NCBI GenBank assembly: GCA_946480925.1
Contig: CAMLLU010000007.1
Span: 62,001 to 126,000, forward strand
DNA from: an uncultured Rivibacter sp.
GTDB taxonomy: Bacteria > Pseudomonadota > Gammaproteobacteria > Burkholderiales > Burkholderiaceae
Length of the DNA: 64,000 nucleotides
Reading direction: 5' to 3'
Part shown: piece by piece, positions 1 through 64,000 of the stretch
How the letters are laid out: each line of letters starts with the position of its first letter
Position numbering within the stretch: position 1 is the stretch's first letter
Notes under the pieces: model-generated
Databases searched by the model: none
What the model saw: only the letters and a program-made list of their open reading frames with translations
Told to the model about the DNA's origin: nothing
Program-made: the position numbers and the translations under genes

Positions 1-25
1 GATGGTCATGTGGCGCGCATGTGGC

Positions 26-529
26 TCAGGCAGGCTGTCGCGCGAGGTCGAGCAGGCGGTCCAGGGCTTCTTCCACCGTCTGCCTGCGCACCGCCGCGCG
101 GTCGCCGTGCAATTGCAGCCGCGCGGCTTCGGCAGCGCGGCCCTTCACGGCCGTGGCCAGCCACACGGTGCCCACCGGCTTGTCGGGCGTGCCGCCGGTG
201 GGGCCGGCGATGCCGGTCACGGCCACCGCGAGATCGGCGCGCGAATGGGCCAGTGCGCCTTCGGCCATGGCCACGGCCACCTCCCGGCTCACCGCGCCAT
301 GGGCCTCGATCAGCGCCGCCGGCACGCCAAGCAGCTCGGTCTTGGCTGCATTGCTGTAGGTCACGAAGCCACGCTCGAACCAATCGCTCGAGCCGCTCAC
401 GCTGGTGCAGGCTGCAGCGATCAACCCGCCGGTGCAGCTTTCGGCCGCGGCAAGCATCCAGCCGCGTTGGCGCAGTGCGTCGGCCAGCGACAGCACTCCG
501 GCTTCGAGGGGGCTCATGCCATCCAGCAT
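26..529 (-). CDS. pncC: Nicotinamide-nucleotide amidase (CinA C-terminal family)
   Basis: This 167-residue protein matches the stand-alone CinA C-terminal domain, which deamidates nicotinamide mononucleotide to nicotinic acid mononucleotide in pyridine nucleotide recycling. Visible family signatures are AESCTGG near residue 30, the VTYSNAAKTELLGV stretch, VSREVAVAMAEGAL and the AVAVTGIAGPTGG loop followed by KPVGTVW. The length is normal for the single-domain form, and there is no N-terminal CinA (MoaB-like) domain. It is the last gene of a minus-strand thiL-pgpA-pncC row, 45 bases after pgpA, so it is probably co-transcribed. The family assignment is firm; the in vivo reaction is taken from family knowledge. 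Confidence 0.93.
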   Translation of the reverse strand: MLDGMSPLEAGVLSLADALRQRGWMLAAAESCTGGLIAAACTSVSGSSDWFERGFVTYSNAAKTELLGVPAALIEAHGAVSREVAVAMAEGALAHSRADLAVAVTGIAGPTGGTPDKPVGTVWLATAVKGRAAEAARLQLHGDRAAVRRQTVEEALDRLLDLARQPA

Positions 530-574
530 TTCATGTCTCCTCGTCTCTCGAGCCTCTCAAGGCGCTCGAGGTCC

Positions 575-1156
575 TCAAAAGAGTCGTTGCCACAGGGCCA
601 TCACCAGCAACGCACACAGCGCGGCGATCAGGTCGTCGAACAGGATGCCGAAGCCCTGGCCCCAGCCGATGCCGGGGTGGCGCGAGCGCTTGAACAGGCG
701 GTCGGCCCAGGCCACCGGGCCGGGCTTGGCAGCATCGAAGAAGCGGAACAGCACGAAGGCCGCGGCTTGCGGCAGCAGCATCTGGTGCCGCACCACGCCC
801 CAGCCGGCATCGAGCTGCGCGCCCGAGGGCGTGACCAGCAGCAGCATGGCCCAGAACGCGAGGATCTCGTCCCACACGATCGAGCCGGGGTCGGCCACCG
901 CCATGTGCTGCGCGGTGCGCGTGCAGGCCCACCAGCCCAGCGGCAGGCTCGCGGCCAGCAGCACGGCCCATTGCAGGTCACTCAGCATCACGTCGAGCAC
1001 CACGAAGCTCAGCCAGGCCCACAGCGTGCCCACGGTGCCCGGCGCCTTGGGGCTCAGGCCACTGCCGAAACCCAATGCCAGGAGATGGGCCGGGTGCGAC
1101 AGCAGGAATCGGACGGTAGGCCGGTAGACCGGCGCGGCAGGTACGGCGGAGGTCAT
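575..1156 (-). CDS. pgpA: Phosphatidylglycerophosphatase A
   Basis: PgpA removes phosphate from phosphatidylglycerophosphate to give phosphatidylglycerol at the inner membrane. The 193-residue product shows the family signatures GSGLSPKAPGTVGT near the N terminus, the DEILAFW segment, FRFFDAAKPGP and GFGILFDDLIAA, separated by hydrophobic membrane segments. I chose the ATG at 1156; an in-frame ATG at 1189 would add 11 residues with no family support. It lies between thiL and pncC on the same strand, the usual Burkholderiales arrangement. The 126-base gap to thiL carries one copy of a GC-rich repeat (see 1184-1243). Confidence 0.93.
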   Translation of the reverse strand: MTSAVPAAPVYRPTVRFLLSHPAHLLALGFGSGLSPKAPGTVGTLWAWLSFVVLDVMLSDLQWAVLLAASLPLGWWACTRTAQHMAVADPGSIVWDEILAFWAMLLLVTPSGAQLDAGWGVVRHQMLLPQAAAFVLFRFFDAAKPGPVAWADRLFKRSRHPGIGWGQGFGILFDDLIAALCALLVMALWQRLF

Positions 1157-1183
1157 GGCGACACCCCGTCCGCTGAATACAGC

Positions 1184-1243
1184 GGCCACCCCTGCGGGAG
1201 GGGGGCGGGCCTTGCCTGGGAGCGGCCCGGCGCGGCGGCCCGG
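1184..1243 (+). repeat. GC-rich intergenic repeat, copy A
   Basis: This 60-base stretch in the pgpA-thiL gap is matched, in reverse complement, by 17649-17706. The final 34 bases (1210-1243) agree at 32 of 34 positions by hand alignment, and the preceding part is a looser match around a C-run/G-run hairpin. Both copies lie between genes, which suggests a dispersed repeat family rather than coding conservation. No transposase is nearby. Confidence 0.6.
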
Positions 1244-1282
1244 GAGGTACAGGTTGACACTGGATGCCTCACGTCCTGCCCT

Positions 1283-2266
1283 TCATGCTCTGAAGTGGTC
1301 GAACGAGCTCCACACGTTGTCGACCGGCTGGCCCCGGCGGCTCACCAGCTGCAGGTCGCGCCGCGCGTCGATGCGGCCGATGCAGGCCACGCCGGTGCCG
1401 GCCTGCTGGCCAGCGTCGAGCACCTGCTGGTGCGCCGCGGCGGGTGCGGTGAACACGAGCTCGTAGTCGTCGCCGCCGGCCAGCGTGCACTCGCGCTGCA
1501 GCTCCAGCGGCTGCGCTGCCAGCACGGCGCTGTGGGGCACGGCATCGACATCGATCACCGCCCCCACGTTCGAGCGCCGCAGCAGGTGCGACAGGTCGCC
1601 CAGCAGCCCGTCGGACACGTCGATCGCAGCGCTGGCCACGCCGCGCAGCGCAAGGCCCAGCGCCACGCGCGGCTGCGGCAGCTCCATCGCACGACGCACC
1701 TTGTCGAAGGCCTCGCCGTCGAGGGTCACGCGGCCGCGGAACACCTCGAGTGCCAGCCGCGCATCGCCTACGCCGCCGTCGTTCGGGTAGCTCACCCACA
1801 CCTCGTCGCCCGGCTGCGCACCGCTGCGCAGCAGCGCACCACCGGCCGGTGTCTCGCCGAACACGGTGATGCAGATGTTCAAGGGGCCGGCGGTGGTGTC
1901 GCCGCCCACCAGCTCACAGCCGTGCGCATCGGCCAGTGCGTGCAGTCCTCGTGAAAAGCCTTCGAGCCAGGCGGCATCCGCGCGCGGCATCGACAAGGCC
2001 AGCGTGTAGGCCACCGGCCGTGCACCGCAGGCCGCGAGATCGCTCAGGTTCACCGCCAGCGCCTTGTGTCCCAGGCGCTCAGGCGCCACGGTGGACAGGA
2101 AGTGGCGCCCTTCGACCAGCATGTCGCTCGAGATCGCGAGCTGCATGCCGGGGCGCGGTGCGAGCAATGCGCAGTCGTCACCCGGGCCCAGTGCCGCATT
2201 CGGCGTGGGGCGGCGGAAGTAGCGCTCGATCAGTTCAAATTCCCCGAGAGGGGCAACAGCATTCAT
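1283..2266 (-). CDS. thiL: Thiamine-phosphate kinase
   Basis: ThiL phosphorylates thiamine monophosphate with ATP to make the cofactor thiamine diphosphate. The 327-residue product carries the AIR-synthase-like kinase motifs in order: GPGDDCALL, SSDMLVEGRHF, NLSDLAACGARP, GGDTTAG, and ISDG-type IDVSDGLLGDLSHLL. I placed the start at the ATG at 2266, whose product MNAVAPLGEFELIERYF begins like other ThiL proteins; the longer frame to 2299 adds 11 unconvincing residues. It heads the minus-strand row thiL-pgpA-pncC and is divergent from the MipA-like gene at 2354. Confidence 0.94.
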   Translation of the reverse strand: MNAVAPLGEFELIERYFRRPTPNAALGPGDDCALLAPRPGMQLAISSDMLVEGRHFLSTVAPERLGHKALAVNLSDLAACGARPVAYTLALSMPRADAAWLEGFSRGLHALADAHGCELVGGDTTAGPLNICITVFGETPAGGALLRSGAQPGDEVWVSYPNDGGVGDARLALEVFRGRVTLDGEAFDKVRRAMELPQPRVALGLALRGVASAAIDVSDGLLGDLSHLLRRSNVGAVIDVDAVPHSAVLAAQPLELQRECTLAGGDDYELVFTAPAAAHQQVLDAGQQAGTGVACIGRIDARRDLQLVSRRGQPVDNVWSSFDHFRA

Positions 2267-2353
2267 GCCTGCCATTGTGGCGCGGGCGTTTTCGCCCACG
2301 GCGGCACGGCCCTGCGGCTACCATGGCGCGCCCTCGTTTCACCGCCGCCCCAC

Positions 2354-3223
2354 ATGCACCACACCTGCCGCCCAGCCGCCCTCCTGTTGGCCTGCAGCCT
2401 GCTGGCCGCCGCACCCGCCGGCGCCCAGGATGCAGACACCCTTGCCGACGAACGCGGTGGCAGCGGCAAGGCCGTGTGGTCGCTGGGTCTTGGCGTGGTG
2501 GCCATGCGCCTGCCCGACTACCGAGGCTCCGACGAAAGCCGCAACCGCGTGCTGCCGTTCCCGGCCTTCTACTACCGCGGCCCGCGCGTGCAGGCCACGC
2601 GCGAAGGCATTCGCGCCGAGCTGTTCGAAGGCAGCCGTTTCGAGCTGGACCTGAGCCTTGCCGGCAGCCTGCCGGTGCGCAGCGAAGGCAACCGCGCCCG
2701 CTCCGGCATGCCGGACCTCGACCCCACGGTGGAGTTCGGCCCGTCGCTCAATGCATGGCTGTGGCGCAGCGAAGCCGGGGACAGCGAGCTCAGCCTGCGC
2801 CTGCCGCTGCGCGCCGCGATGAACGTCGACCGCGACGGCCTGCATATGCGAGGCTGGCAGTTCGGCCCGCGGCTGCATTGGCGCACACGCTCGCTGCCGG
2901 GGCTGGAAGGCTGGCGCGTCGGCCTCTCGGGCGGGCCGCTGTGGGGTTCACGGCGCTGGCATGCCTACTTCTACGAAGTGGCGCCGGAGTTCGCGCGTAC
3001 CAACCGGCCGGCCTACGCCGCGCACGGCGGCTACGCGGGCTTGCAGGCCACGTTGTCGGTCTCGCGCGGCTTCGGCCCGTGGAACGTGTTCGGCTTCGTG
3101 CGCGGTGACAGCCTGCACGGCGCCACCTTCGAAGACAGCCCGCTGGTCAGGCAGCGCAGCAACACCGCCTTCGGCTTCGGCGTGAGCCGCAGCTTCTGGG
3201 GCACGGCGCTGCAGCAGCAGTAG
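2354..3223 (+). CDS. MipA/OmpV family outer membrane protein
   Basis: The 289-residue product begins with a clear signal peptide (hydrophobic LLLACSLLAAAPAGAQ, cleavage probably after AGA). The mature part is rich in alternating aromatic and polar beta-strand segments, with the family-like opening VWSLGLGVVAMRLPDYRGSD and FPAFYYRGPRV, and it ends in a short strand containing Phe and Trp. MipA/OmpV proteins are outer membrane barrels; MipA also scaffolds murein enzymes in E. coli. The ATG at 2354 was chosen because it starts directly before the signal peptide, although the frame is open further upstream. The gene stands alone and converges on the SPFH gene at 3241. Confidence 0.85.
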   Translation: MHHTCRPAALLLACSLLAAAPAGAQDADTLADERGGSGKAVWSLGLGVVAMRLPDYRGSDESRNRVLPFPAFYYRGPRVQATREGIRAELFEGSRFELDLSLAGSLPVRSEGNRARSGMPDLDPTVEFGPSLNAWLWRSEAGDSELSLRLPLRAAMNVDRDGLHMRGWQFGPRLHWRTRSLPGLEGWRVGLSGGPLWGSRRWHAYFYEVAPEFARTNRPAYAAHGGYAGLQATLSVSRGFGPWNVFGFVRGDSLHGATFEDSPLVRQRSNTAFGFGVSRSFWGTALQQQ

Positions 3224-3240
3224 CGCCGCGCGCGCTTCGC

Positions 3241-4092
3241 TCATTTGCCGCCGCCCGCGCCGATGTTGATGAGCGGCGCGCTCTGCATGTTCGCCGGGAT
3301 CACCACCGTGTGCGAGCTGCCCTTTTCGGCGAACTTCTGCAGCGCGAGGTTGGCTTCGTGCTGCAGGTATTCGCGCGTGAGGCTCTGGTTGATGATCTGG
3401 TTGGCCTTGGCGATGCCCTCGGCCTTCTTGATCTCGACCTGAGCCTCGGCCTCGGCGATCTGGATGCGCTGCTTGGTGGTCTCGAGCTGCTTCTGCGCGG
3501 CCACCGAGTCCTGGATGGCCTTTTCGATGGCCGGGTCGGTGGTGAGCGCGCGGATCACCACGCGCGAGATGTTGAACACGCCCTTGTCGTTGGTGTCGAG
3601 CTCGGCCTGCAGGGCCTTGCGCACGGCCACCGCGATCTCGTCGCGCCTGGTGTGCATCACGAGGCTGTCCACGTGCGAGGTTTCCTCGTAGACGATGTTG
3701 CGCGCCAGCCGCTGCACCAGCCCGTAGGCGGGCAGCAGCACGCCGGTGGCTTCGTCATGGACGTGCTGCGAGGCGTACTTCACGTACAGGTCGGCGATGC
3801 TGCTGGCGCTGGCGCTGTAGTAGACGGTGAGGTCGAGGTCGCGCAGCGAGAGGTTGTCGCGCGCCTTGGGCGTGAGGTCGTTCAGGTCGATGGCGATTTC
3901 CTTCGCCGAGAACTGCTGCACGCGCGAGATGCCGGGCAGCCGGAAGAACAAGCCCGGCTCGAGCTCCTGCGTGTCCACCTTGCCCAGCGTGGTGCGCACG
4001 CCGACGTTGCCGCTCTCGATGGTGCCGCAGCTGGTGAGCACCAGCAGTGCCGCCAGCGCGACGAGAACTCCTGAAACGATGCGTCCGATCAT
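3241..4092 (-). CDS. SPFH/prohibitin-family lipoprotein
   Basis: A 283-residue protein of the SPFH (band 7, prohibitin) superfamily. It opens with a hydrophobic signal (GRIVSGVLVALAALLVL) ending in the lipobox-like LTSC, so it is likely a lipid-anchored periplasmic-facing protein, unlike most prohibitin homologues, which keep a transmembrane anchor. The SPFH domain runs from about residue 30 (SGNVGVRTTLGKVDTQELEPG) to 190, followed by an Ala/Glu/Lys-rich helical stretch with KKAEGIAKANQIINQSLT. SPFH proteins form large membrane-associated assemblies. The ATG at 4092 was preferred over 4110 because it places the signal at the N terminus. It lies 60 bases downstream of the response regulator gene on the same strand. 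Confidence 0.82.
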   Translation of the reverse strand: MIGRIVSGVLVALAALLVLTSCGTIESGNVGVRTTLGKVDTQELEPGLFFRLPGISRVQQFSAKEIAIDLNDLTPKARDNLSLRDLDLTVYYSASASSIADLYVKYASQHVHDEATGVLLPAYGLVQRLARNIVYEETSHVDSLVMHTRRDEIAVAVRKALQAELDTNDKGVFNISRVVIRALTTDPAIEKAIQDSVAAQKQLETTKQRIQIAEAEAQVEIKKAEGIAKANQIINQSLTREYLQHEANLALQKFAEKGSSHTVVIPANMQSAPLINIGAGGGK

Positions 4093-4152
4093 TGCCGCCC
4101 TCCTCTCCAAAGTAGGCGCGGCGGATGATAGGGCGTTCCTCCTCGGACTTGG

Positions 4153-4818
4153 CTAGCTCAACCCTCGCAGCAGGTTCGCCAGCTCCACCGCCGAGCGCAC
4201 GTCCATCTTCTCGAACACGCGGGCGCGGTGCACTTCGACCGTGCGCACGCTGATGTTCAGCTCGTCGGCGATCAGCTTGTTGGGCCGGCCTTCGATGACC
4301 AGCCGCATCACGTCGCGCTCGCGGTCGGTGAGCTCGGAAAGGCGCTGGCGCACGGCCTCCTGCTCGCGGTGCATCAGCAGCACCTCGGCGCTGCGGGCGA
4401 GCGCCTGCTCCACGCGGTCGACCAGAGCGTTGTCCGAAAAAGGCTTTTCGAAGAAGTCGAACGCGCCGCGCTTGACCGCTGCTACCGCGGTGGGCACGTC
4501 GCCATGGCCGGTGAGGAAGATCACCGGCATCAAGTCGATCAGCTGGCGCTCGACGAGCCGCTCGAAGAACTGGATGCCGCTCATGCCCGGCATGCGTACG
4601 TCCAGCAACAGGCAGCACGGCGAAGCCGGCTTGAACACGCGCGCACCGGGAGGGCCGCTGCTGCGCGAGTCGAGCATGGTTTCGAAAGCTTCGGCCGATG
4701 CGTAGCCTTCGGACAGCAGGCGGCGCGAGCGCAGCAGCCAGGCCAGCGCGTCGCGCACGACGTCCTCGTCGTCGACGAGGTAGACCATGGGCAGGCCAAG
4801 GGACGCGGGAGTGCTCAT
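4153..4818 (-). CDS. FixJ-family response regulator, DctR-like
   Basis: A 221-residue two-component regulator. The receiver domain (about residues 12-135) shows the acidic pair in YLVDDED, the phospho-acceptor Asp in LLLDVRMPGMSG, the Thr of ILTGH and the Lys of FFEKPF. The C-terminal LuxR-type helix-turn-helix contains LTDRERDVMRLVIEGRPNK and the ISVRTVEVHRARVFEKM recognition region. It sits 6 bases after the sensor kinase gene on the same strand, so the two form a pair. The kinase resembles DctS, and the divergent neighbour is malic enzyme, so C4-dicarboxylate sensing is a reasonable inference, not proven. Confidence 0.9.
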   Translation of the reverse strand: MSTPASLGLPMVYLVDDEDVVRDALAWLLRSRRLLSEGYASAEAFETMLDSRSSGPPGARVFKPASPCCLLLDVRMPGMSGIQFFERLVERQLIDLMPVIFLTGHGDVPTAVAAVKRGAFDFFEKPFSDNALVDRVEQALARSAEVLLMHREQEAVRQRLSELTDRERDVMRLVIEGRPNKLIADELNISVRTVEVHRARVFEKMDVRSAVELANLLRGLS

Positions 4819-4824
4819 CTCATC

Positions 4825-6966
4825 CTAGGGTGGTGGCGGAGCTTCGGCCACCGTGCTCGCCGTGCTGGCGGATGCCGCTTCGTCGGCGGGCGATGACATG
4901 GCCGCCGGTAGCGTAAACCGAAACTCGGTGCCCGTGACGCTGCCGTCGACCGCGGTGAGGCTCTCGAACACCAGCGCGCCGCCGTGCTGTTCGATCACCG
5001 TGCGGCACAGGCTCAGGCCCAGGCCCATGCCTTCGGACTTGGTGGTGAAGAACGGCGTGAACAGGCGCTCGGCCACTTCCTGCGGAATGCCCGGTCCGCG
5101 GTCGCGCACCGCGATGCTGACCCAGCGTGATTCATGGCCGGAGGCCGTGACCGCGCGCACCTGCAGCGTCAGCGTGCGGTGCTCGAGCGGCGTGGCGATC
5201 TCCATCGCCTGGATGGCGTTGCGCGTGAGGTTCAGCAGCACCTGCTCGACCATCGTGCGGTCGCAGGTCACCCGCGGCACGGGCTGCGGCAGGTCGAGCT
5301 CGATGCGCGTGCCGCTCTTGCGGGCCTGCAGCCGCACCAGCGGCAGCACCGCGTCGATCAAATGGTCGGCACGCAGCGATTCGCGCAGCTGCTCGCGCCG
5401 GCGCACGAAGTTGTGCACGCTCTTGATCACGCGGCCGGCCCGCTCGGCTTGTTCGGCGATGCGGCCGGTAGCCTGCCGGATCAGCGCGAGCGTTTCGTCC
5501 TGCGGGTTCTTGGGGATCAGGTTCAGCGTGCCGGTGGCATAGCTGGCAATGGCCGCCAGCGGCTGGTTCAGCTCGTGGCTGAGCAGCGAGGCCATCTCGC
5601 CCACGGTGGCCAGGCGCGCGGTGGCCTGCAGCTTTTCCTGCTGCTGGCGCGAGAGCTCTTCGGCGCGGCGCTGCGCGCGGATGTCGAGTGCGGCGCTCAT
5701 CCAGCCAGTCTGCCGGCCGTCCAGGTCGACCAGGGGGGCCTCGTAGATCATCACCGGAAAGCGCTCGCCGCTGCGGTGCATGAACGTGGTCTCGAAACCT
5801 TCGCGCGGCGGTGCGTTGCCGGCCAGGCGCACACGCTGGCGGCGTGTGTATTCATCCACCATCTCGGGCGGCCAGTAGGGCGGCGTGGTGCTGCCCAGGA
5901 GCTCCCGGGCCGTAAAGCCCACCATCTCGCAGAACGCCGGGTTCACGTAGGTGATGCGGCCCTGCAGGTCGCGCGCGCGCAGGCCCGTGACGAGCGAATC
6001 TTCCATCGCGCGGCGCATCGCCAGCGCCTCGGCGAGCCGGCGCTCGGCCGCGGCCCGCTTGCGCACGTCGCGCACCAGCAGCCACACGAGGCCCGACAGC
6101 GCCAGCGACAGGCCCAGCACCAGCGCGGTGGCCAGGTTGGGAATGAGGCGCGGGCCGCCGGTGGCGCTGTCGGCGCGCAGCGCGAGCGTGAGGCCGGGCA
6201 GGTCCACCAGCCGCTCGGCCACGTAGACACCGGCGCCGCGCGGCAGGCCGGCACGCGCCAGTCGCGTGCCGTCGCCTTCGACGAACGAGATCTCGTGGGT
6301 GCGCGTGGCCTCGGGGTTGATCATCTGCTCCAGCGCCACGCCCAGCGAGATGGTCGCCACCATGGCGCCGCTGGGCACGCCGCCGCTCAGCACGGGCAGG
6401 CACACGTCGGTGACCTCCATGCCCAGGCCGCCTTGCAGCGGCACGAAATAACTGCGCGAAAACGCCGGCCCCGCCAGGCGCCGCGCGGCGGCGCACGCCA
6501 CTTCGGCCTCGAGGTCGAGATCGTCGCGCGAGATCATCGAAAACAGTGGCGGGCGGTACGGCGACTCGACCGCTTCCTGGATCAAGAAGCGCGCGTCACG
6601 CCGCTCCAGGCGCATCAGCTCGCGGCGGTTGCGCAGCAGCGTGGCGGCGTCTTCGCGCCATTGCGGCAGCGACGGGTCGTTCCACAACAGGGCCTGCAGG
6701 CTCTGCAGATCGCCGGCGAGCGCCTGCCGCACGTCGGCCGCAGAGCTGGCGGCGGCGAGTTCCACCTCTTCCTGCGCGCGGGTCTGTTCGTAGTTGGCGG
6801 TGAGCCCCAGCAGCAGCACCTGCGCCACCAATAGCAGCGCCACCAGCAGCACCCACGGCCAGGACCGCCGCCAGCGGCGCCAGCGCACGGCCGGCCGCGG
6901 CTGGGCAACTTCGGCAGCGTCGGCCGGCGGCGAAGAGGGCAACAAAGGCTCGGTAGACAAGGCCAT
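4825..6966 (-). CDS. Membrane sensor histidine kinase, DctS-like
   Basis: A 713-residue sensor kinase. Transmembrane helix 1 is near residues 35-55 (WPWVLLVALLLVAQVLLLGL), followed by a periplasmic sensor region to about 285 and a second helix (LVLGLSLALSGLVWLLV). A PAS domain follows (ITYVNPAFCEMVGFTARELLG), then HisKA with the phosphorylated His in SHELNQPLAAIASYATG, and an HATPase domain with NLTRNAIQAM, DRGPGIP and GMGLGLSLCRTVIEQHGG. This order matches DctS-type C4-dicarboxylate sensors. The ATG at 6966 was chosen because the open frame above it encodes no recognisable sequence. It is paired with the response regulator at 4153 and is divergent from maeB; no dicarboxylate transporter is in the window. 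Confidence 0.88.
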   Translation of the reverse strand: MALSTEPLLPSSPPADAAEVAQPRPAVRWRRWRRSWPWVLLVALLLVAQVLLLGLTANYEQTRAQEEVELAAASSAADVRQALAGDLQSLQALLWNDPSLPQWREDAATLLRNRRELMRLERRDARFLIQEAVESPYRPPLFSMISRDDLDLEAEVACAAARRLAGPAFSRSYFVPLQGGLGMEVTDVCLPVLSGGVPSGAMVATISLGVALEQMINPEATRTHEISFVEGDGTRLARAGLPRGAGVYVAERLVDLPGLTLALRADSATGGPRLIPNLATALVLGLSLALSGLVWLLVRDVRKRAAAERRLAEALAMRRAMEDSLVTGLRARDLQGRITYVNPAFCEMVGFTARELLGSTTPPYWPPEMVDEYTRRQRVRLAGNAPPREGFETTFMHRSGERFPVMIYEAPLVDLDGRQTGWMSAALDIRAQRRAEELSRQQQEKLQATARLATVGEMASLLSHELNQPLAAIASYATGTLNLIPKNPQDETLALIRQATGRIAEQAERAGRVIKSVHNFVRRREQLRESLRADHLIDAVLPLVRLQARKSGTRIELDLPQPVPRVTCDRTMVEQVLLNLTRNAIQAMEIATPLEHRTLTLQVRAVTASGHESRWVSIAVRDRGPGIPQEVAERLFTPFFTTKSEGMGLGLSLCRTVIEQHGGALVFESLTAVDGSVTGTEFRFTLPAAMSSPADEAASASTASTVAEAPPPP

Positions 6967-7173
6967 GCTCGACGGCGTGCTGCACGCCGGCAGCCAGTAT
7001 TGCGGACCGCCAGACAAAACAGATACGCAATTTCGCGCATGGCTGGCTTCGGCTGCCTGCGAAACACTGCGGTGCGGCCCGCAACGGGGGCACGCTGACC
7101 GGGAGTGCAGGCCCGGCATGGCGTGATGCCGAAACGGCTGTCAACGAGCTGTCCTGGCGAGCAAGTGCCTTCC

Positions 7174-7179
7174 TACAAT
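7174..7179 (+). promoter_or_regulatory. Putative -10 box upstream of maeB
   Basis: TACAAT lies 80 bases before the maeB start, in the 292-base gap between the divergent sensor kinase and maeB. I see no convincing -35 box at 16-18 bases, so this may be an activator-dependent promoter. The rest of the gap shows nothing I can name. Confidence 0.3.
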
Positions 7180-7258
7180 GGTCCTCCCGCTTGGCGCGGG
7201 GCGGCTCTCGCCGGAGCCAGTAAAGCGCGGCGAACAACAACCGAGACGAGACATAGCG

Positions 7259-9556
<2,298 letters not shown>

Positions 9557-9590
9557 CACGAAGACGTAACAGACACGGTCTGTGTCCAAG

Positions 9591-9624
9591 AACGGGCGGG
9601 TTGCCACGGCAGCCCGCCCGTTTT
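9591..9624 (+). terminator. Rho-independent terminator of maeB
   Basis: A 10-base-pair stem AACGGGCGGG / CCCGCCCGTT (9591-9600 with 9613-9622) with a 12-base loop is followed directly by T residues. It lies 34 bases after the maeB stop. Confidence 0.8.
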
Positions 9625-9813
9625 GCTTTACAAGATGACTACCTCGCCATGAAGCGCGCGCAGAGTCGCCGCCAATGCTTCATCGGCAAGGAGGTGTGCG
9701 CACGCTTACTTTTGCCGAAAAGCCCGACGAGGTTGCCGCAAATTGTGGCAAACCCTTGAGCTTGCTGCCCCATTTCGATACCATGTCGGGCTTCAGGATT
9801 CAGGGAAAACCCC

Positions 9814-10230
9814 GTGCTGTTCTTTGGTCGGCCACCGTCGTGGCAGTCGCTCCGGTCATTCGGAGGACTCATCGCCCTGGCGGGAAGCTTGGCACTGGCG
9901 CCGGCAGGCGTCTCGGCCAAAGAGGCGGCCAAAGCCACTGACGCGACGGTTTCGCTGCAGACCCTGCCCCCCGAAGCACAGGCGACACACCGGCTGATCT
10001 CTGCTGGCGGCCCTTTCCCCTACGCAAAGGACGGCGGCGTGTTCGGCAACCGTGAGCGCTTGCTGCCCCGGCACCCTCGCGGCTACTACCGTGAGTACAC
10101 GGTCAAGACGCCGGGGGCCAAGAATCGGGGGGCTAGGCGCATCGTCTGCGGCGGGGAGCAACCCCGAACCCCTGAAGCCTGTTACTACACCCAGGACCAC
10201 TACGCGAGTTTCCTCCGCATCGCGCCCTGA
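9814..10230 (+). CDS. Secreted guanyl-specific ribonuclease, barnase/RNase Sa family
   Basis: A 138-residue protein with a signal peptide (LRSFGGLIALAGSLALAPAGVSA) and a mature domain of about 95 residues that matches microbial RNase (barnase, RNase Sa). The FGNRERLLP turn, the catalytic Glu in YYREYTVKTPG, the Arg in RGARRIV and the catalytic His in YTQDHYASF are all in the expected order. These enzymes cleave single-stranded RNA after guanosine. A CG-CYYT pair of cysteines may form a disulfide in the periplasm. The start is a GTG at 9814; no better upstream start is in frame. The barstar gene follows within about 30-40 bases, so toxin and inhibitor are made together. Confidence 0.85.
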   Translation: MLFFGRPPSWQSLRSFGGLIALAGSLALAPAGVSAKEAAKATDATVSLQTLPPEAQATHRLISAGGPFPYAKDGGVFGNRERLLPRHPRGYYREYTVKTPGAKNRGARRIVCGGEQPRTPEACYYTQDHYASFLRIAP

Positions 10231-10270
10231 GTGGTCGGAGCTTTTTTGAACCAGGAGGATCGTGACCATC

Positions 10271-10666
10271 ATGCTGTTGCAGACAGTCCGTCCGAACATC
10301 GTCCAGGCGATCCGCGCTTTCCGCGTGGAAGACTTGGCCCAGGCCGCCCAGGACACCGGCCAACACTTCCTCTATGCCAATCTGGGCAATGCCCAGTCCA
10401 AGCAGGAGGTGATGGAGTCGATCGCCGAGGCCTTCTTGTTCCCGCAGCACTTCGGCAAGAACCTCGACGCGCTTTACGACTGCATGACCGATCTGGTCAA
10501 CAAGGCCGGCAGCCAGCCGGGCTTCGTCGTCGTGCTGGAGCAGTTGCCCGACAACGCCAAGTTCGACCGCGAAGCACGCGAGCAATTGCTCGACGTGTTC
10601 CGCGACGCGGCTGACTTCTGGGCGGAGAGGCGCATACCCTTCAGGTGTTTTTATTCTTTTCAGTAG
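10271..10666 (+). CDS. Barstar-family ribonuclease inhibitor
   Basis: A 131-residue (134 from the GTG at 10262) barstar homologue. It carries the typical order: an N-terminal strand, a helix with YANLGNAQSKQEVMESIAEAF, the inhibitory-loop region FPQHFGKNLDALYDCMTDL, and a C-terminal strand RRIPFRCFYSF. Barstars block the active site of barnase-type RNases in the cytoplasm. An AGGAGG ribosome site at 10253-10258 lies 3 bases from the GTG at 10262 and 12 from the ATG at 10271; neither spacing is ideal, so the start is uncertain by three codons. It follows the RNase gene and should protect the producer. Confidence 0.88.
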   Translation: MLLQTVRPNIVQAIRAFRVEDLAQAAQDTGQHFLYANLGNAQSKQEVMESIAEAFLFPQHFGKNLDALYDCMTDLVNKAGSQPGFVVVLEQLPDNAKFDREAREQLLDVFRDAADFWAERRIPFRCFYSFQ

Positions 10667-10701
10667 CCCGTTCCCAGGACAATGGCCAGTGGGAACGGGC
10701 G

Positions 10702-10842
10702 ATGGAAACGGCCCAGAACGAAGAAGCGGCCCCCCCCGCAAAAGCTTCGAAAAACGCCAAGCCGCAGGCTCCGAGCTTCGGCGCCAACATGCCACTCATG
10801 AGCAGCGCGTTCGACACCGCGATGTGGCTGGCAGCCGCTTGA
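10702..10842 (+). CDS. Small ORF of unknown function
   Basis: A 46-codon frame after the barstar gene encodes a charged Ala/Lys/Pro-rich N-terminal half and a short amphipathic C terminus (SSAFDTAMWLAA). Codon use has the strong third-position G/C bias of real genes here, and it stops just before the terminator at 10877. No ribosome site of quality and no recognised family; it may be spurious. Confidence 0.25.
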   Translation: METAQNEEAAPPAKASKNAKPQAPSFGANMPLMSSAFDTAMWLAAA

Positions 10843-10876
10843 CGGCGGTGTATCACTGAAGCAGTTCATGCCGCAC

Positions 10877-10906
10877 AAAACGGGCGACCAGCAGGTCGCC
10901 CGTTTT
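10877..10906. terminator. Bidirectional terminator between barstar region and rsmA
   Basis: A near-perfect palindrome: 13 bases AAAACGGGCGACC (10877-10889) pair with 10894-10906 around a 4-base loop. It has A-run and T-run flanks, so it can end transcription of both the plus-strand RNase/barstar genes and the minus-strand rsmA gene, whose stop is at 10912. Confidence 0.85.
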
Positions 10907-10911
10907 GCTTT

Positions 10912-11688
10912 TCAGGCTGGTTTTGCGACGCCGGCCAACTCCGTGGCCAACGCAATGAACTCGGACACCGGTACCTCTTCGGCGCGGCGCTGCAGGTCGA
11001 AGCTGCCGCCGTAACCCCGCGCCTCGAGCCAGCGGCCAAGGCTGTGCCGCAGCAGCTTGCGCCGCTGCGAAAACGCGCTGGTCACCAGCTCGCCGAGCAG
11101 CGCTGGGTTGATCGCAGCGGGTGTCGGCAACGGCAGCAGGCGCACGACCGCGGAATCCACCTTCGGCGGTGGGTCGAAGGCTTCGGGCGGCACGTCCAGC
11201 AGCGACTCGATGTCGTAACGCCACTGCAGCATCACCGACAGCCGCCCATAGTCCTTGTTGCCGGGCGCCGCGGCCATGCGGTCCACCACTTCCTTCTGCA
11301 GCATGAAGTGCTGGTCGAGTACATGGTCCACGTACTTGAGCAGATGGAACAGGATGGGCGTGGAGATGTTGTACGGCAGGTTGCCCACCACGCGCAGCTT
11401 CTGGCCGGCATGTTGCGCAAGCAGGCCGAAGTCCACGGTCAGCACGTCTGCCTCGACGACGTTCAGCTCGGTGCGTTTGCGCAGTCGCGCGGCGAGGTCG
11501 CGGTCGAGCTCCACCACCGTGAGCCGGCCGGCAAGCGCGACCACCGGGTCGGTCATCGCGCCGAGGCCCGGTCCGATCTCGACCAGCACCTCGCCGAGCC
11601 GCGGGTCGATGGCGCGCACGATGGCGTCGATCACCGCACTGTCGGCCAGGAAGTGCTGGCCGAACCGCTTGCGTGCCTGGTGTTTCAT
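10912..11688 (-). CDS. rsmA: 16S rRNA dimethyladenosine methyltransferase
   Basis: RsmA (KsgA) dimethylates two adjacent adenosines in the 3' terminal hairpin of 16S rRNA during 30S assembly. The 258-residue product shows KRFGQHFL at the start, the SAM-binding [11 protein letters not shown], acidic VVELDRDLA, and the catalytic NLPYN motif, with the [14 protein letters not shown] segment of the C-terminal domain. The ATG at 11688 gives the canonical [14 protein letters not shown] start. It is 37 bases after surA on the same strand. The pdxA gene that often separates surA and ksgA in other proteobacteria is absent here. Confidence 0.96.
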
Positions 11689-11725
11689 GTGAGCCCGCCC
11701 GGCGCTGGCTTCGCCGGCTGCATGG

Positions 11726-13069
11726 TCACTGCGGCGGCTCCCGCATCTCGACGTAGGCGCGCGCACGGATGTCCCGCGCCCACTCGTTGTAGGCGTCCTC
11801 GGACTTCTGCTCGCGGATCGCATTGCGCGCGACTTCGCGCTGCTGCTTGGCGTCGAGCGTGACCGAGCGGCGGTCCATCAACTGGATCAGGTGCACGCCA
11901 TAGCGCGACACCACTGGGTCGGCGATCTGCCCCGGCTGCAGCCGGTTCATGACCTCTTCGTATTCCGGCACGAACTGCCCCGGCGACACCCAGCCCAGGT
12001 CGCCGCCCTGCGCGGCGCTGCCATCGTCGGAATTCTCCCGTGCCAATTGGGGGAAGCTGGCTCCGCCTTCGATGATCTGCCTCTTGAACTCGGCCAATCG
12101 TGCGATGGCGGCCTGCTGGCTGAGCTGGGGAGACGGTCGCAGCAGGATGTGCCTGGTGCGGGTCTGCACGATGGTCAGGCCGTCGTTGGCGCGCTTTTCA
12201 ACCAACTTGAGCACGTGAAAGCCCGCCCCGGAGCGCAGCACCTGCGGCACGACGTCGCCTGCGTTGAGCGAGCGCACGGCGTCGACGAAGAGGTCCGGCA
12301 AACGATCGGCCGGGCGCATGCCGAGCTGGCCGCCTTGTTCCTTCGAGCCGTTCGACAGCTCGCGCACCAGCGACTCGAACGCCTCGCCGTCCTGCGCCCG
12401 CTTGAGCGCCTGTTCGGCCTTTTCCTTGGCCTGCGTGGTCTGGGTGATACCGGCACCCTCGGGCAGCGCGATCAGGATCTGTGCGATGTTGTATTCGGCG
12501 GCGGTGGCCGCGGCTGTGCGCTGCTTGTCGAGCCAGGCGTCGATCTCGGCGTCGCTGGCCTTGATGCGCCCCTGAACCTCGCGTTCGCGGATGCGCTCGA
12601 GCATCATCTGGTCGCGCAAGGTCTGGCGAAAGCGCGTGAGGTCCATACCGTCCTTGCGCAGCCGTTCGGCCAGCTCGGACAAACTGACCTTGTTGTTGGC
12701 GGCCACGCTGGCGACGGCGCGGTCGAGATCGGCTTCGTCCACCCGCACGCCGTTTTCGCGCGCGTAGGTGAGCTGCGCTCGTTCGTCGATCAGCGCATCG
12801 ACCACCTGGCGTCGCAGCTCGTCGCGCGGTGGCAGGCGCTGGCCGGCACGCGAAGCCTCCTGCTGGATGCGCGTGAGCCGCTGCTGCACCTCGGCGTTGG
12901 TGACCAGCTCGCGGTTCACGATCGCGACGATGTAGTCGGCCGTACGCGGCGAACCGCTGCCTTGCTGCTGCGCAAGCGACGGCGCCACGCTGGTGGTCAC
13001 CAGGCCGGCCAGCAACAGGTGACGTGCGAAGCGGAAGCGACGGAAAACGGAGGCGATGGTGTCGATCAT
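11726..13069 (-). CDS. surA: Periplasmic chaperone and peptidyl-prolyl isomerase SurA
   Basis: SurA escorts outer membrane proteins through the periplasm. The 447-residue product has a signal peptide ([19 protein letters not shown]), an N-terminal chaperone module ([20 protein letters not shown]), and two parvulin domains. The first covers about residues 190-290 ([14 protein letters not shown]) and the second about 300-405 ([11 protein letters not shown], with the [18 protein letters not shown] signature). The length is typical. It lies between lptD and rsmA; LptD is a known SurA client, so the adjacency is functional. Confidence 0.95.
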
Positions 13070-13095
13070 GGGGAGCGGAGTGGCTGCGGCGCGGG

Positions 13096-15459
13096 CTATC
13101 GGGCGTCGTCGCGCAACAGCTGGTAGCCGGGAATATTGTCCTTCAACACCTGCAGCGGGTTGGAACCGAGGTTCAGCCGCGACAAGCCCACCAGTTCGAG
13201 CTGGAACAACAGCCGCGTGGTGGCCTCGGCCCGGCCGGTGGACAGGCGCGAGGCGACGATGCGGCCGATCCAGCAGCCGGCGTCGTATTCAAAGCCCACC
13301 AGCGAGTCGGTGATGCGGCTGTCTTTCATGCTGTAGTTGATCCGGCCGACGCTGTACCAGGTTCCCTGGCAGCTGTTACCACTGGCAGCCGCACGCGACA
13401 GCAGCGTGGGGGCCTCGTCGCCACCGGGCGGCGGCGAGCGCAGCGGCGGACGCGACGAAGGCCCTGGCCCATAGATCGGCCACTGCCACCCGAGTTCGAC
13501 CTGTTCGCTCAGGTCACGCGCGAAGCGGTAGGTGGCGCTGACCGTGCGGAACGGGCCCGGCGAATAGCGCGCACTGATGATCGAGCGCACGGCGCGGTCG
13601 ATCTCGGGGCTGTATTGCACCGTGGCGTCGAAGTTCCAGTTCGGCACCAGCGAGGTCGAGCCCAGCAGCAGCACGTCGGAAAAGCGCCGCGTGAACGGCT
13701 CGCCATCGCCTGGGGTGACGCGCTGGTCGCGGAACAGGTAACGCTGCACGATGCCCAGCCGTAGTGTTTCGGCGCCGGTGGCGGCGTCGAGGAAGCGGGT
13801 GGTGATCCCGGCGGTGAGCTGGTGCGCGTCGGAAACGCGGTCAACGCCGGAAAAGGCGTTTTCGCTGTAGACGCTGGTGACGTTGAAGTCGTTGGCGGCG
13901 CTGTCGAAGTTGGGCAGGTAGTCCTGCCGCCGGAACGGCGTGTTGACGTACAGCAGCCGCGGCTCCAGCGTCTGCGTCACGTCACGGTCGAACAGGCGTG
14001 CCGGTCGCTCGAACACCCAGCCGCTGTCCAGGCTGGCCGTGGGAATCACGCGCGATGCCTGCCTGCGCCCTTCGGTGTCGGTGGCGCTCAGCCTCAGCGG
14101 CTGTTCCACCTGGTAGCTGGCCGCGTTGAGGCTGAGCTTGGGCGTCAGCGTCCAGCCCCGCTCGCCAAGCGGGCGGGCCACCGATGCCAGCAGGTGCATG
14201 CGGTCGCCGCGCTGGCGTGTCGGGTCTTCGTGCGTGAAGCGGTTGAATTCCGTCTGCCAGTTCCACTGCCAGCCGCTGGCTTCGCCGCGCTGGCGCAGGC
14301 CGATCTGCGGCTCGCGCTGGTAGGGTGGGTCGATCAGGCTGTCCGGGTCGGTGTCCTGCAGCACCTGCCAGTGCTTGACCGCCACGTAGGCCGTGGTGTC
14401 GCCGAAGTCGTGGTGCCAGTGGCGTTGCGCCTGCGCATCCGAGCCGAGCAGGCGCGGCAGCGAACTGGGCAGGCGGCCTGAAAAGTCCTTCCAGTAGTCG
14501 TCGTCGGAGACTCGCCGCCATTCCCAGGCGTAGTGCGCGTCATTGGGCAACTCGCCGCTCTGCTTCGACAGGCCCGCCCAGCGGTTGCGCCCGGTCACGC
14601 GGTCGTCGGGCAGCAGGCTCAGGTCGAGCTGGCCCTTCCAGCGCGGCTGCAGATAACGGAACTCGCTGTCCAGCCCAGCACCGCGGCGGCTGAAGACCAC
14701 CGGCGTCAGCGTGGCGTCGCGGTTGGGCGCGATGTTCCAGTAGTACGGCACGCCGAACTCGAGCCCGCTCTTGCTGTCGATGCTCATGATGGGCGGCAGC
14801 CAGCCGGACTTGCGCTCTTCGGTGAGCGGAAAGCTCAGCACCGGAGCGCCGAGGATGGGCACGCCGTAGAAGCGGATCACCGCGTTTTCGGCGACGCCTT
14901 CGTTGGCTTCGAGGTCGAGCTTCACGCGGCCGGTGGTCAGCACCCAGGCGGGGGTGCCGTCGTCGTCCGCCGGGCAGCTGGTGTAGCTGGCGCCGTAGGC
15001 CACCGACCGCTGGTTGTCGAGGAAGTCGATGCGCTGGGCCTCGCCGCCCGCTTGCGTGGCCGCGAAGTAGTAGCTGGGGTTCTGGAAGTAGCCTTCGTAG
15101 CGCTGCAGCTTGAGCTGCAGCTCCGGGCCGCTGTAGACGTTGCCGTCCCTCGAGATGCGCACGTTGCCGGCGGCTTTGGCCAGGTCTTGCGGCACGACGT
15201 ATTCCACGCGGTCGGCGGTGATCTTCAGGCCGCCGCGCTGGATCTTCACCTTGCCTTCGAGCACGGTTTCCAGGTCGGGGCGGCCGCTCAACTTGTCGGC
15301 TTCGAACTCGACCGGCAGTTCTCGCTCGTCCCGCGGGGCCGATGCTGCGCTGGCGGGCGGTGCCGGCGGCGTGACTTGTTGCGCCATTGCGCTGCTCGAC
15401 CAGTGGGCCAACGCGGTTGCCACGGCCAATGGCAAGGCCTTGTGGAACAAGGCCGGCAC
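13096..15459 (-). CDS. lptD: LPS-assembly outer membrane protein LptD
   Basis: LptD is the outer membrane barrel that, with LptE, inserts lipopolysaccharide into the outer leaflet. The product has a signal peptide (LPLAVATALAHWSSSAMAQ), a jelly-roll OstA-like region (FEADKLSGRPDLETVLEGKV, RGGLKITADRVEYV) and a long beta-barrel domain ending near NIPGYQLL. Three Cys remain in the mature protein (about residues 162, 697 and 728), compatible with the long-range disulfide linking N-terminal and barrel parts in E. coli. The start is uncertain: the frame is open to an ATG at 15609, which would overlap divergent amgK. I used the GTG at 15459, which gives a 787-residue protein with a normal signal; a TTG at 15495 is also possible. 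Confidence 0.92.
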   Translation of the reverse strand: MPALFHKALPLAVATALAHWSSSAMAQQVTPPAPPASAASAPRDERELPVEFEADKLSGRPDLETVLEGKVKIQRGGLKITADRVEYVVPQDLAKAAGNVRISRDGNVYSGPELQLKLQRYEGYFQNPSYYFAATQAGGEAQRIDFLDNQRSVAYGASYTSCPADDDGTPAWVLTTGRVKLDLEANEGVAENAVIRFYGVPILGAPVLSFPLTEERKSGWLPPIMSIDSKSGLEFGVPYYWNIAPNRDATLTPVVFSRRGAGLDSEFRYLQPRWKGQLDLSLLPDDRVTGRNRWAGLSKQSGELPNDAHYAWEWRRVSDDDYWKDFSGRLPSSLPRLLGSDAQAQRHWHHDFGDTTAYVAVKHWQVLQDTDPDSLIDPPYQREPQIGLRQRGEASGWQWNWQTEFNRFTHEDPTRQRGDRMHLLASVARPLGERGWTLTPKLSLNAASYQVEQPLRLSATDTEGRRQASRVIPTASLDSGWVFERPARLFDRDVTQTLEPRLLYVNTPFRRQDYLPNFDSAANDFNVTSVYSENAFSGVDRVSDAHQLTAGITTRFLDAATGAETLRLGIVQRYLFRDQRVTPGDGEPFTRRFSDVLLLGSTSLVPNWNFDATVQYSPEIDRAVRSIISARYSPGPFRTVSATYRFARDLSEQVELGWQWPIYGPGPSSRPPLRSPPPGGDEAPTLLSRAAASGNSCQGTWYSVGRINYSMKDSRITDSLVGFEYDAGCWIGRIVASRLSTGRAEATTRLLFQLELVGLSRLNLGSNPLQVLKDNIPGYQLLRDDAR

Positions 15460-15580
15460 GCGAAGGGCCGGCAATGGGAGCGAGCGAGCAGGCAAGTGCG
15501 CTTGGCCGCGGCTCTGCCGCGGGGGCGGTTTGTAGAATCGAACGATTATTTCATGCACCCCGCGCGTACCCGGCCGCGCG

Positions 15581-16660
15581 ATGACGATGCCCGCCGATAC
15601 CCTCGACACGATCCATTGGGCCGCCCCGGCCCGGCGCGAAGCCTTCGAACGCTGGCTCGCTTCGCTGGCCGGCCGTTACGGGCTCGACGTGGCGAGCGTG
15701 CGCCCGGCCAGTGCCGATGCGAGCTTCCGGCGCTACTTCCGTGTCGATGGCCAGCCGCATTCGTGCATCGTGATGGACGCACCGCCGTCGCACGAAGACT
15801 GCCGCCCGTTCGTGAAGGTGGCGCAGCTGCTGCGTGGTGCCGGCCTCAACGCGCCCGAAGTGCTGGCCTGGGACGAGCCCCAGGGCTTCATGCTGCTGGG
15901 CGACCTGGGCGACACGACCTACCTGTCGCAGCTCGACCCGCAACAGCCGCACGACCCCACCACGCGCGCGCTCTATCTCGACGCCACCGGCGCCCTGGCG
16001 CGCCTGCAGGGCATTGCCGCCGAAGGGCAGGTGCCGCCTTATGACCGCGAGCTGCTCCTGCGCGAGCTGATGCTGCTGCCGGACTGGTACATCGCGCGCT
16101 ACCGCAACGTCGCGTTGAGCGACGATCAGAAAAACGTGTTGCAGGCGGGTTTCGAACTCATCCTCGCCAACAACCTTGCGCAACCCAAGGTGCTGGTGCA
16201 TCGCGACTATCACTCGCGCAACCTGATGGTCTGCGCGCCGGTGGGTGAAGGCGGCACCAACCCCGGCGTCCTCGACTTCCAGGACGCCGTGTGGGGCCCC
16301 ATCACCTACGACCTCGTCTCGCTGCTGCGCGATGCCTACATCGAGTGGGACGAGGACGTGCAGCTGGACTACGGGGCGCGCTACTGGGAACGTGCCCGCA
16401 AGGCCGGCCTGCCGGTCGATGCCGACTTCGGCAACTTCTGGCGCGACGTCGAATGGATGGGCCTGCAGCGCCACATCAAGGTGCTGGGCATCTTCTGCCG
16501 CCTGTGCTATCGCGACGGCAAGAGCGGCTACCTGAAGGACCTGCCGCTGGTGTGGCGCTACGCGCACCGCGTGTGCACGCGCTACAACGGCCTGGGGTCG
16601 CTGGCGCGGCTGCTCGAAGACATCGAAGGCACCGAGCGGCAGGCGGGCTACACGTTCTAG
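15581..16660 (+). CDS. amgK: Sugar kinase AmgK-like (aminoglycoside phosphotransferase fold)
   Basis: A 359-residue kinase of the phosphotransferase family found beside lptD in many betaproteobacteria and related to AmgK, the anomeric N-acetylmuramate/N-acetylglucosamine kinase of cell-wall recycling. Visible motifs are the ATP-loop region SFRRYFRVDG, the catalytic loop VLVHRDYHSRNLMV and the metal-binding VLDFQDAVWGPITYD. In the recycling pathway its product is used by MurU, often encoded next door; no murU is present here, the next gene being a convergent LysR regulator. A TAGAAT -10-like box at 15533-15538 lies upstream. The specific sugar substrate is inferred from the family. Confidence 0.82.
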   Translation: MTMPADTLDTIHWAAPARREAFERWLASLAGRYGLDVASVRPASADASFRRYFRVDGQPHSCIVMDAPPSHEDCRPFVKVAQLLRGAGLNAPEVLAWDEPQGFMLLGDLGDTTYLSQLDPQQPHDPTTRALYLDATGALARLQGIAAEGQVPPYDRELLLRELMLLPDWYIARYRNVALSDDQKNVLQAGFELILANNLAQPKVLVHRDYHSRNLMVCAPVGEGGTNPGVLDFQDAVWGPITYDLVSLLRDAYIEWDEDVQLDYGARYWERARKAGLPVDADFGNFWRDVEWMGLQRHIKVLGIFCRLCYRDGKSGYLKDLPLVWRYAHRVCTRYNGLGSLARLLEDIEGTERQAGYTF

Positions 16661-16688
16661 CGCGCGGCGGCTCGCCCGCTCCTGCGGA

Positions 16689-17636
16689 TCAAGCCACCAC
16701 GCGCACCGGCGTCGTCTCGCACCCCGCAGCTGCCAGCCACGGGTCGCTGTCCTGGCCGCCGAATACTTCCACCAGGAAGTCGATGAACACACGTGTACGC
16801 GCGGGCAGGTGCTTGCGCGTGGGCATGGCCGCGTAGATGCGGTAGTCCACCAGCGACCAGTGCGGCAGCACGCGCTCGAGCGCGCCCTCGAGCAGCGCGT
16901 CTTCCACCATGAACGACGGTAGCCCCACGATGCCCAGGCCGGCCAGCGCGGCGGCGTACAGCGTGTCGATGTGATGCGTGGTCAACGCCGCCTGCGGTTG
17001 CACCACCGCACTGTTTCCGCCACTGTGGAACAACCACTCGCGCGGCACGTTGGGGAGCACCGGCACCAGCGCCTGGTGATCACTCAGCTCGTTCGGGTGG
17101 CTCGGGCGGCCGTAGCGGTCGAGGTAGTTGGGTGCCGCGCAGGTGACCACTTCCGTGCGGGCCAGCTGGCGAGCCACGAAGTCGCCGCGTTCGAGCTCGC
17201 GCGTGATGATGATGGAGATGTCCACGCCCTCATCGGCCGTATCGACCGGCCCGCGCACCTCCAGGTCGATGGTGACCTTGGGGTAGCGCTCACGGAACGC
17301 CGGCAGATGCTTGGCCAGCTGGTGCACCGCGAAGGCCGGCGGCATCAACAGCCGCAGGTGGCCGCGCGGCTCGCGCGTCGAGGCGCCGGCCAGTGCCTCG
17401 GCTTCGTCCACCTCGGTGAGGATCTGGCGCACGCGCTCCAGATAAGCCTCTCCCACGTCGGTGAGCGCGAGGCGGCGCGTCGTGCGGTTGATGAGGCGGG
17501 CGCCCAGGTGGTCTTCGAGTTCGGCCACCAGCCGTGTCACCACGGCGGGCGCCATGTCCATGGCGCGGGCGGCCTGCGCGAAACTGCCTTCGTCGATGAC
17601 GCGGGCGAACACCCGCATGGCTCGTAGCTGGTCCAT
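16689..17636 (-). CDS. LysR-family transcriptional regulator
   Basis: A 315-residue LysR-type regulator. The N-terminal winged helix-turn-helix (about residues 1-60) contains MRVFARVIDEGSFAQAARAM, the recognition helix PAVVTRLVAELEDHLG and LINRTTRRLALTDVGEAYL. The effector-binding domain follows from about 90. It belongs to the CrgA/DsdC-like branch common in Burkholderiales, which gives no firm target. The ATG at 17636 was chosen because the 25 codons above it lie in a repeat (17649-17706). It converges on amgK and follows the rhombosortase gene on the same strand. Confidence 0.9.
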   Translation of the reverse strand: MDQLRAMRVFARVIDEGSFAQAARAMDMAPAVVTRLVAELEDHLGARLINRTTRRLALTDVGEAYLERVRQILTEVDEAEALAGASTREPRGHLRLLMPPAFAVHQLAKHLPAFRERYPKVTIDLEVRGPVDTADEGVDISIIITRELERGDFVARQLARTEVVTCAAPNYLDRYGRPSHPNELSDHQALVPVLPNVPREWLFHSGGNSAVVQPQAALTTHHIDTLYAAALAGLGIVGLPSFMVEDALLEGALERVLPHWSLVDYRIYAAMPTRKHLPARTRVFIDFLVEVFGGQDSDPWLAAAGCETTPVRVVA

Positions 17637-17648
17637 GCGGAAGATTAT

Positions 17649-17706
17649 CCGGGCCGCCGCGCCGGGGCGCTCCCAGGCAGGGCCAGCCCCTCTCGAAGGG
17701 ATGGCC
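17649..17706 (-). repeat. GC-rich intergenic repeat, copy B
   Basis: The reverse complement of this stretch matches 1184-1243; the best-conserved 34 bases differ at two positions. It fills most of the 88-base gap between the rhombosortase gene and the LysR gene. Confidence 0.6.
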
Positions 17707-17724
17707 GGCACTGGCTGAAGGCCG

Positions 17725-18333
17725 TCATCCCATGGGTCGTCGCGCGGTGACCAACAGCAGCCAGGCCATCACCGCACCGCTCGCGGAACCAGCCGCATGC
17801 GCAAGCGGTGCTACCGCGATGTCCCAGCCTTGCGGATGGATCAGCGGCCCCCGCCATGGCGCCTCGCTCAACACCTTGCCGAGCAGCACCACGCCGATGA
17901 CCAGCGCGAGAGCGCGCTGCGTGCGACTGCCGTGCCGCGCCAGGTGCACCGCGACCACGGCCACGCCGGCATGCAACACGCCAGACAGCCCGCCGTAGCT
18001 CGTGAGTTCGGGTTGGAGCAGCAGGGCCAAGTGGGTGAGCGGCCACGCCAGCGCCCAGGCCAGCATGGCACGCGCCGGCACCTGTGCGGCCCAGCCCAGC
18101 GCCAGCACCAGCACCGTGCCGGCCAGGTTGGCCAGCAGGTGCAGCTGGCTCAGATGCACCCAGGCCGCACTCCACCAGCGCCACGGCTCAACCAGAGCCT
18201 TTTGTGGCTGCCAATCGAGCATCGATGCGCCGCCTGCGCCCTGCCACCACACGGCCACGGCCGGCAATGCCAGCAACAGGCACAGCAGCGCCCAACGCCC
18301 CGGTGCAGCCACGGGAGCGGTGCTGCTTTGCAC
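17725..18333 (-). CDS. rrtA: Rhombosortase, rhomboid-family serine protease
   Basis: A polytopic protein of about 202 residues with the rhomboid fold. The conserved WVHLSQLHLLANLAG segment in an early helix, the catalytic Ser motif YGGLSGVLH, and a late helix with the catalytic His in PLAHAAGSASGAV fit the rhombosortase subfamily. Rhombosortases process surface proteins that end in a GlyGly-CTERM tail. No protein in this window shows such a tail, so substrates must be elsewhere. The start is uncertain: I used the GTG at 18333, 18 bases past the glnE stop, since no ATG is available in the hydrophobic N-terminal region. It is probably co-transcribed with glnE. Confidence 0.75.
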   Translation of the reverse strand: MQSSTAPVAAPGRWALLCLLLALPAVAVWWQGAGGASMLDWQPQKALVEPWRWWSAAWVHLSQLHLLANLAGTVLVLALGWAAQVPARAMLAWALAWPLTHLALLLQPELTSYGGLSGVLHAGVAVVAVHLARHGSRTQRALALVIGVVLLGKVLSEAPWRGPLIHPQGWDIAVAPLAHAAGSASGAVMAWLLLVTARRPMG

Positions 18334-18350
18334 CGTGCCGGTGGCGTCGT

Positions 18351-21134
18351 TCAGCCGAACACCGTGCGCCACAGGGCCAGCACCGCGTCGCGTTGCGCTG
18401 CCAGCGCTCCGAGCTCGCTTTCGGCGATCTGCGTGGCGGCTTCGTCGAGTCGAGCACGGTGCTGTGCGCGGCGCAGCTCGCGGTAGGCATCGGCCGCCGC
18501 ATAACCCACGCCGGCGGGCAGCAGGCCGGCGCTTTCGGCGCGCTGCAGCAGCGCGATGTTGCCGGCGTCGTCCTGCAGCTCGGGGTACCGCGCGCTGTGC
18601 GCGAGCACCAGGTACTGCACCGCGAATTCCACGTCCATCATGCCGCCGGCGCTGTGCTTCACGTCGAAGCAGCCTTCCTTCACGGCATGTGCCTGCCGCA
18701 CGCGCTCGCGCATGGCCTGGATCTCGCCGCGCAGCGCCTGCGGATCGCGCTCGGCGGTGAGCACGGCGCGCCGCACGGCCTCGATGCGCGCAGCCATGGC
18801 CGTATCGCCGGCGCACCAGCGTGCCCGCGTGATGGCCTGGTGTTCCCAGGTCCATGCGGTGTTGCTGCCGCGCTGCTGCTGGTAGCGTTCGAAGGCTGCC
18901 AGCGACGTGACCAGCAGCCCCGAGTTGCCGTTGGGCCGCAGCGCGGTGTCGATCTCGAACAACTCGCCCGCCGCCGTGCGCAGCGTGAGCCAGGTGATCA
19001 GCTTGCGCGCGAACGCGGCATACGCCTCGGGCGCGCGCTCGTCGTCGTCGTCGAACACGAACACCACGTCGAGGTCGCTGCCGTAGCCCAGCTCCTTGCC
19101 GCCCAGCTTGCCGTAGGCGATGACGGCGAAGTTCGGCACCTCGCGGTGGCGGTTGCGCAGGTGCTGCCACGCCCAGCGGATGGTGCAGTCCAGCGTCGCA
19201 TCGGCCAGTGCAGACAGGTCGTCGGCCACCTGCTCGACGGTGAGCTGGCCTTCGACGTCGCGCACCAGCGTGCGGAACATCTCGGCATGGTGGGCGCGGC
19301 GCAAGGTGTCGAGCAGCGACTCCTCGTCGGCCTGGCCGCCGCGCGTCCACGCGCCGTGGCGCTCGCCGAGATCTTTCAGGAAGGCCTCGCGCTCGAAGCG
19401 GCCGTGCATCAGGCGTGGGTCGGCCAGTTCGTCGATCACGCCTGGGTGGCGCATCAGGTAGCGCATCGGCCAGCGTGCCAGGCCCAGCAGGCGCAGCAGT
19501 CTCGTCAGCACTTCCTGCCGCTCGATCAGCAGCGCGAGGTAGCTCTCGCGCCGCAGCAGCGGCTCCACCCAGTCGATGAACCGCATCACGGCATCTTCGC
19601 GGATGTGCACGTCGTCGATCGCGCTCGACGCGCGGCCGATCAGCTTGGCCAGGCGGTGGCGCGTCTCGTCGCGCAGCATGGCCACGCGCGGTCGCGCCGC
19701 GAAGGCCTTCACGCGTTCGGCCAGCTGCGCGGGCAGGCGTTCGAGGAAGGCTTCGCTGTCGAGCTGCAGCGGCACGCCCGAGCACAGCTTGCCCTTGCAG
19801 CCGTGGCCCGGCCCGGGCGCGCGGCCATCGTGCAGCAGCGCGTCGAACTCGGTGGCGACGAACTCGCGGTAAGTGCACAGCTTGTCGAGCAGCTCGCAGG
19901 TATCGGCCGTGCACGTGAAGCCCATCGACTGCGCGATCCACGCGAGGTCACCATCGCCGGTGGGTAGCACGTGGGTCTGCTGGTCGTCGAGGAACTGGAT
20001 GCGGTGCTCGACGCGTCGCAGGAACACATAGGCCTCGGCCAGCTGGGCGGCGGTGTCGGGCTTCATCACACCCACGGCGACGAGGCGCTGCAGCGCCGTC
20101 AGCGTGGGGCGGGTGCGGATCTCTGGGAAGTGCCCGCCGCGCACCACCTGCAGCAGTTGCACGGTGAACTCGATCTCGCGGATGCCGCCGCGCGAAAGCT
20201 TCACGTCGTTGGCGCGTTCGGGCCGGCCGGCGGCGCGGCGGCTCGCTTCGTCGCGGATCTTCGCGTGCAGCTGGCGCAGGCCCTCGAAGACGCCGTAGTC
20301 CAGATAGCGGCGGAACACGAAGGGCACCACCACGTCGCGCAGCTGCATGGCATTGCCGGATTCGAGCTCGGCACGCGGGGCCACCACGCGGCTCTTGAGC
20401 CATGCGAAGCGCTCCCACTCGCGGCCCTGCACGAGGAAGTACTCCTCCAGCATTGCAAGGCTCACCACCGGTGGGCCTGAGTTGCCGTTGGGTCGCAGCG
20501 CGAGGTCCACGCGGAACACGAAGCCGTCTTCGGTCACGTCGCCGATCAGCGCATACAGGCTGCGCGCCACCTGGCTGAAGTATTCGTGCGCGCTGATCAC
20601 CCCGGCGCCGCTGGCGCTGCCCGCGGTCTGGCCGTCTTCTTCGTAGACGTAGACGAGGTCGATGTCGGACGACACGTTGAGCTCGCGCGCGCCGAGCTTG
20701 CCCATGCCCACCACCCAGAAGCCGATGCGCTGGCCTGTGGGCGACAGCGGCGCGCCGTGACGCGCGTCCTGCTCGGCGAAGGCGTGGGTGAGCGCGTGGT
20801 CGAGCGTGCACTCGGCGAGCACCGTCATGGTCTGCGTCACGTCGTCGAGCGATGCGTTGTGCTCCACGTCGAGCACGGCCAGGCGTTCGAGCACGAGCTG
20901 GCGTGTCACTCGCAAGGCCGCCGGCAGCGCGTGGCCGCGACGCTGCAGTTCATCGATCAGGGTGTCGATGTGTTCACGTGTCGGCACGCCCGGCGACAGC
21001 AACAAAAGTTCACCTGCGTAGCGCCGGCGTACACGCTGCACGAAGCGAGAATGGTCAGCGCGTGCCGCGCTTGCTGCGTTGTGATTCGTAGTGGCGGCCG
21101 AGGCCGCGGATGCGGTGGTTGGCGTGAAACCCAT
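18351..21134 (-). CDS. glnE: Bifunctional glutamine synthetase adenylyltransferase/adenylyl-removing enzyme
   Basis: GlnE adenylylates and deadenylylates glutamine synthetase in response to PII and glutamine. The 927-residue product has the two expected nucleotidyltransferase domains. The N-terminal one, for removal, has GKLGARELNVSSDIDLVYVY near residue 155. The C-terminal one, for transfer, has GKLGGKELGYGSDLDVVFVF near 680, each followed by its helical GlnD-UR_UTase-like domain (RGGIREIEFTVQLLQ and SAGGMMDVEFAVQYL). Length is normal. It is divergent from yhdP, with a 109-base gap, and is followed by the rhombosortase gene. Confidence 0.96.
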   Translation of the reverse strand: MGFTPTTASAASAATTNHNAASAARADHSRFVQRVRRRYAGELLLLSPGVPTREHIDTLIDELQRRGHALPAALRVTRQLVLERLAVLDVEHNASLDDVTQTMTVLAECTLDHALTHAFAEQDARHGAPLSPTGQRIGFWVVGMGKLGARELNVSSDIDLVYVYEEDGQTAGSASGAGVISAHEYFSQVARSLYALIGDVTEDGFVFRVDLALRPNGNSGPPVVSLAMLEEYFLVQGREWERFAWLKSRVVAPRAELESGNAMQLRDVVVPFVFRRYLDYGVFEGLRQLHAKIRDEASRRAAGRPERANDVKLSRGGIREIEFTVQLLQVVRGGHFPEIRTRPTLTALQRLVAVGVMKPDTAAQLAEAYVFLRRVEHRIQFLDDQQTHVLPTGDGDLAWIAQSMGFTCTADTCELLDKLCTYREFVATEFDALLHDGRAPGPGHGCKGKLCSGVPLQLDSEAFLERLPAQLAERVKAFAARPRVAMLRDETRHRLAKLIGRASSAIDDVHIREDAVMRFIDWVEPLLRRESYLALLIERQEVLTRLLRLLGLARWPMRYLMRHPGVIDELADPRLMHGRFEREAFLKDLGERHGAWTRGGQADEESLLDTLRRAHHAEMFRTLVRDVEGQLTVEQVADDLSALADATLDCTIRWAWQHLRNRHREVPNFAVIAYGKLGGKELGYGSDLDVVFVFDDDDERAPEAYAAFARKLITWLTLRTAAGELFEIDTALRPNGNSGLLVTSLAAFERYQQQRGSNTAWTWEHQAITRARWCAGDTAMAARIEAVRRAVLTAERDPQALRGEIQAMRERVRQAHAVKEGCFDVKHSAGGMMDVEFAVQYLVLAHSARYPELQDDAGNIALLQRAESAGLLPAGVGYAAADAYRELRRAQHRARLDEAATQIAESELGALAAQRDAVLALWRTVFG

Positions 21135-21243
21135 CGAACTGCTCCGGGTCTATGCTAGGGTCGCCAGCCCGGCGGCGTCTGTGCCAAAAACCACGCGGCC
21201 GGTCGTTGCCGAACCCGCAGTCCGCTGGCGTCCCATTCGTTTC

Positions 21244-24200
21244 ATGCCATCCATCCCATCCCAAGACGCCACGGCGCCGGCAGAGCCTTGTGAACGCCGC
21301 ACGCGCCGATGGACGGTGGTGCTGCGCTGGACCCTCGGTCTGCTTCTTGCCGCGTGGAGTGTGCTTCTCGCGGCGTGGCTGATCCTCCAGTGGGGGATTT
21401 TGCCCCGGATAGAAACATGGCGACCCGAGCTCGAGGCGCGCGCTTCGCAGGCGCTTGGAGTACCGGTGCGCGTGGGCCACATCAGCGTGAAGTCCGGCGG
21501 CTGGATGCCCACCATCGAACTGCGCGACGTGGTGCTGCTCGATCCGCGGGCGCGCGAGGCCTTGCGGCTGCCGCGTGTGGTGGCCGTGCTGTCGGCCCGC
21601 TCCATGCTGCACTGGCGGCCGCACTTCGAGCAGCTGCACATCGAAGGGCCGCGGCTCGAAGTGCGACGCGATGCCGACGGCCGGCTCTACGTGGCGGGCC
21701 TGCGCTTCGGCTCTCCGGTGCAAGGCGAAACGGGCGACAGCGCCGTGGCCGACTGGTTCTTCGCCCAGCCCGAGTTCGTGATCCGCGGCGGTTCGCTGTT
21801 GTGGGTCGACGAAAAGCGCGGCCTGCCGCCGATGGAGCTGCAGCAGGTGGACCTGGTGGTGCGCAACCGGCCCGGCCTCGGCCGGCGCCACCACGACGTG
21901 CGGCTCGATGCCACGCCGCCGGCTGAATGGGGCGAGCGGTTCTCGCTGCGCGGCCGTTTCACGCAGCCCTTGGTCGATCGCAGCGGCCTCGTTTCGCATG
22001 GCCAGTGGCGCACCTGGCGCGGCACCGTGTATGCCGAACTTCCGGCGGCCGACGTGCAATCGCTCAAGCGCCACGTGGACCTGCCCTTCCAGTTGACCAG
22101 CGGGCATGGCGCGCTGCGCGCCTGGGTCGAGGTGCGCAACGGAGAGCCGCGTTCGGCCATTGCCGACGTGGCGCTGCGCGAAGTCGAAGCCACGCTGGGG
22201 GCCGACCTGCAGCCGCTGCGTTTCGAGCGCATGGATGGCCGCCTGAGCGGCGAGCGGCAAGAGGGCACGACGGCGTTGGGTGCAAAAGGCCTGAGCTTCA
22301 CCACCGGCGACGGCGTCGTGTGGCCGGCCGGCGACTTCAGCCTGCGCTGGCGCCACGACGACGACGGCGCCACGCTGGGCGGCGAGCTCTCGGCCCAGCG
22401 GCTGGACCTGGCCGTGCTGGCGCAGATAGCCTCCCGTGTGCCATTGGGTGAACCGTTGCGGCGCAACCTGCAGGCCCTGCAGCCCAGCGGCGTGGCCGGG
22501 CCGCTGACCGTGCGCTGGGACGGCTCGCCCGACGCGCCGCAACGCTACCGGGCACAGGCGCGTGTTGCAGCCCTGAGCCTGGCCGCGCAGCCGCTGCCAC
22601 CTGAATGGGGCGGCAGCGTCACACCGGCCGATCTGCCGGCCAGCGCGCCGGTGCCCGGCCACTGGATCGGCCGACCGGGCGTGCGCAATGCAGACGTCGA
22701 GCTCACCGCCACCGAACAAGGCGGCGAAGCGCGCGTGGCGCTGGCCAATGGCGCACTCGAATTCCCCGGCGTGTTCGAAGCGCCGGTCGTGGCGCTCGAC
22801 CGGCTCAGCGCCCAGTTGAACTGGCGTGTGAGCCAGCCGAAGCGCGATGCGGCGCGGCAGGTCGAGCTGCAGGTGCGCGGCCTGCGGTTCGCCAATGCTG
22901 ACGCTGAAGGCGAGTTCGACGCCGTATGGAGCATGGGGGCCGGCAGCGGCCATGGGCGCGGCCAGCGCCTGCCCGGGCTGCTGGACTTGAACGGCCGGTT
23001 GACCCACGCACGCGCGGCCGCGGTGGCGCGCTACCTGCCGTTGGGCATCCCCGAGGCCACCCGCCGCTATGTGCAGCAGGCGGCGCTGGACGGCACGGCT
23101 AGCGCGGTGCAGTTCAAGGTCAAGGGCGATCTGGCGGACTTCCCGTTCGGCCAGCCGTCGCCAACGACTCCGGGCGGGCGGATGCCCGCGCCGCTGCCGG
23201 GCGAGTTCCGCATTGCGGCGCGCATCGACAATGCCCGCTTCGCCTACATCCCGGGCCGGCCGGACGAAGCGCCCGGCGGCGAACACGGCGCCTGGCCGGT
23301 GTTCACGCAGCTCAAGGGCGAGCTCATCTTCGACCGCCACGCGATGGAGATCCGCAACGCCTCCGCACGCCTGGGCGACGTGGGCAGCGGCGGCTTCGAG
23401 CTCTACAAGGTCAACGGCGGCATCAAGCACCTCGGGCACGACTCGACGCTCTCGCTCAGCGGGCAGGGGCGCGGTCCGCTGGCCGACGCGCTGCGCTACG
23501 TGCAGAGCACGCCGATCTCGCGCTGGCTGCACGGTGCGCTCGACAGCGCCACCGGCACCGGCCTCACCGAGCTGCAACTGGCGCTCGACATACCGCTTTC
23601 GCGCAGCCGCGACGCCACCGTGTCCGGCCGTGTGCAACTGGCCAACAACGACGTGCGCCTGCGCTCCGACACACCGCTGCTGGCAGCGGCGCGCGCTCGC
23701 ATCGACTTTTCGCAGGAGAGCTTCTCGATCAATGGCGGCGCGGCCCGCGTGCTGGGCGGTGACCTGCAGTTCGAAGGCGGCCAGCGGCCGGGCGGCGCGG
23801 TGCGGCTGTCGGGCCAGGGCACGGTGTCGGCTGAAGGGCTTCGCCGAGCCACCGAGCTGGGCCCGCTGGCCCGCCTGGCCACGCAGATGAGCGGGCAGAC
23901 CAGCTACCGGCTGAACATCGCCTTCCCGCAGGGCCGCCCGCAGGTGGACCTCAGCAGCTCGCTGGTGGGCCTGGCGCTCGACCTGCCGGCGCCGCTGCGC
24001 AAGCCGGCCGAGCAGGCGCTGCCGCTCGAGCTGCACGCCGCGCCGCTGGCCGAAGCGCAAGGCCCCGCGCGAGACCAGCTGCGTTTCGACCTCGGCAACG
24101 TCGTGCATGCGCACTATCTGCGCGACCTTTCCGGCAACGCGCCGGCTGTGGTGCGCGGCGGCCTGGGCATCGGCGAAGCGGCACCGTCGCCGGCGGCCGG

Positions 24201-25494
24201 GGTGTCGGCCGCAGTGCAGCTTTCCAGTCTCGATCTCGACGCCTGGCGCGGCGTGCTCGACCGCCTGCAGGACAACACTGCGCAGGCTGCCGGCAGTGCC
24301 GGTGAAACCCGGCCGCAGAGCGCCTACCTGCCGGCGCAAGTCGCGCTGCGCACGCAAGACCTCAAGGCCAACGGGCGGCGGCTCACGCGCGTGGTGGCTG
24401 GCCTGTCCGAACACGATGGCCTGTGGCGTGCCACGGTGGAAGCCGACCAGCTGAGCGGTTATGTCGAATACGCCCCGCCCGGTCGGCTGGGCGGCGAGGC
24501 GGGGCGCGTGTATGCACGGCTGGCGCGGCTGTCGCTGCCGCGCAGCGAAGTCGAAGCAGTGGAGTCCCTGCTCGACAACTCGCCCGCCAACCTGCCGGCA
24601 CTGGACATCGTGGTCGACGACTTCGAGCTGCGCGGCAAGCGGCTCGGTCGCGTCGAAGTCGAGGCGGCCAACCGGGCCGTCGGCGGCACCGAAGGCGCGC
24701 GGGAATGGCGCCTCACCAAGCTCAACCTCGTCGTGCCGGAAGCACGGCTCACCGCCAGCGGCCAATGGGGCGGGGCCGTGGAGGCGGCGCGCGGCGGGTC
24801 GCCACGCCGCCGCGCGGTGATGGACTTCAAGCTCGATCTGGCCGACAGCGGCGCCTTCCTCACGCGGCTGCAGCTGCCCGGCACGCTGCGCGGCGGCAAG
24901 GGCCGGCTGACGGGCCAGGTGTCGTGGCTGGGCTCGCCGCTGTCGCCCGACTACGCCAGCTTGGCGGGCAACGTGCACCTCGCCATCGACGAAGGCCAGT
25001 TCCTCAAGGCCGACGCCGGTGCGGCCAAGCTGCTGTCGGTGCTGAGCCTGCAGTCGCTGCCGCGGCGCCTGCTGCTGGACTTCCGCGACGTGTTCCAGGA
25101 AGGCTTCAGCTTCGACAACGTCTCGGCCGACGTCGGCATCGCAGCCGGCGTGGCCACCACCAACAACCTGCGCATGCGTGGCGTGCAGGCCGTGGTGCTG
25201 ATGGAAGGCCAGGCCGACATCGGCCGCGAGACCCAGGACCTGCGCGTGTGGGTGGTGCCCGAGATCAACGCCGGTGCCGCGTCGCTGGCCTATGCGGTCA
25301 TCAACCCGGCCATCGGGCTGGGTACCTTCCTCGGCCAGATGTTCCTGCGCCGCCCGCTCATCGAGGCGGGCACGCGCGAATTCAAGGTCACCGGCTCGTG
25401 GGCCGACCCCAAGGTCGAACGCGTCGAACGCAAGTTGGGGGACGCGGTACCGGCCATGGAGCCGCCGCTCGCGGCCTCGTCCCCGTCACGCTGA
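21244..25494 (+). CDS. yhdP: YhdP-family AsmA-like intermembrane protein
   Basis: A 1416-residue protein with one N-terminal membrane helix (WTLGLLLAAWSVLLAAWLIL) and a very long beta-rich periplasmic body. It contains a DUF3971-like middle region and the AsmA-like C-terminal section (LLSVLSLQSLPRRLLLDF and FDNVSADVGIAAGVATTNNL). YhdP, with TamB and YdbH, is implicated in moving phospholipids from inner to outer membrane in E. coli. The ATG at 21244 starts directly before the Arg-rich segment preceding the helix; the frame is open upstream into the glnE divergent region. Length matches the family (about 1260-1450). Confidence 0.9.
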   Translation: MPSIPSQDATAPAEPCERRTRRWTVVLRWTLGLLLAAWSVLLAAWLILQWGILPRIETWRPELEARASQALGVPVRVGHISVKSGGWMPTIELRDVVLLDPRAREALRLPRVVAVLSARSMLHWRPHFEQLHIEGPRLEVRRDADGRLYVAGLRFGSPVQGETGDSAVADWFFAQPEFVIRGGSLLWVDEKRGLPPMELQQVDLVVRNRPGLGRRHHDVRLDATPPAEWGERFSLRGRFTQPLVDRSGLVSHGQWRTWRGTVYAELPAADVQSLKRHVDLPFQLTSGHGALRAWVEVRNGEPRSAIADVALREVEATLGADLQPLRFERMDGRLSGERQEGTTALGAKGLSFTTGDGVVWPAGDFSLRWRHDDDGATLGGELSAQRLDLAVLAQIASRVPLGEPLRRNLQALQPSGVAGPLTVRWDGSPDAPQRYRAQARVAALSLAAQPLPPEWGGSVTPADLPASAPVPGHWIGRPGVRNADVELTATEQGGEARVALANGALEFPGVFEAPVVALDRLSAQLNWRVSQPKRDAARQVELQVRGLRFANADAEGEFDAVWSMGAGSGHGRGQRLPGLLDLNGRLTHARAAAVARYLPLGIPEATRRYVQQAALDGTASAVQFKVKGDLADFPFGQPSPTTPGGRMPAPLPGEFRIAARIDNARFAYIPGRPDEAPGGEHGAWPVFTQLKGELIFDRHAMEIRNASARLGDVGSGGFELYKVNGGIKHLGHDSTLSLSGQGRGPLADALRYVQSTPISRWLHGALDSATGTGLTELQLALDIPLSRSRDATVSGRVQLANNDVRLRSDTPLLAAARARIDFSQESFSINGGAARVLGGDLQFEGGQRPGGAVRLSGQGTVSAEGLRRATELGPLARLATQMSGQTSYRLNIAFPQGRPQVDLSSSLVGLALDLPAPLRKPAEQALPLELHAAPLAEAQGPARDQLRFDLGNVVHAHYLRDLSGNAPAVVRGGLGIGEAAPSPAAGVSAAVQLSSLDLDAWRGVLDRLQDNTAQAAGSAGETRPQSAYLPAQVALRTQDLKANGRRLTRVVAGLSEHDGLWRATVEADQLSGYVEYAPPGRLGGEAGRVYARLARLSLPRSEVEAVESLLDNSPANLPALDIVVDDFELRGKRLGRVEVEAANRAVGGTEGAREWRLTKLNLVVPEARLTASGQWGGAVEAARGGSPRRRAVMDFKLDLADSGAFLTRLQLPGTLRGGKGRLTGQVSWLGSPLSPDYASLAGNVHLAIDEGQFLKADAGAAKLLSVLSLQSLPRRLLLDFRDVFQEGFSFDNVSADVGIAAGVATTNNLRMRGVQAVVLMEGQADIGRETQDLRVWVVPEINAGAASLAYAVINPAIGLGTFLGQMFLRRPLIEAGTREFKVTGSWADPKVERVERKLGDAVPAMEPPLAASSPSR

Positions 25495-25534
25495 AATTGA
25501 AGGCCATGCCAAGCAGCAAGCAGGAGTGCAAGCC

Positions 25535-26377
25535 ATGAAGGTCGCCGCCGTGCAGATGGTCGCCACCCCCAGGGTGGATGACAACCTCGACACCGCCCGC
25601 AGGCTCATTGCGCAGGCTGCCAGCCAGGGCGCCGAGCTCTTGGCACTGCCCGAGTACTTCTGCCTCATGGGCCACAAGGACCGCGACAAGCTCGGCGTGG
25701 CCGAAGCCGACGGCGAGGGCACCATCCAGCAGATGCTGGCGGCCACAGCGCGCGAGCATGGCGTCTGGCTCATCGGCGGCACCTTGCCCCTGCGCCTGGA
25801 CGGCGAGGTGCACGACAGCACCGCGGCCGACTGCCGGGCGCTCAACACCACGCTCGTCTACGCGCCCGACGGCACGCGCGCCGCCCGCTACGACAAGGTG
25901 CACCTGTTCCGCTTCGACGACGGCGAACGCTGCTACGACGAAGCCGCCACCCTGAGGGCCGGCCACGAACCGCGGGCCTTCGAGGCCACCGCACGCGACG
26001 GCGAAGGCTACCGAGCCGGCCTCTCGGTCTGCTACGACCTGCGCTTCCCCGAGCTGTACCGCGCGCTGATGCGCCCCGACCCGTGCGACCTCATCGTCGT
26101 GCCCGCGGCCTTCACCTACCCCACGGGCCAGGCCCACTGGGAACTGCTGCTGCGCGCCCGCGCGGTAGAAAACCAGTGCTACGTGCTGGCCCCCGCACAA
26201 GGCGGCCGCCACGAAAACGGCCGCCGCACCTGGGGCCATTCAATGCTGGTGGACCCGTGGGGCGAGGTGCTGGCCGTGCAGGCCGAAGGAGAGGGCGTCA
26301 TTTGCGGCGAGATAACACGCAAGCGCATCACGCAAGTCCGCAGCCAACTCCCCGCCCTCACACACAGGGTTCTCTAA
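25535..26377 (+). CDS. Carbon-nitrogen hydrolase, Nit-type (deaminated glutathione amidase-like)
   Basis: A 280-residue nitrilase-superfamily amidase. The catalytic triad is visible: Glu in LLALPEYF, Lys in RYDKVHLF, and Cys in SVCYDLRFPELYRAL, with the supporting VVPAAFTYPTG segment. The LFRFDDG and CYDLRFPELYR motifs are those of the Nit1 branch, whose members hydrolyse deaminated glutathione formed by transaminase side reactions. The ATG at 25535 has an AGGAG ribosome site at 25522-25526. It follows yhdP by 40 bases on the same strand, an arrangement common in betaproteobacteria. Confidence 0.9.
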   Translation: MKVAAVQMVATPRVDDNLDTARRLIAQAASQGAELLALPEYFCLMGHKDRDKLGVAEADGEGTIQQMLAATAREHGVWLIGGTLPLRLDGEVHDSTAADCRALNTTLVYAPDGTRAARYDKVHLFRFDDGERCYDEAATLRAGHEPRAFEATARDGEGYRAGLSVCYDLRFPELYRALMRPDPCDLIVVPAAFTYPTGQAHWELLLRARAVENQCYVLAPAQGGRHENGRRTWGHSMLVDPWGEVLAVQAEGEGVICGEITRKRITQVRSQLPALTHRVL

Positions 26378-26595
26378 AGCAACGGCGGCCCCTCACCAGG
26401 AGGCGCAAGGCCAAGAGGCCGAGCGCCGATCCGCACGGACCCCAAGGATCCGGCTCCGCCGGTCCAACGGGGTGCCTTGCAGGCCGCGCCGGTCCTTGCG
26501 GCCCGGCTCTTCGCCAGGCACGAAAGGTCCACTGGACCTTTCGTGTCCGGGCTCAGCCCCCTTGAGGGGGCGCGCGAAGCGCGTAGGGGGTGGGC
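26378..26595. repeat. Palindrome-rich intergenic region
   Basis: This 218-base gap between convergent genes holds two clear hairpins. A 27-base palindrome at 26519-26545 has 13-base arms CACGAAAGGTCCA / TGGACCTTTCGTG around a single C. A second at 26557-26570 reads CCCCCTTGAGGGGG and is followed by a run with GCGCGCGAAGCGCG. The GGATCCGGCTCCGCCGG stretch at 26447-26463 is also self-complementary. Such structure could serve as a bidirectional terminator or belong to a dispersed repeat family. Confidence 0.6.
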
Positions 26596-27792
26596 CTACC
26601 TCCAGCCAAACATCATCTGCCGCGCCAGGCGGGATTTCACGGGCCCCAGGCGTTGCAGTGCCGCCAGGCCCAGCCCGCGTGCGGTGGACAAGCCCGGCAG
26701 CTGCCATGTGAAGCTGCGTGCCAGGAAGTCGGTGGCGGCGATCAGTGCCCAGCGGTCCGGCGCGCGCTGCCATTCCACCTGGCGCAGTGCCGCATCCACC
26801 GAGCTCGCGCGGCGTAGCGCGTCCACCAGTTCGTGCGCATCGCGCAGCCCCAGGTTCAGCCCCTGGCCGGCCACCGGGTGCAGCGTCTGTGCCGCGTTGC
26901 CGATGCGCACGGTGCGTCCCTGCACCAGCGTGCGCTCGGCGTTGAGCCCGAGCGGAAAGGCCTTCAATGCCGACACGCCGGTGAGCCGGCCCACCTTTTC
27001 TTCGAACAGGTGGTTGAGCACGGCCACGCGCTGCGTGTCGCCCAGGTCTCGCACCGCGTCGTCGTCGCTCTCCACGCACCACACCAGCGCGGCGCGGTGT
27101 TCGCCTTCCCTGCGCGGCAACGGCAGCAATGCCGCCGGCCCCTGCGTGGTAAAGCGTTCATAAGCGCAGCCACCATGCGGCGCGGCCAGCGTCACGTGGC
27201 CGACCCAGGCGGTCTGGTGGTAGTCGTGGCTCAGGGCCTTGCGCACCTGGTCGGTGAAGACGCCGCCCTCGGCAACGACCACCAGATCGAAGCGCTCGGC
27301 GATGCCGGCATCCACCTCCACGCCATCGGCCAGCGGCTTGAGCGCCGACACGCGGGCGCCGAAGCGGCTGCGCAGGCGCTGCGGCTCGCGCCCGGCCGCA
27401 GCGAACCAGGCCGCCTGCAGCGGCGCCACGATGGCGCCATAGCTGGCCACCGCACCCAGCTGCGGCACCGCCTCGTCGATGGCACGGATCAGCACTTCGG
27501 GCTCGGGCGCCAGTCCCATCAACGCGGGCTGCTGCTGCGACACGTGCACGGAGGTGATCGCTTCGCTGGCCGGGGCAATGGCCGGCCACACGCCGAGCCG
27601 TTCGAATTCCTGCACGCTGCCCAGCGACAGCGCCAGCGTGCGAGGGTCGCCGGAAACGTCCTGTTCGGGGGGGCGGGCGTCAAACAGCGTGATCTGCACA
27701 GCCGGCAAGGTGCGGGCCGCATGCAGCGCCAGTGCCAGGCCCACCGGCCCAGCGCCCACCACCGCTAGCTGAAGGTTCTTGATCATGCTCAT
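26596..27792 (-). CDS. FAD-dependent hydroxylase, UbiH/COQ6 family
   Basis: A 398-residue flavoprotein monooxygenase. The N-terminal FAD-binding Rossmann motif is VVGAGPVGLALALHAAR, the DG-type motif appears as FDLVVVAEGGVF, and the C-terminal FAD-contact motif is RIGNAAQTLHPVAGQGLNLG. The GNAAQTLHP and GQGLNLGLRDAHEL segments are typical of the ubiquinone-ring hydroxylases UbiH, UbiF, UbiI and UbiM. Which ring carbon it attacks cannot be read from the sequence, so no symbol is assigned. It converges on the amidase gene across the palindrome-rich gap. Confidence 0.87.
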   Translation of the reverse strand: MSMIKNLQLAVVGAGPVGLALALHAARTLPAVQITLFDARPPEQDVSGDPRTLALSLGSVQEFERLGVWPAIAPASEAITSVHVSQQQPALMGLAPEPEVLIRAIDEAVPQLGAVASYGAIVAPLQAAWFAAAGREPQRLRSRFGARVSALKPLADGVEVDAGIAERFDLVVVAEGGVFTDQVRKALSHDYHQTAWVGHVTLAAPHGGCAYERFTTQGPAALLPLPRREGEHRAALVWCVESDDDAVRDLGDTQRVAVLNHLFEEKVGRLTGVSALKAFPLGLNAERTLVQGRTVRIGNAAQTLHPVAGQGLNLGLRDAHELVDALRRASSVDAALRQVEWQRAPDRWALIAATDFLARSFTWQLPGLSTARGLGLAALQRLGPVKSRLARQMMFGWR

Positions 27793-27850
27793 GGGTTCGG
27801 CTGCCTCAGGGTAAGCGCTACCCCTTGGATGTGGGTTCCCATCGGAACGC

Positions 27851-27869
27851 TCCCCCTAGTTATGGGGGA
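27851..27869. promoter_or_regulatory. Inverted repeat upstream of PEP-CTERM gene
   Basis: TCCCCCTAGTTATGGGGGA is an inverted repeat with 6-base arms, 79 bases before the PEP-CTERM start codon. A TACCCCT heptamer lies just upstream at 27819-27825. It could be an operator; the binding protein is unknown. Confidence 0.4.
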
Positions 27870-27948
27870 AGAGGCTCTTACAAGCTGTCACGCCCGCTGG
27901 CACATTGGCCTGGGTGATTTTGCCCCGATGAGAGAGAAAGGAGGTGCT

Positions 27949-28461
27949 ATGAAACCAAGGAGCATGGTGGCCGCGCTGGCTCTTGCTGCCGCGGGACCCG
28001 CCATGGCAACGATCTGCTCGTACGACTCGACGCTTGAAACGTTGAGCTCGGTCGATACCGAGTTTGGCGCCGCGTGTCTCGGCTCAGGTTCGTTTACCCA
28101 CTACTACACCTTTTCGCTCGCCTCGCTGAGTGGCGTGAACGGCAGGGCGGACGAGTGGGACCTGCGATTCCTGGGCATCAGCACGGCGCTGTATTCGATC
28201 GGCCTGAGCGGAGGCAGCCTCGGCAGTGCGTGGCTGACCGATTCGTCGCCCCTGAACGGCTTTACCTTCGGCAACCTGGGTGCGGGCAGCTACAGCTTGC
28301 GCGTGACCGGGGCCGTGGATGGCTGGTCAGGCGGCTACGACGGCACGATCCGCGCGGTGTCCACCGTGGCGTCCGCGGTGCCGGAGCCCGAGACCTACGC
28401 GATGCTGGCCCTGGGCCTGGCAGGCGTGGGCTGGGTGACCCGTCGCCGCAAGTCGGTCTGA
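27949..28461 (+). CDS. PEP-CTERM sorting-domain protein
   Basis: A 170-residue exported protein. It has a signal peptide (MVAALALAAAGPAMA), a beta-rich body with two Cys (TICSYD and GAACLG, possibly a disulfide) and FTHYYTFSLAS, and a C-terminal PEP-CTERM tail: V-P-E-P-E, a hydrophobic helix and the basic end RRRK. Exosortases recognise this tail. A strong ribosome site AAAGGAGG precedes the ATG at 27949. The exosortase gene set epsD-xrtB-epsI starts 211 bases downstream on the same strand, so this is a likely local substrate. The body matches nothing I recognise. Confidence 0.9.
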   Translation: MKPRSMVAALALAAAGPAMATICSYDSTLETLSSVDTEFGAACLGSGSFTHYYTFSLASLSGVNGRADEWDLRFLGISTALYSIGLSGGSLGSAWLTDSSPLNGFTFGNLGAGSYSLRVTGAVDGWSGGYDGTIRAVSTVASAVPEPETYAMLALGLAGVGWVTRRRKSV

Positions 28462-28491
28462 GCCGACGCAGCAGGGTTCAGCCCTGCCCCT

Positions 28492-28520
28492 GCGGAAGCG
28501 GACGGACGGTCCGCTTCCGC
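28492..28520 (+). terminator. Hairpin terminator after the PEP-CTERM gene
   Basis: A perfect 12-base-pair stem GCGGAAGCGGAC / GTCCGCTTCCGC (28492-28503 with 28509-28520) with a 5-base loop lies 31 bases after the stop. The T-run is poor (TTCTCG), so it may be a weak terminator or an mRNA-stabilising hairpin. Confidence 0.55.
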
Positions 28521-28672
28521 TTCTCGATTGATGTGGCGGATTTGTCGCTCCCTCCACTTTTCGCGTAACGCGATGGTCGTATCGACACGGACCCGGCGGT
28601 ATCGTCGCTCGCAACACCGCTTTCTTGCGGTGTCGTCGACTCCCTACAGCCATCAGCCATCCGGTGGTCCAG

Positions 28673-29560
28673 ATGCCCCAGACTTCCCTTCACCGATGCC
28701 TTGGTGCGCCTGTCGCTGTGCTGACCCTTCTGCTGGCGCTCGCAGCCTGCAACAAGGAGGGTGCCAAGCCCGATTCGCAGGTCGCGGTGCGAGTCAACGA
28801 GCAGGAGATCTCGGTGCATCAGGTTGAAGCCGTGCTCGCGCGCCAGGCAGCGGCGCCTGCTGGGCAGGGCGATGCCCAGGTGGCTCGCACGGTGGAGGTG
28901 CTCGTCGAACAGGAGCTGGCCGCGCAGGCGGCGCGCGAGGCCGGGCTCGACCGCGACCCGCGTGTCGTGCAGCTGCTGGAAGTGGCGCGCCGCGATGTGC
29001 TCGCCCGTGCCTACCAGGACAGCCTGGCCGACCGCGCCGTGCAGCCCGGCACCGACGAGATCGATCGCTACTACGACAGCCAGCCGGCGCTGTTTGCGCA
29101 GCGGCGCATCTACACCGTGCAGGAAATCGGCGTGGTCGCCAATGCACAGCAGGTGGCGGCATTGGGCGACATGCTGGCGCAGACACCGGGTGGTGCGGCT
29201 GCGCGCGAGCTGATACGAGCGGCCGGCTTGCTGCACGAACGCCGCCAGCTCACGTTGCGTGCCGAAGAAGTGCCGCTGTCCGTGCTCAATTCGCTGGCCG
29301 GGCTGCGTGAGGGCCAGTCGCTGGTGTTGCCGAACGACCGCGGTGCGCGCGTGATCACGCTGTTGAGTGCCGAAGCGGCCCCAGTGGATCGCAAGGCGGC
29401 CGAGCCTGCGATCCGGCAGCACCTGCTGCTCGCCCGCAAGCGGGAGGAGGTGCACAAGGGCATGAAGAGCCTGCGCACGGTCGCCAAGCTGGAATACAAG
29501 GGCCGCTTTGCACCGCCGGCCGCTGCCTCGGCACCGGAGCGCCCGGCGTCCGCCAACTGA
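28673..29560 (+). CDS. epsD: EpsD-family peptidyl-prolyl isomerase lipoprotein
   Basis: A 295-residue lipoprotein with signal VLTLLLALAACN (lipobox LAAC) and a SurA/PpiC-like body: VAVRVNEQEISVHQVEAVL, helical region to about 130, then a parvulin-like domain (RRIYTVQEIGVV). EpsD proteins are encoded with exosortases in exopolysaccharide loci. The ATG at 28673 was chosen because it starts the lipoprotein signal; the frame is open 16 codons upstream. It begins the row epsD-xrtB-epsI, with only 26 bases to xrtB. Confidence 0.85.
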   Translation: MPQTSLHRCLGAPVAVLTLLLALAACNKEGAKPDSQVAVRVNEQEISVHQVEAVLARQAAAPAGQGDAQVARTVEVLVEQELAAQAAREAGLDRDPRVVQLLEVARRDVLARAYQDSLADRAVQPGTDEIDRYYDSQPALFAQRRIYTVQEIGVVANAQQVAALGDMLAQTPGGAAARELIRAAGLLHERRQLTLRAEEVPLSVLNSLAGLREGQSLVLPNDRGARVITLLSAEAAPVDRKAAEPAIRQHLLLARKREEVHKGMKSLRTVAKLEYKGRFAPPAAASAPERPASAN

Positions 29561-29586
29561 GGCCGCCCTTCCTTGCTGCCGCAGCG

Positions 29587-30495
29587 ATGAGCGCTCTGCC
29601 CGGCCACACCCCCTCCGTCGTCGCCCCGGGCGTTCCGGGCAGCAGCCTGTCCGCATCGGCCGACCGGGTGGTGCTGGCTTTCCTGCTGGCAGGCATCGCG
29701 CTGCTGTACGGGCCCACGTATTGGGACTTTCTGCAGGGTGTGCACTCAGCCGACAGCCAGGGGCACGAGCCGCTGGTGGTGGGCGTATCGGCCTGGCTGG
29801 TGTGGCGCCAGCGCGAGGCGTTGGCGCGCCTGCCGGGCAGCGCAGCAGCACCGCGCACTGCCGCAGCCTTGCTGGTGATCGGGCTGCTCTTCTACGTGTT
29901 CGGCCGCACGCAGCACTTCCTGCGGCTGGAGCTGGCGTCGCAGGTGTTCGTCATGGGTGCCGTGCTGCTGGCGTTCAAGGGCTGGGCGGCCCTGCGCCTC
30001 ACGTGGTTCGCGTTCTTCTTCCTGATGTTCGCGGTGCCGCTGCCTTACACCGCGGTGGTGGCGCTGACGGCGCCGATGAAGGCGGCGGTGTCGGCCGTCG
30101 CCTCGACGTTGATGTTCTGGGCCGGCTATCCCGTGGGGCGGTCCGGCGTGGTCATCACCATCGGCCAGTACCAGCTGCTCGTGGCCGAAGCCTGCGCAGG
30201 GCTGCACACCATGTTCACGCTCGAGGCACTGGGCCTGCTCTACATGAAACTCATGGACTACCGTGCCTGGCAGCGCAGCGCGGCCCTCGCGTTACTCGTC
30301 GTGCCGGTTTCGTTCTGCGCCAACGTCGTGCGGGTCATCACGCTCACGCTCGTGACCTACTACTTCGGCGACGAAGTCGGGCAGGGTTTTGTGCACGGCT
30401 TCGCCGGCTTGCTGCTGTTTGCCGTCGCGCTGATGCTGATCTTCGGCGTCGACCGGCTGCTGGGCCTGGTGCTGCCGCGAAGGTGGCTCCAATGA
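29587..30495 (+). CDS. xrtB: Exosortase B
   Basis: A 302-residue multispanning membrane protease/transpeptidase. The three catalytic residues expected of exosortases are visible: Cys in VAEACAGLHT near residue 203, Arg in SFCANVVRVITLT near 248, and His in FVHGFAGLLLF near 269. The GPTYWDF and GHEPLVVGVSAWLVW segments are those of the XrtB subtype. Exosortases cleave PEP-CTERM tails at the cytoplasmic membrane, and two such proteins occur in this window (27949 and 42143). It overlaps epsI by four bases (ATGA), so the two are translationally coupled. Confidence 0.93.
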   Translation: MSALPGHTPSVVAPGVPGSSLSASADRVVLAFLLAGIALLYGPTYWDFLQGVHSADSQGHEPLVVGVSAWLVWRQREALARLPGSAAAPRTAAALLVIGLLFYVFGRTQHFLRLELASQVFVMGAVLLAFKGWAALRLTWFAFFFLMFAVPLPYTAVVALTAPMKAAVSAVASTLMFWAGYPVGRSGVVITIGQYQLLVAEACAGLHTMFTLEALGLLYMKLMDYRAWQRSAALALLVVPVSFCANVVRVITLTLVTYYFGDEVGQGFVHGFAGLLLFAVALMLIFGVDRLLGLVLPRRWLQ

Positions 30496-31169
30496 ACCCC
30501 GCACGCCGCAAGGCGCTGGTGATGGCTGGCGGCATGACCTGCGCTGCTGCGTTGGCACATGTGTTGAAGCCGCGCAGCGTGACCTCGGGCCTGCGCCTGG
30601 AACAGCTGTTCCCGGCCAGCATTGGTGGCTGGCAGATCGACAGGCGGTCCGACGTGTTCGTGCGCCCGTCGGGCGACCGAGGCCGTGTCTACGGTGTCTA
30701 CGACCAGGTGCTCGAGCGCGTCTATGTCCGGCCGGACGGCGCGCGCATCATGCTGTCGGTTGCCTACGGCAACGCACAGTCCACGGGCTTGCAGATGCAC
30801 CGGCCGGAAATCTGCTATGCCGGCGGCGGCTTTCAGGTCCGGGGCATGCACCAGGCCACATTGCAGTCAGCCGGCCGCTTCCTGCCCGTCACGCGTTTGC
30901 ATGCCGCCAAGCCGGGCCGCTCCGAGCCCATCACCTACTGGACGGTGCTGGGTGGCGAGGTCGTGAAGGACGCGTCCGGCTTCCGCTGGCGCCGGCTGTC
31001 GTCGAGCCTGCGCGGGCAATTGCTCGACGGCATGCTGGTGCGCATATCGAGCATCGATGCCGACCCTGCGAGGGCCTATGCGATGCACGAGCACTTCGCG
31101 CAGGCCCTGCTGGCGGCCATCGAGCCTGGCAGCCAGGTGCATGTGGCAGGCCCCTTGCCACCGGTCTGA
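30492..31169 (+). CDS. epsI: EpsI-family exosortase-associated protein
   Basis: A 225-residue protein of the EpsI family, which accompanies or is fused to exosortases. It has an N-terminal signal anchor (ALVMAGGMTCAAALAHVL after Arg-Arg-Lys) and the family core QLFPASIGGWQID, VYVRPDGARIMLSVAYG and QMHRPEICYAGGGFQV. Function is not established; a role in exosortase activity or exopolysaccharide export is inferred from co-occurrence. Its ATG at 30492 overlaps the xrtB stop. The gene after it (31263) belongs to a different module, so polysaccharide synthesis genes are not adjacent. Confidence 0.88.
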   Translation: MNPARRKALVMAGGMTCAAALAHVLKPRSVTSGLRLEQLFPASIGGWQIDRRSDVFVRPSGDRGRVYGVYDQVLERVYVRPDGARIMLSVAYGNAQSTGLQMHRPEICYAGGGFQVRGMHQATLQSAGRFLPVTRLHAAKPGRSEPITYWTVLGGEVVKDASGFRWRRLSSSLRGQLLDGMLVRISSIDADPARAYAMHEHFAQALLAAIEPGSQVHVAGPLPPV

Positions 31170-31262
31170 GAAGCCGCTTGCGTTCCCACTTGTGGGGGGT
31201 AGGCCGCCCGGGGGGCTGCCCTATCATCGCGCTCGCCATTTCGTCGGAAAAAGGAGCACGCC

Positions 31263-32318
31263 ATGGCCCTGATGGATTTCATCAAGAAGCAGTTCATCGA
31301 CATCCTCGAATGGGTCGAAGAAGGCGACGGCACGCTGGCCTGGCGCTTCCCCGTGGCCGACCGCGAAATCCAGTACGGCGGCTCGCTCACCGTGCGCGAG
31401 TCGCAGATGGCGGTGTTCGTCAACGAAGGCAAGGTGGCCGACGTCTTCGGCCCCGGCCGCTACACCCTCACCACGCAGACGCTGCCGGTGCTCACCTACC
31501 TGCAGAACTGGGACAAGCTCTTCAAGTCGCCGTTCAAGAGCGACGTGTACTTCTTCAGCACGCGCCAGCAGGTCGACCAGCGCTGGGGCACCACGCAGCC
31601 GGTCACCATCCGCGACAAGGACTTCGGTGCCGTGCGGCTGCGCGCCTTCGGCAACTACAGCTACCGCATCGCCGACCCCAAGCTCTTCCACACCGAGATT
31701 TCCGGCACGCGCGACCGCTACATCGTGGCCGACCTCGACGGCCAGTTGCGCGCGCTGATGCTGCAACACATCTCCGACGCGGTGGCTTCCAGCGGCATTC
31801 CGTTCCTCGACCTCGCGGCCAACCAGGTGGAGTTCGCCGAGCAGCTGAAGAACGTCACCGCACCGGCCTTCGAGAAGCTGGGCCTGAAGCTCGAGGGCGT
31901 GACGGTGCAGAACGTCTCGCTGCCCGAAGAGCTGCAGAAGATCCTCGACCAGAAGATCGGCATGGGCATGGTCGGCGGCGACATGGGCAAGTTCATGCAG
32001 TACCAGACGGCGCAGGCCATCCCGAAGTTCGCCGAAGGTGCGGCAGCGGGCGGTGGCGGCAGCGGCATCGCCGGCGACGCGATGGGCCTGGGCGCCGGCG
32101 TGGCGCTCGGCCAGGTGCTGGCGCAGAACCTCGCGCAGGGCCTGCAAGGCGGCAACGCCGTGCCGCCGGCGCAAGCCGTTCCTGCGGCGCCCGCCGGCGT
32201 GAAGCCCGAAGACGTGATGGCCACGCTCGAAAAGCTGGGCGACCTGAAGGCCAAGGGCATCCTCACGCAGGAAGAGTTCGACGCGAAGAAGGCCGAGCTG
32301 CTGAAGAAGCTGGTTTGA
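31263..32318 (+). CDS. SPFH-domain protein with SHOCT tail (YdjI-like)
   Basis: A 351-residue protein of the virion-core/YdjI branch of SPFH proteins. It begins with the conserved FIKKQFIDILEW, then IQYGGSLTVRESQMAVFVNEG and VFGPGRYTLTTQTLPVL, ends its SPFH part near residue 215, has a Gly-rich linker, and finishes with a SHOCT-type short helix pair (LEKLGDLKAKGILTQEEF then KKAELLKKL). In Bacillus, YdjI helps place the PspA protein YdjF at stressed membranes. No pspA is seen here. A strong AAAGGAG site precedes the ATG. It is the first gene of the 31-40 kb block and is followed by the DUF4178 gene after 113 bases. Confidence 0.9.
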   Translation: MALMDFIKKQFIDILEWVEEGDGTLAWRFPVADREIQYGGSLTVRESQMAVFVNEGKVADVFGPGRYTLTTQTLPVLTYLQNWDKLFKSPFKSDVYFFSTRQQVDQRWGTTQPVTIRDKDFGAVRLRAFGNYSYRIADPKLFHTEISGTRDRYIVADLDGQLRALMLQHISDAVASSGIPFLDLAANQVEFAEQLKNVTAPAFEKLGLKLEGVTVQNVSLPEELQKILDQKIGMGMVGGDMGKFMQYQTAQAIPKFAEGAAAGGGGSGIAGDAMGLGAGVALGQVLAQNLAQGLQGGNAVPPAQAVPAAPAGVKPEDVMATLEKLGDLKAKGILTQEEFDAKKAELLKKLV

Positions 32319-32431
32319 GCGGTACAGCCGCCATGGGCCTGCTGCGAACGAACGAGCGGGCCCGCACACAACACGAAGCGAACGCTGGGGGAGCAACACG
32401 ATGCAAGGCAGCCGCTGCTGCAGCCTGACGC

Positions 32432-34024
32432 ATGGCGACTGACGCGCCGGTGCCCGGCCAGCGCGCCTACCGCGCCGCCTGCCCGAACTGCGGTGCTCCG
32501 GTCGAGTTCCGCTCGGCCGCCTCGCCCATGGCGGTGTGCAGCTTCTGCCGCAGCACGCTGCTGCGCGACGGCGAGGCGCTCAAGCGCATCGGCACCAGCG
32601 CCGAGCTGTTCGACGACCACAGCCCGCTGCAGCTGGGCGTGGGCGGCAAGTACCAGGGCGCCGCGTTCACGCTGGTGGGCCGGCTGCAGATGCGCTATGC
32701 CGGCGGCACGTGGAACGAATGGCATGCCGTCTTCGACAGCGGCAAGAGCGGCTGGCTGAGCGAAGACAACGGGCAATACGTCTTCAGCTTCGAAGCGCCC
32801 GCGCCGGGCCTGCTGCCGGCGGCCGAAACGCTGCGCCCCGGCACGCAGCAGATGGTCGGCAACCAGGGCTGGTCCGTCGCCTCGGTGAGCGCCGTGAAGG
32901 TGGGCGCTGCTGAAGGCGAGCTGCCCTTCGTACCGGAGCTGGTGCGCGGCTACGTGGTGGCCGACCTGCGCAACACGCAAGGCGAAGTCGCCACCATCGA
33001 CTACAGCGACACGCCGCCGCGCTGGTACGTGGGCCGCGGCCTGCGACTCGAAGAGCTGGCCGCCAGCGGGCTCAAGGCCGAATCGGCACGCGAACTCAAG
33101 GGCCGCAGCCTCGAATGCCCGAACTGCGGCGCCTCGCTCGAAGTGAAGCTCGGCACCACGCAGTCCATCACCTGCAGCCAGTGCCACGCGGTGATCGACG
33201 TGTCGCAGGGCGTGGGGGCCGAGCTTTCGCACTACACGCAGCGCAACAGCGGCGAAAGCGGGCTCGAACCGCAAATCCCCCTGGGCGCCACCGGCATGCT
33301 GACGCTGGGCGGATCGAAGGCGGTGCCCTGGCAGGTGGTGGGTTATGTGGAGCGCTGCGAGATCCCCGAGGACCCGGACGACGAGCAGGCGTTCTGGCGC
33401 GAGTACCTGCTATACCACCGCACCGAAGGCTTCGCCTTCCTGGTGGACACCGAAGAGGGCTGGAGCTGGACGCGGCCCATCACCGGCGTGCCCAAGGTGC
33501 TGGGTGCCGACCGCGTGGTGCTCGAGGGCGAGACCTATCGCAAGAAGTACAGCTACAACGCCAAGATCACCTGGGTGCTGGGCGAGTTCTACTGGCACCT
33601 CGAGCGTGAGCAGCACACCTTCAACACCGACTACGAAGGCACAGGCGGCGGGCCCCAGAAGCAGCTCAACCGCGAACAGGCGGGCGACGAAGTCACCTGG
33701 TCGGCCGGCGCGGTGATCGCGGCCGACACGGTGTTCAAGGCCTTTCGCCTGGCGCCCGAAACGGCAGGTGCACTGCAGCGCGATGCGGCGCCGGTATCGG
33801 CCAACAAGTCGAGCGCGCTGGCCTACATCTTCCTGGGCATGCTGATCCTGCTGGTGCTGGTGGCCGCGGCGCGCTGCGGCAGCGACGATTGCGACGACGT
33901 GCGCCGCAACTTCGGCGAATACAGCAACGAGTACCAGCAGTGCAAGCGCTCGGGCGGCGGCGGTGGCAGCGGGCGCGGCGGCTCGTGGGGCGGCTTCAGC
34001 AGCGGAGGCGGCGGCCACAAGTAG
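32432..34024 (+). CDS. DUF4178 protein with two zinc ribbons and a C-terminal membrane helix
   Basis: A 530-residue protein. Zinc ribbon 1 (CPNCG near residue 17 with CSFC near 36) precedes a first DUF4178-like beta domain (YQGAAFTLVGRLQMRYAGGTW). Zinc ribbon 2 (CPNCG near 229 with CSQC near 247) precedes a second one (AVPWQVVGYVERCEI). Near residue 465 is a membrane helix (YIFLGMLILLVLVAA), and the tail is Gly/Ser-rich. The duplicated ribbon-plus-domain layout suggests internal duplication. Function is unknown; DUF4178 genes recur beside DUF350, SPFH and spermidine-synthase genes in bacteria, as here. Confidence 0.88.
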   Translation: MATDAPVPGQRAYRAACPNCGAPVEFRSAASPMAVCSFCRSTLLRDGEALKRIGTSAELFDDHSPLQLGVGGKYQGAAFTLVGRLQMRYAGGTWNEWHAVFDSGKSGWLSEDNGQYVFSFEAPAPGLLPAAETLRPGTQQMVGNQGWSVASVSAVKVGAAEGELPFVPELVRGYVVADLRNTQGEVATIDYSDTPPRWYVGRGLRLEELAASGLKAESARELKGRSLECPNCGASLEVKLGTTQSITCSQCHAVIDVSQGVGAELSHYTQRNSGESGLEPQIPLGATGMLTLGGSKAVPWQVVGYVERCEIPEDPDDEQAFWREYLLYHRTEGFAFLVDTEEGWSWTRPITGVPKVLGADRVVLEGETYRKKYSYNAKITWVLGEFYWHLEREQHTFNTDYEGTGGGPQKQLNREQAGDEVTWSAGAVIAADTVFKAFRLAPETAGALQRDAAPVSANKSSALAYIFLGMLILLVLVAAARCGSDDCDDVRRNFGEYSNEYQQCKRSGGGGGSGRGGSWGGFSSGGGGHK

Positions 34025-34074
34025 TGGCCCGCACCAGGTTCACCATTCACACATACGGCAACGAAAGGCACACC

Positions 34075-34299
34075 ATGATGGGACTCGAATGGCTCAGGCC
34101 CGCAGCGTTTTTCGGCTCGCTGATCTACGCGCTGATCGGCGTGGTCATCTTCTGGGTGAGCTTCATCATCATCGACAAGCTCACGCCCTACGACCTGTGG
34201 GCCGAGATCTGCGAGAAGAAGAACCTCGCGCTGGCCATCGTGGTGGCGGCCATGTGCCTGGGCATCTCGGTCATCGTGGCGGCCGCCATCCACGGGTAG
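34075..34299 (+). CDS. DUF350 small membrane protein
   Basis: A 74-residue protein with two membrane helices (FGSLIYALIGVVIFWVSFII and LALAIVVAAMCLGISVIVAA) joined by the polar loop DKLTPYDLWAEICEKKN. DUF350 (YjfL) proteins usually have about two or four such helices; this is the short form. The start could be ATG 34075 or 34078. It lies 50 bases after the DUF4178 gene. YjfL in E. coli belongs to an operon with a PspA relative and a glutathionylspermidine-synthase homologue, again a link to polyamines and membrane stress; its role is unknown. Confidence 0.85.
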   Translation: MMGLEWLRPAAFFGSLIYALIGVVIFWVSFIIIDKLTPYDLWAEICEKKNLALAIVVAAMCLGISVIVAAAIHG

Positions 34300-34306
34300 C
34301 GGTATT

Positions 34307-34738
34307 TCAGCTTTCGGCCCAGGGATCGTAGGTTCCGACGTTCCAGACATGACCCTCGAGATCGCGGCAAGTGAAGCCGCGTTCGCCGTAGTCTTCGTCC
34401 TGGATCTCGCGCAGGATCGCACCGCCGGCCTCCTTCACGCGGGCATACACGGCGTCGGCATCGGGCACCACCAGGTAGGGCGACTGCGTCTCGCGCCCGC
34501 CCACCTCGCCGGGCTGGGCGGTGAGCCGGCCGAATTCGGTGTCGTGGCTGGCTGAGCCCAGCATCACCATGCCGCGCCCGCCCAGGCTGAGCTGCGCATG
34601 CGCGACGGTGTTGCCCTCGCCCGGCACGACGAGGTGCCTGTCGAAGCCGAACACACGGCACAACCATTCGATGGCCGCCGGGGCGTCGCGGTAGCGCAGG
34701 CAGGGGATGACGGCATATTGGCCCGAGCTTGCATTCAT
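34307..34738 (-). CDS. VOC-superfamily (glyoxalase-like) protein
   Basis: A 143-residue single-unit VOC protein with the two paired beta-alpha-beta modules: AVIPCLRYRDAPAAIEWLCR and YLVVPDADAVYARVKEAGG, ending FTCRDLEGHVWNVGTYDPW. It resembles the YRDAPAAIEWL group annotated as glyoxalase or PhnB-like proteins; its substrate is unknown. The ATG at 34738 has a strong AGGAGG site seven to twelve bases upstream on the minus strand. It is the only minus-strand gene inside the 31-40 kb plus-strand block, so it probably is an insertion into that block or an unrelated passenger. Confidence 0.85.
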   Translation of the reverse strand: MNASSGQYAVIPCLRYRDAPAAIEWLCRVFGFDRHLVVPGEGNTVAHAQLSLGGRGMVMLGSASHDTEFGRLTAQPGEVGGRETQSPYLVVPDADAVYARVKEAGGAILREIQDEDYGERGFTCRDLEGHVWNVGTYDPWAES

Positions 34739-34816
34739 GTCGTTCCTCCTGGGCAGGGTGTTTGCAAGAATCCCGCAGGACTGCCGCCGATGTTGGCAGC
34801 TTTCGTTCCCCACGCA

Positions 34817-35165
34817 ATGACAGAACCCACCGCCGCCGAGGTTGCTGCCGCTCGAAGCATCGAGCCAGCCTCGCCGTGCCTGCAGTGCGGGGCGTGCTGC
34901 AGTGCGTTCCGCGTGTCCTTCTACTGGGCGGAAGCGGCCGAGCTGCCGCAGCGGTACGTCGAGCAGGTGAACCCCTGGTATGCCTGCATGGTCGGCACCA
35001 ACAACGCAGCGCCGCGGTGCGCGGCGCTCGAAGGCGAGATCGGCGGTGCCGTGGGCTTGCCGCGTCTACGAGTCGCGGCCGCCGGCCTGCCGTGAGGTGC
35101 AGCCTGGTGACGAGCGGTGCAACAAGGCGAGGGCGCGGCATGGGCTTGCGCCGTTGAATCCATGA
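34817..35165 (+). pseudogene. YkgJ-family cysteine-cluster protein, frameshifted
   Basis: The first frame, from the ATG at 34817, encodes EPASPCLQCGACCSAFRVSF and continues to GEIGGAVG near 35060, then loses similarity and stops at 35095. The next frame takes up the expected ending, CRVYESRPPACREV and ERCNKARARHGL, and stops at 35165. Joining the two gives a complete zinc/iron-chelating (YkgJ, CxxCxxCC) protein of about 115 residues, so one extra base near 35053-35062 breaks it. The second-frame stop overlaps the ATG of the next gene (ATGA), as expected for an originally intact, coupled gene. It could be a real mutation or a sequencing error. Confidence 0.8.
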
Positions 35166-36754
35166 CTCAAGAAGTGACCCGCCCGGACCATGCAATCGCC
35201 GCCAGTGCCCGGGCCGTGCGCCCCGCCGAAGTCGCACTGCTGGCCTCCGTCTTCGTGGTCGCTGCCTGCGGCCTCGTCTACGAGCTCGCGGCCGGGGCGC
35301 TGGCGAGCTACCTGCTCGGCGACTCGGTGCTGCAGTTCTCCACCATCATCGGCAGCTACCTCTTCGCGATGGGCGTGGGCTCGTGGCTCTCGCGCTTTCT
35401 CGAGCGCCAGCTCATCGCCCATTTCCTGCGCATCGAGCTGTTCGTCGGGCTGGTGGGCGGGTTGATGCCGGCGGCGCTGTTCGTGGCGCACAGCTATCTG
35501 CCGGTCACCGCGGGCGTGTCGTTCCGCGTGCTGCTGTATTCGATGGTGCTGCTGGTGGGCACGCTGGTGGGGCTGGAGATCCCGCTGGTCATGCGCATCC
35601 TCAAGCACCACTTCCGCGAGCGCTATGCGCTCAAGGAGCTGGTGTCGCAGGTGCTCACCTTCGACTACCTCGGTGCGCTCGCCGTGTCGGTGGCCTTTCC
35701 GCTGCTGCTGGTGCCGCAGCTGGGGCTGGTGCGCACGGGGCTCTTCTTCGGGCTGCTCAACGTTGCCGTGGCGGTGTGGGCGCTGTGGCTCTTTCGCGCG
35801 GAGCTGCGGCAGTTCGGCGCGCACGCCGCGGCCTGCGTGGCGGCGGTGCTGGCGTTGCTCATCGCATTCGCTGGCGCCGACAAGCTCACCACCTGGGCCG
35901 ACGACCGGTTTTACGGCGACGCCATCGTCTTCAACGAAACCACGCCCTACCAGCGCCTCGTCGTCACCTCCAACGCCGCGGGCGTGAGGCTCTTTCTCAA
36001 CGGCAACCTGCAGTTCAACTCGAAAGACGAATACCGCTACCACGAGGCGCTGGTGCACCCGGCCATGGCCGCGCACGGCGCACCGAAGCGCGTGCTGGTG
36101 CTCGGCGGCGGTGACGGCATGGCCGTGCGCGAAGTGCTGCGCTACGCGAGCGTCGAGCAGGTCACGCTGGTAGAGCTCGACCCCGCGATGACGCGGTTGT
36201 TCTCGACCCAGCCGTTGCTGGCACGGCTCAACGGCGGCGCGCTGCAATCGCCCAAGCTGCGCATCGTCAATCAAGACGCCTACACCTGGCTCGACACCCA
36301 CCCCGACGAGATGTTCGACGTGATCGTGGTGGACTTTCCCGATCCCACCAACTTCTCCATCGGCAAGCTCTACACCACGTCGTTCTACGCGCTGCTCGAC
36401 CGGCACCTCGCCGCCAGCGGCTATGCGGTGGTGCAGACCACCTCGCCGCTCATCGCGCGCAAGAGCTACTGGACGGTGGTGGCCACGCTCGAAGCGGTGG
36501 GCCTTTCCACGCGGCCTTACCACGCGCACGTGCCGAGCTTCGGTGAATGGGGCTTCGTGCTGGCATCGCGGCGGCCGTGGGCACAGCCGCGCGCCCTGCC
36601 CGAAGGCTTGCGCTTTCTCAGCCTCGAAGGCCTGCCGGGCTTGTTCGCCTTTCCGCCCGACATGGCCCGAGTGAGCGCCGAGCCCAACCGCCTGAGCCAC
36701 CAGAACCTCGTGCACACCTTCGAAGAGGAGTGGGGCCGAGTCCACCAACCCTGA
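35162..36754 (+). CDS. Membrane-integral polyamine aminopropyltransferase (SpeE-like)
   Basis: A 530-residue fusion. The N-terminal half (about residues 20-240) has seven or so membrane helices, beginning VALLASVFVVAACGLVYELAA with the repeated small-residue segment LFAMGVGSWLS. The C-terminal half is a spermidine-synthase fold: QFNSKDEYRYHEALVHPAM, the SAM-binding VLVLGGGDGMAVREVL, acidic VTLVELDPAMT, and the VVDFPDPTNFSIGKLYT active-site region. Soluble SpeE transfers aminopropyl from decarboxylated SAM to putrescine; no speD or speA/C is nearby. The ATG at 35162 overlaps the broken YkgJ frame. The substrate may be a polyamine or something else. Confidence 0.88.
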   Translation: MTQEVTRPDHAIAASARAVRPAEVALLASVFVVAACGLVYELAAGALASYLLGDSVLQFSTIIGSYLFAMGVGSWLSRFLERQLIAHFLRIELFVGLVGGLMPAALFVAHSYLPVTAGVSFRVLLYSMVLLVGTLVGLEIPLVMRILKHHFRERYALKELVSQVLTFDYLGALAVSVAFPLLLVPQLGLVRTGLFFGLLNVAVAVWALWLFRAELRQFGAHAAACVAAVLALLIAFAGADKLTTWADDRFYGDAIVFNETTPYQRLVVTSNAAGVRLFLNGNLQFNSKDEYRYHEALVHPAMAAHGAPKRVLVLGGGDGMAVREVLRYASVEQVTLVELDPAMTRLFSTQPLLARLNGGALQSPKLRIVNQDAYTWLDTHPDEMFDVIVVDFPDPTNFSIGKLYTTSFYALLDRHLAASGYAVVQTTSPLIARKSYWTVVATLEAVGLSTRPYHAHVPSFGEWGFVLASRRPWAQPRALPEGLRFLSLEGLPGLFAFPPDMARVSAEPNRLSHQNLVHTFEEEWGRVHQP

Positions 36755-38391
36755 TGGGCGCGATGCCGCTGAAGCGCCGCACCCTGCTTGCGTGGTCAGC
36801 CGCGGGTGCCGCAGGCCTTGCCGGCTGCCGTGCAGACCGACCGCCGCTGCAGGGCGGTTGGGTGGGGGCTTCACACGAGCGTGGGCACGCATGGCGTGAC
36901 GGCCGATTGCAGCGCGGCGATGCCGGCCATGCCAGGCGTGTTGATGTCGCCATCGTCGGCGCGGGCGTTGCGGGCCTGTCGGTGGCTCGAGCGTTGCGCC
37001 GCGCGGGCGTCGAAGACCTGCGCCTCTTCGAACTCGAAGACCAGGCCGGCGGCAACAGCCGCGGCCACCAGATGGGCGGCATGCGTTGCCCTTTGGGCGC
37101 TCACTACCTGCCTACGCCCGGACCGCATGCACGGGCGGTGAGCGAATGGCTGCACGAGATCGGCATCGCGCGCCACGAGCTGGGCCGCACCGTGTATGAC
37201 GAACGCCACCTGTGCCATGCCCCGCAGGAGCGGCTGTTCATCGGAGGCCCCACGCACGGGCAGTGGCAGGAAGGCCTGCTGCCGGTGCAAGGCGCATCGG
37301 CCGACACGCTCGCGCAGTACCGCCGCTTCGCGCGCGTGGTGCGCGAGCTGCAGGCCAGCCACCCTTTCCGTTTGCCCACGGCGCAGGCGCCATGGACGCC
37401 CGGTCTGGCCGCGCTCGACGCACAGCCTTTCGACCAATGGCTGCAGGCGCAAGGTTTCAGCGACACCTGGCTGCGCGGCTACCTCGACTATTGCTGCCGC
37501 GACGACTACGGCGCCGGCCTCGAGCAGGTCTCGGCCTGGGCCGGCCTGCACTACTTCGCGAGCCGCCACGGCTTCCACGCGCCGGGTGATGAAGAAGTGC
37601 CCGAGGCCGAGCGCGACGCGGTGCTCACCTGGCCCGAGGGCAATGCATGGCTCGCTGAACGCCTCGCCGCTGGCCTGGGCGAACGCCTGCAGACTGGCGC
37701 GGTGCTCACGCGCGTGTCGCCTGGCCGCGAGGCGGTGACGCTGGAGTCGTGGAACGCCGCGCAGCAGCGGCCCGAGCGCTGGCTCGCAAAACACGTCGTG
37801 ATGTGCGTGCCGTTGTTCATCGCCGCACGGCTCGTCGATGCGCCGCCTTCCGCGCTGCGCGATGCTGCCGCGGCCATGCGCTACGCGCCGTGGCTGGTGA
37901 GCAACCTCCAGCTGAGCGCACCGCTGCTCGACCGCATTGGCGTACCACCCGCGTGGGACAACGTGGTCCACGGCGGCAAGACGCTCGGCTATGTAGATGC
38001 GCAGCACCAAAGCCTGCGGCCGGTGCGCGGCGCCACCGTGCTCACGCACTACTGGGCGCTCGGCGGCCGTTCGCTGGAAGAGCTCAAGGCGCAGCGGCAA
38101 CGCCTGCTCGCCGAGCCATGGCAGAACTGTGCGCAGGCGGTCATCGACGAACTGGTGCCGGTGCACCCAGACCTGCCCGGGAAGCTGCAGCGCATCGACC
38201 TTATGCGCTATGGCCACGCGATGAGCGTCCCCACGCCCGGCCTGCGCAGCAGTGCGGCGCTCGCGGCGCTGGCGCAGCCACAAGGTCGGCTGCACTTCGC
38301 GCATGCCGACCTGTCGGGCTATTCGGTGTTCGAGGAGGCGTTCACGTGGGGCGTGGTGGTCGGAGCGAGGGTGGCGCGTTCTTCGACATAG
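36754..38391 (+). CDS. Tat-exported lipoprotein, FAD-dependent amine-oxidase-like oxidoreductase
   Basis: A 545-residue flavoprotein. Its N terminus is a twin-arginine signal (LKRRTLLAWSAAGAAG) that ends in the lipobox LAGC (Cys 25), so it is probably folded with FAD in the cytoplasm and then lipid-anchored in the periplasm. The FAD fold starts VDVAIVGAGVAGLSVARAL near residue 64 and has LFELEDQAGGNS. The C-terminal FAD contact is in LHFAHADLSGYSVFEEAFTWG. It overlaps the SpeE-like gene by one base (TGATG), implying co-translation; relatives are usually paired with such aminopropyltransferases. An amine or polyamine adduct is a plausible substrate, not proven. Confidence 0.85.
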   Translation: MGAMPLKRRTLLAWSAAGAAGLAGCRADRPPLQGGWVGASHERGHAWRDGRLQRGDAGHARRVDVAIVGAGVAGLSVARALRRAGVEDLRLFELEDQAGGNSRGHQMGGMRCPLGAHYLPTPGPHARAVSEWLHEIGIARHELGRTVYDERHLCHAPQERLFIGGPTHGQWQEGLLPVQGASADTLAQYRRFARVVRELQASHPFRLPTAQAPWTPGLAALDAQPFDQWLQAQGFSDTWLRGYLDYCCRDDYGAGLEQVSAWAGLHYFASRHGFHAPGDEEVPEAERDAVLTWPEGNAWLAERLAAGLGERLQTGAVLTRVSPGREAVTLESWNAAQQRPERWLAKHVVMCVPLFIAARLVDAPPSALRDAAAAMRYAPWLVSNLQLSAPLLDRIGVPPAWDNVVHGGKTLGYVDAQHQSLRPVRGATVLTHYWALGGRSLEELKAQRQRLLAEPWQNCAQAVIDELVPVHPDLPGKLQRIDLMRYGHAMSVPTPGLRSSAALAALAQPQGRLHFAHADLSGYSVFEEAFTWGVVVGARVARSST

Positions 38392-38417
38392 GCAATGGCG
38401 GAGCGGAGGGAGTTTTC

Positions 38418-40274
38418 ATGCACGAACCGGTGGTGAGCGCGGCTGTGGAGGCACAGGTGCCGCAGAGAGCCAGCAGCGCGGCAGAGCGCTGGCAACTCGC
38501 GGCCTGGGCGGTGGGAGGGTCCTGTGTGTATCAGTTCTTTCTGCTCGCACCTTGGGCGTTCAGCCTCGGCATGGGTGCGCTGGTGTTCAACCGTGTCGAA
38601 GTCTGGTGGCTTGCAGGTGCGGCAATGCTGTTCCTGGCTTGGCTGCATCAACCGAGCACACGCCTGAAAGGGCGCGAGCTGCGAAGCGATGAAGTGCCGC
38701 AGCTGTTTCAAACGATCGACGAGTTGCGGCAGGCGCTGCGCACCCCGCGCATCGACACCGTGCTGTTGACGGACGACTTCAATGCCAGTGCTGCCGAACT
38801 GGGGCGAGGCTTCAGCCTGCGGCCAACGAGGCGCGTGTTGCTGCTGGGGCAGCCATTGCTGTCATTGCTGGATGAGCAAGCTCTGCGCGCCGTGCTGGCT
38901 CACGAGTTGGCGCACTTTTCGCATCGGCATGGCAGGCTGGGGCATTGGGTCTATCGCACGCGCCTTGCATGGTTGCACCTGACCGACTCGAACGAGGACG
39001 ATTCGTTGTTCGACCGTGCTGCAACCGGCTTCGCTCGCCGCTTTGCTCCGTGGTTCTCACAGCGCAGCTTTGCGTATTCACGCGCTTGTGAATTCGAGGC
39101 CGACCGTGCAGCTGCGGATGTGATCGGTCGTGTCGACTACGCCAGGGCTCTGCAGCGTGCAACGCTGGCAATCGCCGTCGCTCCAGCTCGCACGCAGATC
39201 GGTTTGCTGGAGATGCAGGCGGAACATGCCGAGCCGCCGCAGGACTTGACCGCGTGGCGCCAGCACTGGTATCGAACACTGCCACCTTCACCGCGCGAGC
39301 GCGAGCAACTGTGGGCTGAGCCGCCGAAAGCTGACGATACCCACCCAACGCTGCGTGAGCGTTGCCATGCGCTCGGCGTGACGCTTGATGCCAAGGCGGA
39401 TGAAGCGTCAATGTCGATCACGGGCAATACCTTTTGTGCCGGCGAAGCGCTGCTGGGTCCGTCGTGGCACACGCTGGTCGGCGAGGCCGACTCGGCCTGC
39501 AGGCAGCAACTGGGTCAGTCTTGGGGCACGTGGCACGCGGTACAGGCTGTCCTGCGATCCAGACTGGCTTTTCCCGACGCTGCCAAGATGTCGCACGCCG
39601 AGCTGCTGCGTTTCGAAGCTGTGATGCAGCCATCTGGAACGAAAGCGGAAATCGCTTGGCCTGTCGCAGACGATGCTTCCACTGAAGCGAACTACCTCGT
39701 CGGGTGTTCGCTGCTGCGGCAAGGCAGCCGGCAGGGCGTCGACCTGCTGAGGCAGTGCATCAACGCTGATGCCAGCTGGGCCGCTGCTGCCCGTGCCGCC
39801 TTGCATGAGTTGGGAGAACGTCAGCTGGCAGACGACGAGCAACTGCAGAACCTTGCGTTGCTCGACCAAGCCCGCGAACGGCGCAGTCAGGTAGCGCAAG
39901 CGGCACGTGAACGCCTGCTCGACGGCCGCTTCGGGACGCCGATAGGCGCATCAACCGGGGTTGCCGTTGAAGCTCTGGCAGCGGCCCTGCGGGCTTGCCC
40001 ACCTCTCGACGCAGCGTGGTGTTTTGCCGAGGAAGTCGCGCTCGATGAGCGCAGGCGCTACCCGGTGTGCGTGTTGTTGTTGCGGGTCGATCCGCGAGCG
40101 GCCGAAACGGCTGGTACCGATGAAGACCGTATCGCCGAACTGGGTGGCGAACTGCTCTCTGCACTGTGGCCTGCGAACGTCGTGCGCATGGTGCACACGG
40201 TGTTCACGACGGAAGCCATGCCTGCCTCATTCGAAGCTGCCTTGGCTGCGGCAGCCAAGGCGCGCTTGCGTTGA
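38418..40274 (+). CDS. M48-family membrane metalloprotease
   Basis: A 618-residue protein. Two hydrophobic segments (SCVYQFFLLAPWAFSLGMGALVF and VWWLAGAAMLFLAWL, about residues 38-78) precede the peptidase domain with the zinc-binding AVLAHELAHFSHRHG (HExxH) near residue 160 and the third-ligand helix ACEFEADRAAADVIG near 220. The C-terminal 300 residues form an uncharacterised helical region. M48 proteases (HtpX, BepA, Oma1 type) handle misfolded membrane proteins. Codon use is visibly less G/C-biased than its neighbours (TTG, CGA and GCA runs), hinting at separate origin. It follows the oxidoreductase by 26 bases. The ATG at 38418 has a GGAGGG site upstream. Confidence 0.85.
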   Translation: MHEPVVSAAVEAQVPQRASSAAERWQLAAWAVGGSCVYQFFLLAPWAFSLGMGALVFNRVEVWWLAGAAMLFLAWLHQPSTRLKGRELRSDEVPQLFQTIDELRQALRTPRIDTVLLTDDFNASAAELGRGFSLRPTRRVLLLGQPLLSLLDEQALRAVLAHELAHFSHRHGRLGHWVYRTRLAWLHLTDSNEDDSLFDRAATGFARRFAPWFSQRSFAYSRACEFEADRAAADVIGRVDYARALQRATLAIAVAPARTQIGLLEMQAEHAEPPQDLTAWRQHWYRTLPPSPREREQLWAEPPKADDTHPTLRERCHALGVTLDAKADEASMSITGNTFCAGEALLGPSWHTLVGEADSACRQQLGQSWGTWHAVQAVLRSRLAFPDAAKMSHAELLRFEAVMQPSGTKAEIAWPVADDASTEANYLVGCSLLRQGSRQGVDLLRQCINADASWAAAARAALHELGERQLADDEQLQNLALLDQARERRSQVAQAARERLLDGRFGTPIGASTGVAVEALAAALRACPPLDAAWCFAEEVALDERRRYPVCVLLLRVDPRAAETAGTDEDRIAELGGELLSALWPANVVRMVHTVFTTEAMPASFEAALAAAAKARLR

Positions 40275-40276
40275 CT

Positions 40277-40729
40277 TCAAGCGATCCTCTTCGCCATGAA
40301 CAGGCTCAGCGGATCTTCCTTGTAGTCGCCGAACGGCCCGCGCTTTTCGTATCCGAAGCGCTTGTACAGGCCGATCGCCTCGTCCTGCAAGATGCCGGTT
40401 TCCAGCTGCAGCAGCGTGCAGCCGCGTTCGCGTGCGGCGTTCTCCAGGAAGGCCAGCAGGGCCTTGGCGACGCCCTGGCCGCGCAGCCTGGGGTGCACGT
40501 ACATCCGCTTGATCTCGCCGTATTCAGCGCCCAGCACGATGGCGCCGCAGGCGCCGGCCATGCCGTCGCTGCCGCGCGCCACGGCAAACAGCACGTGCGG
40601 CTGCTTGAGCGTGGCGATGTCGACGAAGTGGTTGCTTTCGGGCGGATACAGCGAGCTCTGGTAGCGGTCGAGTTCGGTGATGAGGTCGATCACGTCGGGC
40701 TGGTCGGGCGATTCGAGGGCGATGTTCAT
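40277..40729 (-). CDS. GNAT-family N-acetyltransferase
   Basis: A 150-residue GNAT enzyme. Motif A is present as IKRMYVHPRLRGQGVAKALL with the acetyl-CoA-binding RGQGVA, followed by motif B QLETGILQDEAIGLYKRFGY. It resembles the small putative acetyltransferases whose substrate is unknown. Its ATG at 40729 overlaps the stop of the upstream GNAT gene by four bases (ATGA), so the pair is translationally coupled. Confidence 0.88.
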   Translation of the reverse strand: MNIALESPDQPDVIDLITELDRYQSSLYPPESNHFVDIATLKQPHVLFAVARGSDGMAGACGAIVLGAEYGEIKRMYVHPRLRGQGVAKALLAFLENAARERGCTLLQLETGILQDEAIGLYKRFGYEKRGPFGDYKEDPLSLFMAKRIA

Positions 40730-41277
40730 GCGGGCAAGGAAACGAGCGCGGGGCGCACCATGATGTGATCGGTCTGTCGGTCGGAGCCGACCCAGAAGTC
40801 GGCACTGCCGGCGACGTGGAAGCCATGCTTGGCATAGAAGGCCACGGCGCGCGGATTCTCCGTCCACACGCTCAGCCACGCCGAGGCGGCGCCGAGAGTG
40901 CCGTGTGCTGCGGCCAACGTGGCCTGCATCAACTCGGTGGCAACGCCGCTGCCGTGCCAGCGGCCCTCTACATAGAAGCGCCGCAACTCCACGGGCGTGC
41001 TGCTCTCCACGCAGGGCGGTGCCGGCTGGCGGCGCAGCTGGGCATAACCAGCGAGTTCATCGTTCGCGGTCACGGCCAGCAGCGTCACGTAGTCGGGGTG
41101 TTGCAGCTCTTCGGCCTGCTGCGCTACGCCGAAGGACTTGGCGAGGTGGGCGGCCAGGTCCTGTGGATCGTTCTGCGTGCCGAAGGCCTGCTCGAAGCAG
41201 CGTGCGGCAAACGGTGCGAGCACGGCGGCGTCGGCCGGGGCCGCGCGGCGGATGGCAAAGCGGGTGATCGTCGTCAT
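40726..41277 (-). CDS. GNAT-family N-acetyltransferase
   Basis: A 183-residue GNAT enzyme with motif A LRRFYVEGRWHGSGVATELM (acetyl-CoA loop HGSGVA) and motif B SVWTENPRAVAFYAKHGFHV, plus a conserved-looking N-terminal CFEQAFGTQNDPQDLAAHL. The exact substrate is unknown. I used the ATG at 41277; in-frame ATGs at 41289 and 41310 are also possible. It lies between the LysE-type exporter gene and the second GNAT gene, all on the minus strand, so an exporter-acetyltransferase set is plausible. Confidence 0.85.
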   Translation of the reverse strand: MTTITRFAIRRAAPADAAVLAPFAARCFEQAFGTQNDPQDLAAHLAKSFGVAQQAEELQHPDYVTLLAVTANDELAGYAQLRRQPAPPCVESSTPVELRRFYVEGRWHGSGVATELMQATLAAAHGTLGAASAWLSVWTENPRAVAFYAKHGFHVAGSADFWVGSDRQTDHIMVRPALVSLPA

Positions 41278-41315
41278 GGGGTCGGTCATGTCGAACGGTT
41301 GGTTGTCCATGCAGT

Positions 41316-41987
41316 TCATGCAACACGCAGGCTGGTGGTTACCACCGTGCTGGCCGCGGCCAGCAGTGCCACGCCGGCCAGGGCGTCGAGCATGCGCCGG
41401 CCGGTGGCGCCTTGCAACCACAGCCGGGCCTTCGAGGCCGCCAGGCTGTAAGCCAGCAGCACCGGGTATTCGATCACGATGGCCAGCAGGCCCAGCATCA
41501 TGATGCGCAGCGGTGCGCCATCGGCCGAGCCGGCGAAGGTAGGCAGCAGCGCGCAGAAGAACACCACCGACTTCGGGTTGGTACCCTGCAGCAGAAAGCT
41601 CTGCCGGAACAGCGACCACGCCGGTGCCGACCGCGGCAGCGCTGCCGCGGTGCGAGCACTCGGCCGCGCCCATGCACCCTTGAGGCTCTTCAAGCCCAGC
41701 CACGCCAGGTAGGCCATGCCGCACCACTTGATGAGCTCGAAGAGCTGCGGCACCGCGAGGATCAACGCGCCCAACCCCAGCGCTGCCAGCAGTATGTACA
41801 TCGCGTTGGCGCTCAGGATGCCGGCAATGCTGGCCTGCCCCGAGCGTGCGCCATTGACCATGCTGTGCCCCAGCACCTGCATCACCGCTGGCCCGGGCGT
41901 GATGTTGAGCAGCGTGCTGGTGGTCACGAAGGCGGCGAGCCAGGTGCCGCTGATGCCGAAGACGGTGAGGTGTGTTGTGGTGTCCAT
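41316..41987 (-). CDS. LysE/RhtB-family amino-acid exporter
   Basis: A 223-residue membrane protein with about six helices. Family marks are the N-terminal NITPGPAVMQVLGHSMVNG segment, FELIKWCGMAYLAWLGLKSL, and LLQGTNPKSVVFFCALLP. LysE/RhtB proteins export amino acids or their derivatives; the substrate is not readable. The ATG at 41987 precedes a typical N terminus; an upstream ATG at 42014 would add nine residues. Two acetyltransferase genes follow directly on the same strand. Confidence 0.88.
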   Translation of the reverse strand: MDTTTHLTVFGISGTWLAAFVTTSTLLNITPGPAVMQVLGHSMVNGARSGQASIAGILSANAMYILLAALGLGALILAVPQLFELIKWCGMAYLAWLGLKSLKGAWARPSARTAAALPRSAPAWSLFRQSFLLQGTNPKSVVFFCALLPTFAGSADGAPLRIMMLGLLAIVIEYPVLLAYSLAASKARLWLQGATGRRMLDALAGVALLAAASTVVTTSLRVA

Positions 41988-42073
41988 GCCCCGCATCGTG
42001 CGGGCGAAGGGCATGAATGGGATGAGTGGATGGATGAGGCAGTTGGATGGATCGCAGAGCTACATCCACCAAC

Positions 42074-42105
42074 AAAAAGGGCCACCCCTACGAGCGGCCC
42101 CTTTC
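42074..42105 (-). terminator. Terminator between lysE-type gene and PEP-CTERM gene
   Basis: AAAAAGGGCC at 42074-42083 pairs with GGCCCCTTT at 42096-42104 with one bulged base. Read on the minus strand the stem is followed by a T-run, so it most likely ends the PEP-CTERM transcript (stop at 42143). Confidence 0.6.
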
Positions 42106-42142
42106 TCCTGATGGTTCGTCAACCGAACCTTGCCCAGCCTGG

Positions 42143-42730
42143 CTATTCCATTGGGCGGCGGCGCCGGGCCAGCCAGCCGACGATGCCCAGGCCGGCGGCC
42201 AGCAGCGCGTACGTCTGCGGCTCGGGTATCGGCGTGATGAGCGCCGCGTGGGACAGCTCTTGCGTCATGCCATTGCCGTTCACCGACACGCCGAGCATCG
42301 AATAGTCGATGCTCGTGATGCCGGCGGCACCCCCGTTGAACAGGTACATGCTGAACGAGTTGGCCCCCATCAACGAGATCGCAAAGAAGCCGGTGACCGG
42401 GTTGTCGAAGGTCAGCGTGCCGGACGTTCCGTTGGAGCTGGCCGTGAACGGACCGCTGCCGGCGTCGTCGCTCTTGCCGACGAGCACCCATGGCACGTTG
42501 CCGACGAACGCACTGAAGTCCATTTGCGCCTGCATCAGGAAGTCATCGTGCTGCTGCACGTCGTTGCCCGCCCAGGCACCCGAGCAGGCGAGTGCATCCG
42601 GCTCGAAGCCCGAAACCATGACCCCGCCGTTGTTGCAACTGAGACCCGTGGCGGTGAGAGCCGCCTGGGCCGGCAAGGCCAGTGCAGTTACCGACACTGT
42701 CGACAAGAGAGAGCGTGTTAGCCAATGCAT
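42143..42730 (-). CDS. PEP-CTERM sorting-domain protein
   Basis: A 195-residue exported protein. Signal peptide is SLLSTVSVTALALPAQA; the body has ATGLSCNNGG and DALACSGAWAG Cys pairs and a beta-rich stretch GTLTFDNPVTGFFAISLMG. The C terminus is a PEP-CTERM tail: I-P-E-P-Q, a hydrophobic helix and RRRR. It is a second likely exosortase substrate, 11.6 kb from xrtB. The ATG at 42730 has a GGAGGT ribosome site. Promoter region carries an inverted repeat at 42811-42829 (AGGGTG / CACCCT). Confidence 0.88.
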   Translation of the reverse strand: MHWLTRSLLSTVSVTALALPAQAALTATGLSCNNGGVMVSGFEPDALACSGAWAGNDVQQHDDFLMQAQMDFSAFVGNVPWVLVGKSDDAGSGPFTASSNGTSGTLTFDNPVTGFFAISLMGANSFSMYLFNGGAAGITSIDYSMLGVSVNGNGMTQELSHAALITPIPEPQTYALLAAGLGIVGWLARRRRPME

Positions 42731-43179
42731 GGCAACCTCCAAGGTTGTGGAGCCGATGTTGAGTGCCGTCGCGCTTGAGCTACCGAGACAATAGGCGCTG
42801 CCTCTGCAGAAGGGTGTTTCCTGCACCCTCTCGTCTCAGTCTTCACCTTTCGATACTGCTGCAAGCGAAGGTTGGGGTTTGAGGCTGGTGTCCCTCGTAT
42901 GCGCAGATGCGTGGCGGATCGTTGCTTGGCTCGCTCATCGCGAGCGATGCACCTGACTGCGCTGGCTAGCCGCTGCGCGACACCGCCTCGGAACCGGGCG
43001 GGAAGAAGCCAGCAGCTACAGTTGCCCACAGTCAGGATCACGCAAGGCCATCCCGGCCCCGATCAAGTTCAGTCGGCAGGTGGGTCAAATCAAGGTCGGA
43101 ACGGAAGGCTGCTTGTTCGCCACGAAGCGTGAAGGCTAGTACCGTTTCGGGGTTGATCGCGGAAGTCCACAAAGCCTCC
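42731..43179. other. Gene-free stretch, lower GC
   Basis: This 449-base gap holds the promoter side of the PEP-CTERM gene, including the inverted repeat AGGGTG / CACCCT at 42811-42829. The part from about 43030 to 43180 is noticeably lower in G+C than its surroundings and contains short frames without recognisable similarity, so it may be a degraded gene or a small insertion remnant. I see no RNA gene in it. Confidence 0.5.
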
Positions 43180-44067
43180 CTACAACCCCGCCCGCACCTG
43201 CCCCAGCAACCACTCCCGAAACGACCGCAGCGCCGCGCTGTAGCGCACCTCGGGCTTGTGCACGAGGTAGTAGCCGCCGGGCAGGCGCACGCGTCGCTCG
43301 ATCACGGTGACCAGCGTGCCACGCTCCAGCGCACGGGCCGCCACGAAGCGCGGCAGTGCGGCCACGCCGAGGCCGCGTTCGGCGGCGTCGAGCACCTGTG
43401 AATAGAGGTTGAACGACAGCGCGTGTTCGCTGCCGGAAAACACGATCTGCGCTTCGCTGGCCACCTGCTGCCAGGCTTGCGACACTTCCACGTGGTTGAG
43501 CAGTTGGCTGCGGTCGACCTTGCCGCGTGCAAATGCCTTGATGGCGGGGTGCCTGGGCGCGGCCACCACCACCAGTTCGTTGCCGCCCAGCAGCACGCTC
43601 TCTGCGTTGGGCCAGCTGCCGTCGCCCCACAGGATGGCGGCGTCCGCCTCGGTGAAGATGCCTTCGTATTCGAGGAAGTGGCGCTCGAACGTGAAGGCGA
43701 TGCCGCCATGGCGCGTCTGCCAAGCCGGCAGGCGGTCGATGAGGAAGTACGACGCGAACGACGGGATCACCAGCAGCTTCAGCTCCGCCTCGCTGGCCGA
43801 ACGCCTGGCCAGGGCAGCAAGGCCGTCGACGTCGGCCAGTGCCGACTGCACACGTGGCAGCAATGCCTCACCGGTGGGCGTGAGCTTGCAGCTGCGCGAG
43901 GTGCGCAGAAAGAGCTTGGCGGCCAGCAGCTTTTCGAGCTGGCCGATCGCGTGGCTCAACGCGCTTTGTGACACGCCCAGGGCCTTGGCTGCTGCAGAGA
44001 AGCTGCCGTAGCGGGCGGCGGCAGCGAAGGCGCGGAGTTGCGGCAACGAGGGCGATGCCGAACTCAT
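43180..44067 (-). CDS. LysR-family transcriptional regulator
   Basis: A 295-residue LysR regulator of the GcvA-like branch. The helix-turn-helix spans about residues 8-65 with LRAFAAAARYGSFSAAAKAL, SQSALSHAIGQLEKLL and LFLRTSRSCKLTPTGEALLP. The effector domain follows. Its ATG overlaps the stop of the upstream GGDEF gene (ATGA), so it is translated as the last gene of pepP-GGDEF-lysR. A regulator as the tail of an operon, rather than divergent from its target, is unusual for this family. Confidence 0.9.
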   Translation of the reverse strand: MSSASPSLPQLRAFAAAARYGSFSAAAKALGVSQSALSHAIGQLEKLLAAKLFLRTSRSCKLTPTGEALLPRVQSALADVDGLAALARRSASEAELKLLVIPSFASYFLIDRLPAWQTRHGGIAFTFERHFLEYEGIFTEADAAILWGDGSWPNAESVLLGGNELVVVAAPRHPAIKAFARGKVDRSQLLNHVEVSQAWQQVASEAQIVFSGSEHALSFNLYSQVLDAAERGLGVAALPRFVAARALERGTLVTVIERRVRLPGGYYLVHKPEVRYSAALRSFREWLLGQVRAGL

Positions 44068-45530
44068 TCCCTGCGCCGGTCGTGCCGCCCGTCGGCGTAG
44101 TAGTTCTTCTTCGAGATGTACATCTGCTGGTCGGCGCGGTTCACGGCGGCCTCCAGCCGGTCACCCGACCGGCAGGTGGCCGCACCCAGCGCAAACGACA
44201 GGGGCGGGCTGCCGTAGAACTGGTTGTTCAGATCCACCAGTTCGCCAATGCGCTCCATCACCTGTTCGCCGCCGCGTTCGTCGATGGCAGGCAGCAGCAG
44301 CGCGAACTCGTCACCACCGATGCGCGCCGCGCACGCGGGCTTCTCCACCGCTTTGCCCAGCACTTCGCCGGCACGGCGCAGCAGCGCGTCGCCAGCGGCA
44401 TGGCCGAGCTCGTCGTTGGTGAACTTCAGGCCGTTCAGGTCGGCCACGATCACCGTCACCGGGAACGGACCCTTGCGTTCGAGCCGGTTGAGTTCGTCGA
44501 CGAAGAAGGCGCGGTTGCGCAGCTTGGTGAGCACGTCGTGCTTGCCGAGGAATTCGAGGTAGGCCTCGGCCTGCTTGCGTGCGGTGATGTCGGTGAGCGA
44601 CACCAGCACGAGGTCCCAGTGCTTCTCGTGCCCGGGGAATACCGAGAACTGCAGCAGCACGTGCAGCTTGTCGCCGGTGAGCGCGTAGTTCACCACTTCG
44701 CGCTGCTGGAACAGCTTGCCCTGCCACAGCTCGATCAACTGCTCGGTGAAGCTGGTGCGCATGTCGTCGCGGAACACCTGGCCGAGCGACTTGAGCAGCT
44801 CCTGGCGGTCGCGCGCGGCGAACATCTTCAGCGTCTGCTGGTTGACGTCGATCACGCGGATCTCGGCCATGCAGCGTTCCACGAACTCGGGGTGCACGTC
44901 GGTGAACGTGCGGAAGTCGCTGATGCCTTGCTCGCGCGCCTCGTCGAGCAGGCGCTTCACGGCCGAGAAATCTTCCACCCACAGCGACACCGGCGAATGC
45001 TCGAACAGCCCGCGTGCATAGAGCTCGCTCATCGACAGGCGCTGCTGCGCCTGCACGCGCTCGGTCACGTCTTCGATGGCCAGCAGCACGAGGCTCCAGT
45101 CGCTTTCATGGTCGGGCAGCACGTGCGCGTTGAGCAATATGTCGAGCCGCTTGCCGGCCAGGCTGTAGTTGACCGTCTGGCTGGCGAAGCGCGTGTGGCC
45201 GTCCCACAGCTGGGCCAGCTCTTCGACGTGCTGGTCGAACATGTCGTCGCGGAACACGCGGTCGAGGCCGGCGACGAGCGCTTCCATGCTGGCCGCGGCA
45301 TAGAGCTCCAGCGTGCGCCGGTTCACGCGCAACACGCGTATGCAGCGTGAGCACTCGGCCACGCGCTGCGGGTCGGCACGCAGGAAGGCGCGCAGGTCGT
45401 TCACGCCTTCCGCGCGCCAGCGCTCGAACAGCGCTTTCAGTGCGCTGTAGTCCTCTAGCCACAGCGACACCGGCGCCAGCTCGAACATGTCGGCGAACTC
45501 GTGCTGTGCGTGTTGCGGCTCGTGGCTCAT
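44064..45530 (-). CDS. Diguanylate cyclase with tandem duplicated PAS-like domains
   Basis: A 488-residue cytosolic protein with no membrane segment. Two sensory repeats of about 140 residues are clearly homologous: APVSLWLEDYSALKALF near residue 20 and SPVSLWVEDFSAVKRLL near 165, each continuing through VFRDDM and VNYxLxG marks. A GGDEF domain follows from about 320 with the intact signature RIGGDEFALLLP and LNGLKFTNDELGHAAGD, so it should make cyclic di-GMP. No EAL domain and no RxxD inhibitory site at the usual position that I can see. It overlaps pepP upstream and lysR downstream by four bases each. Confidence 0.9.
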   Translation of the reverse strand: MSHEPQHAQHEFADMFELAPVSLWLEDYSALKALFERWRAEGVNDLRAFLRADPQRVAECSRCIRVLRVNRRTLELYAAASMEALVAGLDRVFRDDMFDQHVEELAQLWDGHTRFASQTVNYSLAGKRLDILLNAHVLPDHESDWSLVLLAIEDVTERVQAQQRLSMSELYARGLFEHSPVSLWVEDFSAVKRLLDEAREQGISDFRTFTDVHPEFVERCMAEIRVIDVNQQTLKMFAARDRQELLKSLGQVFRDDMRTSFTEQLIELWQGKLFQQREVVNYALTGDKLHVLLQFSVFPGHEKHWDLVLVSLTDITARKQAEAYLEFLGKHDVLTKLRNRAFFVDELNRLERKGPFPVTVIVADLNGLKFTNDELGHAAGDALLRRAGEVLGKAVEKPACAARIGGDEFALLLPAIDERGGEQVMERIGELVDLNNQFYGSPPLSFALGAATCRSGDRLEAAVNRADQQMYISKKNYYADGRHDRRRE

Positions 45531-46897
45531 CGTGCGTCGCGCATCAGGGCTTCGATCTCGTCGGCATGCACCGGCACACCGCGCGACATGAGTTCGCAGC
45601 CCTCGGCGGTGACCACCGCGTCGTCTTCGATGCGAATGCCGATGTGCCACCAGCGCTCGTCCACGTCGTCGCCTGGCCGCACGTAAAGGCCGGGCTCGAT
45701 GGTGAGCACCATGCCCGGCTGCAACAGGCGCGAAGGCTTGATGGTGCGGCGCCCGCCCAGGCCGTCGGGCTGATCGACCGGCGTCTCGGCCTGCGAGAGG
45801 TAGTCGCCCGCGTCGTGCACGTCCAGCCCCAGCCAATGGCCGGTGCCGTGCATGTAGAAACGGCGGTAGGCGGCCCGCGCGATCACGTCGTCGAGGCTGC
45901 CGTGCTTATCGGGCGACAGCAGTCCAAGGTCGAGCAGGCCCTGGCTCAGCACGCGCACCGCGGCCCAGTGGCCGTCTTGCTTGCGGGCGCCCGGGCGCGT
46001 GGCGGCGACCGCGGCTTCCTGCGCGGCCATCACCAGGTCGTAGAGCGCGCGCTGCGGCCCGCTGAAGCGCCCGTTCACGGGGAAGGTGCGGGTGATGTCG
46101 CTGGCGTAGCTGCCGTATTCGCAACCCGCGTCGATGAGGCACAGCTCGCCGTCACGCAGCTCGGTGTTGCCGGCCTCGTAGTGCAGGATGCAGGCGTTCT
46201 TGCCGGCCGCGACGATGCTGCCGTAGGCCGGCCCGCTCGCGCCGTGGCGGCGGAACTCGTGCAGCAGCTCGGCTTCGAGTTCGTATTCGCGTATGCCCGG
46301 CCGCGCGAAGCGCATGGCGCGCGCGTGTGCGGCGGCGCTGACTTGCGCGGCGAGGCGCATCAGCGCGAGTTCGTGTTCGTCCTTGAACAGCCGCATCTCG
46401 TCGATGAGGCTGTTCAGGTCGCGCTGCTGTGCCGGCATGATCCAGCCCATGCGGTCGTGCGCGCGCACGGCGTCGAGCCATTGCGTCACGCGGTTGGGCA
46501 CTTCGTGCGTGCCGCCGAACGGGAACCACACGCTGGGCTGGCCGTTGAGCAGCGGCGGCAGCTCGTCGTCGAGCCGGCTCACCGGGTGGGCTTCGCCGAC
46601 GCCCAGTGCGGCGGGCGCGGCTTCGGGGCCGAGGCGGTAGCCGTCCCACAGCTCGCGCTCGGCGTCGCGCGGGCGGCAGAAGACGAGCGAGCGCCCGGCG
46701 CTGGTGAGCACCAGCCAAGCTTCGGGCTCGGCGAAGCCGGTGAGGTAGTAGAAGCTGCTGTCGTGCCGATAGGGGTGGTGGTTGTCGGCATTGCGCTGGC
46801 GCTCGGGTGCGGTGGCCAGCACGGCGACGCCGCCGCCGGCGGCACGCAACGCTTCTATTACGCGCGCGCGGCGGGCGGCGTACACGGAGTGGTCCAT
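45527..46897 (-). CDS. pepP: Xaa-Pro aminopeptidase
   Basis: A 456-residue metalloprotease of the M24 family that removes N-terminal residues before Pro. The N-terminal domain carries NHHPYRHDSSFYYLTGF. The catalytic pita-bread domain has the metal ligands in LIDAGCEYGSYASDITRTF (two Asp), YMHGTGHWLGLDVHD (His), LTIEPGLYV (Glu) and IGIRIEDDAVVT (Glu). The length is normal. It is the first gene of an overlapping set with a diguanylate cyclase and a LysR regulator. It is divergent from the aldo/keto reductase at 46983. Confidence 0.95.
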   Translation of the reverse strand: MDHSVYAARRARVIEALRAAGGGVAVLATAPERQRNADNHHPYRHDSSFYYLTGFAEPEAWLVLTSAGRSLVFCRPRDAERELWDGYRLGPEAAPAALGVGEAHPVSRLDDELPPLLNGQPSVWFPFGGTHEVPNRVTQWLDAVRAHDRMGWIMPAQQRDLNSLIDEMRLFKDEHELALMRLAAQVSAAAHARAMRFARPGIREYELEAELLHEFRRHGASGPAYGSIVAAGKNACILHYEAGNTELRDGELCLIDAGCEYGSYASDITRTFPVNGRFSGPQRALYDLVMAAQEAAVAATRPGARKQDGHWAAVRVLSQGLLDLGLLSPDKHGSLDDVIARAAYRRFYMHGTGHWLGLDVHDAGDYLSQAETPVDQPDGLGGRRTIKPSRLLQPGMVLTIEPGLYVRPGDDVDERWWHIGIRIEDDAVVTAEGCELMSRGVPVHADEIEALMRDAR

Positions 46898-46982
46898 GGG
46901 GTTAAGCCCTTCTGGTTAGGCTCTTGCAGTCTATCGCCGGCCCTGCCGGCATCGATATCAACCGTTTGCCGGAGACGAACAA

Positions 46983-47975
46983 ATGCAATACCGCCGTCTG
47001 GGCCGCTCGGGCTTGCAGATCAGTGAACTGTCGCTGGGCTCCTGGGTGACCTACGCCAACCAGGTCGACACCACGGCCGCCCGCGAGATGATGGCCGCCG
47101 CGCTGGATGCCGGCGTCAACTTCTTCGACAACGCCGAGGCCTACGCCGGCGGGCAGAGCGAGGTGGTGATGGGCGAGGCGCTCAAGCAATTGGGCCAGCC
47201 ACGCTTGAACTACGTGGTCTCGACCAAGTTCTTCTGGGGGCTGGACCGTGCCAAGCCCGGCCAGCCGCGCCTGCCCAACCGGCAGGACACGCTCAACCGC
47301 AAGTACCTCATGCAGGCCATCGACGCTTCTCTGAAGCGCCTGCAGCTCGACTTCGTGGACCTGGTGTTCTGCCACCGCCCCGACCCGTTCACGCCGCTCG
47401 AAGAAACCGTGTGGGCCATGAGCGACATCATTCGCCAGGGCAAGGCGCTGTACTGGGGCACGAGCGAATGGTCGGCCGACGAGATCCGCGCAGCCTACGA
47501 GATTGCCGAGCGCCACCACCTGCACAAGCCGGTGATGGAGCAGCCGCAGTACCACCTGTTCCACCGCAAGCGCGTCGAGCTGGAATACGCGCGGCTTTAC
47601 GACGACATGGGCCTGGGCCTCACCACCTGGAGCCCTTTGGCCAGCGGCCTGCTCACCGGCAAATACCGCGGCGGCGTGCCCGAAGGCAGCCGTGGCGCGA
47701 TGGAGAACATGGCCTTCCTGCGCGACAACCTGCTGAGCCCGGAGAAGAACGCCGCGGTCGAGAAGCTCGAAGCGATTGCCCGCGACCTGGGCGGCACGGT
47801 GGCGCAACTGGCCGTCGCCTGGGTCAACAACAACCCGCGCGTGAGCACGGTGATCCTCGGCGCCAGCAAGTTGAACCAGCTGCAGAGCAACCTGGGCGCG
47901 CTGGAGCTGGCGCCCAAGCTCACGCCCGAGGTGCTGGCGAAGATCGACGAGATCACGAAGCCGCTGGCGGCCTGA
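46983..47975 (+). CDS. Aldo/keto reductase, YghZ/voltage-channel beta-subunit type
   Basis: A 330-residue NADPH-dependent reductase. The catalytic tetrad is visible: Asp in [12 protein letters not shown], with its Tyr, Lys in VVSTKFFWG and His in LVFCHRPDP. The [19 protein letters not shown] start, [15 protein letters not shown] and [16 protein letters not shown] mark the family related to the potassium-channel beta subunit and YghZ (which acts on methylglyoxal). Substrate specificity cannot be read. It is divergent from pepP and monocistronic by layout. Confidence 0.92.
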
Positions 47976-48002
47976 GGCACAAGCCGGCGCGGCTGCTGGG
48001 GC

Positions 48003-48194
48003 TTATGGCTCGTACGGCAGCCGCGGCACCGGTTTGCGTGAAGGGGGCGGGGTGATCGTCAGCAGCGGCGGGGTCAGCGCGCCGGTGGCGGCTTCGACGC
48101 CGAGTGCTGCTTCCTCGTCGGCCTGCTCGCGCGGCGGCGTGCCACCGTAGAACCACAAGCGGACTTCGTTCACCCAGGCATCCTTGTGGTCCAT
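48003..48194 (-). CDS. Small protein of unknown function
   Basis: A 63-residue frame with a good ribosome site (AAGGAG eight bases before the ATG at 48194). The N-terminal half MDHKDAWVNEVRLWFYGGTP is well ordered-looking, with Trp/Leu/Phe; the C-terminal half is Pro-rich. No family recognised and no membrane segment. It stands between convergent neighbours and could be real because of the ribosome site and codon use. Confidence 0.5.
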   Translation of the reverse strand: MDHKDAWVNEVRLWFYGGTPPREQADEEAALGVEAATGALTPPLLTITPPPSRKPVPRLPYEP

Positions 48195-48323
48195 GACCGT
48201 CTCCTTGCTGCGGTGCTGCTGTCGAAGGTGCTGGGGGGCATCTTCGGGCAAGGGGCTCGCGCTGGCTGTCGGTGTGACCGGCCCATGCGTGTCAGCCTGG
48301 GCTGACACGCCGTTTCCAAACGT

Positions 48324-49019
48324 TCAGGGTACGAGGAAGATGTACAGCGCCAGCATCGCGAGCAGGCTCGCGGCGGTGAGCTTGAGGCTGGGGCCCAGGC
48401 GGAATTTCATGCTGAAGAAGAGCACGTAGCCCAGCAGCGAGAGTGCGAGGATGAGCACCGCGCTCACGTCGATGAGCCATTGCCAGGCGGTGCCGCTGTT
48501 CTTGCCGCGGTGGAGGTCGCCGATCAGCGAGACGAGCGTCGCGCGGTGCACGCTGATCTCGGCACTGCCGTCCTGCAGGTTGACGATCACGTCGGAACGC
48601 CCGCTCACGCCTTCGAGGCGGATGTGCGCTTCGTCGTCCAGCAGCTCGGCGCTCTTGTAGCCACCGCGCAGCGCGATGCGCCGGCCCACGCGGTGCGCCA
48701 GCGCGCGACCCGGCTCGGGTTGCGCCAGTGCCGCCTTCAACTCGCCTGCCGGCAGCACGATGCGGCTTTCCAGCGGCTTGCCCTTGGTGCCTTCGAACCA
48801 TTCGGGGTGGTTGAGCAGCAGCCCCGTCACCGAAAAGAACATCAGCGTGAGGAAGGCGAAGGCCGACAGGTACGCATGCAGCATGCGGCTCTGGCGGTAG
48901 AGCCAGCTGCGGTTGCCCGAGGTGTCGCGCCAGCGGCGAGCCCACGCGGTGCGCGGGGCTGCGCTGCCGTCGGCCTCGACGGTGGCGCGTTGTTGCAGTG
49001 GCGGCGCGGCCTGGCCCAT
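48324..49019 (-). CDS. PepSY-associated membrane protein
   Basis: A 231-residue membrane protein of the PepSY-associated TM family. Helix 1 is in LHAYLSAFAFLTLMFFSVTG, followed by LLLNHPEWF, an extracytoplasmic PepSY-like domain (LEGVSGRSDVIVNLQDG), and two C-terminal helices (AVLILALSLLGYVLFF and LTAASLLAMLALYIFLV). A conserved LIGDLHRGKNSG lies before helix 2. Such proteins occur with ferric-siderophore uptake and reduction genes. It lies 7 bases after the ApbE-DUF2271 gene, so it is in the Fur-controlled minus-strand operon. Frame order suggests a reductase partner role; this is inference. Confidence 0.85.
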   Translation of the reverse strand: MGQAAPPLQQRATVEADGSAAPRTAWARRWRDTSGNRSWLYRQSRMLHAYLSAFAFLTLMFFSVTGLLLNHPEWFEGTKGKPLESRIVLPAGELKAALAQPEPGRALAHRVGRRIALRGGYKSAELLDDEAHIRLEGVSGRSDVIVNLQDGSAEISVHRATLVSLIGDLHRGKNSGTAWQWLIDVSAVLILALSLLGYVLFFSMKFRLGPSLKLTAASLLAMLALYIFLVP

Positions 49020-49026
49020 CGTCGTG

Positions 49027-50610
49027 TCAGCTGCCGCGGCCGTAGGTCAGGCGCACGTTGCCCATCTCTTCCTTGGCGGGCAGGCTCTTTTCGGCCGGCT
49101 TGGTGCCGAGTTCGATTTCGAAGGACTGGTAGGTGTGCGTGCCGTGCTCGCGCGAGGCTTCCACGTGCACGATGTACTTGCCCTGGCCCACGCGCTGGCC
49201 GGCATCGTCCAGCCCATCCCAGCCCAGGCTGTAGCGGCCGGGTTGACGGGTGGGCTTGGCGATGGTGTCGAGCGCCTGCATCTTGCGGCCGTAGCGGCGC
49301 CACCAGATGTAGTTGGAGTCGATCCACTTCGGGTCGGCACCCAGCACGAGCAGCGTGCGTACCAGCTGCTTGTTCTCGTCGGTGACCCAGATGGTCACGT
49401 AGGGCGCGCGGTACGACTCGCTGGCGATGCGTGGCACTTCGTAGGCAATGGAGGCCGAGAAGCCGGTGGGCCACGGCGCTTCGGTCGCGTCGTTGGCGGC
49501 GGCCAGCACGAAGCGCGGCTCGTCGCTCGCGGTGGCATGGCGGGCCCAGCGCTGCGAGGTCCACTGCCGGCCGTCGGCGGCCTGCAGCAGCGCGGCCACG
49601 CCTTCGAGCCGGTCGGCCAGGGCGAGTGCCTGCTCGGGCAGCATCACGCTGAAGGCGGTGGCCAGCGCGTCGGCATCGGCAGCGCTGGGCGCGATGACGG
49701 TGGCGCCGTGCACCGCTTCGACCGCCAGGCCTGTCTGGGGTGACAGCGTGTGCGAATACGCCTGACCCGCGATGGCGACGTCGCGCGCGCCGCGCCCGCT
49801 GGTCGCAATGGCCTGGTCGCCACGCAGCAGCACGGTGGCGGCCACCGGTGCGTTGTCGGCTGGCTGGGCGGCTTGCGCCACGCCGATGCGCCAGCCCTCG
49901 GCGCGCGGCGCGCAACCGAAGCAGCGCACGTCGCCGCCGATGTCGACCATCAGCCCGGCCAGGCCCGGCTCGGCGGCACGGGCTGCAAGCACCGCGGCAT
50001 CGACGATGTAGCCCTTGGCCACGGCGTCGAGCGCGAACACCACGCCCTCGGGGCGCGTCACGCTGCGGGTTTCGTTGTCGAGCGACAGCTCGGCAGCTTG
50101 CGCCTGCTCGGCGAGCTGCTGCAGCAGCGTTGCATCGGGCAGCTGGCCGGCCTTGGCTGCGCGTTGCCATTGTTCGATCACGGTGCCGAGCCGGCCGCTG
50201 AACGCACCGCCGGTGGCGGCGCGCCAGTCTTCGGCGCTTTCGATCACCTGCCACAGCTCGGGCGACACCTTGGTGGGCGCGTGCAGGCGGTTGAGCCGGC
50301 TGAGTTCACTGTCGGCGCGCCAGCCGCTGAGCAACGCGTCCAGTCGCGCGATCTCGGCACGCACGGCCAGCATGGCGCGCCGGGCCTGGGCCGCGTCGGG
50401 CGTCACCACCACCACGTCGAGCGAGGTGCCCAGCACGTGGTCTTCATGGAAGCGGTGGCTGGCCTGTTCCGCAGGGGCGGCCTGGTGCGTGGCGGCGGCG
50501 TTCGCCGACGGCACGGCATGAGCGGGCCACGGCGCCAAGGCCCAGGCAGCTGCGATTGCGCCGGCCAGCGCGGAAAGTCGGAACAGCGGCCCGGGCGAGG
50601 TTGGCGTCAT
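49027..50610 (-). CDS. ApbE (FAD:protein FMN transferase) fused to DUF2271
   Basis: A 527-residue exported protein with signal FRLSALAGAIAAAWALAPWPAHA. The ApbE domain (about residues 60-360) has LGTSLDVVVV, ALDAVAKGYIVDAA, GLMVDIGGDVRCFG, the SHTLSPQTG loop and the metal-site ADADALATAFSVM; ApbE attaches FMN to Ser or Thr of exported electron-transfer proteins. The DUF2271 domain (about 385-520) has VTIWVTDENKQLVRTLLVL and SLGWDGLDDAGQRVGQGKY. The two domains are usually separate genes. The ATG at 50610 opens the signal; another at 50640 adds ten residues. A Fur box lies upstream. Confidence 0.88.
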   Translation of the reverse strand: MTPTSPGPLFRLSALAGAIAAAWALAPWPAHAVPSANAAATHQAAPAEQASHRFHEDHVLGTSLDVVVVTPDAAQARRAMLAVRAEIARLDALLSGWRADSELSRLNRLHAPTKVSPELWQVIESAEDWRAATGGAFSGRLGTVIEQWQRAAKAGQLPDATLLQQLAEQAQAAELSLDNETRSVTRPEGVVFALDAVAKGYIVDAAVLAARAAEPGLAGLMVDIGGDVRCFGCAPRAEGWRIGVAQAAQPADNAPVAATVLLRGDQAIATSGRGARDVAIAGQAYSHTLSPQTGLAVEAVHGATVIAPSAADADALATAFSVMLPEQALALADRLEGVAALLQAADGRQWTSQRWARHATASDEPRFVLAAANDATEAPWPTGFSASIAYEVPRIASESYRAPYVTIWVTDENKQLVRTLLVLGADPKWIDSNYIWWRRYGRKMQALDTIAKPTRQPGRYSLGWDGLDDAGQRVGQGKYIVHVEASREHGTHTYQSFEIELGTKPAEKSLPAKEEMGNVRLTYGRGS

Positions 50611-50651
50611 CTTGTCGTCGGCTCCAGCAAAGCGGATCATTTTGTTGCAAA

Positions 50652-50666
50652 CAAGAATGATTATCA
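50652..50666. promoter_or_regulatory. Fur box between divergent iron genes
   Basis: CAAGAAT-G-ATTATCA is a 7-1-7 inverted repeat whose right arm is the perfect TGATAAT half-site read in reverse; hand alignment to the 19-base Fur consensus (50653-50671) matches at 14 positions. It lies between the ApbE-DUF2271 gene (start 50610) and the DUF4198 gene (start 50712), so it can control both. Confidence 0.75.
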
Positions 50667-50711
50667 ATAATATTCGTGCCGCTTCACAGGGCATCACAGG
50701 AACAGGCCGCT

Positions 50712-51623
50712 ATGACCACGAACAAGACCAACACACGCCGGTGGTGGGCCGGTGCCGGGCTGCTGGCGTTGTCGCAGCTCGCAGCCGCGCACACGCCGTA
50801 TCTGCTGCCGCTCACGTTCTCGGTGAGCCGGCCGTACGTGTCGCTGCAGGCCGGCATCAGCGACGAGCTGTTCTTCGTGCCCGAAGGCGCGGTGCGCACC
50901 GACTACTACGTGGTCAACCCGGCCGGCGCGCGCAGCAAGCTCGACAAGCTGACGCACCTGAAGGACTACACCAACATCGAGGCCGACACGCCCGAGGCCG
51001 GCACCTATCGTTTCGTCACCGGCGACGAAGGCGCCCGTGCCACGAAGTTCGCGAAGGTCGACGGCGTGTGGCGCATCGTGCGTGTGCCGCGGCCCCAGGC
51101 CGCGCAGCCTGCCGGCGGCGAAATGCAGATGCAGCAGGCCGCATCGGCCCGCGCGGCAGCCCCGGCTCCCGCGACGCCACCGCGGTTCATCGACGAAGCC
51201 GCGCTGCCCGCGGGCGCCGAGGTGACGGAAGTGCTGAACGTGCGCCGGCTCGAAACCTACGTGAGCAAGGGCGCGCCGAGCCGCGGCGCGTTGGCGGCCA
51301 CCGGCCAGGGCCTGGAGGTGCGGCCCGTCACGCACCCGAACGAGATCTTCATCGACCAGGGCTTCACCTTCGACACGCTGCTAGACGGCGCGCCGCTGCC
51401 GGGGCTCGAATTCACCGTCTATCGCGCCGGCAACGCCTATGAAGACAAGAAGGTGTTCGCCGAGGTGAAGTCCGACGCGCGCGGCCGCGTCGCATTGAAG
51501 TTCGACAAGCCCGGCATCTACCTCATGACGGCCCGCTACCCGGCGCTCAGCAATGCACCGCTTGCGCAAAAGCCGGCTGCGCGCAGCTACGGCTACACGC
51601 TGACCTTCGAGGTGTTCCAGTAA
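50712..51623 (+). CDS. DUF4198 periplasmic protein
   Basis: A 303-residue exported protein with signal WAGAGLLALSQLAAAH. The mature part starts AHTPYLLPLTFSVSRPYV, includes the family-like DELFFVPEGAVRTDYYVV, an Ala/Pro-rich spacer near residues 135-160, and a beta-sandwich end with KSDARGRVALKFDKPGIYLM. DUF4198 proteins are linked to metal uptake in several bacteria; function is not established. It is divergent from the ApbE-DUF2271/PepSY genes across the Fur box. Confidence 0.85.
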   Translation: MTTNKTNTRRWWAGAGLLALSQLAAAHTPYLLPLTFSVSRPYVSLQAGISDELFFVPEGAVRTDYYVVNPAGARSKLDKLTHLKDYTNIEADTPEAGTYRFVTGDEGARATKFAKVDGVWRIVRVPRPQAAQPAGGEMQMQQAASARAAAPAPATPPRFIDEAALPAGAEVTEVLNVRRLETYVSKGAPSRGALAATGQGLEVRPVTHPNEIFIDQGFTFDTLLDGAPLPGLEFTVYRAGNAYEDKKVFAEVKSDARGRVALKFDKPGIYLMTARYPALSNAPLAQKPAARSYGYTLTFEVFQ

Positions 51624-51648
51624 CGCCAGGGGTTTCAGGGCGCACGCG

Positions 51649-51676
51649 ACGGCCGGCTTTGCCGGCCGTTTGTTTT
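51649..51676 (+). terminator. Terminator after DUF4198 gene
   Basis: A perfect 9-base-pair stem ACGGCCGGC / GCCGGCCGT (51649-51657 with 51661-51669) with a TTT loop is followed by TTGTTTTG. It separates this gene from the MacA operon. Confidence 0.75.
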
Positions 51677-51788
51677 GGGCCCCGTGTGTCGTGCGCATTA
51701 CGTTTCTTTACCTGCCTTCAAGGGCGGCCGTGACACGAGCCCAACAGACTCGGGCCCGCAAGAAGTTCCGTTCCGTCTCTTCCCATTC

Positions 51789-53483
51789 ATGAACCACACC
51801 ACCGTTGATCCTTCGTCTCCCGGCAGCGCCCGCAAGCGTTGGCTTTCGCGCAAGCCCGTGCGCCATGCGCTGGTGCTGCTGGCCTTGGCCGCGTTGGGCG
51901 CAGGCGGCTGGTGGGGCTGGCAGAAGGCCTACGGCGGCAAGAGCGCGCGCGACCAGTACGTGCTGGCCACCGTGCAGCGCGGCGACATCGAAGACCTGGT
52001 CAGCGCCACAGGCACCGTGCAGCCGCGCGACTACGTGGACGTGGGCGCGCAGGTGTCGGGCCAGTTGAAGAAGATCCACGTGGAGGTGGGCAGCGTGGTC
52101 AACACCGGCGACCTGCTGGCCGAGATCGACGCCACCGTGCTGTCGGCCAACGTGGATGCGCGCCGCGCCTCGCTGCGCAACCTGCAGGCCACGATGAAGG
52201 ACAAGGAAGCGCAGCTCGCGCTCGCGCAGCTGCAGCACCAGCGCCAGAAGAACCTGATGGCCGAGGACGCCACCACCACCGAGGCGCTGCAGCAGGCCGA
52301 AGCCACGCTGCGCTCGGCGCGTGCGCAGATCGACGCGCTGAAGGCGCAGATCGACCAAGCCGACTCGTCGCTGCGCGCCGACGAGGCCAACCTCAACTAC
52401 ACCAAGATCTACGCGCCGATGAGCGGCACGGTGGTTTCCATCACCGCGCGCCAGGGGCAGACGCTCAACACCAACCAGGCCGCGCCCACCATCCTGCGCA
52501 TCGCCGACCTTTCGACGATGACGGTGCAGACGCAGGTCTCCGAAGCAGACGTAGGGAAGCTGCGGCAGGACATGGACGTGTACTTCACCACGCTGGGCAG
52601 CCAGGGCCGGCGCTGGAACGGCAGGCTGCGCAAGGTGGAGCCCACGCCCACGGTCACCAACAACGTGGTGCTCTACAACGCGCTGTTCGACGTGCCCAAT
52701 GACAACCGCACGCTGATGACGCAGATGACCGCGCAGGTGTTCTTCGTGGCGGCCCGCGCGCAGGACACGCTGCTGATTCCCGCGTCGGCGCTGTCGAACA
52801 CCGGTGGCCGTGGCGACCGCCCGCGGCGCGAACGCGGCGGCAACGGTGAACCGCGCAACGACGCCGCTTCGCCCGCGGCACCGGCTTCTGCCGTGGTGCC
52901 GGTGGTGGCTGCCGCCAGCGCCGCGGCGCCTGCACGCGCGGCCTCGCGCGAGCGCCGCGAAGGGCGTCCGCCGGCTGATGGGCAAGGCAGCGAGCGCCCG
53001 CGTGCACCGGCTGACGCCGCCAGCGGCCCGCGCCGCTTTGCGGGTGCCGATGGCGAGTTCTCCGAAGAGCGCCGCCGCGCATGGATGCAGCGCCGTGCCG
53101 AAGCCGGCGGCGCCGAAGCACCGCCGCGCCGCGCCAGTGACGCCAGCGGCGCGCGGCCGCCGCAACGTGCCGCCTCCGATGCAGCCGCCTCCAGCGGCCT
53201 GCCCACCGCCGGGCGCACGGCCTTCCGCCCACGCCGAGCCACCGCGAAGGTGATCGATGCCGACGGCCAGGTCGAAGAGCGCCAGATCGAGATCGGCGTG
53301 AGCAACCGCGTGCAGGTGCAGGTGCTTTCGGGCCTGGAAGAAGGCGACCAGGTGGTGGCTGGCGTGCGCGTGCCGGCTGCGGCGCAGAACCAGCAGCAGC
53401 GGCGCCAGCAGCAAGGCGGCGGCCTGCAGCAAGGCGCAGGTGGCGGCATGCCACCCCCGCCCGGCGGATTCGGGGGCCGCTGA
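51789..53483 (+). CDS. macA: MacA-like periplasmic adaptor with a long low-complexity insert
   Basis: A 564-residue membrane fusion protein, far longer than the usual 370-400. The anchor helix is [18 protein letters not shown]. Lipoyl halves ([20 protein letters not shown] and [19 protein letters not shown]) flank a coiled-coil hairpin (about residues 110-205), then the beta-barrel ([15 protein letters not shown]). After LLIPASALS near 333 comes a 145-residue Arg/Ala/Pro-rich insert (about 338-482) before the final [17 protein letters not shown] domain. The adaptor links MacB to an outer membrane channel. The stop overlaps macB by one base (TGATG). Confidence 0.88.
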
Positions 53484-55489
53484 TGCAGCGCGACCCGGCG
53501 CCCGCGCTGGTGGCGAGCGGGGCAACGGCCGATGCCGGAGTCCCGCTCATCGAGCTGCGTGGCATCACCAAGACCTACCGCACCGGCGAGCTCGCGGTCG
53601 AGGTGCTGCACGGCATCGACCTCGCGATCCACCCCGGCGAGTTCGTCGCGATCATGGGCGCCTCGGGCTCGGGCAAGTCCACGCTGATGAACATCCTCGG
53701 CTGCCTGGACCGCCCCACCACCGGCAGCTACCGCTTCATGGGCCGCGACGTCTCGCATCTCTCGCGTGACGAGCTGGCGCAGCTGCGGCGCGAGGACTTC
53801 GGCTTCATCTTCCAGAGCTACCACCTCATTCCCACGGCCAACGCCACCGAGAACGTCGAGGTGCCGGCCATGTATTCGGGCCTGGCCACCGAAGCACGGC
53901 GCGCTCGTGCGCAGGAGCTGCTCACCGAGCTGGGCCTGGGCGAGCGGCTCGAGCACCGGCCGAACCAGCTCTCGGGCGGGCAGCAGCAGCGCGTGTCCAT
54001 CGCCCGTGCGCTGATGAACGGCGGGCGCATCATCCTGGCCGACGAGCCCACCGGCGCGCTGGACAGCAAGAGCGGGGCCGACGTGATGCGCATGCTCTCG
54101 GAGCTGTCGGCGCGCGGGCACACGGTGATCCTCATCACGCATGCCCGCGAAGTGGCCCAACACGCGCACCGCCAGATCGAGATCAAGGACGGCCACATCG
54201 TTTCGGACACCGGCCGCGAGGCGCCGGTCGAGTCGCCGCTGCATCCACGCGAGAAGGCCGACTTCAAGCCGGCCTTCTCCAGCGACGGCGGCTCGCACGT
54301 GGCCGACGTGCTGGAAGCCGCACGCACCGCGCTGCGGGCCCTGCGCGCCAACATCTTCCGCTCGGTGCTCACGCTGCTGGGCATCGTGATCGGCGTGGGC
54401 TCGGTGATCGCCATGCTGGCCATCGGCGACGGTGCCAAGCAGGCGGTGATCGACCGTATCAGCGCCATGGGCACCAACCTCATGCTGGTGCGCCCCGGCG
54501 CGCCCAACCAGCGTGGCTTCAACAGCACCGCCACGCTGGTGGTGGGCGACGTCGACGCCATCGACACGCTGCCCAACGTGCTGGGCGCCATACCCGAGCA
54601 GAACAGCAGCGTCACGCTGCGCTATGGCGGCTCGGACTACAGCAGCAGCATCAACGGCACCTCGGCGAAGTTCCCGCAGGTGCGGCAGTGGCCGGTGGCG
54701 CAGGGCACCTTCTTCACCGAGGAAGACTCGGCCACCTACGCCACCGTCGCCGTGCTCGGCCAGACGGTGGCCAATGCACTGTTCCCCAATGGCGAGAGCC
54801 CGCTGGGCAGGCACATCCTCGTCAACAACATCATCTTCCAGGTGATCGGCGTGATGGCCGAACGCGGCGCCTCGCCGATGGGCAGCGACCAGGACGACGT
54901 GGTGTTCGTGCCCTATGCCACCAGCAGCCTGCGCCTTTCGGGCCAGCGCTTCCTGCGCAACGTGACGGTGGCGGTGCAGGACGTGGCCCGCATCGACGAC
55001 ACGCAGTCCGCGGTGGAGGCGCTGCTGCTCGAACGGCACGGCGTGGTGGACTTCCAGATCCGCAATATGGCCTCGCTGATCGAAAGCACCGAGGCGACGC
55101 AGAACACCATGACCATCCTGCTCGGCTCCATCGCGGCGATCTCGCTGCTGGTGGGCGGCATCGGGGTGATGAACATCATGCTGGTCTCGGTGACCGAGCG
55201 CACCCGCGAGATCGGCATCCGCATGGCCACCGGCGCGCGCGAGCGGAACATCATGCAGCAGTTCCTCATCGAGGCGGTGGTGGTGTCGGCGCTGGGCGGT
55301 GCCATCGGCGTGGTGGGCGGGCTCGCCGCAGCCGCGGTGATCGGCGCGTTCGGCACGCCCATCCAGTATTCGCTCGCGCCGGTGGTGCTGGCCTTCGGCT
55401 GCGCCTTCGCCACCGGCCTCGTGTTCGGCTTCCTGCCGGCGCGCAAGGCCGCGCAGCTCGACCCCGTGGTGGCCCTGAGTTCCGAATGA
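53483..55489 (+). CDS. macB: MacB-like ABC transporter (ATPase fused to permease)
   Basis: A 668-residue type VII ABC transporter. The N-terminal ATPase (about residues 20-250) has Walker [10 protein letters not shown], signature [15 protein letters not shown] and Walker [14 protein letters not shown]. The permease part has four helices: one near 290 ([20 protein letters not shown]), a large periplasmic domain, then three near 540-660 including [25 protein letters not shown]. MacAB-TolC systems export macrolides, peptides, or siderophores depending on the species; no substrate can be read. Coupled to macA and to the channel gene by base overlaps. Confidence 0.93.
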
Positions 55490-56940
55490 AGATGTCTCGC
55501 ATTCCCTTTCGCTCGTCGCTCGTGCAGGCTGCGGTGCTGGCTGCGGTGTTCACATTGGCCGGCTGCGCCCACCGCGTGGAGACCGGCCCGCGGCCCGAGC
55601 TGGCCATGCCCAGCGTGTGGGCCGAGCCCGCCGGCGCGGCCGATGCGCTGCAGCTGCAGTGGTGGCAGGGCTTCGGCTCGGCCGAGCTTGCGCAGTTGAT
55701 CGACGAAGCCCAGGCCGCGAGCCCTGATCTGCGCACCGCGGCCGAACGCGTGCGCCAGGCCGAGATCGCGGTGAACACGGCGGGCGCTTCGCTGTTCCCG
55801 TCGGTGGGCCTGACGGGCAGCACCGGCAAGCGGCGCAACGACGCGAGCGGCGTGCAGACCACGAGCAGCGAATCGACCAGCCTCTCGCTCGGCGTGAGCT
55901 ACGAGGTCGATCTGTGGGGCCGGCTCTCGGCCGGCAGGCAAGGCGCCGAAGCATCGCTGCGTGCCAGCCGCTACGACCTCGAGACCGCGCGCCTGTCGCT
56001 CACCACCGGCGTGGCCAACGCCTACTTCCAGGTGCTGGCCACGCGCGTGCGGCTCGCCGTGGCACGCGACAACCTGGCCACCGGCGAACGCGTGCTGCGC
56101 GTGGTCGAAGCCCGGCGGCGCAACGGCGTGGCTTCAGAGCTCGACGTGAGCCGCCAGCGCTCGACCGTGCTGTCGCTGCAGGCTGCATTGCTGCCGCTGG
56201 AAGTGCAGGAGCGCCAGACGCTTTCCGCACTGGCCTTGCTGCTGGGCCGGCCGCCGCAAGGCCCGGGTGGCGAGAGCATGGCCGTGGCGGCGAATGCGCT
56301 CGATGCGCTGACGGTGCCGCAGGTGTCTCCAGGCCTGCCCGCGCAGCTGCTCACGCGCCGGCCCGACCTCGCCAGTGCCGAAGCGCAGCTCGCAGCGGCC
56401 GATGCCGACGTGGCTGCCGCGCGCGCGGCGCTGCTGCCCGGCATCACGCTTTCAGGCTCGGGCGGGCTGGCCACGGCAGCACTGCTGTCGCTGTCGAACC
56501 CGACCAGCAGCGTGGGGCTCACGGCTTCGGTGGTGCAGACGCTGTTCGACGGCGGTCGCCTGCGCGGGCAAGTGCGCTTGAGCGAGTCGCAGCGCCGCGT
56601 GCTGATCGCGACCTACCGACAGGCGGTCTACACCGCGCTGAAGGAAGTGAACGATGCGCTGGGCAATGCCGAGCGCAACCGCAGGCAGGAAGAGGTGCAG
56701 CTCGCCGTGCGCGACGAGAACCAGCGCACTTTGCGCCTGGCCGAAACGCGCTACCGCGAAGGGGCCGACGACCTGCTCAGCGTGCTCGACGCGCAGCGCA
56801 GCCTGTTCTCGGCGCAGGACTCGCTGGCGCAGTTGCGCCTGGCGCGGCTGACCTCCGCGCTCGACCTCTTCAAGGCACTGGGCGGCGGCTGGCAGCTGCC
56901 TGAAGCAGCGGCCAGCACGCAGGCCAACGCGGCCCGCTGA
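55486..56940 (+). CDS. NodT-family outer membrane efflux lipoprotein
   Basis: A 484-residue TolC-like channel protein with a lipoprotein signal ([15 protein letters not shown], lipobox LAGC). The two outer-membrane-efflux repeats start near [19 protein letters not shown] and [19 protein letters not shown] and contain the usual long helical parts and strand segments ([27 protein letters not shown]). Its ATG overlaps the macB stop by four bases (ATGA), so adaptor, transporter and channel form a complete tripartite pump in one operon. The end is 242 bases from the next gene. Confidence 0.92.
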
Positions 56941-56965
56941 GGCCGCCAAGACCTACTGAGGCCCG

Positions 56966-57060
56966 CTCCGAACAGTCGTAGCGCGGCCGCGGCATGCGGC
57001 CCTGGCACCCCTGCTGTGGCGGCGTGCTGCGGCCGAGACCCCTTTCCGAACGTTCGTAGT
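56966..57060. repeat. Imperfect short direct repeat in the intergenic region
   Basis: TCCGAACAGTCGTAG near 56968-56982 and TCCGAACGTTCGTAG near 57045-57059 match at 13 of 15 positions, with GC-rich self-complementary DNA between. CGAACGTTCG (57047-57056) is itself a perfect palindrome. The repeats lie between the channel gene and the giant gene and could be a regulatory pair or part of a repeat family. Confidence 0.4.
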
Positions 57061-57182
57061 TGCCGCTGTGGCGGCTTGGGCGCACCTTTGCGGGCTTTGT
57101 GGCGGTTGTGTGACGCGCAAGTTCGGCTTGCGTGGTTCTTTCGGCGCATGACCGCGTGCCTCACCCACTTCGGAGTCGCCTC

Positions 57183-60100
57183 ATGTCCGTCGGTCTGGTC
57201 TCGAGCCCGCAAGCCCCCGTGTTTGTGCCCACCCGCCACCCCAGCCCCTCGGCCAGCCCCACTGGCGGGCCGGGCAGCGGGCCCGACGTGCAGGCACAGA
57301 TCGACGCAGCGCTGCGCGCGCAGATCGAGGCCGCCAAGGAAGCGCAGCGCAAGCTCGAAGAAGCCATCCGCGCGCAGCGCACCAACCAGGACAAGTCGAA
57401 GAACCAGCAGCTCGAAGCCGACGTGGCCGCGAAGACCCAGGCCGCGGCCGACCAATGGGCGGCACTGAAGGCCGACGTCAAGCAGCGGCTCGAAGCCGCA
57501 GCCCCCCAGGGGCGCGACAAGCTGCTGGGCGAGCTGAAGGCGGCGGACAAGGACGGCGAATACCAGAAGCTGGTGGACGCCGCGGCCAAGGAGCCGCCGG
57601 ACATCAAGATCGCTGCCACCAGGAATGCCGATGCGGATGCCGGCGCACGGCGCGTGGCCGGCGCTTACGCGTCGGGCGGCGATGCCGCGGCCGCCGCGCA
57701 ATTGCGCAAGGAGCTCGAAACCGCCAAGACGCCCGAGCAGCGGCGCGCGCTGATGAAGGCGGCCATGCCGGTGGCCGACCAGATCTCGCAGGACCTCGGC
57801 CTGAACTCGCGACGCATGCCCGGCGACTGGACCAAGGACGGCCATGAAAACGGCGGCGCCTACAGCACCGACACGCACAACGCCAACCCCATCGACACCG
57901 CCACGGAATACGACGACACGCTGAAGAACCTGTCGGCCAGCGTGGAGTTGACGGGGGACCAGGAGGTGGCGGTGCACGTGGCGCAGAAGCTGCTGCAGGT
58001 CATGCCCGGCGGCAACCAGGGCAACTCGAACGGCAACCTGCTCGGCCTGCTGGGCGACACGCTGCCCGAGTCCGCCACGCCGGGCAGGACGCCGCTGCTC
58101 ACCTCGGCCGTGGCCACCGTGCTCGTGCAGCCGGGGCAGGCCGGCCCGGCGGGCAGCGAACTGGCGCTCGACCTCGGCGAGCGCACGCGCGCCGCGAAGA
58201 TGCTCGATCCCACCCTCATGCCCACCGTGGTGGTGGAAGACGACGGCACCGTGTGGAACGACGTGTCGCAGAACCCGGATCTCTTCCTCACCGAGCAGCA
58301 GCGCAGCGAGATCGAGACGCGCACCAAGGGCTGGGACCCTGCCGAGGTGAACAAGGCAAAGACCGCGCAGGCCGTGCGCAACCTGCGAGGCCAGTACCAG
58401 GGCGTGGACCTTGACGAGGTGAACGAGGGCGATCGCTTCACTTTCGTGGACCCGGACAAGCCGGCGCAGGCGCCGCTGCATGCCGACGTGACGGGGGCGC
58501 TCGACCAGTCGAAGCAGGCCCATGCCGGCGACAGCCGCTATGCACAGGATCTCGACGGCTTCGTGCTGCGGCCGGAGTTCCGCCGCCTGAGCCCGGAGCA
58601 GCAGGTGGCTGCGGTGAAGGCCTACGACCGCACCGTCACGCAAGCGGGCAACGGCGGCAAGCCGTTGTCGGGTGAGCAGGAGAAGAAGCTGCAGGACCTC
58701 ATCACGTCGCCCGGCTACCACCAGGTGAACGACCGCGTGAAGGACCGCATCCTTGGCATGTTCGCCGAGTACGCAGGCACTGCGCCCGACAGGATCGACC
58801 GGCTGCAGCGGCTGGTCAATGACGCGGGCTTCACGGCGCTCGACGACGAGCGCAAGGAGTTCCAGGTGCTCGAGGGCTACCAGCACGACCCCGTGTTCGC
58901 CGCCACCGTGGACAAGCTGGTGGACCGCAAGGACCTTTCCGCGCAGGACCAGAAGATGGCGCTGGACCTCCTGCGCCAGGTGCAGCACGACCGGCAGCTC
59001 TACCGCAAGGGCGACGAAGACGAGCGCCGCCAGATCATGGACAGCGTCCATGACGCCGTGACCTCGCAGCGCTTCCGCGGCTTCAACCAGGCACAGCGCG
59101 AGGCCGCCATCAACTACCTCGTGAAGTACGGCGACGAGGAATACGCGCTTGAGAAAGGCGGCGTCGACCAAGCGCTCGACAAGGCCGCGAAGCTGAAGGA
59201 ACCGGCACCGGCCACCACCGGCCCGACCCCGACACCCACGGCGACGCCCACCCCAACCACCTCGCCGACTGCATCGGCCTCACCCACCACTGGCCCGACA
59301 TCACCCACGACAACCGACCCGAAAGACCCGAAGCCGCCGGTCACCACCCCCGGGCCCGACCAGGCCCGGGGCGACCTCGAGACCGCCTTGCAAGGAGCCG
59401 GCAACACCGCCGGCTCCGACGCCACCATCAACGACCCGCTGCGCCGCGTGGCCAAGGACGACCCGGCTACCTATGCCTACCTCAAGCTCACGCAGGACCA
59501 CAAGGACGACAGGGCCTACCTCGATGCGCTGAAGCAGGCGCTGCCCGGGTTCCGCCGCGACCACACGCAGCGCAAGGTGAAGGAGCTGGTGGACCAAGGC
59601 AAGCACGGCGAGGCGATGAAGCTGCTGAAGACCAACATGGACGCCGCCGCCGACCCCGCCGAGCGCACGCAGCTGTGGGAAGCGGCCGGCAAGCCGGTGT
59701 TCACGAAGACCTGCTTCGAGCAGCGCGTCAACGGCATCGTCAACGACGAGGACAACATCACCAAGCGGCAGGAGCTGCTCGGCAACCTCTTCAAGGAGGT
59801 GGGCGAGAACGCACCGCCCGAGGCGGCCAACGAGCTGCTCGACGTGTTGAAGGGCCACCTCGAGAAGGGCCGCGAGAACCCGGTGACGGCAGTGCTGCTG
59901 TCAGACCTCAGCATCAAGGGCCAGGCGTATTCAGGCCTGAGCGTGCTGGTCGATGGCGGTGCGGCGCTGGGCCGCGACCGCTCGGACGAATTCGCCGGGC
60001 TGCTGTTCAAGGAGATGGAGAAGTCCGCCGGCGACCGCAGCATCGACCCCAGCCTCAACCTCACGCTGACCACCGGCAACGGCGGGCTGTTCGAAGGCAT

Positions 60101-62084
60101 CAAGGACGCGGTGGGCAACCACGGCGCGACGCGCCTGTCGGCCGCGTTGCACGACCAGTTCAAGTCGCACAACGGCGGCAAGCCGGCCGAATGGGCCGAG
60201 CGTGCGCAGGACCACACGCGCACCTCGGTCCGCCAGGGGCTGGAAGAGCTCAAGCGGCAGAGCGGCGACGTGGTGAAGCAGTGGCAGGACGCGAACAGGA
60301 CCGCGCTGCGCTTCGTGCAGGACTTCGGCTCGGTGGACCCGGAGAAGGTGCAGCAGGACGTGCAGACCAAGCTGAACTTCGGCGGGTTCGACGGCAACGA
60401 CAGCCCGCTCAACCAGGCCGCCATCGTGGGTGCGCAGCAGGACCACGTCGAGAAGCTCGTCCGCGACTACCACCTGCCCGACGACGTGGCGCAGCAGCTG
60501 CGCACGCGCACCGACACCTGGATGAAGGACATGCGCGCCGAAGTCGACAAGGGCGACAGGATGTCCGACGAGAAGCTGCGCTCGCTGATCGACACCTACC
60601 GCCAGGACGTGAAGAATATCCTGGGCGACCGCGTGCCCGAAGGCGGCGACGTGATGGTGCAGCCCACCGACACGATGATCGCCAAGGTGCGCACCACGCT
60701 GCAGGCCGTGGGCACCGTGACCTCGACGCTGCGGCTCACGAAGAACTTCTACACCGTGACCGGCGAGACGGTGCTCAACACCTATGCGATGGTGGCCTTC
60801 AAGCGCGGCCTCTCGGACCCGCGGGCCTGGAACCCGGGCAGCAAGATCATCGGCAACGCGGCGCGGCTGCTCAATGCCGACAAGTCGCTGGTGAACGACA
60901 CGGTGAAGTACCTGCAGACCTTCCAGCAGAAGGCGCAGGCGCTGGCCGACCCGAAGACGGGGCTGCTCTCCGAGGCCGACATCAAGCAGCTGCAGCAGGA
61001 GTTCAAGAAAGGCATGCCCGACTACGGCAGCGGCGTGGACACCTCCGACGTGAACCACCCCAAGCACATGGCGGCGCGCTTCTTCCGCTTGCTGGGAGCG
61101 GCCTGCTTCATCGGCTCGAGCATCAACAACGGCGTCAACGCGTCCAACGAGAAGGGCACCACGAGCAGCGATCTCTTCGCGCTGTTCTTCGGCGCGGGTG
61201 CCGCGACCGACCTGTACCGCGGCATCAAGGGCGTGTCGTTCAGCGACCAGGGCAAGCTGGTCGACTTCATCAAGGACCAGCCGAAGTTCGGCGCCTACCT
61301 CGAACGCACGGCCGGGCAGGGTGCGGTGGGCAACCTGGTGAAGACCTTCAAGGACGGCGGCGTGGGCAGCCTGCTCGCGGTGGCCGACATGATGTGGGCC
61401 CATGAAGACTTCGCCGGCGAGCCCATCTGGGCCAGCGACAGGTCGGCCAAGGGCGACTGGCGCGCCGGCCTGCTGACCACCGGCGTGGTGGCCGGCGACC
61501 TGATCGACCTGGGCGCGATGGCGCTGCGCACGCAGGTCGGCCGCATGGCGCTCACCGGCGCGCTGTCGCTCTTCGGTGCCGAGGCGCTGGCGGTGGGCGC
61601 GCAGGCGTGGATCCCGGTGGTGGGCTGGGTCGGGGCGGGCGTCACGGCCGTGTTCCTGGGCGCGCGCTTCGCCTACGGCGTGGCCGATGCGAAGAACCAG
61701 TTCGAATACGGCGACCAGGACAACCAGCGCTACGTCGACATGGCCCGCGCGCTGGGCTTCTCGGACCCGCAGCTCAAGCAACTGCTCAACAACAACGGCG
61801 GCGACTCGACCTGGAAGATCGACTCGTTCTTCACCGAAGGCGGCGTGAGCCCCATGCACGTGATGAACGCGCTGTTCGACCACAACGACGTGCCGCAGCA
61901 GCAGCGCCTGCAATACCTCATGTCATTGGGCGAGCACGACATCGAGAAGCTGGTCAAGCAGACGCACGGCATCCTCGACCACGACATGGGCGACGACGGG
62001 AAGATCGACGCGGGCGACTGCGAAAAGATGGAGGCCTGGATGCGCGACAACGCGCTGTGGAAGCCGGCCTATCTGGGCGCTTGA
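57183..62084 (+). CDS. Giant 1633-residue protein of unknown function
   Basis: I do not recognise this protein. It has no signal peptide. After a Ser/Pro/Gly-rich start (about residues 1-32) comes a charged coiled-coil-like stretch (about 35-130, DAALRAQIEAAKEAQRKLEE). A long soluble helical region with repeats of the type FRRLSPEQQVAAVKAYD follows, then a Pro/Thr-rich linker at about 674-728 and a second helical region (about 730-1280). The C-terminal quarter has hydrophobic segments (ALSLFGAEALAVGAQAWIPV, WVGAGVTAVFLGA), and near 1600 an EF-hand-like calcium loop DMGDDGKIDAGD. Coding bias is strong across the whole length. This layout recalls large secreted effectors or toxins, but that is speculation. 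It sits alone between the efflux operon and a siderophore receptor. Confidence 0.85.
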   Translation: MSVGLVSSPQAPVFVPTRHPSPSASPTGGPGSGPDVQAQIDAALRAQIEAAKEAQRKLEEAIRAQRTNQDKSKNQQLEADVAAKTQAAADQWAALKADVKQRLEAAAPQGRDKLLGELKAADKDGEYQKLVDAAAKEPPDIKIAATRNADADAGARRVAGAYASGGDAAAAAQLRKELETAKTPEQRRALMKAAMPVADQISQDLGLNSRRMPGDWTKDGHENGGAYSTDTHNANPIDTATEYDDTLKNLSASVELTGDQEVAVHVAQKLLQVMPGGNQGNSNGNLLGLLGDTLPESATPGRTPLLTSAVATVLVQPGQAGPAGSELALDLGERTRAAKMLDPTLMPTVVVEDDGTVWNDVSQNPDLFLTEQQRSEIETRTKGWDPAEVNKAKTAQAVRNLRGQYQGVDLDEVNEGDRFTFVDPDKPAQAPLHADVTGALDQSKQAHAGDSRYAQDLDGFVLRPEFRRLSPEQQVAAVKAYDRTVTQAGNGGKPLSGEQEKKLQDLITSPGYHQVNDRVKDRILGMFAEYAGTAPDRIDRLQRLVNDAGFTALDDERKEFQVLEGYQHDPVFAATVDKLVDRKDLSAQDQKMALDLLRQVQHDRQLYRKGDEDERRQIMDSVHDAVTSQRFRGFNQAQREAAINYLVKYGDEEYALEKGGVDQALDKAAKLKEPAPATTGPTPTPTATPTPTTSPTASASPTTGPTSPTTTDPKDPKPPVTTPGPDQARGDLETALQGAGNTAGSDATINDPLRRVAKDDPATYAYLKLTQDHKDDRAYLDALKQALPGFRRDHTQRKVKELVDQGKHGEAMKLLKTNMDAAADPAERTQLWEAAGKPVFTKTCFEQRVNGIVNDEDNITKRQELLGNLFKEVGENAPPEAANELLDVLKGHLEKGRENPVTAVLLSDLSIKGQAYSGLSVLVDGGAALGRDRSDEFAGLLFKEMEKSAGDRSIDPSLNLTLTTGNGGLFEGIKDAVGNHGATRLSAALHDQFKSHNGGKPAEWAERAQDHTRTSVRQGLEELKRQSGDVVKQWQDANRTALRFVQDFGSVDPEKVQQDVQTKLNFGGFDGNDSPLNQAAIVGAQQDHVEKLVRDYHLPDDVAQQLRTRTDTWMKDMRAEVDKGDRMSDEKLRSLIDTYRQDVKNILGDRVPEGGDVMVQPTDTMIAKVRTTLQAVGTVTSTLRLTKNFYTVTGETVLNTYAMVAFKRGLSDPRAWNPGSKIIGNAARLLNADKSLVNDTVKYLQTFQQKAQALADPKTGLLSEADIKQLQQEFKKGMPDYGSGVDTSDVNHPKHMAARFFRLLGAACFIGSSINNGVNASNEKGTTSSDLFALFFGAGAATDLYRGIKGVSFSDQGKLVDFIKDQPKFGAYLERTAGQGAVGNLVKTFKDGGVGSLLAVADMMWAHEDFAGEPIWASDRSAKGDWRAGLLTTGVVAGDLIDLGAMALRTQVGRMALTGALSLFGAEALAVGAQAWIPVVGWVGAGVTAVFLGARFAYGVADAKNQFEYGDQDNQRYVDMARALGFSDPQLKQLLNNNGGDSTWKIDSFFTEGGVSPMHVMNALFDHNDVPQQQRLQYLMSLGEHDIEKLVKQTHGILDHDMGDDGKIDAGDCEKMEAWMRDNALWKPAYLGA

Positions 62085-62128
62085 ACGGCCCCTGCACGGG
62101 CGGACGCTGCAGCGCGCGTTCACAATTC

Positions 62129-62159
62129 TTGACACAAGTTAATGCGAATTATTATCATT
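62129..62159 (+). promoter_or_regulatory. Fur-box promoter of the siderophore receptor
   Basis: TTGACA (62129-62134) is a perfect -35 box; TTATCA at 62152-62157 (17-base spacing) or TATTAT at 62150-62155 can serve as -10. A 7-1-7 Fur site TGCGAAT-T-ATTATCA (62143-62157) covers the -10 region. Binding would block RNA polymerase when iron is plentiful. Confidence 0.8.
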
Positions 62160-62294
62160 GCCGGCTGTCGCATGTGGTGGCTCCCGGCCGCTGCATAGCC
62201 ACCAGCCAGCCATCTGCCTCCAGTGCGTGTCGTTTCTCCGACCGGCCTGCAGAACGCCAGCCGAGACAGGAAACGCACACACCTGGAGTGAGAG

Positions 62295-64000
62295 ATGGCC
62301 TACATCAAGAGTCGCAAACACCCTGCGGCGCAGCTGCCGCGCGTGGCCGGCTGCACCGCCGCCCTGACCGCCGTGGCGCTGGCGCTGCCGGCCGCGGCAC
62401 AAACCCAGCCGCAGCCGGCAGACAAGCCGGCCGCCGAACAGGCACTGCCTGAAACCAAGGCGAAGGCCAAGACCACCAGCGAGGGCACCTACAAGGCCGA
62501 CACCGTGTCGTCGCCCAAGTTCATGACGCCCTTGGTCAACACACCGCAGACCATCACGGTCATCAAGAAGGAGCTGCTGCTGGAGCAGGGCGCCACCACG
62601 CTGGCCGAGGCGCTGGGCAACACGCCCGGCATCACCTTCCAGATGGGCGAGAACGGCAACACGCAGACCGGCGACTCGATCTTCATGCGCGGCTTCGACA
62701 CGCAGCAGAGCATCTTCGTCGACGGCATCCGCGACATCGGCACCTTCAGCCGCGACACCTTCAACATCGAGCAGGTCGAAGTGGTGAAGGGCCCGGCCGG
62801 CGCCGACATCGGACGCGGCTCGCCCACCGGATACGTGAACCTCGCCACCAAGCTGCCCACCCTGGACGACCTGGCCAGCGGCAGCGTCACCATCGCCAGC
62901 GGCAGCCGCAAGCGAGTGACGGCCGACGTGAACCGAACCATCCCGCTGCTGGGCGATGGCACGGCCGTGCGCATCAACTTCCAGAAGACCGACAGCGGCG
63001 CGGTCGAGCGCGACCACGTGAAGAAGGACAGCTGGGCGTTCGCCCCGTCGCTCGCACTGGGCCTGGGCACGCCGACGCGCACCTACCTGTACTACCTGCA
63101 CGTCGAGCAGGACAACCGGCCCGATGGCGGCATCCCGGCGATCGGCCTGCCGGCCTACCGCAACACCGCCGTGCCGGCCGGCGCGGCGCCGGTGGATCGC
63201 AGCAACTTCTACGGCTCGCTGAGCGACTTCGATCGCGTGAAAGCCGACATGTTCACCGCGCGCATCGAGCACGACCTGAAGCCCGGCTACACGCTGCGCA
63301 ACATCTCGCGCTTCGGCCGCACCGAGCAGCGGTACGTGCTGACCGGTGTGAACACGATCACGGTGCCCGACGCGAACGACCCGTCCACCTGGACGGTGTC
63401 GCGCTCCCGCCAGGGCAAGGACCAGGAAAACCAGGTCCTCACCAACCAGACCAACCTCAATGCCGAGTTCGAGACCGGGTCGTTCAAGCACATGCTGAGC
63501 ACTGGCATCGAGTTCATCTACGAAAAGCAGGCCAACAACACGATGGCGGCGGTCGGCACTCAGGGTACGGCCAACCTCTACAACCCGAGCGTCAACGACG
63601 TGTTCGTGCCGGTGGCCGCCACCGGCGCCAAGACCAGCGGCAACACGGTCACCGCCGCGATCTACGCGTTCGACACGCTGAAGATCAACGAGCAGTTCCA
63701 GATCAACGGCGGCGTGCGCTTCGAGAAATACAAGACCGAAACGCTGGGCATCCCGGCCAGCAACGCGGCGGTTCAGACCGCCACGCTGCTGTCCAAGGCC
63801 GACGACCTGCTGACCTGGAAGCTCGGCGCGCTGTACAAGCCGGCACCCAACGGCAGCGTGTACGTGGCCTACGCCACGTCGCAGAAGCCGCCTGGCAGCG
63901 ACAGCTTCGCGCTCAACACCGGCACCACGCTCAACATCAACAGCGCGACACTGGAGCCGTCCGAGGCCGACAGCCTCGAGATCGGCACCAAGTGGGAGCT
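62295..64000 (+). CDS. TonB-dependent siderophore receptor, truncated by the window end
   Basis: The first 568 residues of an outer membrane receptor, open at the window edge. A signal peptide (TAALTAVALALPAAAQ) is followed by the plug domain with NTPQTITVIKKELLLEQG, TLAEALGNTPGITF, FMRGFDTQQSIFVDGIRD and the EQVEVVKGPAGADIGRG signature, then barrel strands including YLYYLHVEQDNRPDGG. The plug resembles catecholate receptors of the Fiu/PiuA group. TonB/ExbBD-powered import of ferric siderophore is expected. The ATG at 62295 follows a GGAG-type site, and the gene is driven by the Fur-box promoter at 62129. Confidence 0.92.
   Translation, partial: MAYIKSRKHPAAQLPRVAGCTAALTAVALALPAAAQTQPQPADKPAAEQALPETKAKAKTTSEGTYKADTVSSPKFMTPLVNTPQTITVIKKELLLEQGATTLAEALGNTPGITFQMGENGNTQTGDSIFMRGFDTQQSIFVDGIRDIGTFSRDTFNIEQVEVVKGPAGADIGRGSPTGYVNLATKLPTLDDLASGSVTIASGSRKRVTADVNRTIPLLGDGTAVRINFQKTDSGAVERDHVKKDSWAFAPSLALGLGTPTRTYLYYLHVEQDNRPDGGIPAIGLPAYRNTAVPAGAAPVDRSNFYGSLSDFDRVKADMFTARIEHDLKPGYTLRNISRFGRTEQRYVLTGVNTITVPDANDPSTWTVSRSRQGKDQENQVLTNQTNLNAEFETGSFKHMLSTGIEFIYEKQANNTMAAVGTQGTANLYNPSVNDVFVPVAATGAKTSGNTVTAAIYAFDTLKINEQFQINGGVRFEKYKTETLGIPASNAAVQTATLLSKADDLLTWKLGALYKPAPNGSVYVAYATSQKPPGSDSFALNTGTTLNINSATLEPSEADSLEIGTKWE

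Follow-up and report, generated by a model that had tools for sequence, protein, structure and literature searches.

The locus described here occupies positions 31263 to 40274 of the window, the term used throughout for the whole 64-kb stretch of DNA that was analysed. It opens on the plus strand with a gene for an SPFH/Band-7 protein carrying a C-terminal SHOCT domain (31263..32318; PF13421, 258 bits; PF09851, 37.8 bits). On the same strand follow a gene for a protein with two DUF4178 stretches (32432..34024; PF13785), which also presents CxxC pairs resembling a zinc ribbon and, towards its C-terminus, a hydrophobic segment (residues 462-480), and a gene for a short DUF350 protein (34075..34299; PF03994, 55.1 bits) with two hydrophobic segments in its 74 aa. 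A VOC/glyoxalase-family gene then lies on the minus strand (34307..34738; the longer ORF matches PF00903 at 47.7 bits) and is succeeded on the plus strand by a YkgJ-like remnant (34817..35165) split over two frames. The N-terminal piece of this remnant scored 16.9 bits (E = 0.01) against the CxxCxxCC family PF03692, below the cut-off of 23, and the other piece had no family match in the profile scan. The plus-strand series continues with a gene for an aminopropyltransferase fused to an N-terminal membrane domain (hereafter membrane SpeE; 35162..36754; PF01564, NF002956, NF037959), a gene for a Tat-signal lipoprotein flavoenzyme of amine-oxidase/SpdH-like type (36754..38391; PF01593 and predicted fold) and, after a spacing of 26 bp, an M48 peptidase gene (38418..40274; PF01435, 58 bits). 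Upstream of the block are an exosortase gene (29587-30495) and a DUF3485/EpsI-like gene (30492-31169).

The original prediction had described this region as seven plus-strand genes in tight order, several of them overlapping, and had noted the absence of both pspA and speD. The plus-strand genes are real, profile matches confirm the SPFH, DUF4178, DUF350, SpeE-like, Tat flavoprotein and M48 families, and the overlaps are borne out (4 bases between the YkgJ frame and the SpeE gene, 1 base between the SpeE and flavoprotein genes). The tight order, however, does not stand: the minus-strand VOC gene, absent from that earlier gene list, splits the block, the YkgJ reading frame is broken, and 862 bp lie between the DUF350 and SpeE genes. 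Neither pspA nor CesT gave a tblastn match at E ≤ 0.1 in the 64-kb window, and no ATP-grasp family was present among the window proteins scanned. Likewise, speD was not found in the window, where the best stretches had E-values of 0.16 and 0.011; the latter falls inside the flavoprotein gene, and both were taken as chance. Both reported absences therefore hold for the window, but that of speD is only local, since the gene was found in the genomes of relatives.

The boundaries of the conserved unit were delineated by comparing related loci, taken as the best 80 of 506 confirmed in one contig scan with the window SpeE as query and assigned by title to Burkholderiales genera or proteobacterial bins. 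SPFH was matched in 70 of these loci, DUF4178 in 74, DUF350 in 75 and the flavoenzyme in 77, and all four accompanied membrane SpeE in 69/80 loci, a recurrence that is more than chance. Among the 11 incomplete loci, the contig breaks off at the missing gene in six (L017, L030, L031, L036, L069, L075), two have only 3.2 and 5.3 kb of sequence upstream of SpeE (L026 and L042, respectively), and in three (L013, L022, L049) core genes are missing from the DNA examined. With distances taken up to where each tblastn match begins, no more than 300 bp separate DUF350 from SpeE in 54/80 loci, and the same holds for SpeE and the flavoenzyme in 65/80. VOC and YkgJ, on the other hand, were matched in none of the 80 loci and M48 in a single one, at 28% identity; membership of YkgJ and M48 in the unit is not supported, nor is the quality-control role once proposed for the peptidase. 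In the closest relative among the best 80, Methylibium rhizosphaerae (SpeE 91% identical), 64 bp lie between DUF350 and SpeE, and VOC, YkgJ and M48 were not matched. Because the five genes recur and the other three do not, the conserved unit is composed of the SPFH, DUF4178, short DUF350, membrane-fused SpeE and Tat-lipoprotein flavoenzyme genes; in the window it is accompanied by local insertions. A seven-gene unit was rejected on the same grounds.

The association between these genes extends to whole genomes. Using a limiting E-value of 10−20, the flavoenzyme was found in 24 of 150 Burkholderiales genomes, and full-length membrane SpeE and DUF4178 were each found in the same 24. The probability that two gene sets coincide in this manner is about 3 × 10−28 if genomes are treated as independent; the genomes are related, and this value is not corrected for relatedness. 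The flavoenzyme gene adjoins SpeE (≤150 bp) in 21/24 genomes; both genes are kept in the remaining three, with the flavoenzyme 18 kb away in one and on other contigs in two. Across 299 genomes of the phylum the distribution is nested: membrane SpeE (E ≤ 10−40) occurs in 31, DUF4178 in 20, all within those 31, and the flavoenzyme (E ≤ 10−10) in 10, all within those 20. The flavoenzyme counts may include misses, since at most 9 candidates per genome were scored in the 150-genome set and at most 4 in the 299-genome set. The conserved co-occurrence put forward as a check of the original prediction was hence observed, and it supports a functional connection between the exported flavoenzyme, membrane SpeE and the SPFH, DUF4178 and DUF350 proteins. 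Taken as a whole, the earlier observation is partly confirmed and its interpretation partly supported.

Membrane SpeE scored 684.3 bits against the NCBIfam model NF002956 (cut-off 472) and 50.1 bits against NF037959, MFS_SpdSyn (cut-off 40). Its hydrophobic segments, the count of which is approximate, lie within residues 24-236 and the PF01564 domain at 291-469. The catalytic domain aligns with solved aminopropyltransferases, and the catalytic motifs are conserved in 81 sequences. In the membrane domain, residues G137, E139, P141, R145, D168, G171 and N200 are invariant in 46/46 sequences, whether or not their systems contain PspA, and E41 is retained in 43/46. The presence of conserved charged residues in or near hydrophobic segments would fit the handling of a cationic molecule.

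The window flavoenzyme presents a twin arginine and a lipobox (LAGC). In an alignment of 88 relatives, which left out two sequences shorter than 450 residues, the twin arginine and the lipobox cysteine are each found in 84/88; these aligned counts are preferred to earlier pattern counts, in which both signals were detected in 53/74 sequences with a narrow pattern and in 69/74 with a wider one. The MAO/PAO family is characterized by a conserved flavin-proximal lysine, but no alignment column reached 30% Lys in 50 relatives of the flavoenzyme or 50% in the set of 88. Fold matches of the predicted model assign the protein to the amine-oxidase/spermidine dehydrogenase type, a fold common to putrescine oxidase and SpdH. 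The resemblance to Pseudomonas aeruginosa SpdH (7d9f-7d9j) includes the N-terminal segment, even though the window protein is only about 15% identical to SpdH and, unlike it, carries a Tat-lipoprotein signal. The SpdH study describes spermidine dehydrogenase chemistry and His54 and His562 as the axial ligands of heme b (PMC12564564). In the window flavoenzyme, H45 and H488, kept in 88/88 relatives, occupy positions matching these two ligands in a weak alignment, in which the N-terminal score is not above that of shuffled sequences and the H488-side mapping is recovered with two of three gap penalties. H45 and H488 are accordingly proposed as candidate heme-b ligands on the basis of sequence.

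The relationship between this unit and PspA systems was assessed in 40 loci from two genome samples. SPFH was present in 19/40 and PspA in 12/40, the two were never found together (0/40), and neither was found in 9/40, some of which are short contigs. The flavoenzyme was clustered in 16/40 loci, none of them with PspA, in a count that missed at least one known copy (L171). PspA (two queries) and CesT (one query) gave no tblastn match at E ≤ 10−5 in the 80 related loci. The PspA loci contain PspA, CesT/Tir or DUF2170, DUF350, DUF4178, a lipoprotein and membrane SpeE, with speD present in 8/12. The size of the DUF350 protein also varies, from 74 aa in the window to about 130 aa in loci of a divergent type and about 284 aa alongside PspA. 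The distribution of SPFH and PspA suggests that the former can substitute for the latter in such systems. The PspA-type neighbourhood originally invoked for the locus is appropriate for the SpeE family at large; in the present locus, SPFH stands instead of PspA.

The 12 PspA loci match the "second major group" of PspA-CesT/Tir operons, defined in Ravi et al. (2024, mSystems, PMC11237479) by a 7TM-fused SpeE, YjfL/DUF350, DUF4178 and a lipoprotein. As portrayed there, that group shares with the five-gene unit a membrane-fused SpeE, DUF350, DUF4178 and an envelope lipoprotein; the unit differs in having SPFH/SHOCT rather than PspA and CesT, in that its lipoprotein is a flavoenzyme and in its 74-aa DUF350, as opposed to one of about 284 aa. 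The same paper describes a Band-7/SHOCT variant with an AdoMet decarboxylase and a polyamine oxidase, within an ATP-grasp operon group (PMC11237479). This variant resembles the module in the replacement of the PspA dyad by Band-7 and SHOCT, in its AdoMet decarboxylase and in its polyamine-oxidase-like enzyme, but its group is built on an ATP-grasp ligase, and the 7TM-SpeE is not mentioned in the portion of the source concerned. The available portions of PMC11107197, PMC10407285 and PMC7857480 contained nothing decisive, and a literature search returned no paper on fused spermidine synthases.

SpeD was detected in 52 of the 150 Burkholderiales genomes, comprising all 24 module genomes, 27 others with a SpeE match and one with a weak SpeD only. 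A second SpeE match (E ≤ 10−15) was found in 3 of the 24 module genomes and none in the other 21. Similarly, exactly one SpeD was present in 30/30 genomes reached through named loci, and 28 of these had a single PF01564 match above 100 bits; in the two exceptions, Comamonas granuli and Paenacidovorax caeni, the second SpeE adjoins speD. In most module genomes, membrane SpeE is therefore the only evident user of the SpeD product. Within the DNA fetched for the 80 loci, speD lies downstream on the opposite strand in 36. In 13 divergent-type loci (L167-L179), the strand opposite to SpeE carries DUF4178 and SPFH, and in 10 of them speD as well. In L181, the speD and flavoenzyme genes share 4 bases within a single gene run, and all six components, speD included, are contiguous in this locus, on Novosphingobium plasmids and in Gemmatirosa. 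The possibility of a SpeE working without its donor was rejected for the relatives, and speD is presumably located elsewhere in the source genome of the window. Because SpeD occurs in all the module genomes searched, most of which have a single SpeE, we infer decarboxylated AdoMet to be the donor for membrane SpeE.

At the inner membrane, the five-gene unit probably attaches an aminopropyl group to some molecule, and on the outer side of this membrane it probably oxidises amines. In its full form, the proposed module has six components, with SpeD, membrane SpeE and an SpdH-like flavoenzyme acting together with SPFH, DUF4178 and DUF350 at the membrane, a reading to which we assign a probability of about 0.5. 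SpeD would generate decarboxylated AdoMet, from which membrane SpeE, working on the cytoplasmic side of the inner membrane, would move the aminopropyl group to an amine acceptor. The acceptor is probably not just free putrescine, and may be a lipid, a membrane-associated amine or a peptide. The flavoenzyme, once exported by the Tat route and anchored by its lipid, would then oxidise, and possibly cleave, the aminopropylated or a related polyamine product in the periplasm, a heme b at its surface being the predicted acceptor of electrons from FAD. SPFH/SHOCT, DUF4178 and DUF350 may hold or regulate these enzymes at the membrane, in the place of PspA and CesT, and VOC, YkgJ and M48 are local additions. 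Of the readings that draw on the conserved enzymes, this succession, from SpeD through membrane SpeE and an aminopropylated product to periplasmic oxidation, is the simplest. Aminopropylation followed by oxidation had been put forward in the original prediction; it finds partial support here, and the resemblance to SpdH sharpens its amine-oxidising half.

The aminopropylation half of the proposal is reportedly already in print. Li et al. 2019 (Biochem J) are said to have described MFS-SpdSyn fusions with AdoMetDC and DUF350 that fail to substitute for the E. coli SpeE and occur in hosts devoid of spermidine, and to have proposed an acceptor other than putrescine. The module shares with these systems the fusion enzyme, SpeD and DUF350, whereas they reportedly had no flavoenzyme, SPFH or DUF4178 partner set. 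The present analysis adds that the set of partners is strict, corrects the boundaries, predicts an SpdH-like flavoenzyme and reveals the mutual exclusion of SPFH and PspA. In the sampled Burkholderiales, membrane SpeE occurs strictly with a predicted heme-b flavoenzyme and DUF4178, which narrows the question of fused SpeE function to a small, testable set.

A possible, if somewhat doubtful, alternative is ordinary polyamine homeostasis, with the fused SpeE acting as a spermidine synthase and perhaps as an exporter, the lipoprotein as a periplasmic polyamine dehydrogenase and the remaining proteins as a tether. The retention of the SpeE motifs, an NCBIfam equivalog named polyamine aminopropyltransferase matched well above its cut-off, the fold that the flavoenzyme has in common with putrescine oxidase as well as SpdH, and the constant presence of SpeD are all in agreement with such a role, but it leaves the strict tie to DUF4178 and SPFH unexplained and sits uneasily with fusions that are reported not to replace the E. 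coli enzyme and to reside in hosts without spermidine. More speculative, and in our estimation improbable, is the proposal that the module, which occurs also on plasmids and would be portable, sustains a two-sided aminopropyl cycle in which SpeE, acting from the cytoplasm, decorates a lipid or envelope peptide and a lipid-anchored, SpdH-type heme-b flavocytochrome removes or oxidises the group periplasmically; were this the case, the E139 and D168 carboxylates would hold or pass the cationic product, and inner-membrane surface charge would be coupled to the respiratory chain. It is very improbable that the fused SpeE uses AdoMet itself to move a 3-amino-3-carboxypropyl group, rendering SpeD irrelevant: the lack of speD in the window would suit that chemistry, but SpeD is present in 24/24 and 30/30 module genomes, mostly without another SpeE, and its gene sits inside the cluster elsewhere. 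Least credible is a stress operon of seven genes in which YkgJ and M48 take a working part, since the shared strand, the 4-base overlap with the YkgJ frame and the short distance to M48 are outweighed by the broken frame, the intervening minus-strand gene and the near-complete absence of VOC, YkgJ and M48 from the 80 related loci.

Copies of the module were also observed on plasmids. The window flavoenzyme matched 7 plasmid-collection records, and in the five examined SPFH, DUF4178, SpeE, the flavoenzyme and SpeD were present in 5/5 and DUF350 was detected in 4/5. One of the examined records is a Gemmatimonadota plasmid and another a 3.2-Mb Burkholderia replicon. Two of the three Novosphingobium plasmids were typed as conjugative, and in plasmid p1 of Novosphingobium sp. 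ES2-1 the annotated order is SPFH, DUF4178, DUF4178, a small ORF, DUF350, polyamine aminopropyltransferase, FAD-dependent oxidoreductase and speD.

The genomes hosting loci L060 and L076 (G023 and G029, respectively) each encode a sole speD gene, which adjoins a second gene of the Spermine_synth family (PF01564). In the PF01564 search, this speD-adjacent gene scores higher than the membrane-fused SpeE, which is retained in both genomes at a site separate from speD. It is possible that the module's own speD has been replaced in these two genomes.

Plasmid-borne copies of the module, speD included, were identified in Novosphingobium and Gemmatirosa (L230, L232, L233 and L234), and two of the plasmids carrying these loci were typed as conjugative. 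In Acidovorax-like genomes (L032, L048, L056, L059, L076 and similar loci), the core genes are separated by insertions of several kb, among which a 1267-aa ORF, placed between SpeE and the flavoenzyme, was found at 11 loci.

Within the block analyzed here, the reading frame of the YkgJ-like gene (34817-35165) is interrupted, and this break may reflect either a true pseudogene or a sequence error. Immediately upstream of the block lies a gene pair (29587-31169), of which the first member encodes an exosortase (PF09721, 217 bits) and the second is DUF3485/EpsI-like (PF11984). Two ORFs in the window, at 27829-28461 (plus strand) and 42143-42826 (minus strand), end in a PEP-CTERM-like C-terminal tail, read from their translations as Pro-Glu-Pro, a hydrophobic stretch and a run of Arg residues.
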